A DNA stretch of 64,000 nucleotides from Apostichopus japonicus (taxonomy: Eukaryota; Echinodermata; Holothuroidea; Aspidochirotida; Stichopodidae): contig NC_092570.1 of NCBI RefSeq assembly GCF_037975245.1, positions 13,402,501-13,466,500 of the forward strand, given 5' to 3'. The notes below the pieces were generated by a model, which was given only the letters and a program-made list of their open reading frames with translations, had not been told where the DNA came from and searched no databases. Made by a program: the position numbers and the translations under genes. Positions 1 through 64,000 of this stretch are shown one piece after another (the first letter of the stretch is position 1; the number at the start of each line of letters is the position of its first letter).

Positions 1-1850
1 TTTAGAAGCGAAGAGAGTCCAACCGTGTAAAATATCGTTGATAAATACATTATTTGTGTGCATATCAACTGCCTTATAATTACGATCAGAAACCAAATGG
101 GCCCCATAATCCTTAAGGTAATAATTAAAGAATACAACTTCCAAAAAGCAGTGTTATTACCAGTGTAACGCTTAACCCAGGAACATTTCAAACCGTGTTT
201 GAAACTTTTAATATGAGTTGTATTCGGCCCACCTTTGGGGATAGAGCTAATCAACGTATTACGTTTAATCTTGTCTAGTTTCCCCTGCCAGATAAATTTG
301 AATAAAATAGTATCCAATTGCTTGATAAAGCAATCCGGAGGATTTGGCAAGCATTGAAATAAGTACACAAACTGTGAAATACCAAAGCTTTTAACCAGAA
401 TAATTTTACCAATTGGGTTTTAAATAACTTGGCTTTCAGTCCACTTGAACGAATACAAATCAATAAAATTTGGTTTACGACCAATGAAAGGACCAAGAGG
501 GGAAATATTGGACTTGCCAAAGTTATTTTAAGTCCTGAGGCCATTTCAAAATGCTTCAAAACTAAAACAGTCTCCTTTAATGAGTTATAAGAACCATCTA
601 AAAACAAAAAACTGTGTCGTCTGTGAACTGAAGAATTTAAGCTCCTCATTAAGAACAGAAATTTCTTTAATAGTCTCATTAGCATAAATTTTCATAGCCA
701 GCAGTTCTACACAAATAATAAAAATATAAGGACTTGTCTAACACCTCTTGTAATGTCAAAATAATGAGATGCAAAACCATTATTGCAAACCGTAGCAGAA
801 GAACATGCGTAGAGGGTACGAACCTACTGACAAAAGTTATCATTAAACTTGAATAAATGTAAGCAGTGAAAAATAAAGTCCCAATTCAACCTATCAAAAG
901 CCTTTTCAAAATCAATTTTAAAAAAAATCCAGGGATCGAATTATTCCTACAATAGTCCATAGTGTCCAAAATACAGCGAATAATTTCTCCAATAAAACGA
1001 CCTTTAATATATATAGCCTGTTTGACTGGAGCCGATGATCAAGTTAAATACCTTTTTATTCTCGTTGCATGCTAATACCTTGGAACAAATTTTGTTATCT
1101 ATATTTAGCAATGAGATTGGACTAACATTTTTGACCAAAGTATGATCTTCATCTGGTTTCGGAATAAGTGTTATCAAACTACGCGATTGCTCCATGGAGA
1201 GAGCAGATTGCTGAAAAGCAAAATTGAGGGAATCAGTGAACATGTTACTAATATGTGGCCAAAAATGTTGATAAAACTCAACTGAAAGGCCACCACTTCA
1301 TGGGCCTTTCCAACAGTTAAACAATTAACAATTTTGAAGAAAAAAAAGAGAAAACTGTCGTTACCCTGGCTCGTATACAAATCCCTATAAAATAGAAAGA
1401 GTTCTCGAAGAATTAAGGTGGTATCAGTAATATCGGTACCGCACCGATCTTTTAACTTACGAATAACATTAGAGGATTTGTTACGTCTTTTAAGACTTAA
1501 AAAGTAGCTTGTATTTTTTCCACCTTGTCCACCCATCTAGCTCTAGAACGGACAATAATACCCTGTAATTTATAATCAGAGCATTTCTCGAGGTTTAATT
1601 CTTTCGACAGTTAGCTTGTTCGGTGTATCTAAGGAGAGCGTATAATGATATTCTTTCTCTATAACTCTGAAATTTGTTTAATTATTTCTACTTCTTTCTT
1701 TCCGGGCTCTCTTGCATTTACTTTTCCATACCTTAGAGAAACATTACGAATTTTATATTTCACAAACTCCCACGTGGCCGAGAAATTCTGAGACTGGCAT
1801 ATTATAGCAGTAGAAATAATGGTATCAGTGATGAGTTGAGTGTATATCTG
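1..1850 (-). mobile_element. Decayed L1-Tx1-like non-LTR retrotransposon, ORF2 reverse transcriptase part
   Basis: Read on the minus strand, broken frames spell the order of a LINE ORF2. There is a linker near 1500, then the fingers motif ITLIPKPDEDHTLVKNVSPI (1140-1170) followed by SLLNIDNKICSKVLA. Next come the KIDFEKAFDRLNWDF block (about 900-940), a GVRQ block (about 745) and a degenerate catalytic block reading FTDDTV (about 610-630) instead of YADD. After that is FLDGSYNSLKETVLVLKHFE and then thumb-like sequence leaving the window at base 1. Several frameshifts and stops make it dead. The motif wording is most like the Tx1/L1 clade, which is inference. The 3' end lies outside the window. 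The 56 kb fragment encodes the C-terminal part of what looks like the same family. Confidence 0.8.
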
Positions 1851-1854
1851 AATT

Positions 1855-4315
1855 CTGAATTGTTAGTATATGTGTGTCGTACATTGGGAGGGGTCAATAA
1901 TCTGAATTGTTAGTATATGCGTGTATTACATTGTGAGATGTCAAGAATCTGAATTGTAAGTATATGCGTGTATTACATTGTGAGAGGTCAAGAATATGAA
2001 TTGTTAGTATATGTGTGTATTACATTGTGAGAGGTCAAGAATCTGAAGTTAGTATATGTGTGTATTACATTGTGAGGGGTCAAGAATATGAATTGTTAGT
2101 ATATGTGTGTATTACATTGTGAGAGGTCAAGAATCTGAAGTTAGTATATGCGTGTATTACATTGTGAGATGTCAAGAATCTGAATTGTTAGTATATGCGT
2201 GTATTACATTGTGAGGGGTCAAGAATCTGAATTGATAGTATATGTGTGTATTACATTGTGAGATGTCAAGAATCTGAATTGTAAGTATATGCGTGTATTA
2301 CATTGTGAGGGGTCAAGAATCTGAATTGTTAGTTTATGTGTGTATTACATTGTGAGGGGTCAAGAATCTGATTTGTTAGTTTATGTGTGTATTACATTGT
2401 GAGGGGTCAAGAATCTGAAGTTAGTATATGCGAGTATTACATTGTGAGAGGTCAAGAATCTGAATTGTTAGTATACACGTGTATTGCATTGTAAGATGTC
2501 AAGAATCTGAAGTTAGTATTTGTGTGTATTTCATTGTGAGGGGTCAAGAATCTGAATTGTTAGTATATGCGTGTATTACATTGTGAGGGGTCAAGAATCT
2601 GAATTGTTAGTATATGCGTGTATTACATTGTGAGAGTTCAAGAATCTGAATTGTTAGTATATGTGTGTATTACATTGTGAGAGGTCAAGAATCTGAATTG
2701 TTAGTATGTGCGTGTATTACATTGTGAGATGTCAAGAATCTGAATTGTTAGTATATGTGTGTATTACATTGTGAGAGGTCAAGAATCTGAATTGATAGTA
2801 TATGTGTGTATTACATTGTGAGAGGTCAAGAATCTGAATTGTTAGTATGTGCGTGTATTACATTGTGAGATGTCAAGAATCTGAATTGTAAGTATATGCG
2901 TGTATTACATTGTGAGATGTCAAGAATCTGAAGTTAGTATATGTGTGTATTACATTGTGAGAGGTCAAGAATCTGAATTGTTAGTATATGCGTGTATTAC
3001 ATTGTGAGATGTCAAGAATCTGAAGTTAGTATATGTGTGTATTACATTGTGAGAGGTCAAGAATCTGAAGTTAGTATATGTGTGTATTACATTGTGAGAG
3101 GTCAAGAATCTGAATTGTTAGTATATGTGTGTATTGCATTGTGAGAGGTCAAGAATCTGAAGTTAGTATATGTGTGTATTACATTGTGAGAGGTCAAGAA
3201 TCTGAATTGTTAGTATATGTGTGTATTACATTGTAAGAGGTCAAGAATCTGAAGTTAGTATATGTGTGTATTACATTGTGAGAGGTCAAGAATCTGAAGT
3301 TAGTATATGTGTGTATTACATTGTGAGAGGTCAAGAATCTGAATTGTTAGTATATGTGTGTATTACATTGTGAGAGGTCAAGAATCTGAATTGTTAGTAT
3401 ATGTGTGTATTACATTGTAAGAGGTCAAGAATCTGAAGTTAGTATATGTGTGTATTACATTGTGAGATGTCAAGAATCTGAAGTTAGTATATGTGTGTAT
3501 TACATTGTGAGAGGTCAAGAATCTGAATTGTTAGTATATGTGTGTATTACATTGTAAGATGTCAAGAATCTGAAGTTAGTATATGCGTGTATTACATTGT
3601 GAGAGGTCAAGAATCTGAATTGTTAGTATGTGTGTGTATTACATTGTGAGATGTCAAGAATCTGAAGTTAGTATATGTGTGTATTACATTGTGAGAGGTC
3701 AAGAATCTGAAGTTAGTATATGTGTGTATTACATTGTGAGAGGTCAAGAATCTGAATTGTTAGTATATGTGTGTATTGCATTGTGAGAGGTCAAGAATCT
3801 GAAGTTAGTATATGTGTGTATTACATTGTGAGAGGTCAAGAATCTGAATTGTTAGTATATGTGTGTATTACATTGTAAGAGGTCAAGAATCTGAAGTTAG
3901 TATATGTGTGTATTACATTGTGAGAGGTCAAGAATCTGAAGTTAGTATATGTGTGTATTACATTGTGAGAGGTCAAGAATCTGAATTGTTAGTATATGTG
4001 TGTATTACATTGTGAGAGGTCAAGAATCTGAATTGTTAGTATATGTGTGTATTACATTGTAAGAGGTCAAGAATCTGAAGTTAGTATATGTGTGTATTAC
4101 ATTGTGAGAGGTCAAGAATCTGAAGTTAGTATATGTGTGTATTACATTGTGAGAGGTCAAGAATCTGAAGTTAGTATATGTGTGTATTACATTGTGAGAG
4201 GTCAAGAATCTGAATTGTTAGTATATGTGTGTATTGCACTGTGAGATGGCAAGAATCTGAATTGTTAGTATGTGTGTGTATTACATTGTGAGAGGTCAAG
4301 AATCTGAATTGTTAG
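1855..4315. repeat. 45/47-bp tandem satellite, about 53 units, with higher-order structure
   Basis: Unit consensus contains TTAGTATATGTGTGTATTAC followed by ATTGTGAGAGGTCAAGAATC. Two length forms alternate: 47 bp with GAATTGTTAG and 45 bp with GAAGTTAG. The distal part shows a higher-order repeat of 642 bp (about 14 units): the diagnostic GTATTGCATT at 3131 recurs at 3773, and TTGTAAGAGG at 3231 recurs at 3873. The left end is more divergent than the right end. The last unit merges with the mGluR exon at 4311-4320, so each unit carries a relative of that splice-acceptor region. Open frames here are by-products of the repeat. Confidence 0.95.
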
Positions 4316-5300
4316 TATATGCGTGTTTACGTACCGGTTGGTACTTGGGATGATCAATTAGTGATAAACAAAAGTTTACTTCACTGGGGACAGTTTAATG
4401 ACAAATTACCAGGATCCATTTGTGTGGCACCATGCGAAGCCGGTTTGATTACACAAATGCTACATACAGACAGATGCTGTTGGATATGTAATCGCTGTCA
4501 GCCCTACCAGATTCTTCAAGATGAGTTTACGTGTGCGAATTGGTTTAAGTATAAAATGCTGTCCAAGGACAAGAGCACTTGCGTTGATATCGATGACGAA
4601 TACCTGCGATGGAATGAGGAGGCATTCTCCATCATTCCTGCAGCTTTACCAGTCGTCGGAATTTTCTTTACCATGTTTACCATCATTGGTTTCATCAAGT
4701 ACCAGAACACACCAGTAATACGGGCCTCTGGCTGAGAGTTGTGCTACGTACTTCTGTCGGGAATTTTATTAACTTTCGTATCACCCGTAGTGATTTTACT
4801 ACGCCGCCGAGTGACATTATTTGTGGTTTGAGGAGAATTTTGCTTGGAATACCGTTAGTAATTTCCTATTCTGCTCTTTTTACAAAAACTAACCGTGTTT
4901 ATAGAATATTTAACAGGTGGTAAAAGGTCAATGAAGCGACCCCAGTACACCAGCCCAAGATCTCAGATCGTCATATGCTTATTATTAGTATCCGTACAAT
5001 TATTTGTAACAGTTGCATGGCTGTTGATACATCCACCTCCAGTAACCAGAGAGAAAGCTGAATGGAACAGGGTTATTATTGACTGTTCCGCCTCTGATCT
5101 GGCTGAAGTTACTTCCCTAGTATATGCAATGTTTTTGGTTTTTCTATGCACAGTGTACGCATTCAAAACTCGTAAAATGCCCGAGAACCTCAATGAGGCT
5201 AAATTTATAGCTTTCACAATGTACACAACCTGTATTGTGTGGACTGCCTTCATTCCCATCGTAGTGGGAACATCATCCACAGATTACAAAGTAATTCACA

Positions 5301-5669
5301 CAGTGGCGGAGCGTCCATACAGTCGGACTCAAATGGACTTCTGGCGCCCTTTTCAGCTTTTTACCACTTTTTACTTATTCGCGATTATTGACTTTTTTAT
5401 TGCGCTCTCAAATACCTATTGACATTTGTCACATTTTGTTGGTGTAATTTCCTGACAAAATGGCGATGACACCTATTTATTCTTCGTTTATCTGCAAATT
5501 AGCAAGGCCCGTAAAGGGTCATTTCCTGCGATCTAGGGAGTATCTTTACTCAAAACATTTATGTACGCTCCGCGCCAACCTGTGGTGGCGCTCCGCTTAG
5601 ATATTGTCGAAAGCGCCCCTACAGACCATTCTCGCCCCCCCCCGACCAATACCCCTAGCTCCGCCACTG
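5301..5669 (+). mobile_element. hAT-like MITE (369 bp) in the mGluR intron
   Basis: Terminal inverted repeats CAGTGGCGGAGC / GCTCCGCCACTG bound the element. A perfect 8-bp target duplication AATTCACA flanks it at 5293-5300 and 5670-5677, the signature of hAT transposases. There is no coding capacity. It sits 10 bp downstream of the splice donor at 5291. A second, inverted copy of the same family lies at 34727-35134. Confidence 0.92.
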
Positions 5670-7122
5670 AATTCACAGTGCGCATCGTTATGTGCAATAA
5701 TAATTCAACATATAATAAGGTAAGTAGGTACAGACTTGTTCTTATATTTAAAGTAACCATGATGGCATGTTCTTTCTGAGACTATTTCCGATCGAGTCGA
5801 TTCTATATTCAATATCCAGATAAATCCGGGTATTTTGCAGTGAACACATTCTACAGACAGTATGTAATGTCGTTTGCTATGAAAAAAAATCCAAAATTTA
5901 AACTATTAATAACGATCTTGATTTGGTAAGAAACTTTCTTTGTTGAAGTGATAAACTGCTTTGTATAGTCAATTATAAACATGTCAAGATGTAAGTATAG
6001 TGACGTGTAGATTCATATAAGACACATTGAGGGCTGACCACGATATTATCAAAGCTACTCAACGACAGCAAACGACAGTGACGCTGGAATCTATTAAAAA
6101 GTGAGTAGACAGTAAACCGCTTGAGCGAGGTGGGGATGGAGGGGGGGGGAGGGATCCGGATCTGCCCGGGGTAACTTATTATTGTAGATGCTACGGTGGC
6201 CAAGATGAGACATTGGGACAATTAGAATATTTATTCTCAAAATTTCGACAATTTCCTAAGAACATCTCTAATATTTGACATTTAATACCAAATGTGTTTT
6301 AACTTGTTAAATTCTACTTGTTCCGCGAATTTTCGACTCTATATCATGTTTCTATAAATCCAAATTTCAACTATTTTCTTTAAAGTTGAACACAAATATT
6401 TTAAATTTTGGCTCCAAATTTGGAATATTTCGCCTTTAAGTTGCAACTATGATGGTTTGCCTTCTCGCAGGTTTCTTTTTATAGCTACTGGTTTGTCTGA
6501 AATTCGACTATAGTGTGTCCCAAAATGGCATATTCCATCCGGAAATTCTTGATGCTGCGAATGTTTAAGCCCATTTCGACTTTTTTCTTAAACAGCCTTT
6601 ACACCTGATCCCCAAAGTGCAACTATTTTACATCTAATATTAACTTTTCCTGAAATTTCGACGTTTTGTTCAGAATTTCTTGCTTGTTATTTTGACGCCA
6701 GGCATTGCGAGTAGTATCTGAAAATGTCCGTTTTGTGCGCTTGCTTGAAATATATCCAAACCTTAATACTATAACGTTTTGTCGAGTCACTAAATCGCTG
6801 ATAAAATGTTATTAGTTTGATGTTTTGCACTATTAGAACATAATGTTGCTTTTAACATTTTGTTACGTTTTGCCAACATATTACGAAGGGTGGAAATCGT
6901 TTATCTTCATATTTCTGACGTTTTGCCCTGGGATAGTGTATTTCGTCAAAACGATATATTTTCACGGTTGTTATGTGCTAAGTGTTGCAATGTGTTGTCA
7001 ATGTAATTTCAATTCTTCGATTCCTTTCCATAGACAAGGTCGAAAAAAATCGCTACTTAAAGGAATAGTTCAGGTGTCATACATTTCAATCTTATATGAA
7101 AGAAGACAATAAAAGAAACACG
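5670..7122. other. mGluR intron, no gene seen
   Basis: Non-coding sequence between the MITE and the 7.1 kb repeat. It holds a G-run near 6140 and T-rich, stop-filled frames. No motif was recognised. Confidence 0.6.
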
Positions 7123-7365
7123 ATATTGTATCTAGCAAGCAATGTTGACATGACCAATGTAGTAGTGGCATGCTGTTACAAGTTTTCGACATGCTGATGT
7201 TGAATTTGACATGTTGATAGACGTAATGACATATTGGAATTTTGTTTCGACATGTTCATATGGAATTGTCACATATTGATATCGAATTGGACATATATAT
7301 ATATATATTAACTTGGACACTTCACTTTCTTTTTCGACATTTATGGAACGTTTGGCTCTCCGTAT
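7123..7365 (+). repeat. Interspersed repeat with internal GACATGTTGAT-like subrepeats
   Basis: About 240 bp, near-identical to 21165-21393 and, inverted, to 33130-33355. The interior is a degenerate run of CGACATG(C/T)TGAT-type units about 26 bp apart, ending in TTTGGCTCTCCGTA. No terminal repeats or coding were found, so its class is unknown. Confidence 0.75.
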
Positions 7366-7944
7366 GCAGGCTAAATCAAATAAGATGTATTTTAATTTTG
7401 TTCTGAAGCAGTAACCTGTAAATTTTAAATTAATTAAGTGTTTATTTTTCGTCCTATTAAGTTGTTAGGGTCACCGTGAGGTCTGTGACAATACACTTGC
7501 CCTGTAGCGTCGTTCTCATTACTGTACCATTAACTCGTGACGTATGGCAAAGAAATCTCCGTTTAAATTATTCATGGAATCTATTTATTCTAGTCTTAGG
7601 CAAATTATCGACAGAAGTGACCAATTAATTGGCAATACGTATTTGTGCAAACGTGAATTGCAAACAAGATGATGATGAGCGGTGATGGTAGGTTGCTCAC
7701 ATGCATAGTTTGTCATATAATAGTTTATTGCTGGATTGCAATCATATACTGTTATTCACATTTAATAAGGTTTGATGATGATGACTTGGGTTCATATAGT
7801 AATTAACATGATATATCTATATATGGTTGGGACATATAGTTTATGTCATTATTTCTTGTTGTCTTTTGATTACAACAATCCAGCCATATAGTGGATACCT
7901 TTCTTTATTCTATTTCAAATTTCTATTTTGTTTTTCTTCGCCAG
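7366..7944. other. End of mGluR intron
   Basis: AT-rich intron sequence ending in a pyrimidine-rich tract and CCAG acceptor at 7941-7944. Nothing else was recognised. Confidence 0.6.
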
Positions 7945-8112
7945 ATCCAGCAGTGCCTATTATGTCTCTCTGTCATTGCTAGTGTAACACTGTGTTGCAT
8001 CTTCGTTCCAAAGTTGTATATAGTCTTATTAGCACCTCACAAAAACCGTAAACAACCAGGAGTTGTATTAAACAGTCGTATGCATGAAGTCAATGGGAGG
8101 TTCAATGGATAG

Positions 8113-11100
8113 TAAAACAAACGATGGTGATGTAAGACTAGCAAGACCAATACCGAGTATATGGTCCAACATCATACACAGCATCCTCTGGTAAGTCAAC
8201 AAATTCATAACCTGGGCCCAAAAAGTCCAAACATGGGCACAACTGTCCAATTTGCAACTTTGAATTTAAGATTGTAAGTGAGTAAACCAGCCCCCCTCCC
8301 CCACCCCATTTGAAACTGTTCTAATTTCAAGATCAAATGTGGAATAATTATATGTAAGCGATTGTGATCAATCCGACGTTAATATCGAAATGGTGATCTA
8401 AAAAGGAAAACTCGTATGTCACACCACCTTCCATAATCATTTGAAATGAAAATTGAACAGTCAAGCTATTGAGCATGAAAAGCACTTAATATTCAGCTTC
8501 ATGAAGGATACGTCAATGATTCGTCAATTCTAAACGTCGTTGAAACATTGCAGACATCAAACGCCCGTTCTTTGGCCACAATATACTCTCACTAAAACTA
8601 ACCAAAATGAATGAATAGATGAATGGATGAACGGATGATCGGATGATCGGCTGAACGGCTGATCGGATGATCGGCTGAACGACTGAACGGCTGAACGGCT
8701 TTACGTTTTACGTAATGTTGATGTTAATAATATATTAACATCAACAGTTGCACTTTCTGGAGGGCGAGGAACACATATCAAATGTCCACCACCCACCCCC
8801 TCCCCCAGGTTTAGTGATTGACTGCTGTAAGCGCTAGGCCTCTCAGACTCAATGACTAGTGTATCTCATCTGCTCAACTCCACCATCCCCGTCCCAGATT
8901 AAAGTAGAACTTTTCAATTGGTTTGAAATAAGAATTACTGATTTCATTAATAGCGTAAATTAAACGAGGAACCGCGCCCATACACCACTGAGGCTATACG
9001 CTAAGCCAGCAGATAATTAAAGCCCGCAGCAATTCTCCTTTTCAGTATATATTAGTTTTCATATTTTATAGTATGTTGTATTATCACGTACAAGCGAAAT
9101 AACACAATATGATTAAGTTAACTGATGCCAAGTACAGGACCATAGCATGCGGGGGGGGGGGGCAACTGTCACAGTGTCCCCGTGAGATTTGTACTTTCTA
9201 AATGAAATCTAGGCCTACGATTATGTGAACGCCTGGACAGTATGCGTTGTTTCAGTTAGTTTTAGGAAAATGATCATATCATTTCTTCTGATTTCATTAG
9301 TCAGTAGTGTGCAACCTCAAGATTCTAGGCAAGTATTGTAGGAATGGCGTTCAGAAAGAACAGGCTTATCGTAACCGCTCATCGCGTACATTCACGATCG
9401 CAGATGCGATGACAGTGCGTTTGTTTTCACGAGTTTTGTTAGAATAACAATCAATGTAGAGGGAGCTCCTAAGATGTAACCTGCGTGAACAGTGTATAGC
9501 ACTCTAATGTGAAACTACGGTTCATAAATATATTTATTACGGCTATATGATTTTATAGGCGTATCAGTTTCATTGTTAGCAGTGCCCCAATATGTGAACT
9601 AAGAATTATGAGGCACAGACCCCTACACGGCCTACCCACTCAGCTCATTTGCCCACCCCCTTCCCCCTCCCCAGTTAGTCCCTTTTGACATGCATGTAAA
9701 ACGAATAATGATAAACCCAAAGCTAGCAAGTTAATTTACACTTAAATTCTCAATATGGATTCCCCTCAGCGTGTTTAGGCTACGGCCAACATCAGAATGC
9801 CCTACCCGTGCTTTTATATCTGCAATTACCTTTGTTAAACAATGAGAAAAGCAGAACTTATAAAGTAACGTAAAGTCCTAGTTTCCCCTACAAAATAATT
9901 TTACCGAATACCTTTTTCTAATGTCTAAGTGTAAAATTTCTAAAACAAGAGATCTCAAAATTAAGAATGTTTAGATGCAACTTACAAGGCATGGGAAATG
10001 CCATTTCTGGTAATCTGGGAGGCATTTTGGGCAAACGTTTTCATGATACACTACGCGCCCACTGATAGTGGTGCACCGCTTAGCTATTGTCATGATGGTC
10101 CCTTTTCGGAGATGGCACACCACGAAAAATTTCTTAAATAAGGCCTTGGTATATACGCACATCAAAGCCCCACTATGCAATATTTGGACGATATGTAATA
10201 CTTCTCGATGTTCCTCAACTGCCCCCTCCCCCATTTAGGGAATCCACCAAGGCTACGGCACAGAAGTATCTTTATTTTATAGGATTTTATGTTTCCGATA
10301 AAGTGAATGTGCCCAGATACCCAATAATGTTTTTATATGTTCTTATTAAAGCAAATGTGGTTTAAGTATTAATCATGATAAATGCCCTAAGTTACACTAA
10401 GATATTAAATAGGTCTTTCTTAATTCAAGTCTAATCACTTGTCAGATGTGACTTTTGTTAAAATATATTTATGGCTTACATATCAATACAGGGACCAAAC
10501 AGAAGCAGAACTTTCTAGATATGAGTCTCCCCCCCCCCTCGGGCCCCACCGGGGCTTTGCCCTGGACCCAATCAGGGGTCCTAAGGCGGGCCCATGGACC
10601 AACCTGATAAAACCTTGACGCCTATACGCGCTCACGGACTCCTACAGTTTAATCCATGTTTAGTCAGGTACGCCCCCCCCCCCTCCCCATCCCAATTTTC
10701 AATTCGGATTGACGCCCCTGGTCTGCACTTATAATGAGCCAACACAGTGTTACGATTTCGACCATTCTATGGTTACATTTACATTTCCTTTGATGCTAAC
10801 TTACAGTGTATGGTCATGGTTATATATGCAGAGAAATAAGGTATGACTCAAAATAAAAAGGGAGTATTGTTCTAGAAAATATATTGGCAATACTTTGGCA
10901 CAAGTACAAAATACAACACAATGAATTTATGGCGCTAGATAAGTGTGAGTGGTAAAAATAGAAAAAACGACTGATTCTTTACAACCTCTAAAATATGATT
11001 TCAATATGACCTTCACGTTGTTTCATTGTTGATAATATCCAATGAGATGAAAGCTATAACCCACACGTTCAGGTTGCTTAACTAACAATCGAAATTCACA
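8113..11100. other. Intergenic region between the mGluR exons and vWD gene A
   Basis: No exon recognised. It holds an irregular GATGAACG/GATGATCG microsatellite (about 8605-8700), a perfect 13-bp hairpin (8716-8728 with 8734-8746), G or C homopolymers near 9150, 10530 and 10675, and an open frame at 9971-10234 (minus) with no family resemblance. The C-rich stretch near 10530-10600 looks transposon-derived, but no ends were found. Confidence 0.6.
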
Positions 11101-11116
11101 CAGTGATTCAACCTCA

Positions 11117-11181
11117 TATAAAGGCATATCGACGCGACGTTACTGACCACTCTACCCAAGAAATTCAATCGAGAAACCAAA
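11117..11181 (+). promoter_or_regulatory. Putative core promoter and 5' UTR exon of vWD gene A
   Basis: TATAAAGG at 11117-11124, a start site expected about 30 bp on, then a donor AAA|GTAAGTCG at 11181/11182. The first coding exon has its own acceptor (TTATTTGCAG at 12063-12072), so an upstream 5' UTR exon is required, and this is the best candidate. The inference rests only on the TATA box, the donor and their spacing. Confidence 0.4.
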
Positions 11182-11189
11182 GTAAGTCG

Positions 11190-11223
<34 letters not shown>

Positions 11224-12072
11224 CATTTCGTTGTTCATCGATTTACCTTTCTGATTTTTGTGTTTATGACTTATCATGAAATATAAATGCATATGCATGT
11301 TTGATTTTTCTTAGCCATTTGCCATGTTTACTTTACCCTTCTCGTCGTCAAACTCCTAGCATTATATGTTGCTTAACTTAAGAGAAAAATACCACAATAC
11401 GTTAAAGTATGGCAAGAGTCGAAGAAAGTTACTATACTACCTCATATTTATATCATATATAGTTGAGTTTTTTCGGGATTAGAGTGATATGAATTTCAAA
11501 TGTGAATGATAAATAATACGGCTTGTGAAAGTCCTTATTTATGAGATTGCAAGATATAAGTTTTTTTTATCCTCTGTGTTTTCTTAACAAAGAAGGAGAA
11601 AGGTCTGCTAGTTTAATCTATGTTTTATTTATGTTTATAAGTCAATAGTTTATCCCACTGATCTTTACGTAAATTGTATATATTTGTTTATTAAACTTTA
11701 TGATCGTATGAAATGTATCCCATTGCAAGGTTGCACTATGTGACTAGTCTCTAATTACTAAAAAGCTCGGCTCTTTGTTTTCTGAAAGTTTGAAAGTTAA
11801 GCTCCCATGAGTGTGTTCATGTAAATTTTGCATTTGCTAGTTGTACTTATAACTTTGATCAATAATTTTATTGGTTGGCTAGTTAGTACCCCCCCCCCTC
11901 CCCCTCAATACACACATACCAACTTTATACATCACTGAATTAACAATAGCTTACCAACGCTATGGTTACTTGTAAATAAGATATAGTTCTGACTTGCAAT
12001 TTATAAAATGCATTATAATATGTCTTTGCACTATTAGAAATAACAGTACCCACGGTCCCGACTTATTTGCAG
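11182..12072. other. Putative first intron of gene A
   Basis: Contains a short (TA)n at 11193-11221, C-runs near 11890, and the left edge of the large duplication at about 11978. No coding seen. Confidence 0.5.
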
Positions 12073-12096
12073 CACTGGTAAACCAAGAGTGTAAAG

Positions 12097-17700
<5,604 letters not shown>

Positions 17701-20700
17701 TTGGAGTTGGAACGTTTCCACGTTTTATTTTGGTTTACAAGTACACAAGATAAACCTTATTTCTGCTTTGGATCATATCTTTCTACGTATATTTTCTGGA
17801 TTTTCATCTCATAACATGTTAATAATATCAACGCATCGTGTCAAAAACAAACATTCTTTTTTCATTTTGAAGTGAAAATTTTCGTCTTTCATAATTTTAT
17901 TTCACATAACTCTTTTTTAAAGTTACATCGATCTTCATTTTGATATAGATTATCTAAGCAGTAATATTTTTTTTTTCTTTTCGATAACAATGAGGTCTTT
18001 GTGGTCTAAGGGTACCTTAGATTGTATACGCCTACTAGTAAAGGGTAAACATGAGATGGAAATAAGACCATCAGCCCAATTTTTGTTTATGTAAAATAGG
18101 TTAAAATTATATCAAACACGTTACATGAAAGTAACCTTTATGTATTCGTCCAGATTCGTCCAGATTTGGAGAATTCATAAGTTCATCTTTTATTATTCCT
18201 GCAGAACAAACAAGTGTTATTTACTATCAAATGTCCCTTGGTTGATGTGGCACATAACAATCCTTACAACCCGCTTTGTGAAAACTAATGACTATTTTAT
18301 TTCCTTTCCGAAATTGTAATTGTTTTTAGATCTACCGTATAGTTAACACACACACAAAAATCGCAATTTGTCCTCAGTATTCTTAAAAGCATCTTGTAGA
18401 TTTGTTTGTTTGTTTGTTCTCCTCCATTAATATTGATTCAAACTATTCTGAAGAAAGACAATGAAAGGTAATCAGTAATTAGTTCCAAATTTTAGCAAGT
18501 TTTTGCCAGAAGTTTTTCATATGTACTTTCCTGATGGACATTCTGATTCTTCTACTTGTCCACCACATACAGGAGTGTTAAAAGACAATTAAACATCTTA
18601 GTATGATAAAATAACATTCCAAATAGCAGGAAAATGTTTCTTATTTGTTTGTTAATTTAAGAAATTGATGACCATTTTTGAAATTGCTAGCATATTAGGA
18701 GCCAATACTTATGACCTTTACTTCGATAAGTGAAAAAAAAAGATTAATGCATTATGCAAGCTTCTTTAATGTAACGCACTATTTTTGTTATGTTTCCTGT
18801 TATGCAGCTATACTTCATTCTGGAAGAGTTAAAATAGATTGGGTCGGGACAAAATTAATCAACGTGTCTCATTTCTATGCGTTTGAGCATTTTTTTTTTA
18901 ATTTCAAGGGAGGATTTAATTTCAGGAGGAAAATTCTATTGATGTGTCAAAGTCGATGAAGAAGAAAAAATGAGTACTAGTAATGTGATTTATAGCTATT
19001 CTGGTTCTCATGGTATTCATCTTTTTAAATATGGTGGAATGCTCCTTTAAGACCATTTTCAATAGCCGATGACGCAGTCTCCTAATAGCAGACGTACATG
19101 CAAAATGGAAAATATTTGTTTTAGAATATGACCTTACAGTGGTATTGCGAAATCCCCATTGCGAAAAGATATCAAACACAAAATAGCTATGTCAATCGCT
19201 TACCGTGCCTGGGCGAGGAACCCATCTTTCTTGTACCGAGTTTTGTATATAGCATCTGAGGAAGTGACCTGATGTTTTCTGTGTTAGACTAAGTAGTCCA
19301 GTCACTTTAAATGAATGTCCCCCTCAGATACTTTTAAAGGATCTTTCTCACGAATTAAAAGTCGAATAATAGAGTACAACTGCCCTATTGAGGTCTATAT
19401 ATAACATATCAAAACTAGAAAAAAGGTAGAGAAATTTGGACATTAATTCTTTTCCTTCTATTGCTTCGTTCCTCGATATAGAATTAGGCCGTGGTCAAAC
19501 TATTGAACCCTTTTTTTTTGTAACGGGTAGCAGTAACGAGCACAACATGGAGAAATTATCCCAAATCGACTAGAATACTGCTTTAAGATCAAGGTTTCAT
19601 TGTCGTTGCTCACATGCATCGTGAATCTTATGTAAATATTTAATTGGGAAATATTGTGATTAAAACAGATTTCAATTATGTGGGTGGGTGGATGAGTGGG
19701 AATGTGTGTGAATTGGTGTTTGTAAGTGCAGTGTCGCAGGAAGCTATCAAAAGGTGATGGGGGGGCAGAAAATCAGTGAGGTCTGTGCATGGTATTTCAC
19801 CAGAAAGATTTTACTCTCGTAAATGCAACGGTAATTTAGACTTCATTAACTGATTGTGGACCAAACACCCTGGCAGCGGAGTGTTTTGCCTTTTCACATT
19901 ATACTTTTGACCTTGGATTGGATAGGGTTTCAAACGTTACGTAGGACGCATCAGTTTAAAACTTCTACAGCCAAAAAGAAAAAACAAAACAAAAAAAGAA
20001 CAAGAATCGAAAAGCTAAAGCAACAACAAATGGAACATCAGTAGAAACAACAAATACAACCTATAAAACAACAAGCGCCACAAACAAAAATCGGATATTT
20101 GACGTTTGGCGAGATGAAATTACTCTGCCAAATGACAAATATCTTAATGTTGACGTTTTGGGCGATTTGCATCTTGACAAAACGTTGACCGGTTTTGTCA
20201 TGTTGGCGAGTTGTTGCATCTACCTCATCAAAACGTCAATATATATGTCCCTTCTACGTTTCCGTACAATAAGTTGCATCCACATACCTAACATGAAGTT
20301 AACCCATCATGGAGTTCTTTGGTTACCGTGTATACAAGCCGAAGCGTCGCACACCTATGGTTGGCCGTGCGGGTCAAAAAGAAATCCCTTTACGTGTATT
20401 ACCAATTTCCTTTACAAGTAACGATAACAGCCAATCAAAATCTCCAAAAAGAAGAATCAATGGAGTTGTAGATCTCATCTCCTCCATGACGGACGGTAGT
20501 GACCCTTACCAAGCACATAAAGTACTATTTTAACATTTTCCCCATTATTCTATACATATCTTGTGGTTTTAGTGACCGTTTATGACTTAATGAGTTTTGG
20601 AGGTATTTGACCTCTACCATGGCCCAGAAAACTTCAAGGGCCCATGGCCCACCCGTGATTTAATCATGTGCAAAGACACAAGGATAATTCCTGTAGTTGC

Positions 20701-21664
20701 ATTGGACCCTTTATACATTGGAGAAACCAAAAAATACCATCTACGACTTTTATCTGTACCGGGCTCCAGGCAACAGCCATAAAGGGCCCATGGCCAACAC
20801 ATGATTTGATTATGTTAACAAAAACCAGGATTATTCTTTTAGAGGTGTTGGCCCTATTGGACATTGCGGTATCCAAAAATACCAACGACTTCTTTTTTAA
20901 CTGGAACGGGGCCCATGCAGCAACCTCAAAGGCCCAATTGCCCACACAGGAATTAATCCTGTGAAAATAGACAAAGGGCCCAAAACTTGCACTAAGGCAT
21001 CAACGTGATCCCTGTGGCTTGAATATTTTATTTCCTTCTCTCAACATGCTGACACAAGTTTTGGACATTCTGATATAAATCTCGACATACATCTATATAC
21101 AGTTTTGGGCATTAACGAAACGATGGCGCGCGCCCATGTGCCAAAATTATAGCATGACGTCAATAATGTATCTAGCACGCAATGTTGACATGACCAATGT
21201 AGTAGTGGCATGCTGTTACAAGTTTTCGACATGCTGATGTTGAATTTGACATGTTGATAGACGTAATGACATATTGGTATTTTGTTTCGAATGTTCATAT
21301 GGAATTGTAACTTGTTGATATCGAATTGGACATATATATATTAACTTGGACACTTCACTTTCTTTTTCGACATTTATGGAACGTTTGGCTCTCCGTACAT
21401 GTTGACAAGCAGGAAATGGCTAAAATCTAAGATTTAGGTTTTTGACCTCTGACCTTTGAAATATGACATCATCAATCACACAGGCAAGACTTTACATGGC
21501 CAGGCACCTACCAACCAAGTTTGAACTTGATTGGATTTTATGGTCTTGGAAAAGTTCACGACAAACTTTTTTTCGCTCACTCACACACACACACGCACAC
21601 GCACACACATCCACACACACAAATACAATAATCCTAACATTTTTGATGTGGGGTGAAGTACAAT
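17701..21664. other. Downstream region of gene A, no supported gene
   Basis: Duplicated in copy B (about 29931-36124). It contains small open frames shared with copy B, such as 18922-19179 (minus) and 20309-20533 (plus, 74 aa, basic). The latter differs from copy B mainly by amino-acid changes, so constraint is not evident. A block about 21000-21393 is an interspersed repeat that is inverted in copy B (33110-33520). Confidence 0.6.
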
Positions 21665-21705
21665 ATCTCATCTCCCTATACATTACAGGTATAGGGAGAT
21701 GAGAT
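21665..21705. repeat. Perfect 16-bp hairpin at the duplication edge
   Basis: ATCTCATCTCCCTATA at 21665-21680 is exactly complementary to 21690-21705, with a 9-nt loop. Only the left arm is shared with copy B (about 36100-36124). Confidence 0.9.
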
Positions 21706-21996
21706 AAAAACAACCTTTCCTTACACGTATATGAATATTTTGTTACGCGTAAGGTTTTTTTTTCTTTACGCGTTCAATTCGTCGTATGCTTTAAGTTTTA
21801 GCAGTGCTATTACAACAAGATAAATAGAAAAATGAATAAATATAGTCTACACATAGATAAACAGATGTTTTCCCGTGTTTTAGTTTCGACCTTATGACCC
21901 GAACGGCAAACCATACAAACCAACGCACCCACGCGTTAATCAATGCTTGACTGGTTCTTACATGTATTTGTTACATGTTATTTGCTTCAGAAATTG

Positions 21997-22140
21997 TATA
22001 TAAACCAATGTCTCTGTTTACTGGGTCTGCATTCGTTCAGCCAACTGAAGACTAAAGAACCGTGCAGCACCGTTAGTCTCTACACCAAAATAATCACGCA
22101 AGGAACTTGAACCCAAATTACCAAATCGCAGACTTGTATT
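21997..22140 (+). promoter_or_regulatory. Putative core promoter and 5' UTR exon of vWD gene B
   Basis: TATATAAA at 21997-22004, an expected start near 22030, and a strong donor GTAAGTATAT at 22141. It lies upstream of the 5' acceptor of gene B's first coding exon (AG at 23875-23876). It is unrelated in sequence to the candidate promoter of gene A, because the duplication begins downstream of that promoter. Inference only. Confidence 0.4.
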
Positions 22141-22318
22141 GTAAGTATATAATATGTTCTTCTTAAATTCTTTAATTCTCAATGTGTGTTTGCCAAATTT
22201 TTATTTCGACTTTTCCAGCTTTCTGCCCCTAAAAGCTCAGTGAAAATAACACCGTTCTATATGCAATTTTCATATTAATAATCATTACTTTTATTGAGTG
22301 ATCTGACGTTAAACATTT

Positions 22319-23698
22319 TGAGCTGAATAAAATTCGCCAGATTTTTTTAACGAGTCCGTAGATTCTTCAAACTTCAGTCAAAGTATGTAACCCCACCATA
22401 CAGACCATGCACCAATCAAATCTCCCTGTTTTGTTTACGACCGTTAGGCCTGTGTGCTAGCCTGTGTTAGGTCAATTCTCTTGAAATAGTGTATATCTTT
22501 CTTTCGGTCTTACCGATGTAGCTTGCGAAATTGTTACATTTCCTTCCATTGCAAGGAATAAACAGGTGTTTTCAGACGTTTCCTCCGTGACACTAGCTCT
22601 TCTTCAGGGCATGGTCACCAAACATGACAAGGAGTAGCAAGAATTGAAACTTTTAATATAGGGAAGAGTGACGGCATGACAGTGAAGTCAAAGCGACTTA
22701 CTGAGTTTTGCTGGATTAGCAGAAGTTTTGGAAAATCGAATTATGTTTAATCCGTGTAGGATTATTTTAATCCGATTCAGATTGACTTATCTGGGAGGAC
22801 TGGTCGTTTCTGATGTTTAAGCCGAATGGTGCGTGGTTTTAGATTTTAGTTCCTTGAAATTTTATTTTCCTTTTCTAGATTAGTCTGTCCAATAATCGTT
22901 TTGGTCAAAAGCAATAACACGTAAATTTTCAATCGAAAGATTTGTGAGTTGAAGTGATTTTCAACCGGTTGGTTGATGTTTTTTGTTTTCATCGCCGATT
23001 TTGAGCTGAATAAAATTCGCCAGATTTTTTAACGAGTCCGTAGATTCTACAAACTTCATTCAAAGTATGAAACCCCACCATACAGACCATGCACCAATCA
23101 AATCTCTCTGTTTTGTTTACGACCGTTAGGCCTGTGTGCTAGCCTGTGTCAGGTCCATTCTCTTGAAATAGTATATATCTTTTTTTCGGTCTTACCGATG
23201 TAGCTTGCGAAATTGTTACATTTCCTTCCATTGCAAGGAATAAACAGGTGTTTTCAGACGTTTCCTCCGTGACACTAGCTCTTCTTCAGGGCATGTTCAC
23301 CAAACATGACAAGGAGTAGCAGGAATTGAAACTTTTTATATAGGGAAGAGTGACGGCATGACAGTGAAGTCAAAGCGACTTACTGAGTTTTGCTGGATTA
23401 GCAGAAGTTTTGGAAAATCGAATTATGTTTAATTCGTGTAGGATTATTTTAATCCGATTCAGATTGACTTATCTGGGAGGACTGGTCGTTTCTGATGTTT
23501 AAGCCGAATGGTGCATGGTTTTAGATTTTAGTTCCTTGAAATTTTATTTTCCTTTTCTAGATTAGTCTGTCCAATAATCGTTTTGGTCAAAAGCAATAAC
23601 ACGTAAATTCTCAATCGAAAGATTTGTGAGTTGAAGTGATATGCAACCGGTTGGTTGATTTTTTTTTTTTTTTTTTTTTTTTTTTGATCGCCGATCTA
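22319..23698 (+). repeat. Two tandem 683-bp repeats upstream of gene B
   Basis: AGCTGAATAA at 22321 recurs as AGCTGAATAA at 23004, and the following 680 bp match closely. Unit 2 ends in a long T-run (23659-23685). The interior has a CTTCTTCAGG block next to GTTTCCTCCGTG, loosely reminiscent of Penelope-type repeat ends, but no coding is present. Confidence 0.88.
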
Positions 23699-23900
23699 TG
23701 TTAAGTCTTCTCAAAATGCACCATTCGACGTCTAAATAATTTTTTGGGGAGGACACCATACTCAAGATATACTCAAGATACAAGATATAGTTCTGACTTG
23801 CAATTTATAAAATACATTATAATATGTGTTTGCACTATAAGATATAACAGTACCCACGGTCCCGACTTATTTGCAGCACTGGTAAACCAAGAGTGTAAAG

Positions 23901-26900
23901 ATGGCGGCCTGGCAGCAGTTTTCAACAGTATGGCTGGCTTTGATAATAGCCACAACGATCGTATCAGGTGAGCATATGTAAAGTTTACAATTCATTGGAA
24001 ATCCTTTCATAATTGTTTTATATCGAAAGAGCTATAAGAGTCAAGAAGAAATCCGTGACATTCTGTACAGCTGATCCAGGATTCCTCGGAAGATGTGGAG
24101 GTGGAGGTGGAGGTGGAGATGGAGATGGAGGTGGGATGGAAAGAGTAGGGAGGATAGGACTTTCTTGGTCTAGTTACGTAAAATGGATAAATCTTTCTTA
24201 TGGGAAGTTGTTGGGACAGGTTTTGACTTCTCGTGTATGATTACGTCACGTTACCTGATATTTGTTTCACGTGTTATTCTAATTCTCACGTGTCCTGCCT
24301 CATGTCTCACATTTACGGTGTCTTCAACGTGTTATTCTTTTTCTCACGTGTCCTGCCTCATGTCTCACATTTACGGTGTCTCAACGTGTTATTCTATTTC
24401 TCACGTGTCCTGCCTCATGTATTTACGGTGTCTCAACGTGTTATTCTATTTCTCACGTGTCCTGCCTAATGTCTCACATTTACGGTGTCTTCAACGTGTT
24501 ATTCTACTTCTCACGTGTCCTGCCTCATGTATTTACGGTGTCTCAACGTGTTATTCTATTTCTCACGTGTCCTGCCTCATGTCTCACATTTACGGTGTCT
24601 CACCTCTCAGTGCTCCCGTGTCCTGATGGAGTCTGTACTGAAATAAAAAATAAAAAATAATAAGTTACGTCATCAATTAAATATTCTATAGTTTTGCAGA
24701 AAAGAAGCTGCGTGGTTGTCGCCTACATGATCGTACGAAAGCTTTCCTAATGTCTGAACATCAATGCAGTATTACCACGTCGATGTTTTCAATGTTAAAA
24801 AAAAATTGGTAAATACATTTATGTGGTAAAGAAGAAAATATTTGTTCCCTTTTTTATAGGAATGTCCAATTGTCCTGATGAAACAGTCGGCTTATCGTGC
24901 GATAATTTAAACGGTAAGAGTTTATTATTCTATTCAAGGTTCTTGATCAATGATCACAAACATTAGAAGCTTACAATCTGATGGCGGAAAGGAGAGAGGC
25001 GGAAGGGGGTTGGCAGGATGGGGGATTCGGAGGCGGTATTGAAGAGATCAATTGAAGGGGGTTGACGATATCATGAATGGGTTTGCCATTTCTTTGACAT
25101 AATTTACCAAGTTTCCATGAGTCACGAGGGAAGGGGAGAGGCAGAAGCGGTTAATGGGAGATGGAATATATTTTAAGAGGGGAAACAAGAATTTCTATCG
25201 GAGAGGAAAGATTCTACCTTTTCACTATTCTTTTTCCTTTCACCATACTCAAGATATTGTTGCTATTAGTTTTAAGATGATAATAACAGCATATAGTTTG
25301 TTCCGTTTGGCAGACCGCAGTGAGTGGGGTGTATGTACTGTGCGGGGAGATCCACACATCAACACCCTCGATGGAAAAGAATGGCGTTATTTTGGACATT
25401 GCGAATATATCCTATCTGAATTCTGCGAAGACAACGACAACGACTTTCAAATCACCGCTGATTTTGACCCACGTGCCAAGAATCCGAGCCAGACGTATGC
25501 AGCGTCGGTTACTTTAAAAATAGGTGGCGATACCTTTACCATTGGTGTGGGTGGGGCTAATCCCGCTATAGGTACCTACACCACGGTGGAGAATGGCTAT
25601 ATAGTTTATGTATTTGCTAACGCTGCAAATACTAAACTGGTGAGTTTATTTTAAAAGTTAGTACAGGTGTATTTTTTTCTATAAATCCCGTTAATAGAAG
25701 AATGTCGGTTTCGGAATTGGATTAGAAACACTATTACTTTTTTATCAGGCTTACATTAGAGATGCATTTTATTGTGTAAGCTGTTGCTATGGTGATACCA
25801 TTACAGAATTAATACCAATCAGACTATTTGGTGACCAAAACAAATTATATCAGTAATAATTTCTGTCATTCTTTGTTAATATTCATGATCCTTTTTTTTG
25901 TGAAGCCAGAACTTGAAGATCGGGAAAAAAAACTAATATGTTAAATCTAAACAATATTCGACTCCAAGCAGATATCCTCTACGCGGAAAATTTAAGTCAC
26001 TTTTAAGAAGCACTTTACTTTTAATAGCAGCAATTTGACAAGACTTCTATACTTGTTTACTTTCATTTTACCTTAAAAGACATCAGTACTGCCCACAAAT
26101 GTAAATTAGATGATCAGGTCATTGTCATTCATCATTTAGCTTCACCAGTAGACATAATAGCATCCTCGAAAAGTCTTCCTCATTAAACAAAAATAAACAT
26201 TTTCCAACTGAACATGACCCTAATGTCTGTGAATAATTGAGTCCAAACCGCCAGAAAAGTATACTTTTGAGAACTGGATGTTTACGCATGCTTACATTTG
26301 TGACCAACACTAGCAACCGGTGCCAAACCTATTTAGTCTGTACCATATTGAACCTTATATGCTCACCTCTTGTAGGTAGTTTTGTACTGAAACCGCTTGC
26401 CCGTAGGGGTCCATGAACTTGCCTTAACTAATGCCAGTCAGTTGGAACAGTTTCCTAAAGCTAATACTTTTAAACTGTCCCTTCATGTCATGCTACAAAG
26501 CACTTATATTGACAGTACAAACAGTTCCTAACCTTTATATGATAGAAACATGATATTCATACTGCTCATACTGACATTACGAGTGCTCCGGAAAGCGGGA
26601 CCTGACAGTACGGTATATATAGAGAAGATTGTCTTACGTGGGTACTCACCATTGCTATTGGACTGTAAACGTTTTGGTTTGGGGTTTTTTCTTGATAATA
26701 TTTTAATAATTTATTCACAAAGGAAAATAATCTATGTATTAAATACTTGTAGTTAATGAAACTATGAATTACATTGGCATTTTCTTTTTTATTCTTTAGT
26801 ATATCCGCGTTACACTCAATGACGAGGACATTGTCAGGATAAGCTATCGGGAAAAATTTCACTTGATCGAGATCCACTTTGATTATGGCACTCATTACGA

Positions 26901-28094
26901 TCAAGTTTGTGGATTGTGCGGTGTTTGGGATGGCAAAGAGAGTAATGACCTGAAAACGGTATGTTTGTTTACATCGCAATATAATAACTATATTATTCCG
27001 GCTAACGATAATTATATTCCGACCTACCCCTAGCCATTACCTCACCAAAGCCACCCCCCCCCCACCATACATATACTTACGCAAGGATGTGCCCATAAAT
27101 TCCTGAGTGCCGGGTATACTGATCGCCGTTCGATATATAAAGGTGCTCAGATGCCAAATGCTGGCACTTGTGTAGCTTTTTTTTGTGTAACAATTTACAT
27201 TTTGTAATTTTTTTTTGAGTGAAATATATTACGTACCTGGTAAAATGTATTAGTTTGTCTCAAAGAGATTTTACAAGGGACCGATTGAGAGCCGTAAGTA
27301 ATGTTTCTCGCATGCGTAACTTATGCATTATTAGTCCGTATGATTTTGGCATAGTCTAGGCCCAATTTATGTTGAATATATTGTTAGGAATGTCGGGATT
27401 TTAGATGAATAGTGCTGGGCGGGATTCACGATGTTTAAGACAATGCTGGGCGGGGCCGCCCAGTGCCGCCCAGCGTGGGGACATCCCTGCTCACGAGATG
27501 TACCCCAGCATTGCAGCGCCGTTACATTTCATGTACCGGACAGTGGCGTAGCTAGGGGGGTCAAGGGAGGGCACGTGCCAGAGCGCCGGGTTCAGGGGCA
27601 ATGAAATGGGAGAATGAGAGTAAACAAAATAAGCACTTTTTAGCAAAAACATGACAAAATTGATGTATGTCGTCAGGCATGAATAATTTCCAGTTACTAA
27701 TAAGAATCTAGACAAAATCTAGTTGTTTTTATAAGCAAATTTATAGATTGTTTTTCTTTTCAGTCAATTTCAACCGTTTTCTCTTTTTTTTTTTCTGATC
27801 TGTGTTCTGTAATGACTACATGTCACGGAAATTTCGGAGATTTCAGTATACAGTTCCAAGGCAGTAGATTTCGAAAAGGTGGAAATATCATAGGCGTAGA
27901 AGCACAATTTGATTTAGGGGGGGGGGTGGCTGTAACGACTTGCCCGATTTATTTCTACGACCAAAATTAGGTTATGAGGTATTTTTATATTTTAAGTTAA
28001 AAACACAAATTGTTTTATTTTCAAAAACATAAGATTTTTTCTAATGCTGGGTTTCCCACAACTGACTTCTGTCGACTGCCCCCACCCACCCCCA

Positions 28095-28135
<41 letters not shown>

Positions 28136-28289
28136 TAAATATAAATGAAAATCGTAATGAGTTGGAAAATCAAGAACAGTGAAAAACTTTAAGCCTCCAC
28201 CGGGATTCGAACCACGGGCCTTCCGCTCTGTACGCGGACACCCTAACCACTAGGCTATGGACGCTGATTTTATGTCCAGAGGTTCGAAA

Positions 28290-28385
<96 letters not shown>

Positions 28386-28660
28386 AGAATTGAATGTGTA
28401 GCAAGTGGTATGACAGATATATAGTAATTCAATAAAGAATTACACACCAGACAAATTCCACTTCACGAACGGTTTCGTCCTTTTGGGACTCATCAGGACT
28501 CACACTTTAACACACCAGTAGAATCACTGTGGTCGAGTGGTACGGACTTTGGTTCGTGACACGAAGATCCGGGGTTCGAATCCTACCTTCGCCTGATGAG
28601 TCCCAAAAGGACGAAACTGGTCGTGAAGTGGAATTTTTCTGGTGTGTTATTCTTTATCGA

Positions 28661-28704
<44 letters not shown>

Positions 28705-29930
28705 CTAAACTAAATTGGCTCCTCTGTTTTCGTTGATGCTTAAAAAAGCAAGCAATAAAAATCGCAATGCGCGCTCTTATCCGTTATGGCGCGCGTAAAC
28801 GCGAACCCGCGTGTGTATATGTATATATATATGTCACCAATATCAGACACTGGTATACAAACGAAATAGCACGAAAAATATTGAACGTAAGATATATTAG
28901 GCATTCTTCGTAAAATATTCATCATACATTTTGATTAATTGATTGATTTTTGTTATTGATTTGTCCTCACAGAAATCTAACAAACCTCGCTCTAGTAAAA
29001 CTAAATCTACTGGAAGCCGAAAGAGGAGGGGATTGCCGGTAATTGTTATCTTCTTAATCGATATATTTATCTATTTAATACATCATCATTTAAATAATAA
29101 ATAAATAAATACGTCATTTACATAGCGCTAAATCACCAAAAGTATCAAAGCGCTTCACAAATAAAATGATAAAAAGGGGAATAAATACAGTGCAAACAAA
29201 TAATAACATAAAACAAAATAATCCTAAAATACAAAAAAAAAAGTTTTACATTGTCATACTTCAAATTACCTTTCAAATTGTCCTACATTCTAATTATGAC
29301 ATTACGTAATTACCTGACAAAACTGTGATTCGTCGTTGCTTATAATAATCCTTAGAGAAACTTGATGACAAAAATATAACCAGTTTGTTTATGTTTAATA
29401 TATAATGTTTAATTTATTGTTTTTCTTTTGTTAATTTATGTGGATTATTCCTTAAATTACGCTGGCTGTGATTGAAATTCATCATATTGATAAGCAATGC
29501 CCTAATTTATTGCGCTTTCTTTTATTACACAAATATTTAATCAACAAATCGGCATTTTCTAATAACAGTCTAAACAGAATAAAACACAATTAAAAGCATG
29601 ATTGAGAAAACAAGAAGACAAAAAATCAAGATTTTTTTTGCCTTTTTATTTTTCACTATTATTTATTGGAAATTAACCAAGTAAACTGTAAAAAAAAAAA
29701 ACATTATGGGATGTAGAAAGCAAGTATCGAACAAAATTGCAAAGAAACTTTCAAAACCATCCCTAAGCATCTTTTCGTAAGCAAATGTATATTTAGAGAA
29801 ATCGTAATATGATATTAACAGTTCCACGTTTCTTCCCTCTCCTTAGCATAACACATCACACCAGGAGTTTGGTATAGCATGGAAACTTAATGAAGATTGC
29901 GTGGAACCAGATATCCCACAGAATCCTTAA
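23901..29930 (+). CDS. Secreted single von Willebrand D domain protein, gene B (251 aa, six coding exons)
   Basis: Exons: 23901-23967, 24860-24913, 25314-25639, 26800-26958, 28973-29038, 29847-29930. Lengths and phases are identical to gene A (756 nt in total). Signal peptide [20 protein letters not shown], then [43 protein letters not shown] and [14 protein letters not shown]. Differences from A: Ser replaces the extra Cys (RISYREK), giving eight cysteines. The exon 5 linker is changed ([16 protein letters not shown]) but keeps the RKRR furin-type site. The start of exon 6 differs (HNTSHQEF). All splice sites are intact, so it should be functional. Its promoter must differ from that of gene A. 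The linker and exon 6 start are the fastest-changing parts. Confidence 0.88.
24270..24605 (+). repeat. 57-bp minisatellite in gene B intron (about 6 units)
   Basis: Same unit as at 12486-12890, with different copy number and an extra T in some units (GGTGTCTTCAACG). Confidence 0.92.
27082..27489 (+). mobile_element. MITE with GATGTGCCCA-type TIRs, copy B
   Basis: Duplicate of 15333-15780. The left end has one change (CAAGGATGTGCCCA) and about 40 bp of the GC-rich end are deleted. Confidence 0.72.
28141..28292 (-). mobile_element. tRNA-derived SINE (SINE-1)
   Basis: The tRNA-like part is 72 nt (28193-28264, minus). It has a seven-pair acceptor stem with one mismatch (GCGTCCA/TGGAGGC), A box TAGCCTAGTGG, anticodon stem TCCGC/GCGGA with loop GTACAGA, and B box GGTTCGAATCC. 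A tail follows (TTTTTCACTGTTCTTGATTT and on to TTTCATTTATA) that runs into (TA)n. No intact CCA-ready free tRNA context was seen, and fragments of the same unit recur at 41314, 46607 and 62645. Confidence 0.88.
28441..28500 (-). mobile_element. Inverted partial hammerhead-SINE 3' end
   Basis: On the minus strand it repeats the 3' part of the neighbouring SINE: CCTGATGAGTCC, CAAAAGGACGAAAC, then TTCGTGAAGTGGAAT. The 5' strand of stem I is missing and the cleavage triplet is altered (GTTC for GGTC), so this copy should not cleave. With 28593-28640 it makes an inverted repeat of about 44 bp. Confidence 0.8.
28501..28655 (+). mobile_element. tRNA-like SINE carrying a hammerhead ribozyme (SINE-2)
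   Basis: The body begins near CTTTAACACACCAGTAGAAT, has an A-box-like TGGTCGAGTGG and B box GGTTCGAATCC, then the hammerhead fold and the tail GGAATTTTTCTGGTGTGTTA ending near a (TA)n run. The same unit occurs inverted at 48001-48165. The homologous place in copy A lacks it. Confidence 0.85.
28587..28628 (+). ncRNA. Hammerhead ribozyme fold
   Basis: All canonical parts are present in order: stem I 5' strand CTTCGC (28587-28592); CTGATGA (28593-28599); stem II GTCC/GGAC with loop CAAAA (28600-28612); GAAA (28613-28616). Then come a minimal stem III AC/GT and cleavage triplet GTC (28620-28622), and stem I 3' strand GTGAAG (28623-28628), which pairs fully with CTTCGC including one G-U. The stem II hairpin closely resembles that of the known Schistosoma hammerhead. 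With stem III this short, such ribozymes generally cleave best as dimers or tandem transcripts (known for other metazoan repeats). Confidence 0.85.
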
Positions 29931-30109
29931 TTGGAGTTGGAACGTTTCCACGTTTTATTTTGGTTCACAAGTACACAAGATAAAGCTTGTTTCTGTTTTG
30001 AGTCATATCTTTATACGTATATTTTCTGGATTTTCATCTCATAACATGTTAATAATATCAAGGCATCGCGTCAAAAATAAACATTCTCTTTTTATTTTGA
30101 AGTAAACAT

Positions 30110-33100
30110 TTTCGTCTTTCATAATTTTATTTCACATAACTCTTTTTAAAGTTACATCGATGTTCATTTTGATATAGATTATCTAAGCAGTAATAATTGG
30201 TTTTTTTCATGTCGATAACAATGAGGTCTTTGTGGTCTAAGGGTACCTTAGATTGTATACGCCTACTAGTAAAGGGTAAACATGAGATGGAAATAAGACC
30301 ATCAGCCCAATTTTTGTTTATGCAAAATAGGTTAAAATTATATCAAACACGTTACATGAAAGTAACCTTTATGTATTCGTCCAGATTCGTCCAGATTTGG
30401 AGAATTCATGAGTTCATCTTTTATTATTCCTGCAGAACAAACAAGTGTTCTTTTACTATCAAATGTCCCTTGGTTGATGTGGCACATAGCAATCCTTACA
30501 ACTCGCTTTGTGAAAACTAATGACTATTTTATTTCCTTTCCGAAATTGTAATTGTTTTTAGATCTACCGTATAGTTAACACACACACACACACAAAAATC
30601 GCAATTTGTCCTCAGTATTCTTAAAAGCATCTTGTAGATTGGTTTGTTTGTTTGTTTGTTCTCCTCCATTAATATTGATTCAAACTATTCTGAAGAAAGA
30701 CAGTGAAAGGTAATCAGTAATTAGTTCCAAATCTTAGCAAGTTTTTGCCAGAAGTTTTTCATATGTACTTTCCTGATGGATATTCTGATTCTTCTACTTG
30801 TCCATCACATACAGGAGTGTTAAAAGACAATTAAACATCTTAGTATGATATAATAACATTCCAAATAGCAGGAAAATGTTTCTTATTTGTTTGTTAATTT
30901 AAGAAATTGATGACCATTTTCGAAATTGCTAGCATATTAGGAGCCAATAATTATGACCTTTACTTCGATAAGTGAAAAAAAAAAGATTAATGCATTATGC
31001 AAGCTTCTTTAATGTAACGCACTATTTTTGTTATGTTTCCTGTTATGCAGCTATACTTCATTCTGGAAGAGTTAAAATAGATTGGGTCGGGACAAAATTA
31101 ATCAACGTGTCTCATTTCTATGCGTTTGAGCATTTTTTTTTTAATTTCAAAGGAGGATTTAATTTCAGGAGGAAAATTCTATTGATGTGTCAAAGTCGAT
31201 GAAGAAGAAAAAATGAGTACTAGTAATGTGATTTATAGCTATTCTGGTTCTCATGGTATTCATCTTTTTAAATATGGTGGAATGCTCCTTTAAGACCATT
31301 TTCAATAGCCGATGACGCAGTCTCCTAATAGCAGACGTACATGCAAAATGGAAAATATTTGTTTTAGAATATGACCTTACAGTGGTATTGCGAAATCCCC
31401 ATTGCGAAAAGATATCAAACACAAAATAGCTATGTCAATCGCTTACCGTGCCTGGGCGAGGAACCCATCTTTCTTGTACTGAGTTTTGTATATAGCATCT
31501 GAGGAAGTGACCTGATGTTTTCTGTGTTAGACTAAGTAGTCCAGTCACTTTAAATGAATGTCCCCCTCAGATACTTTTAAAGGATCTTTCTCACGAATTA
31601 AAAGTCGAATAATAGAGTACAACTGCCCTATTGAGGTCTATATATAACATATCAAAACTAGAAAAAAAAGTAGAGAAATTTGGACATTAATTCTTTTCCT
31701 TCTATTGCTTCGTTCCTCGATATAGAATTAGGCCGTGGTCAAACTATTGAACCTTTTTTTTTTGTAACGGGTAGCAGTAACGAGCACAACATGGAGAAAT
31801 TATCCCAAATCGACTAGAATACTGCTTTAAGATCAAGGTTTCATTGTCGTTGCTCACATGCATCGTGAACCTTATGTAAATATTTAATTGGGAAATATTG
31901 TGATTAAAACAGATTTCTATTATGTGGGTGGGTGGATGAGTGGGAATGTGTGTGAATTGGTGTTTGTAAGTGCATTGTCGCAGGAAGCTATCAAAATGTG
32001 AGGGGGGCAGAAAACCGGTGGGGTCTGTGAATGGTATTTCACCAGAAAGATTTTACTCTCGTAAATGCAACGGTAATTTAGACTTCATTAACTGATTGTG
32101 GACCAAACACCCTGGCAGCGGAGTGTTTTGCCTTTTCACATTATACCTTTGACCTTGAATTGGATAGGGATTCAAACGTTACGTAGGACGCATCAGTTGA
32201 AAAGTTCTACAGCCAAAATGAAAAAAAAAAAAAAAAAAAAAAGAACAAGAATCGAAAAGCAAAAGCAACAACAAATGGAACATCAGTAGAAACAACAAAT
32301 ACAACCTATAAAACAACAAGCGCCACAAACAAAAATCGGATAATTGACGTTTGGCGAGATGAAATTACTCTGCCAAATGACAAATATCTTAATGTTGACG
32401 TTTTGGGCGATTTGCATCTTGACAAAACGTTGACCGGTTTTGTCATGTTGGCGAGTTGTTGCATCTACCTCATCAAAACGTCAATATATATGTCCCTTCT
32501 ACGTTTCCGTACAATAAGTTGCATCCACATAACTAACATGAAGTTAACCCATCATGGAGTTCTTTGGTTACCGTGTATACAAGCCGAAGCGTCGCACACC
32601 TATGGTTGGCCGTGCGGGTCAAAAAGAAATCCCTTTACGTGGATTACCAATTTCCTTTACAAGTAACGATAACAGCCGATCAAAATCTCCAAAAAGAAGA
32701 ATCAATGGAGTTGCAGATCTCATCTCCTCCATGACGGACGGTAGTGACCCTTACCAAGCACATAAAGTACTATTTTAACATTTTCCCCATTATTCTATAC
32801 ATATCTTGTGGTTTTAGTGACCGTTTATGACTTACTGATTTTTGGAGGTATTTGACCTCTGTCCTTAATCTATGAAGTCACGCACACGCGATTATACATG
32901 GTCAGGAACCTACCCACCAACTTTGAACTTGATCAAACTTACAGTGTAGCAGGATTTCTGTTCGCGACACGCTTTTTCGAACAATTTAGGCCATATTTGA
33001 CCGTGGACTTTAATTGACCTTTGTCCCGACCCTAAACATCTAGAATTATCCTGTTTAAAATTCGCCTCATCATTTCTACATATCGTGTAGTTTTAATGCT

Positions 33101-34051
33101 TTTTTCCCCTGCATGTTTACGGAGAGCCAAACGTTCCATAAATGTCGAAAAAGAAAGTGAAATGTCCAAGTTAATATATATATATATGTCCAATTCGATA
33201 TCAACATGTTACAATTCCATATGAACATGTCGAAATAAAATACCAATATGTCATTACGTCTATCAACATGTCAAATTCAACATCTGCATGTCGAAAACTT
33301 TTAACAGCATGCCACTACTACATTGGTAATGTCAACATTGCTTGCTAGATACAATATTGACGTCATGCTATAAGTTTGGCACATGGGCGCGCGCAATCGT
33401 TTCGTTAATGCCCAAAACTGTATATATATATGTCGAGATTTATATGAGAATGTTCAAAACTTGTGTCAGCATGTTGAGAGAAGGAAATAAAATATACAAG
33501 CCACAGGGATAACGTTGATGCCGTGATTTAATCATGTGCAAAGACAAAAGGATAATTCCTGTAGTTTCATTGGACCCTTTATACATTGGAAAAACTAAGA
33601 TTTACTATCTACGACTTTTATCTGTACCGGGCCCCAGGCAACGGCCATAAAGGGCCCATGGTCAACACATGATTTGATTATGTTAACAAAAAGCAGGATT
33701 ATTCTTTTAGATGTGTTGGCCCTATTGGACATTGCGGTATCCAAAAATACCAACGACTTCATTTTTTAACTGTAACGGAGCCCCTGCAGCAACCTCAAAG
33801 GCCCAATTGCCCACACAGGAGTTAATCATGTGAAAATAGACAAAGAGCCCAAAAATTGCAAATCTAAAATTTACCTTTTTCACCTCTGACCTTTGAAATA
33901 TGACATCATCAATCACACAGGTTAGACTTTACATGGCCAGGCACCTACACACCAAGTTTGAACTTGATTGGATTTTATTGTCTTGGAGAAGTTCACGACA
34001 CACTTTTTTTTTTCGCTCACTCACACACATGCACCCACGCGCACACGCATC
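30110..34051. other. Downstream region of gene B, no supported gene
   Basis: Homolog of 17880-21600 with the same non-coding character. A possible poly(A) signal AATAAA lies about 145 bp after the gene B stop (near 30075). It contains the inverted repeat block 33110-33520. Confidence 0.55.
33110..33520 (-). repeat. Inverted copy of the GACATGTTGAT interspersed repeat
   Basis: Reverse complement of 21003-21393; flanking order is also changed. It runs from TTTACGGAGAGCCAAACG to AAGCCACAGGGATAACG. Confidence 0.85.
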
Positions 34052-34451
34052 CACTGGCGGATCCAGGGCCTTTGTTTGGGAGGGGCCAAAGTGGCATTAG
34101 AGTGATATGGGGGAGGGGTGTAAGGGGAGGGGGCCCCCCTCGCCTTCGGAAAATTTTCTATTGCTGAATGCCCTCAGATGCAATTTGGTGCGACAAAAGT
34201 GTACAATGGTGATGTTAATTTACTTCTAAAAAAATTTTTCCCAGGTGTAATTTTCTAAAATATTTATAAAACAAAGTTGGGATCATCTTTCTCAAGAAAT
34301 TTTATTTCTCATAGGTTATAAATTTTTTACAACCAGCCTGTAACTGCAAAATTGTGTTAAACTGTAAATCCTCATGCTCATACATTTACATAGCTCCCAA
34401 CTCTTGAGAAGGCAAATGCTGGTCCATGCCACGAATCGCCGTCCTGGGGGA

Positions 34452-35411
34452 CAGGCGCGGCGGAACGGAAAAATTATTGGGGGGGGGGCTAATGTATGGA
34501 GCGTACAAGAAAATTTTGGGTTTTTTCAAACCCCCAGATGGCCGGAAACGGCACTTCCCGAGTGTTTTATGCTGCGAATACCTAGCCCTAAAATATGGGT
34601 CTCAAGTCTGCAGATTGCACGTAAAAGTCTGTAAAAATATTGTAATTTTGTATATTCGATGGTGCTTTAAGAGAGTAGCTATTACTCGTAGTGTACTCGC
34701 AAAGACGTTTTTGAGTGTAGTAAGGGCAGTGGCGGAGCTTGGGGTATTGGTCAGGGGGGGGGGCAAGAATGGTCTGTAGGGGCGCTTTCAACACTATCTA
34801 AGCGGAGCGCCACCACAGGTTGGCGCGGAGCGTACAGAAAAATTTTGGATAAAGATACTCCCTAGATTGCAGGAAATGACCCTTTCCGGGCCTTGCTAAT
34901 TTGCAGATAAACGGAGAATAAATAGGTGTCGTCGCCATTTTGTCGGAAAATTACACCAACAGAATATGACAAATGTCAATAGGTATATGAGAGCGCAATA
35001 AAATAGTCAATAATCGCGAATAAGTAAAAAGTAGTGAAAAGCTGAAAAGGGCGCCAGCAGTCCATTTGAGTCCGTCCGGGGGGGGGGGGGGGGGCATCCG
35101 CCCCCTGACTGTGTATATATACGCTCCGCCGCTAAGTAAGGGGATGTTGGAGAACTGGCTGAAATGAGGCAAGTCATTGGCCTAAGACGAAGTTGTGTTA
35201 CGCTTACCGGTACTCACACTCACTGCTTCCACTTTTCACCGGGCGTGAAGACGCGGTTGGGGTGACAACAGATCGACAAGTATGCATTGAAAAATGGGCA
35301 GATGCACGTTTCGGAGCCTTGGTAAATATATGGGGGGCTTATCATGCATTTCCCCCTCAACTTTTTCATTGGGGGCTGAGCCCCCCAAGCCCCCCGGTTC
35401 CGCCGCCACTG
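34452..35411 (+). mobile_element. hAT-like element, middle of three nested insertions (960 bp)
   Basis: The left end CAGGCGCGGCGGAAC and the complement of the right end, CAGTGGCGGCGGAAC, agree at 13 of 15 bases. The 8-bp target duplication CTGGGGGA is at 34444-34451 and 35412-35419. No coding. Confidence 0.85.
34727..35134 (-). mobile_element. hAT-like MITE, inner of three nested insertions (408 bp)
   Basis: Left end CAGTGGCGGAGC, right end GCTCCGCCGCTA. The 8-bp target duplication AGTAAGGG is at 34719-34726 and 35135-35142. Its interior is the reverse complement of the MITE at 5301-5669. Confidence 0.9.
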
Positions 35412-36124
35412 CTGGGGGAGGGGTATAAGGGGAGGGGGTGTCCCCCTCCCCTTTTGAACTTTTTTGGAATCCTGGTGATGCCTACATGTAAAATGGTGGC
35501 ACTTAGAAAGGCTTTTGTCACCCAACATTTTCTGAGAAATATGCATTTTTTTGTGTGTAACATCAATAAATTGAATAGTAGGTGATAGTTCATTCTTTCT
35601 CGTGGCATGAAAATGTTCGCTGCTCGCCCCAATGAAAAGAATTATAGGCTAATTTGAGGTTCAAATGATGCTGTAAAGGAGGTTTTATACTCTATTATGC
35701 TAAATGCTAAAGAAATGATGGTTGCTAAGTCAAAATTTGATGCCAATTTTGTTTATGTATACTTGACAATTACAATGCGGTTTTTTCGGACGCTTGTGCG
35801 GGTCAGCGGGTTTGGGTGTTAGAATGCGGGTCTAATTCCCGCGAATTGCGGGTCAGTTGGGAGCTCTGCATTTAATTTTAAACCAGAAAACGAAAAGGTT
35901 AAGACTAGTCTACCACTGCTATTCCTCTCGATTTTTTTAATTTCCAATCATGTGATTTAGCGGATGTTCGGAAACACTTTTTGGCTCACCTTTGGGGGGC
36001 CATGGCCCCCCTTGGCCCCCCCCCCCCTTGGATCCGCCAGTGCACGCATCCACACACACAAATACAATAATCCTAACATTTTTGATGTGGGGTGAAGTAC
36101 AATATCTCATCGCCCTATGCATTA

Positions 36125-37411
36125 TAATCGCTCCATTGAGTTACACTTACTTTGATGCTTTGTAAGGCCTTTAGAATAATTAAGCATAGATAATAAGTTA
36201 GAATTCAACTGCCATATCCTATACCCACCTGCAGATGCATGGCTTAGACTATCATGTAAATTGAGCCAGAAACGTGGAACTAGGAACGTGTTTATAGAAT
36301 ACAATACCACTGCCCTCTCAGAGTAATCTCCCCCATTTAAATCAATATTTTCTTAAACTCGTTGCCCATGATATATTTTGCATTATTTTAGTCTTTGTCA
36401 CATTGACACATACAATCAAAAAGTCATCGCAGATTCATTATAGTTCTTTCAAATATTTTCTAAAATCGACAGAAAAATCTCGCCTTTATTGTTCCTTTTC
36501 CTTCTACATTTTCGGGGTGTATTCTCTTTCTTAAAGAGAAATAAATACAGTCAAACCAAGTGAAATAGATACACTAAAAATGAACCATCATGTTTTGAAA
36601 ACGACCAATGCTTTTGAGGCATTTTCTTTAGACATTTTTGACATGCAAAATTGAATGGACATTTCAATTTTTATAAGACAATTTTTATATATTCATGGAG
36701 AAATAATTTGGACGCGGGATTATGGTACTACCACGCGCTATTTCGATTTACTTCCATTGATTGCCCATAAGTTAAGGTGTATTTTCAGAGGATCTCGTTT
36801 CCATATCTTTTGCGGTCTCTCAACAAAAAATGTTAGTTAAAGTTGCTAAAACTCATATTTTCACCACAGCGTATAGGTTAAGACCCTTAACAATGTCGCG
36901 CATAATTAACGATTGCAAGCAAAGATATTTTACACAGCAATACAGACCATCGGTGAATTGATGAAATTGGCTGGAATCATTGAACGCATGCTCGGTTGGT
37001 TCAGGTTAAACATGTACTTGATTGGACAATAGACTACATCAAATCATTGTGGCGTATATATATACTAGCACCTTGCCGAAAAAAAGATATTTCAGAAAAC
37101 CAGAATATCAATAGTTATAACGCGGTGATTTTGTTTTTAAATTCTCTGGGGTGTATTACGCAAACAAAAGCTGGTTATTTTGATTTTATAGAAAGGTAAA
37201 CTTGTGACGGAAATGTATATGGATTTGTTATATCACGTACTATATTTTTGGTCCAAATGCTTTATATAGCTTAAACAGAAGTTTGTAGCAGGGACTCTCA
37301 ATAGGCGACCCTTGAGCCAAATCCGGCGATCCAAATACTAACGTTGGGACCAAAAATAAGCATAGGCACACGCAACAATATTCCACAATTCGTGTATGCG
37401 GGGGGCCCGTA
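36125..37411. other. Region between duplication B and paralog C, no supported gene
   Basis: AT-rich with no recognised exon. A first exon with signal peptide for paralog C was sought here and up to 38574 and not found. Confidence 0.5.
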
Positions 37412-37861
37412 TATGGCAAGCCATGTGGGACAAACACTGCATAATATATCCGCGTATAAATTCGAATATATACGCGTATTAATTCGAATATATACGCGTA
37501 TTAATTCGAATATACATGTGTTGTAGCCTACATGTGTAAAGTTTCGCTTTTTGAAGCGATCTCGCGAGCCCGCCAAAACATTTATCGTTGGTATATGTAC
37601 ACAGCAAGAGCGGAAATGTTTTTTTCGTGTATATTCTAATTAATCCGTGCATATATTGGATTTAATCCCCATATGTATTTTATTTAATACGTGTATATAT
37701 TCGAATTAATACGTGTATATATTCGAATTAATACGCGGATATATTTAAGCCATATGATTGGCTAATAATATATACACGTATATATTCCAATTAATACGCG
37801 TATAAATTCCAATTAATACGCGGATATATTATGCAGTGTTTGTCCCACATGGCTTGCCATA
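37412..37861. mobile_element. Foldback element with long inverted repeats
   Basis: TATGGCAAGCCATGTGGGAC at 37412 is the exact complement of the right end at 37861. The arms continue through CAAACACTGCATAATATATC and a 22-bp AT-rich unit with ATACGCGTAT cores. The centre (37530-37620) is unique and non-coding. No target duplication was resolved. Confidence 0.82.
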
Positions 37862-38073
37862 CCCGTAGACCTCTGAATCACCCTATACGGCCTATACCCT
37901 GTATGTTGCTCAATGGAGATATCGTGTGGCACTTTAGTTCCTCTTTGGCTCATTGCCTAACCGATGTGTCTCTGAGTCTGGCAATCTTAGAAATTAGTTG
38001 AGAAAACAGAAGCTGCAGAAGACTATACACGCCACATGGTGTAGATCTTTAACAGATGCTTTTTTCTTCAAGT

Positions 38074-38210
<137 letters not shown>

Positions 38211-38694
38211 AAGGTCAATCGTTTGAAAACCAGAATATTGATAATTAAAAACATTATTATTATAATTCAAATTTTATTTTTGTTGGGCAATGACATTAAA
38301 ATTCTGTGTCGGTGTGATTTATTAAGTGTAATAACTGAACAGATTATATATCTTCACACTTCCATTTCGGTTTTCGTTTGTAGACTTTTGTCTTCCAGGA
38401 AAAAAAAGAATAGTTTAGGCTTATTATTTAATATCTTATCTAAATTGAAGCTTAAAATCTCCAACAGTTATGTAATTATGCTAAATTCGGATTGACCAAA
38501 AGTTTAATCCGCAATAATTTAATTCGTTATATCTTTTAATTTTGTTCTTCTTTTTCAATTGATTATTTTGACAGGATCATCAGCATCATGTCCTGAAACA
38601 GAAACATATCCCGCATTGTCCTGTGATATAGGAGGTAGGAAATTGTAAAGAGATGATCTGTTAGTGCAGCAACTATCTTTATGCGGTAATAACC

Positions 38695-39063
38695 CTTCCC
38701 CATCCTCTGCACCCAATCACAGATGAGGGATCCCATCCTCTGCCCTCAATCACAGATGAGGGATCCCATCCTCTGCCCTCAATCACAGATGAGGGATCCC
38801 ATCCTCTGCCCCCAATCACAGATGAGGGATCCCATCCTCTGCCCCCAATCACAGATGAGGGATCCCATCCTCTGCACCCAATCACAGATGAGGGATCCCA
38901 TCCTCTGCCCCCAATCACAGATGAGGGATCCCATCCTCTGCACCCAATCACAGATGAGGGATCCCATCCTCTGCCCCCAATCACAGATGAGGGATCCCAT
39001 CCTCTGCCCCCAATCACAGATGAGGGATCCCATCCTCTGCCCCCAATCACAGATGAGGGATTT
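38695..39063 (+). repeat. 33-bp minisatellite in paralog C intron (11 units)
   Basis: Unit contains GATGAGGGATCCCATCCTCT and GCCCCCAATCACA. 33 bp keeps frames open on both strands, so long ORFs here are artefacts of the repeat. Units alternate CCCCCAAT, CACCCAAT and CCCTCAAT. Confidence 0.95.
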
Positions 39064-39616
39064 GTAACAAGAAGGAATACAGAGATCATGAAAGACATCA
39101 ACTTACATTTTATGTATAGCAAAGGCAATGAATTAACAAAAATCGGGCCAATGGGGGGGGGGGGGGAGGTGTGTGTGATATTTCAATAATGAAATATTTC
39201 CTATCCAGAAAACGTCTAATTTAAAATTTTGGTCATCTCATGTGGTTAAAGTTCTTTACTGGCATAAAACATGCTCATTATGTGCCATAACGAAAACTCA
39301 ATAGACGGACGTTGAAAATATATAGTAGGCCCTCACTGCCTAGATCTTTGCTAGATTCTTTTCACTTTTCCTCATTGCGTTTTCAAGTGGCCACTTTGAT
39401 TTGTTTAACAATGTTTTCGTTGGTGGAGGGGGGGGGGGGGTGATTGGACTGCGGGGAGAAATGTCCGATGCGATGTCAGCCCTCCTCTATATTCTGCCGG
39501 AAGTTACGTCACTGACTCATTGAATATTCATCGGTCATGCAATGCAAATTTTATTGATATTTTAAGTTCATCTTTATTCGACGATCTATTGATGGCAACG
39601 TGTTTATTTATAGGCC

Positions 39617-39894
39617 GTGGCTATTCTTACAACTAGTTGTATCAATTATTTATAAACTATTCTTACGACAAAGGCGAATTCAAGCGCAGTAAAGTAAATA
39701 AAGCAACTGCGCATGTAGTAGGGGTAACCCTTACCCTAACTTTAACCCTAAACCCCAATCCTAACCCTAACACTAACCCTAACCGGAAATTATTGTTACT
39801 CCTGGTCGTAAAAAATAGTTCTCCTGTCATAAAAATAGCAACTGCGCATGCGTAGTCGGAAATTATTCTTACAAACAGTCGTAAGAATAGCCAC
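39617..39894. mobile_element. Foldback MITE enclosing an interstitial telomere-like block
   Basis: TIRs GTGGCTATTCTTAC (39617-39630) and GTAAGAATAGCCAC (39881-39894) are perfect. Inside, 39727-39784 is a degenerate (CCCTAA)n stretch, flanked by paired CAACTGCGCATG blocks (39703 and 39839). Confidence 0.82.
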
Positions 39895-40802
39895 TTTGTT
39901 ATTTATATTCATAAACACCACGATAACGAGCACGATCAACGTTACGACTTTAAGGAATATCTTAGATGTATCAAACGTTTAAGAGATCTTTCGTTGGCTC
40001 AACTTAGGTTACCTACAAAAAAAAAGTTTTGGAAATTGCAAGCATTATCAGGTCAAAAACACATCCTCATAACACTTTGTAATTTGGTGATATTTTGTAT
40101 CTGGCAACAGCAAAGTGAATGGTGTCATAATGATAGACATGAACATATCAAATGTGTTTTTATTTTTTAAATAAATGTATTTTTAAATAATTCAAGGACT
40201 TATCCCACAATAAAAAAAAAAATTCTAATACAAAAAAGTTGCCTTCTCTTGAAATTGTAACTACAAAATATAGAGATTATTTTGTAAGTGTATCTGATAA
40301 CAACAGAATGAATGATGTCATCATGACAGCCACCGAGCTGCAAATGTCTTTTTTGTTTTAGAATATTTCAGGAACCAATCCACAGGGGGAAGTAAAATCT
40401 TATACAAACGCGTTACCTTCTCATGAAATTGTAACTATAGAGAACATTTACAGCTAAGCAAAACAATACAAATGTATCAATTTTCAAAGAGAAAAAAGAT
40501 CAAAAATAAGATCATAATAGACTAAATACAGCTTTTGAAGATGACAAGTAAGGCCCACTTTTGTGATCCCTTTCCTCAAGTAATGGAAGACTCAGTCGGT
40601 CTAAATAGATCACATCCAATCAATGAGATGATCCCGAGTTAGGAACCTGATAGAGGGATATATGGGTTTGCGGCAACTAACATTGTAGAATTCTTTTTTT
40701 TTTTCCTTTAAGAAACAAAGACAAAGTAAAATACCTATCCAATTTCATTACATTTTGTTGCATTTGTAGTTTGAAAGATTCATTTTGTATTGAACTACAC
40801 AG
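39895..40802. other. Paralog C intron, no further feature
   Basis: AT-rich intron ending in an acceptor at 40801-40802. Nothing recognised. Confidence 0.5.
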
Positions 40803-41189
40803 ATCGAGCTACCTGGGGATGTTGCACGGTTTATGGCGACCCCCATTTTATCACCGTGGACCAACTTAAATATCGCTTTACAGGAACCTGTGAATATATC
40901 TTAGCACAATACTGTAAGAAAAATGATGGAGACTTTAGAATCACGGCTGATTTCAATCCAAGACCAGTAAACGCATCGCAAACCCTTGTGGCGTCGGCCA
41001 ATGTCACGCTCGATGGAAACGCCATCGTGTTAAACAAGACTGGTGCTTATGTGAACAACGATCCTGGAACGAACAGTACTGGCTCCAAAGATTTAGGGGA
41101 TGGTATACTAATCTGGATTGTCAGGGTTGGCCATCAAATCGTAAGTCAGTAGGTACTAAGACACAGACGCACACACACACATACGCACG

Positions 41190-41194
<5 letters not shown>

Positions 41195-41239
<45 letters not shown>

Positions 41240-41247
41240 TATATATG

Positions 41248-41317
<70 letters not shown>

Positions 41318-41349
41318 CGAAATTGTAGTGAGTTGGAAAATCCAGAACA

Positions 41350-41395
<46 letters not shown>

Positions 41396-41430
41396 CGTGT
41401 GTGTGTGTATGTGTCTGTGTGTGGAGGCGC

Positions 41431-41470
<40 letters not shown>

Positions 41471-41500
41471 TTATCTATTTATCTATCTATGTATCTAGCT
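41195..41500. repeat. Compound (CA)n/(TA)n/(GT)n/(TATC)n microsatellite
   Basis: Runs of CA (to 41202), TA (41203-41312 and 41352-41380), GT (41381-41422) and TATC (41433-41490). A 38-bp SINE-1 tail fragment (41314-41351, minus) is embedded between the TA runs. Confidence 0.93.
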
Positions 41501-42399
41501 AGCTAGCAAGCTACCAACTACAAGGTAAACATTGTTTGTCAATTAAATGTAACAGGTTGGAAAAAAAAACAGAATGAAAAATCTTTTCGTTCTGCAAAAG
41601 GGTTGAGAAAAAAAAAACTCTTGAGGAAGGATTGTATTCCATTTTTTTGTTTATCCCAAAAGATACTTCGTGTTCAAGTAAATGAAGAGGACCAGCTGAG
41701 AGTAGCTTATGACCACAAATTTCATCGACTATCAATCTACTTCTTTGCCGACCACTTTTCCGGAAAGATTTGTGGCATGTGTGGTAACTAAGACAGCAAT
41801 GACCATGACACTGTAAGTGTTTGCAATAGCGCCACGCTTCCCAGGCTATGGGTCGCCAATTTTTACACTAAGTGGGACTAGAACAGGATCGTGGAAGAAA
41901 TGATTGGTAACAAATGTTTCCATGGGAATTAGCTATAACTGTTTGTCGCATTTGTTTACCGTCAATGTAGCAAAGGTAAATGTTGCACATTGTCTTTTAA
42001 TTGTAGAATTATACCACTGCAGGTCCCTTACATATCGCCTGGTTAATTGTAATACTACACTTGGGTTTACCACATGACCACGTGACATGATCTGAAATTA
42101 GATATACACTCCCCACGTGCGTAGTAGTTTGCTCAAGAAAGTAATACAAAACAACACATAAAAAAATACCGACGTTGATTACAATCCAACTAAAGGAAGT
42201 ACTTGTCATTATCGTGGCTAATGGTGTCCGTACCAATGATGTTAAAAAAAACAATAACAACGCTAAAAATGATTTTTATATGATAAAGCTGAGTCAAAGT
42301 ACCGAGAACGTCATCGTGAACTCACCACGATACTGTTATTTGGGTAGTAGAGCACCTCACGGACTGCAATAAAAGTTTTCTGTTACTCTCGATACTTTT

Positions 42400-42587
42400 T
42401 AAGAAAAAGTCGCCCAGGAAAGAACCTGGGCACGAAAACCAAACTACTGAACGACTGATCCGCTTCTAACCCCAGTCCCCTTGCATCGGGACTGTGACTG
42501 TGTGATCATCCTCAGGTGTGCATCACCATTCCCCTCGATAGGGAACAGATACTACACATGATCTTAGCCAAAAGGCCAAGAAGCGAC
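42400..42587 (-). ncRNA. U2 snRNA-like sequence, probably a pseudogene or divergent copy
   Basis: Read on the minus strand from 42587, the first ~45 nt follow the conserved U2 5' end: CGCTTCTTGGCCTTTTGGCT, then AAGATCATGTGTAGTATCTG with the branch-site-pairing GTAGTA. A stem-IIa-like hairpin TTCCC/GGGGAA follows. The rest, about 140 nt, does not resemble U2. It still holds hairpins (CAGTCCC/GGGGACTG near 42475-42500 and CCCAGG/CCTGGG near 42415-42430), and no clear ATTTTTG Sm site was seen. It lies in intron 4 of paralog C in antisense orientation. Confidence 0.6.
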
Positions 42588-43254
42588 TGTGCGATTGTCT
42601 CGATTGTCTTCGGTCTGTAAATGGAAAGTTCACCACGCCAGTATAAGATTGGAACAGATAGATTCATCACATACGCTATCTAAAACTTTAAACCGTCATG
42701 AATGTGTAAACATCACAGATCTAAACGAGTTTGTAATAATGAGGTCAGTAAATGAGTTTTGAAAGAAGGAAATAGTTTTTTCTTGGTTTTTGTTTTCTTT
42801 CGTCAGCAAAGTAATAAGCGAACTAAATCCTCGAGCTCGAAGAAAAGCAACAGGAAGAGAAGACACGTTTCGGTAGGTATCACCATGGAAACATACCGTT
42901 TCACAAAACAATAATTTGAACTGGGGTTCTTCTCCTCAAAATAAAACAAAAAAAGGAAAAGATAAGTCAGGTAGCCGACTATTTTAAGCCTTGATCAAAC
43001 CTGCATCAGCCCTGACCTCCCCCACTCCTCCCCCATTAGCGTGCCCAAATGGTGGGGGTGGGGGGGGGGGGTTAAGGCCAGTCGGGATGTTTCTACAGTT
43101 CAAGTATTTAGAAGCACAACCTTGCGTTAAGACCTACTTGATAGTCTAACTTTTCCTCAAAATGCACCATTTGACGGCTTAACTTTGATTTTACCTTGAC
43201 GATGATCCCCGACCCAGTCTACAAGGTAGACTGATTTAAAATTCCCAGGGCAAG

Positions 43255-43535
43255 CCCCCTACTTTGAGACAAAGAATAAACATGTATTCCACGCCCCTGC
43301 TTTGAGAAACAGAACAAACATGCCCTCAACTTTGAGACATAGAATAAACATGAGTTCCACGCCCCCTCGGACATAGAATTAACATGAGTGTCACGCTCCC
43401 CTACTTTCAGACATGGAATTAACATGAGTTCCACGCCCCCTACTTTCAGACATAGAATTAACATGAATTCCACGCCCCCTACTTTGAGACATAGAATAAG
43501 CATGGTTTCACGTCCCTACTTTGAGACATACCTTG
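43255..43535 (+). repeat. 39-bp minisatellite in paralog C intron (about 7 units)
   Basis: Unit contains GACATAGAATTAACATGAGT followed by TCCACGCCCCCTACTTT. Copies vary and some are shortened. Confidence 0.88.
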
Positions 43536-44239
43536 CTATCATATGTGATGTGACTAATGGTGTAGAAATAACAGTAACTCGGAGTCAATGATTTTCTCTT
43601 CTCAGGAAAGGGAAACCGGTCGGAGAGACAAAAGGATGGCCAATATGGTGAGTATTAACGTGTAAACGTAGACTTACCGTGTATATTTATAACAGACGAA
43701 TCAGTGCTAAAGCTAAATGACATTGCAGGGTTTATTCACCTTGGCACAAAACACAAAAATAAGGTTTCGGTCCACTTGTATCGATCAAGGAAAATCTAAG
43801 TTGCAAAGACAACGACAGACTCGACGGTCCTGCATACTGCACCAGTTTACACTCCTTTCCCTCTTCCCATCAGAATATGATCTATTCCGTTCATCCAACG
43901 AATTTATTAGAAACATTTTATCATTTCATGCTCCCCATAATTTACTTGTCGTCATACTGAAGAAGAAGAGACCCTTCCCGCTTTAAAGCTTGTTCGATTG
44001 TACCGTAATTTTTGTCTGAACTACATCACAAATTCATCAGCATCATGCAAGCCCTTATAATCTGAATCCTGCCTATAATTTGTTTTGTCAATAAGAAGAT
44101 AATTTTTTGGGCTAAACGAATTACTTACCCATGTGATGATATCATACTCGATCTAAACTGAAAAATATCAGTTACAAGAATGTATTATATCTTTCGTACT
44201 AAAAATTAAAAATAAATATATTTTTAAATACACACAGAC

Positions 44240-44245
<6 letters not shown>

Positions 44246-44282
<37 letters not shown>

Positions 44283-44292
44283 TATATATATG
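44246..44292. repeat. (TA)n microsatellite
   Basis: TA run with short TTTA interruption in the last intron of paralog C. Confidence 0.93.
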
Positions 44293-44568
44293 AATTAATT
44301 AAGTGGTAATATCCGATCTTTTATTCGTGTTGTGATGTAGATTTTTAATGTTAGTATGATAACATGAAGGAACGTAATTAAACAAAGGTATAATTGTGAA
44401 AAACGTTCCCTGATGTAAGTTTGAGAACAAAAACATTAAAGAAAGAGAAGAAGAAGAAGTAGAAAATCATGAGAACATATTGTGAATCTTTTGTTATTTC
44501 AGGGTTCGAAAACCAAGAAGTTTGGATCCAATTGGAAACTTGATGAAAACTGTGTTGAACCGAATTAG

Positions 44569-45150
44569 TCTTCCAGACTTCTCCTTTCATGAGACGAATA
44601 CAAACATAAATCGGAATCTGACTTTATTGTTTCACTACATTTTCTAAAGCATTGACTTTTGGCATTATGCCCGGCTATGCTCTACTGCCTTAGTACGTTT
44701 TGATATAAGAATGTAACCAAGAAAATAGGCAATTAAAATTTAATGAACTAAACGATTTACTAACCTTCGACAATGACAATAGTTTTTAGTTGGGGCACCG
44801 ACATAGAAAACATATAATAGTGGTAAATTGAAGCCCATATATAGTGCTGGATGAAGAATTGTATTATATAGTTACTTAATTATGTTTGGTCTGCAGGTGT
44901 TTACGTAATAGACTATATAACAGCCTGAAACCCTTTCAAATGATTTCAATGCCAAAATGAATAAAGAAAGAAAACAATTATTTCAAGTAGATGAATTACG
45001 TCATTACCAAAACGGGTGCCCATTGGTCCATATTCCCACCAAATGAATATTATGTGAATCACATTTTGAGATAAAACAAATTAACAACGCAAATAATACG
45101 ATGACATCATTGATGGGGGCGGCAACACTCAATATATATATTTTTCAACT
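44569..45150. other. 3' flank of paralog C
   Basis: AATAAA near 44959 is a possible poly(A) signal. No other gene seen. Confidence 0.4.
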
Positions 45151-45162
45151 GACTACGATTTC

Positions 45163-45165
<3 letters not shown>

Positions 45166-45230
<65 letters not shown>

Positions 45231-45290
45231 TATTTATATATATATATATATATATAAATATATATATTTATATATATAAATATATATATT

Positions 45291-45343
<53 letters not shown>

Positions 45344-45350
45344 ATATATA
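45166..45350. repeat. (TA)n array with TTTATA interruptions
   Basis: Compound TA/TTTATA run; frames through it encode only Ile-Tyr repeats. Confidence 0.96.
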
Positions 45351-46606
45351 TTGTGAAAAGATTGTCTCATCTTTATCTTTCTATATTTTCTTTCTGCAAT
45401 GCCTGTGCGTATCAGAGGGGGGATTTGGAGGATTTATATAAACATTAAACATAAGTTCTTGTTAATTAATTATTCAATTAAAAATGGGTATATTGGTAAA
45501 TGGGTAAATAACGGCTAAATTGGTGATTACAAATAAACATTAATACTAACGATTCGTCCATTATATTTCTCCTTTATTTCATGAAGTTCCATGGAAAAGT
45601 ACGTTTAAATATCCTTCTAAAATTTGCTACTCTAGCTTTCGCCATCAGTCCCCACCCCCATCACCCTTTATTTATCCTTCCCTCACCCTACAGCAACTAA
45701 ACTACCAAAAAAAAAGAACTTTCCTGAACGATTAGAAGTCCTGTCCATGAAAGACAGATGAAGGCATCGCTTGCACATTACCTCCAAAAGTAATTGCAAG
45801 CAAGTGACAACCACAACATTTACTCCAAAATCCATTCCCTCGTTTCCATGGCGACGTCTGGACATTCCAAATTTAAAAGCGGCGCTAGTACATTTCTTTC
45901 TTTGTATGTATAGACAACATAGCCTACAACACAATAAATTTCGTCACTTTCCAAGCCCCGTAAAGAACATATAGAAATTGAAGGTTTCAACTGTCTTACC
46001 TGCCACATGATAGCCAATGGCCTGTGCTATCAATTTCACCTGCAAATTTCGATCTTAAAGGGTGTGAAGACTCGCGCAAAAAGAAAGGTCTAATGCCGGT
46101 ACTTTGACCTAGTTTCGAATGAGGTGTAACAGAAGTGTTAAACACCACCATCGATCGCAGAAAATACACACACAGCTTTCTACCGTCGGTAATTAGACAC
46201 TAGTGTACAGTCAGTACATACAGCTGCGGTCAATACCCACAGCACAGTATACAAACGATACAGCGATGGAAATCTCTGATCCAGCTTAAGATAACAATTA
46301 AGGTATCACGTTTCATTACTGTCTGCATTTTGTAGCGACACGAACAAAACGTCACTTGCAAGCAACAGAAAGCTAACTTTTTCAGACGGCCGCACGCGGT
46401 TTGGTGGGAGTCTTCAATGCCTTTAAGACCCCGTTCAGACTTTTGAGCTTTGATGTAGCAAACTGAATCGCAACCCTTATACGACTATTTCCTCTGAGTC
46501 ATATCCATATTTAACTAAACAACACTAAAAATGCTTCAACCACCTTCAATCCAGACACAACAAGCGCAAGCAGACACAGTATATGTAATTGTATGCAATA
46601 TATATC
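45351..46606. other. No gene recognised
   Basis: Mixed-composition sequence with short open frames (for example 45771-45974) lacking any family motif. Confidence 0.5.
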
Positions 46607-46800
46607 ATTGAAATTGTAGTGAGTTGGAAAATCCAGAACAGTGAAAAAATACTTACAGCCTCCACCGGGATTCGAATCCGGGCCTCCCGCTTTATTTGCG
46701 GACACCCTAACCACTATAGGCTATGGACGCTGATTGTATGTACAGAGGTTCAAAATCGGTTCGAATCCCGGTGGAGGCTGGAACTCATTACGTTTTCAAT

Positions 46801-46805
<5 letters not shown>
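46607..46805 (-). mobile_element. SINE-1 pair in head-to-head arrangement
   Basis: A near-complete minus-strand SINE-1 occupies 46607-46735 (tRNA-like part 46658-46730, anticodon-loop AAATAAA, T-arm GGATTCGAATCCCGG). After about 20 bp a plus-strand 3' fragment follows (46756-46805: GGTTCGAATCCCGGTGGAGG and tail), which runs into (TA)n. The two parts could fold on each other. Confidence 0.82.
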
Positions 46806-46890
<85 letters not shown>

Positions 46891-46892
46891 GA
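46803..46892. repeat. (TA)n microsatellite at a SINE tail
   Basis: Begins directly at the end of the plus-strand SINE-1 fragment. Confidence 0.95.
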
Positions 46893-47958
46893 AAATATTA
46901 ATCAGCTTTAGAAAGAGAACTGATTGAAATGTGTGATATTTATTGAAAGTAATAAATTTTGTTCACTGGTCACCAGAGGTCACTCACACTGGAATTAGTT
47001 TAATTTAATATGTTTATGTATATAACCCAATTTCTAGTAAAAGGCGCGTGAACATGTTTGCATTGCGTGAAAAACAAGCAAAGAAACACACCAGAAAAAA
47101 ATCCGAATATGTTTTACGAATACGTTATAAATATAACACGTATACGTTACTACTAACAATTAACGTGATATTGGTAGATACGTGTCCTTTGCGCTAAAGG
47201 GAAAATGGTTGACAAAATGTATACAATATTGTTAGCCTACATGAAAAGGACAACCAAATCATTCCAGCCTTAACGTCTTTGTTATGAATCACAAAACTTT
47301 CCTGAGTCGCTCACCAGTTCAGTTTTTTTCAATGTCCTCTTTTATTTAATGGTTTTATTTCGCAACAAAGAAGAAAATTTGAAACTACATACTGAAAAGT
47401 TTCCGAAAGGGAATGAGGGCGGTATTGAAGAACTTAACAGGCATAGACTCCGGATGCTTGACCTAATTAATTCATTTTGGCTTCGAGTACAACGTTTCTG
47501 TATGCTGCCGCGTTGAACGAATCTAACCGTAATAGTAATTACCGACTTTGCGATCCCCGTTATAGTCATTGTCGACTCTGCAATCAGCGGTCCTCCTCAC
47601 AATTTTACAAGGTGTGTAATAGTGACTCCATAGTTCTCCCTTTCGGGAACCAAAATGGATACTTGTATACGCGTTTTCAATATGCATATACCCCAATTGT
47701 TATAGTCGATAATACTCCGTCTGTTGGTTGCCTTAGTAAATCTGCCAAAGAACAACAAGGACCAAAGAACACCTTTTTATTCTCTCGATATGTTATCGTG
47801 ACTTGGCCTTTTTTGTAGCTGGTAAGTTAAAGATTATAGAATCGGAGTACGAGTGCGAAACTAAGTTCAATTGAGGCAATATTACATTACTTAGTGAATT
47901 TCAATTTATCGATGAAAAAGAGGCTTTTTATGCTAAAAAAGGATAATGATGGGTAGCG

Positions 47959-47962
<4 letters not shown>
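46893..47962. other. No gene recognised
   Basis: Contains a 113-codon open frame at 47477-47818 (plus) with no recognisable family, and nothing else notable. Confidence 0.45.
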
Positions 47963-48000
<38 letters not shown>

Positions 48001-48003
<3 letters not shown>

Positions 48004-48165
48004 AATCAATAAAGAATAACACACCAGAAAAATTCCACTTCACGACCGGTTTCGTCCTTTTGGGACTCATCAGGCGAAGGTAGGAATCGAACCCCGGATC
48101 TTCGTGTCACGAACCTAAGCCCGTACCACTCGACCACAGTGATTCTACTGATGTGTTAAAGCGTA
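48001..48165 (-). mobile_element. tRNA-like SINE carrying a hammerhead ribozyme (SINE-2), second copy
   Basis: Minus-strand copy of the 28501-28655 unit, with tRNA-like boxes (TGGTCGAGTGG and GGTTCGATTCC), hammerhead fold and the TTCTGGTGTGTTATTCTTTA tail ending in a (TA)n run (47963-48000). Confidence 0.85.
48038..48079 (-). ncRNA. Hammerhead ribozyme fold, second copy
   Basis: On the minus strand: CTTCGC (48079-48074), CTGATGA (48073-48067), stem II GTCC/GGAC with CAAAA loop, GAAA (48053-48050), and a self-complementary stem III ACCGGT (48050-48045). The cleavage triplet GTC (48046-48044) and GTGAAG (48043-48038) follow. It matches the 28.6 kb copy except for C instead of T in stem III, which gives three pairs with no loop and suggests pairing between two copies. 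Confidence 0.86.
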
Positions 48166-49626
48166 TAAATTGGCTTTGACTAACTGTCATTACGGGCGTA
48201 TTACCCAAGTATTGTGAAAGAGTGGTTATTCTGTGTAAAATTGTGTTAAAAATTTTCAGATTCAAAGCGCCAGGGGTGCACTCTGTACAATCACAATACT
48301 AGGGTTGCATTGACAGCCGAAGGATAGAATAGGTTGCAAAAATATTCCATCGCTTGACGCGCATGATCATTTGTCTTACTATGATAGGCGTCAGATGTAC
48401 ATCAAACGAGATGTTTTGTGCTCCTGCACATAGCAAAGAGGTCTTGATGTATGTGCCAAACGTAATAAATAATTACAACAACAATAATAATAATAATAAC
48501 AGTAATAATAATAATATAGTGAGGGTTTATAAAACGCAGACATATTCATCGATAACGGTACTAAAGACGTACCACAATGACACAAACTAAATTGTACCTA
48601 CTTTTACGTGAATATTCATATTGCTGATTTGATTGTAATCAGTGAAAATTTTATTGTTCTAGGAGGTGGGGCCAGTGGACTATTGTCAGTTCGATTCAAT
48701 ACAAAATATCACCTTATCCTCTCCTTTGTTACTGTTTTGACAACGGTAAAATTCTTCACATGTTTGCTAAACAGTTCGTTGCATTCGCGATACAGTTAGT
48801 TCCATATGAGTATAGTCATTCCAATATTATAAGAGAATTCTTACCATTGATTTGGCTTCAGCATACCGTTTTTGTACATTGCTTCTTTCAAATGATTTAA
48901 ATCCCCATCCCTTCGTTTAGTGTACTGGGAGGGGAGGGAGGAGGAGGGAGGTGGGGGGAGGGGCATTCGGTGGGGGATGAGATATCGTAATTCATCGATA
49001 ACGATATATTATACTTCCGTTTCTGCAAAATGATATTGTCAAATTGCGTTCCACCTCACACCCCTTGAGTCACAGAACTGAAACTTGGTGGGTTATTGTA
49101 CATTATTGGGCGTTAGCTTAGCGCGATGGACTTACCATTTTGAAGGTATAGGAGGGAGAGGATACATCTTACGCCCTACCTTTGCTTAATTTTTCCATAT
49201 CAGTTTATAAATGTCACACAATGCAGGTATATTTGTGTAAGAAAGCATGAAAAAAAGGCATCGAAATACTATATACAACTACATCACGTGATCTATGGAT
49301 TTGATCCATTTTTGTTGACATGAGTAACAAGAAACAAAGAGAAGAGACAAATGAAATATATTTATTCATTATAAGTTCGATCGAATATATGTTTTATCAG
49401 ATATGTACAGAGAATCTCCGATTTCCGATATCAATAACAAGTAATTACCCAAAAATTGTTAATAACAGTAAGAGGAAATATTTATTAATCTTGAATGAAA
49501 ATGGAAATTGACGATTAGTTGTACAAATTTAACTAGAAAATCTCGAAGTTAAAAATCTGTTCGCCGGAATTGTGCAGTCACTCGGCAATTCATTGTATGG
49601 CAAACATACATACACACACCCACCTA
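48166..49626. other. No gene recognised
   Basis: AT-rich region with an AATAAT-rich run near 48480-48520 and a G-rich run near 48925-48980. Open frames are short and without motifs. Confidence 0.5.
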
Positions 49627-49645
49627 AATATATATATATATATAA

Positions 49646-49707
<62 letters not shown>

Positions 49708-49712
49708 ATAAC
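49627..49712. repeat. (TA)n microsatellite
   Basis: TA run with AAATA and GTA interruptions. Confidence 0.95.
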
Positions 49713-50129
49713 ATTCTCTACCACAGATAGCTGACACCACTAGTTACATCCCTCATTGTGAAAATATATAAAACACTAAACTGATATATACGCAGCTTTA
49801 ATATTGATATGTTCAGATACATCGCAGCACCGTGTCAAAACTGGTACAACCGTAATTTAGCTCCAGACCTAAGAGGTGTCGAGAGCCAGCTCGAATCCTA
49901 TGGGAGAGTAATGTCTTCCAAGTTATTGAAATGGGAGTCCATTTTTCTTGACCCCCTTTCCGCTCCAGCCCCCCCCCCTCCCTCTACACACGCTGTCCGT
50001 CAGGCCAGCCACTTCTCGTAAGCTAGAGCCTTCACGTTAGCTAGTGAAACTGATCATATTTCGTAAGTTTACATTCTTTTACAACATGACATTCAAGGCA
50101 CCATATCCGAGTGATCATTCTTCGTCCTT

Positions 50130-51375
50130 ACCATTTTCTAAATTCTCTTATCAAAGGATCTCCTTGTGACATTAATGCCACAGTCAGTTCCAATTCTCTT
50201 GTCAAAGGATCTCATTGTGACATTGATGCCACAGTCAGTTCCAATTCTCTCATCAAAGGATCTCCTTGCCACATTGATGCCACAGTCAGTTCCAATTCTC
50301 TCATCAAAGGATCTCCCTGTCCCATTGATGCCACAGTCAGTTCCAATTCTCTCATCAAAGGATCTCCTTGTCACATTGATGCCACAGTCAGTTCCAATTC
50401 TCTTGTCAAAAGATCTCCTTGCCACATTGATGCCACAGTCAGTTCCAGTTCTCTTGTCAAAGGATCTCCTTGTCACATTGATGCCACAGTCAGTTCCAAT
50501 TCTCTCATCAAAGGATCTCCTTGTCACATTGATGCCACAGTCAGTTCCAATTCTCTTATCAAAGGATCTCCTTGTCACATTGATGCCACAGTCAGTTCCA
50601 ATTCTCTTATCAAAGGATCCCAGTGCCACATTGATGCCACAGTCGGTTCCAATTCTCTTACCAAAGGATCTCCTTGTCCCATTGATGCCACAGTCAGTTC
50701 CAATTCTCTTACCAAAGGATCTCCCTGTCACATTGATGCCACAGTCAGTTCCAATTCTCTCATCAAAGGATCTCCCTGTCACATTGATGCCACTCAGTTC
50801 CAATTCTCTCATCAAAGGATCTCCTTGTCACATTGATGCCACAGTCAGTTCCAATTCTCTCATCAAAGGATCTCCTTGTCACATTGATGCCACAGTCAGT
50901 TCCAATTCTCTCATCAAAGGATCTCCTTGTCACATTGATGCCACAGTCAGTTCCAATTCTCTCATCAAAGGATCTCCTTGTCACATTGATGCCACAGTCA
51001 GTTCCAATTCTCTCATCAAAGGATCTCCCTGTCACATTGATGCCAGTCAGTTCCAATTCTCTCATCAAAGGATCTCCTTGTCACATTGATGCCACAGTCA
51101 GTTCCAATTCTCTCATCAAAGGATCTCCTTGTCACATTGATGCCACAGTCAGTTCCAATTCTCTTACCAAAGGATCTCCCTGTCACATTGATGCCACAGT
51201 CAGTTCCAATTCTCTCATCAAAGGATCTCCTTGTCACATTGGTGCCACAGTCAGTTCCAATTCTCTTATCAAAGGATCTCCCTGTCACATTGATTCCACA
51301 GTCAGTTCCAATTCTCTTATCAAAGGATCTCCTTGTCACATTGGTGCCATAGTCAGTTCCAATTCTCTTATATAC
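50130..51375. repeat. 51-bp minisatellite, about 24 units, open on both strands
   Basis: Unit contains TCAGTTCCAATTCTCTCATC and AAAGGATCTCCTTGTCACAT. Because 51 is divisible by three and the unit lacks stops, frames of up to about 300 codons run through it on both strands (17-residue repeats such as SSNSLIKGSPCHIDATV). Two units have 3-bp deletions (near 50791 and 51043). No splice, start or signal context supports expression. Confidence 0.95.
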
Positions 51376-51414
51376 CAAAAGGACCAGCACGGCAATGTGT
51401 CGTACTGATCCCAA

Positions 51415-52755
51415 TGTATGATACCAAGTCTCTTAAATCAAAAACCGTTTTGTCACCTTATATAACTGATTCGTTCTCTAAAGATTCTAAAACCGGTAAC
51501 GCCAACACGTGATCCCGATTATGATAAAGAATTGGTGCAGGAATGTTTTTAGCAGCTACCAATCGATTAAGAGGCATTCTGATACCGTAATCCAAACAAC
51601 GGTATGAGGACGTCTTAAAGACGACGTCTTCTGACTAATATCTTCAATTCATTCCAAAATATCATCAGTTGCATGTATTTTAATACTTAGTCATGTACTT
51701 GAAAGCGAGTCCTCATCACCAGATGGGTGGGAGGGGGGGGGGGGCTTAAAATCTTCAATTCGGGACCCTAGGACCAATTATGTCAGTGTGCCTCATTTTC
51801 ATATCATCTTTTTCTTCATTTTGCCGTACGTACATTTTGCAAGTGAGAGTACTTTATTCTTGTCTCATATATCCCTGCATGGGCCTCCTAATTGATCCCG
51901 GGCTCCGGTGCCGTGCCCCCTGACACGCTCCCCCCCCCCTCACGTCAGACGTGCTCAAACGTAAACTTTTGACGATTCATGAATATATTGTAATGTCAGG
52001 CATTGGTTCACTTGTCCAAGAAGTCGTGGTGTCTTACAAAATCTGGTAAGCACTGATTTAAAACGGTTTTCAATGATACTATATTATAGGTATAAAAAAA
52101 AAGATAAGTAGCAAGTATATAAACTTTATAACAGTTACGTGCAACATATTAAGTGCTTAACGTATTGAGAAACACAGAAGCCGTCCATATCTCGCTTCCG
52201 CCTCTGGTTTCGTTTGTGAATAATTTTCAATTTTGAATATTATGTATTTTTGAACGGAAAAAAATGTAATGCAATACATGGAGACTTTATATACATAGAA
52301 ATGTTTCTGTCAAGTTCCTTTGAAAGTGAATGCACAAACTCAGTTAAAACACAGTATCTGTGTAAAAGGATGTTAAGTTGCGTTGGTAAAAATATCAGCA
52401 AAGGACTAAAACAATATGTTTGTGCGCGTGTGTGTGGGGGGGGGGGGGCGAGGTGGTTCTAGTAATATCATAGGTGAAGAATGAACAAAAACAGAAATTG
52501 AATTATTGCAATAACAGAGCAACTATGAATTTGTAAGTATATACCGATACACTTTGTTTTACAAGGTCTGACCATTTTTTCAAACCATCTTTTACAATCA
52601 TATGCATTGTTTTCTCTTTTTTTCCTTTGAAAATCAATAAAGCGACTTGATTTGTGAAGTAGAAGGGTATCCAATGTGTCATTTGTAACGCAAAAATATG
52701 CTAATTCAATTTTGTTTTGTTATATGTCAGTTTCTTATAGGCATGAATTTTTATA
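51415..52755. other. No gene recognised
   Basis: Includes G/C runs near 51728, 51930 and 52436. No motif in either strand. Confidence 0.5.
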
Positions 52756-53323
52756 ACTCCATTAATACACTATCACTTTATTCATGCTATTATGTCTGCC
52801 AAACTGGATTATGCCAACCCTCTTCTATATGGTTTACCAGATAATCAGCTTCGATTGCTCCAGCGAACGCAAAATACAGCAGCCAGAATCATCACACGCT
52901 CAAAGAAGTTCGACCACATCACTCCTATTCTTCGGCAACTGCACTGGTTACCTGTTTCCTACAGGATAAACTTCAAGATCATCCTGCTAACATATAAAGC
53001 CCTGCATGGATTAGCACCAGAATACATGAGTAGCATGATCAGTCGGAAGACCACCACCCGCTCTCTCCGATCCTCAAATCAGCTACTGCTCCATGTACCT
53101 AAGTGGAAACTCAAGTCATTTGGTCAAAGATCGTTCTCTAATGCCGCTCCTACTCTTTGGAACTCACTTCCACTGCACATCAAGTCGGCACCCAACGTTA
53201 ACATTTTCAAAAACGACTCAAAACACATCTGTTTTTGACTGCCTTCCCTGAGCACTAGCGCCACTGAGCATTGGTTTTCCTTTGGATATTGGCGCTATAT
53301 AAATTTGCATTTATTATTATTAT
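52756..53323 (+). mobile_element. 5'-truncated L2/CR1-type LINE, ORF2 C-terminus and 3' tail
   Basis: Frame 52792-53238 encodes AKLDYANPLLYGLPDNQL, LQRTQNTAARIITRSKK, ILRQLHWLPVSYRI, YKALHGLAPEYM, RSFSNAAPTLWNSLPLHIKS: the usual C-terminal block after the reverse transcriptase of CR1/L2-like elements, in one open frame. The 3' tail is the typical TTGGATATTGGCGCTATATA ending in a short ATT run (53310-53323). It is a recent, 5'-truncated insertion. Confidence 0.9.
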
Positions 53324-53965
53324 CAACCAGACCGCATCCGTCACCTTCCCATCTCATGCAGTCTGACTACAGACCTACCGTCTTGATCAGATTCCTCTAG
53401 GAAAAGAGGGAGTGGGAAAGTTGTTTAGTAGAAATTTGAAAAAACATACCACAGCCTCTATTGTCGTTTTATGTTTTGTTTTTTTTGAATTTATTATTTA
53501 TATATTATGCATACAAGAACCCATGCAGCGCCGTTACGATGCTATGTGCTCATCTTCTCGGCATAACGAAATTCCCGGGATCCCCTCATGTGGCGTTACG
53601 AAAGCCCAGGGTCCATCTATCTGGCATCATGAAAGTCGTTAAGCTCAAACCCGTATAGCAAGGAATTCTGAGTTGGAGGAAACCAAAACTTTAAGGAGTG
53701 GCACCAACAATTCCAGAAGGAGTATATACTCTACTCTTGTGCTGTAACTTGCAGAAATGTTTACAAAGATGTATGCAATTTATGGTGTGTGTGTGAAATA
53801 GTGGGAGCATAGAAGTCTGTAGGGTAGGGGTGGGGGAGGCATGGCCCCTTTGTCCACCTATTTAGCATAAAACCAATCAAAACAACTGTTACGTCACATG
53901 TGCAGCAGGAGAAATATGAATAGTAACCTTTTATAAGCCTTTTTTGGTCCATACGTATAAGCTGA
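53324..53965. other. 3' flank of the MOLO1-domain gene
   Basis: No exon recognised; would hold the 3' UTR of the minus-strand gene. Poly(A) signal not identified. Confidence 0.4.
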
Positions 53966-59431
<5,466 letters not shown>

Positions 59432-59793
59432 ATCTCTACCATACAGGGGGAGTCATGCTGGTCAGCATGTTCATGTAGTTCCGATCTTGTCGCGACTATT
59501 CTCTGTGCAAAACCATCGCTATGTCCAGCGTTTTCGTTCCAATTTTGGTTTCTTCAGGTAAAAACTTGATTGGTTCAACAATTTCCTTGACGGTGAGTTA
59601 ACGACCTCTGTTTGAAGATAAAAAAAATTACATTATTGGTGAACAGCTGATATATGGAAAGATTTTTTTTCGACGAAATGCTTAACAAATAGGGGATAAA
59701 GACTGACAAAAACAATGCGAAAGGTAAAGTAGTATCATGCAACTGAAAACGTGTACTAAAGTAAATTAAATTTAAAAACTTAAAAACAAGGTT
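59432..59793. promoter_or_regulatory. 5' flank of the MOLO1-domain gene
   Basis: No TATA box was recognised at a plausible distance. Stated by position only. Confidence 0.25.
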
Positions 59794-60215
59794 TCGTCGT
59801 CATCTCCTTTGCCACTGTGGCCGTCACTGACATTGTCATCGTCAGCTTCATCTTCATCGTCATCGTTTCATCATCTTCATCGTCATTGACATCGTCATCG
59901 TCATCGTCGTCACCGTCACCGTCTTTTTCAGAGCCTTTGTGACCGTCATTGTCATCGTCATCTTTTTCTTTATCGTCGCTGTGATCGCCGTCGTCCTATT
60001 CAGAGCTCCCGTCATTGCGGACGTCTCTATAAGCATTGTCTGATATCATCATTTTCGTGACCGTTATCGTCATCTTCGTCTTCATCGTCAGTGTCTTTGT
60101 CATCCTTTTATCATTTGTCAAAGCCCCCCCCCTACCCACTCCCCCTCCCGGCCATTGTTGTCGTCATCGTCTGTAATCATTTTCTGTAATCATCATTGTC
60201 ATCGTTATCATCGTC
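59794..60215. repeat. Imperfect (TCATCG)n repeat region
   Basis: Irregular GTCATCGTCATCG-type hexamers with drift, interrupted by C-runs near 60125. No ORF of note. Confidence 0.88.
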
Positions 60216-60755
60216 AATATTAGTTCAAGCATAATGCAAGTAGGGTTTCACTATCTGACTATAGTTAAACATTCGACATGAACGCAAGTAGAGCGTGCAA
60301 TTTTCATGCAACTGATGCAGGTATAACACTTGTAATAGATAACAAATATTGGACCAGTAACCAAAGTATGTAATTGCCCTCATTACGCTCTTTTTCCATC
60401 CTAATAATATAACTTCTACTGCTACTGAGTAAAATTATTATTATTAAAGCATAGAATCAGAACGCAAAAAATACCATATTTCTCATCTACAATGCGGTAA
60501 TGGCTTTGTGATTGTAGTTTTGTTACACTATGTGTTTGACATTTAGAAGAAGATTTTAATTTTGATAAAAGGATTTCTCGGGTCGCGGTTTGCACATGAC
60601 CAGTATGGCGGTCTAAATGAAACTAATGGATTGGGTACATGTCGTCTACGTAATACGGCACGCCATAAATTACTGAAAGTCACTGTAACGTTACAGTCCT
60701 CCCATGCTTTCAGACGAAATTATCTATAGCTTATTCATACACACATATACACACA
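60216..60755. other. No gene recognised
   Basis: Non-coding in appearance on both strands. Confidence 0.5.
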
Positions 60756-60901
60756 ACACACACACATATATATATTTATATATGTATATATATAGATATA
60801 TATATATGATTATATACATATGTTTATATATGTTTTGCTGACGAAGGGGACCGAAAATTCCAATATATTTTCTAAATCATTACTCCTTATTTGTCAATAA
60901 C

Positions 60902-60987
<86 letters not shown>

Positions 60988-61029
60988 AGAGAGAGAGAGA
61001 GAGGCCTATATATATATAAATATATATAT

Positions 61030-61060
<31 letters not shown>

Positions 61061-61062
61061 GG

Positions 61063-61095
<33 letters not shown>
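60756..61095. repeat. (TA)n arrays with TTTATA, GAGA and GGCC interruptions
   Basis: Two TA blocks (60765-60830 and 60906-61095); the second contains AGAGAGAGAGAG and two GGCCTATA interruptions. Confidence 0.95.
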
Positions 61096-61097
<2 letters not shown>

Positions 61098-62552
61098 GTA
61101 AACATGTACAACCAAATATTTTATATTTAAATGCGTTAGAAGCGGAATATTTAAATGCTGTCAGATTATCTATGAAACCTTTGTTCAATGTCATCTCTTG
61201 ACCTTAACTGACCATTAGGGTGTTCGAATTACATGTCCCTTTTGCAGTACAGCTTCCGGCGCATATAGCTGATTTACAACGAAATTAACGAAAAAAAATG
61301 GAAGAAAATGACAAGATGAAAAAAATGGATCCCAAAACGAAAGGTTACAATGGGGTGGAGGTAAAAGTAGAGGTCGAATCAAGACATTGGCCTCTCTCAT
61401 TTCCATATTTAGAGATGATACAGTAATAAGCCATTACTTTCAAATATTAAACATCACATGTATTCCAGAGATGAATTTTCTATTCCAGATAAGAAAGAGA
61501 GAAACAAATGAAATTTTATTTCCACAAAAAGATTTTTTTTTATAAAGTGAATTTTGAAATTTACATTACCCCTTTAAATTGTTATCCCTTCCTTTGTTGT
61601 TTGTGTCGTCGTTTTTGTACATCTGTCAATACTCTGTTTTTAGCCAGATGACTTATTTCGACCTCAATCGATTTGAGACCAAAGATAACGCTCCGAGAGT
61701 CAATTAGAACACATTGTTAAGACAAAAGGTTTATAGAGCAGCGGTGATTTCTGGCAGGTATCAACGCCAGTGTCTATAGGCACGACGGAAATATAGCGTG
61801 ATGTGGGATCGATATTGGTTGATCAATTAGACGTGAGTTTATTTGCGCCTGTGATGGCCAACGTATACAAACTGGGACCGACCGTAGATTGCTAGAATGA
61901 CAGATGCTAGCGAATAACGATGTTATTTCGGCTGTATATAGATTGATACGTATACTGTACAAAGTCACAAGGCTTACATAAAAACTATTTTATCTTTAAC
62001 AAAAGCAGACACGTTCAATGAAATTTAACTCTCTAACCATAATTTTCTTTTCTTAATCTTCAAGAGTCAGGTCGGCCCGGGACAATCAAATCACCCGTTC
62101 CCTCTTTAAACTCTTCTCATTTTTCCTCTAAAGTACCGTTATATTATGAAATAAGAATACACTATTAATTCATAATCCCATAGATTGCATGGCCCCCCCC
62201 CCATATTTTCGAGGGCTATCTGGTTAACCTAGAGCTCCGAACTGTAGCACTTCTGATTCCCCACCCCACCCACCCACCCCCTCTTGTCAGTAATATAGTT
62301 GACCATTTATTACTCTTAAAGATATCCGGTAACTTATTTAGTTTATAATGTATACTATATGGTATACATTATTTGATTTTTTTTCTTGCTATTATGGTTG
62401 ACAGATGTCTATTAACAAGGTTCATTTTAATCCTTATTCCTTTCGCTCCTTTATTTCCGACCATTTTTCTCACAGTTAATTTAGATCAAATGTTTCCTAT
62501 ATCAACAATAAATATCTGCATAAAGTGACCAGTGCTTTACATGCATTCGTTG

Positions 62553-62555
<3 letters not shown>
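61096..62555. other. No gene recognised
   Basis: AT-rich; C-runs near 62190 and 62265. Short frames only. Confidence 0.5.
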
Positions 62556-62649
<94 letters not shown>

Positions 62650-62729
62650 GAAAATCGTAATGAGCTGGAAAATCAAGAACAGTGAAAAAACTTTCAGCCT
62701 CCACCGGGATTCGAACCACGGGCCTCCCG

Positions 62730-62776
<47 letters not shown>

Positions 62777-62777
62777 A

Positions 62778-62853
<76 letters not shown>
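62556..62853 (-). mobile_element. SINE-1 3' fragment between two (TA)n arrays
   Basis: The SINE-1 tail and T-arm (62645-62731, minus) are cut at GGGCCTCCCGC, and TA runs flank both sides (62556-62645 and 62732-62853). The break in the middle of the tRNA part, followed directly by TA, suggests replacement of the 5' half. Confidence 0.85.
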
Positions 62854-62858
<5 letters not shown>

Positions 62859-63637
62859 ATAATGATGTAACATCCATCAAATTGCAACAGTCTTGACGGC
62901 GACACACATTAGGTTTTATGAAACTCCTGAGTAAAACAAAAATATCGATATTAGTTAATTAATATAACCCTTAACATTGTCTGGTACCAGATGGTAGCCA
63001 CCAAAGCATTTAGAAAGTAGCACCCAACTGGTTGAAACAATCGACCGGAAATTAAAGACGGTGAAATGTTTTTTGTTTTTTATCTTTTAAGCTATATCTA
63101 TATACCGGTTCGTGCTTACCGAACTGTTACCCTTTGACATAGATATAAAAGTCCAAACGAAGCCGACCAAAAAAATAAGAAAAAATCCAACCCTACGGCA
63201 AATTCATTATAACTTCAAACGCTTTTCAGACCTATAAGACGTTTTTAAAACTACTCGTGTGATATATCTAGGTCAGATATCGTTTTACGGTTGTTACTTT
63301 GCCGGAGAGAATACAAAGAAAGGTAGAGGATGGGGGACTGAATGTAAAGAAACCCACGACTGAATGTTTTAACCCCGACTGACGATTCAGGGAGGCTATA
63401 CACTTCTCCCCCCTCCCTCCCCCAAATTCCAACCAATGTTTGCATGCTACTGGGTAAGAATATGAGCGTTATTTGTTGCTTTCCTTCAAATTCGCCGAGA
63501 TTATGTATTGGCTCTACAATACTAGTGACAACACAACCAAATAAACATTGACATTGTCGCGGCAACAAACCCTAGTCTACTTAGGACACCATAATTCTTT
63601 GGTTGCTTACACTAGGTACTTCGAGAACTCTTACATT
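62854..63637. other. No gene recognised
   Basis: Non-coding; open frame 63251-63568 (minus) has no family motif. Confidence 0.45.
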
Positions 63638-63772
63638 ACAAGGCAATTAGCTGCTATACATAAACGCAGTGCTTTAAATATACAAGGCCATTAGATGCTA
63701 TACATAAACGTAGTGCTTTAAATATTACAAGGCAATAAGATGCGATACATAAGCGCAGTGCTTTAATTTTCA
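63638..63772 (+). repeat. 44/45-bp tandem repeat, three units
   Basis: ACAAGGCAATTAGCTGCTAT at 63638 recurs near 63682 and 63727, each ending in GCAGTGCTTTAA or a close variant. Confidence 0.85.
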
Positions 63773-64000
63773 TTAAAAGCCTTCGTCTTCTTCGCGGCAC
63801 GTCTGCACTGCGTGATCTCTCTAATAAGTATTAGATGTTAATGTTAAATGTGAATGTTCTTGGATTTATAGCGTTTAAATAGGTTAATTCTCAATCATTA
63901 AAATGACCGTGGATGACAAGAAAAAAGTACATCAACGAACTGTCATTTGGGGGCAGGATTTAATATATTAAAGTACTTACTTCACTAGTGACTTTAGGCG

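Follow-up and report, generated by a model that had tools for sequence, protein, structure and literature searches.

Copies of a hammerhead retrozyme with tRNA-type promoter boxes end in a Penelope-like pattern in the sea cucumber Apostichopus japonicus

In a stretch of 64,000 nucleotides from the genome of Apostichopus japonicus (NC_092570.1, positions 13,402,501 to 13,466,500, forward strand; hereafter the window, whose numbering is used throughout) a putative self-cleaving RNA motif stands next to a polymerase III promoter box. An earlier note on this DNA had read the arrangement as a complete hammerhead ribozyme inside a tRNA-like SINE and had left room for the fusion being new. The locus raises two questions, namely what kind of element carries the ribozyme and which enzyme moves it.

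The ribozyme motif is complete. The Rfam covariance model RF00163 (type I hammerhead) matches over its full length at exactly 28587-28628 on the + strand, with 38.4 bits against a cut-off of 34 and a window E-value of 3.7e-6; with this match the conserved core, stems I-III and the open stem I of a type I hammerhead are all present. Every block named in the earlier note is in place on the + strand: the 5' strand of stem I (28587-28592), the CTGATGA block (28593-28599), stem II with its loop, GTCC-CAAAA-GGAC (28600-28612), the GAAA block (28613-28616), the cleavage triplet GTC (28620-28622, predicted cut after 28622) and GTGAAG, the 3' side of stem I (28623-28628). Block positions and covariance match together bear out a type I hammerhead directly 3' of a B box and within a repeat. 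A scan of the window for the 24-base core with up to three mismatches returned three copies, all of them exact (28593-28616 +, 28473-28496 - and 48050-48073 -), and none in 100 shuffles. The last of these belongs to a second type I hammerhead at 48038-48079 (-; RF00163, 38.8 bits).

Outside the six-pair stem I lie an internal loop, UAC/U, and then an outer helix in which the ATTCC of the B box pairs with GGAAT; one of these pairs is broken in the 28587 copy. The UAC/U loop, which presumably resembles the Schistosoma ribozyme, and the CAAAA loop are both there as a candidate contact between stems I and II. RF02275 (HH9) aligns the extended stem I at 48090-48023 (-) with 40.0 bits and also matches locus L004 with 40 bits, in both cases under its cut-off of 52. 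None of the four helices tested shows a two-sided change in 62 copies, and the pairing is consistent across copies but not proven by covariation. Stem III of the 28587 copy consists of a C-G pair and a closing A-U pair around a two-base loop. Most copies carry the palindrome ACCGGU, which reads ACTGGT in the 28587 copy and is replaced in L051 by ACGCGU, likewise a palindrome. Because a weak stem III and the ACCGGU palindrome fit cleavage as a dimer, the 28587 motif may cleave mainly in this form. The axolotl ribozyme HHR_Amex1, according to the accessible part of its description, likewise has a weak stem III with a palindrome and is reported to act as dimers (PMC7229834); its stem III loop has four bases as against two here.

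The repeat that carries the motif is abundant. A 25-base core has 238 exact copies in the genome (120 forward, 118 reverse) and the reversed control has 0. A genome search with RF00163, in which 74 of 66,307 candidates were scored, gave 59 matches; the best 30 of these 59, fetched as loci L051-L080, are all recognisably of the same family, although a few bases differ singly in some of them, within stem I or the cleavage triplet. In locus L004 two copies follow each other head to tail at a distance of 341 bp, which gives a unit of 341 bp and the reference copy for all unit coordinates (u) used below. This unit has a GC content of 0.416 and, when tripled, a longest stop-free stretch of 85 amino acids. 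Folded as a circle it is more stable than the mean of 100 shuffles (z -3.2), with a stem that encloses the tRNA-like part and the ribozyme. The 10-bp stem is formed in the window by AACACACCAG (28509-28518, +) and CTGGTGTGTT (28639-28648, +), which enclose the promoter boxes and the ribozyme, and 528 of 568 cells are paired across 62 copies.

By means of the reference unit, 92 distinct segments were located in L001-L083 and the window, after overlapping fetches had been merged by identical sequence (88 are left once likely segmental duplicates are removed); the loci had been picked by similarity or hammerhead, and copies without a hammerhead are under-represented. Segment starts are scattered over the whole unit. 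Many copies are shorter than one unit and tandem stretches are short, 16 of the 92 segments are over one unit in length, and the maximum is 866 bp. The copies lie on many contigs, and the full-length ones listed are 95-98% identical to the query. A non-coding tandem unit within about 150-450 bp, a type I hammerhead and GC below 50% are thus all present, and the element agrees, RNA evidence apart, with metazoan non-LTR retrozymes as they have been described, and not with a plain SINE. The retrozymes described from coral, mussel and axolotl, as far as the source could be consulted, share the type I hammerhead, the tandem units of a few hundred bp, the GC below 50% and the non-coding character (PMC7229834); peculiar to the sea cucumber element, in comparison with them, are the tRNA-type boxes, the very short stem III, the two alternative 3' ends next to (TA)n and the inverted joins.

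A box-pattern search that allowed 15-70 bases between the boxes located an A box, TGGTCGAGTGG, at 28530-28540 (+) and a B box, GGTTCGAATCC, at 28573-28583 (+), the 3' half of the latter doubling as the outer strand of stem I; the ribozyme begins three bases past the B box. The window holds three such pairs as against 0.07 expected from 60 first-order Markov sequences (maximum 1). Two lie in the retrozymes, at tRNA spacing in both (33 bases between the patterns), and one lies in a tRNA-like SINE head at 28257 (34 bases). Among 44 copies from L021-L080, a sample selected on the hammerhead, 33 retain the A-box pattern, 36 retain the B-box pattern, and 36 have a run of at least four T behind the ribozyme (insertions relative to the reference copy dropped). 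Conservation is 0.963 in the box columns versus 0.933 in the other non-ribozyme columns, which is not a significant difference (p 0.08).

The only run of at least four T in the reference unit is a T5 (u130-134; in the window 28634-28638, +), a possible polymerase III terminator. Since this T5 begins 12 bases after the cut, a self-cleaving polymerase III transcript is plausible; boxes and T5 predict an RNA of about 120 bases (start estimated) that would end about 16 bases past the cut. With B box and ribozyme stem overlapping over so short a distance, the locus would allow a clean test of such an RNA. No tRNA was called by ARAGORN in the window's retrozymes or in 15 retrozyme loci, and RF00005 gave no match at E<=10 in the two retrozyme copies tried, on which grounds a full tRNA or tRNA gene was rejected. 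The expression "tRNA-like" hence holds for promoter boxes at tRNA spacing and not for a tRNA head. In the same way, "tRNA-like SINE" is right as far as it means a repeat with A and B boxes; an ordinary tRNA SINE does not agree with a 341-bp retrozyme that has scattered starts and over-length copies.

The insertion around the ribozyme is composite. Adjoining a (TA)n microsatellite at 28293-28378, an antisense segment (28380-28497, -; u205 to u88, 3' end at site 2 as defined below) holds the antisense core at 28473-28496, and its cleavage triplet is altered from GUC to UUC. It is followed by the sense segment with the complete ribozyme (28502-28672, +; u339 to u168, 3' end at site 1), which terminates in a second (TA)n at 28664-28699. 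A functional partnership between the inverted hammerhead at 28473-28496 and the sense hammerhead was considered and rejected, because the inverted one has a changed cleavage triplet and is part of an inverted-joined layout that recurs in the family. The second retrozyme segment of the window (47994-48217, -; u286 to u168) ends on (TA)n at 47963-48000 and is adjoined by an inverted segment at 48217-48305 with 81% identity.

What is new here is this anatomy of the insertions, with double ends, (TA)n and inverted joins. The 3' ends of 47 of the 92 segments fall at u161-177 (site 1) and those of 27 at u193-205 (site 2), the two sites being about 37 nt apart, and 18 end elsewhere. A (TA)4 lies within 24 bases of 42/47 site-1 ends, 23/27 site-2 ends and 6/18 other ends; (TA)n thus stands beside 65 of the 74 two-site ends, against a background of 165 in 5816 window positions (2.8%). 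Inverted joins, in which a segment lies at most 25 bases from one in opposite orientation, involve 42 of the 92 segments, and 21 such pairs were listed. Most junctions adjoin (TA)n, where a target-site duplication cannot be read. All 74 two-site ends lie beyond the T5, and therefore the RNA that spreads would either read through the T5 or use another promoter; a polymerase III RNA and such a second RNA could coexist.

These ends bear on another account, in which a LINE with a (TA)n tail mobilises what is an ordinary tRNA-derived SINE; the hammerhead would be incidental, and self-cleavage would trim the polymerase III transcript. The boxes at tRNA spacing and the T5 behind the ribozyme would suit this account, as would the tRNA SINE of the same window that also meets (TA)n. 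Nevertheless we regard it as unlikely: no tRNA model matches the retrozyme, segments longer than one unit and scattered starts are not those of an ordinary SINE, and both 3' end sites lie past the supposed terminator.

A different mover is suggested by the Penelope-like elements (PLEs) of the same genome. A search for GIY-YIG domains (150 of 626 candidates scored) gave 37 matches. Locus L084 contains a frame of 903 residues with reverse transcriptase and GIY-YIG domains, and the nearest named proteins to the PLE, among 8000 candidates scored, come from Holothuria leucospilota and Amphiura filiformis. Eighteen copies of this main family, two of them within one insertion (L084), were read at their 3' side. 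Of the ends, 9 lie at or a few bases before ...TTTTTCTAC (site 1) and 6 at ...CAGAACATTGCC (site 2), 31 bases beyond. All 15 ends at the two sites are on (TA)n, and three copies end at neither site: L095 earlier, yet on (TA)n, and L090 and L091 elsewhere. L084 shows the layout of the inverted retrozyme insertions, seen in this one PLE locus: (TA)n, an antisense PLE longer than one 2,999-bp unit, a sense PLE and (TA)n, with parts that are 99.7-100% identical and arms that match at 100% over 2196 bp. A TGCTAC motif lies 64 nt from the GTC at the hammerhead cut in the retrozyme and 63 nt from the GTC of a hammerhead-like remnant in the PLE. Five of eight further GIY-YIG loci (L101, L103, L104, L105, L108) represent another PLE family that also meets (TA)n.

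Retrozyme and PLE thus have like patterns of ends, and because they agree in target, double ends, rough spacing (37 and 31 nt), placement relative to the hammerhead cut or remnant and inverted joins, we hold with moderate confidence that Penelope machinery would mobilise the retrozyme; this comparison took in the junctions of the retrozyme segments and of the PLE copies. Two 3' ends about 30-40 bp apart, the Penelope type, are found in the retrozyme (47 and 27 of 92). Homology to a Penelope-type sequence is not: aligned from the cut, the retrozyme and PLE tails reach a score that 116 of 2000 shuffles also reach, their in-register 9-mer match is reached by 66 of 1000 shuffles, and blastn between them reports nothing below E 3.9. 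A PLE-derived retrozyme tail is accordingly unsupported by homology, and descent of the retrozyme from a PLE is not claimed. That the main PLE itself carries a hammerhead was also considered and rejected; Rfam gave none at E<=1 in L084, L085, L092 and L098, and by reading only the stretch GGGTTTATACCCGAAACGTC is like the 3' half of a hammerhead. We further count against the Penelope reading that the spacing of the end sites is 37 nt in the retrozyme versus 31 nt in the PLE, that a polymerase III transcript stopped at the T5 would not reach the 3' end sites, and that the tRNA SINE at 28191-28265 likewise runs into (TA)n.

Could any non-LTR enzyme have copied the retrozyme RNA, the end sites being merely the places where (TA)n target ends anneal to UAU-rich spots? 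Site 1 does lie in a TATATAT stretch and site 2 is CTTAT, and the tail alignment with the PLE is not significant. However, TAT also occurs at u144, u151, u234, u321 and u336, and since these positions attract few or no ends, microhomology alone does not set the end sites. Moreover, in the genome's PLEs the end sites are not TA-rich, yet the target is the same and the spacing similar, and inverted joins are common to the retrozyme and one PLE locus. We consider a free choice of enzyme improbable. Annealing of a (TA)n primer to the TA-rich site 1 is a simpler partial explanation, and may contribute. That the family is a dead satellite-like repeat whose relic copies were spread by recombination and not by retrotransposition would agree with the many copies below one unit and the short tandem stretches, but is very improbable in view of the defined 3' ends beside (TA)n, of the many contigs on which copies lie and of the close match of the listed full-length copies to the query.

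The explanation we favour, if with some reserve, is a non-autonomous 341-bp retrozyme with a tRNA-type polymerase III promoter, a type I hammerhead and a 3' region where reverse transcription would start, moved by a PLE protein. In such a cycle a multimeric RNA would be transcribed; its hammerheads would cut it to units of 341 nt, probably as dimers held together by the ACCGGU palindrome, and a host ligase would close these to circles. The PLE reverse transcriptase/GIY-YIG protein would then open a (TA)n microsatellite, and one DNA end, or both, would serve to start cDNA synthesis at either of two internal RNA sites, which are about 37 nt apart. Copies that are 5'-truncated, over-length or inverted-joined and lie beside (TA)n would be the outcome. 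A more pointed version, on which we are evenly divided, would make the retrozyme the "SINE" of PLEs, a tRNA-promoted and ribozyme-processed circular RNA template with two internal start sites whose distance from the cut would be much like their distance from the hammerhead-like remnant in the RNA of the PLE.

Identity within insertions speaks weakly for one circle per insertion. Locus L081 combines a sense segment with an antisense array of 2.5 units, and the two are 0.995-1.000 identical, where other loci differ by about 5% (median). In six of 14 multi-unit arrays (L008, L012, L044, L081, L082, L083) the similarity between laps clearly exceeds the median for other loci; it is as high as or higher than that to the nearest other locus in just two, L081 and L083, if exact ties in L044 and L082 are disregarded. 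Support is weak because the other 8 of 14 arrays are not more alike, nor is the window's inverted pair (0.914 versus an other-copy median of 0.926).

How much of this has precedents? A possibly novel fusion of tRNA-type promoter and hammerhead was anticipated, as far as the partly accessible sources show, by the Sm-alpha repeats of Schistosoma, in which polymerase III boxes A and B are combined with a type I hammerhead (PMC2576457); in the same genus 2,342 tRNA-Gln-like predictions were explained as SINEs similar to Sm-alpha (PMC2770079), and a full tRNA is described for schistosome repeats (PMC4918200). Sm-alpha and Sj-alpha resemble the sea cucumber retrozyme in having A and B boxes and a type I hammerhead in one repeat, a likeness that rests on the published descriptions. 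Unlike them, the retrozyme has no model-recognised tRNA, and its ribozyme follows three bases after the B box. In the accessible portions of the open-licence PMC literature no tRNA-type promoter in a retrozyme was found outside schistosomes. Viral contigs gave no exact match to the hammerhead core.

As regards the mover, LINEs or PLEs have been proposed for animal retrozymes, with PLEs as a strong candidate and, in the part of the source available, without junction evidence (PMC7229834). Retrozyme repeats are described, again in an excerpt, as lacking a conserved motif from which the mover could be deduced (PMC7761336), and the accessible open-licence PMC literature yielded no junctions that tie the movement of a retrozyme to PLEs. 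The closest parallel is the PLE PAc of Anolis, for which the available text reports two adjacent internal start sites in vitro, called unique to PLEs and matching an optional tail of 30-40 bp in genomic copies, AT-rich cleavage with extension of both strands, and a hammerhead upstream of the start sites (PMC11167929); retrozymes and SINEs are unmentioned in that text. The sea cucumber retrozyme is like PAc in its double ends, AT-rich target and hammerhead upstream of the end sites. It is unlike PAc in being non-protein-coding and in that no significant sequence similarity joins it to the tail of the PLE from the same genome. Animal retrozymes give rise to abundant ribozyme-born circular RNAs. 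If the Penelope reading is true, the junctions would be evidence on which enzyme moves an animal retrozyme, and a borrowed PLE enzyme would answer how ribozyme elements move; the answer that the junctions suggest is testable, in a genome that has a PLE frame of 903 residues.

Several further observations concern repeats and genes of the same material. The second PLE family (L101, L104, L105, L107, L108) has a minimal hammerhead-like stretch, CTGAAGA...GCTCGAAAGCTC, with variants in L104 and L105; Rfam reports nothing for it at E<=1. Another hammerhead-like repeat, CTGAAGATCGCTACAAAGCGTGAAACTC, lies in L105 at about 523, with a relative in L108 at about 878, next to (TA)n; part of this repeat also occurs in the flank of the retrozyme copy of L013, and it is possibly a further ribozyme family. 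The tRNA-like SINE head of the window (28191-28265, -; RF00005 50 bits, ARAGORN tRNA-Cys ACA) runs into (TA)n on its 3' side, and similar SINE pieces are found near retrozyme copies in L002, L009 and L014. A U2 snRNA fragment with a well-kept 5' part lies at 42500-42587 (-; RF00004, 48.8 bits), and a U2-like stretch below cut-off at 143-218 of L098. Stretches at 12397-12958, 24183-24626, 38679-39128 and 50111-51414 are tandem repeats, since they encode repeated peptide units with several frames open. Finally, the window contains VWD-domain exons at 13439, 25154 and 40790 and a family 3 GPCR gene at 4319-5422.
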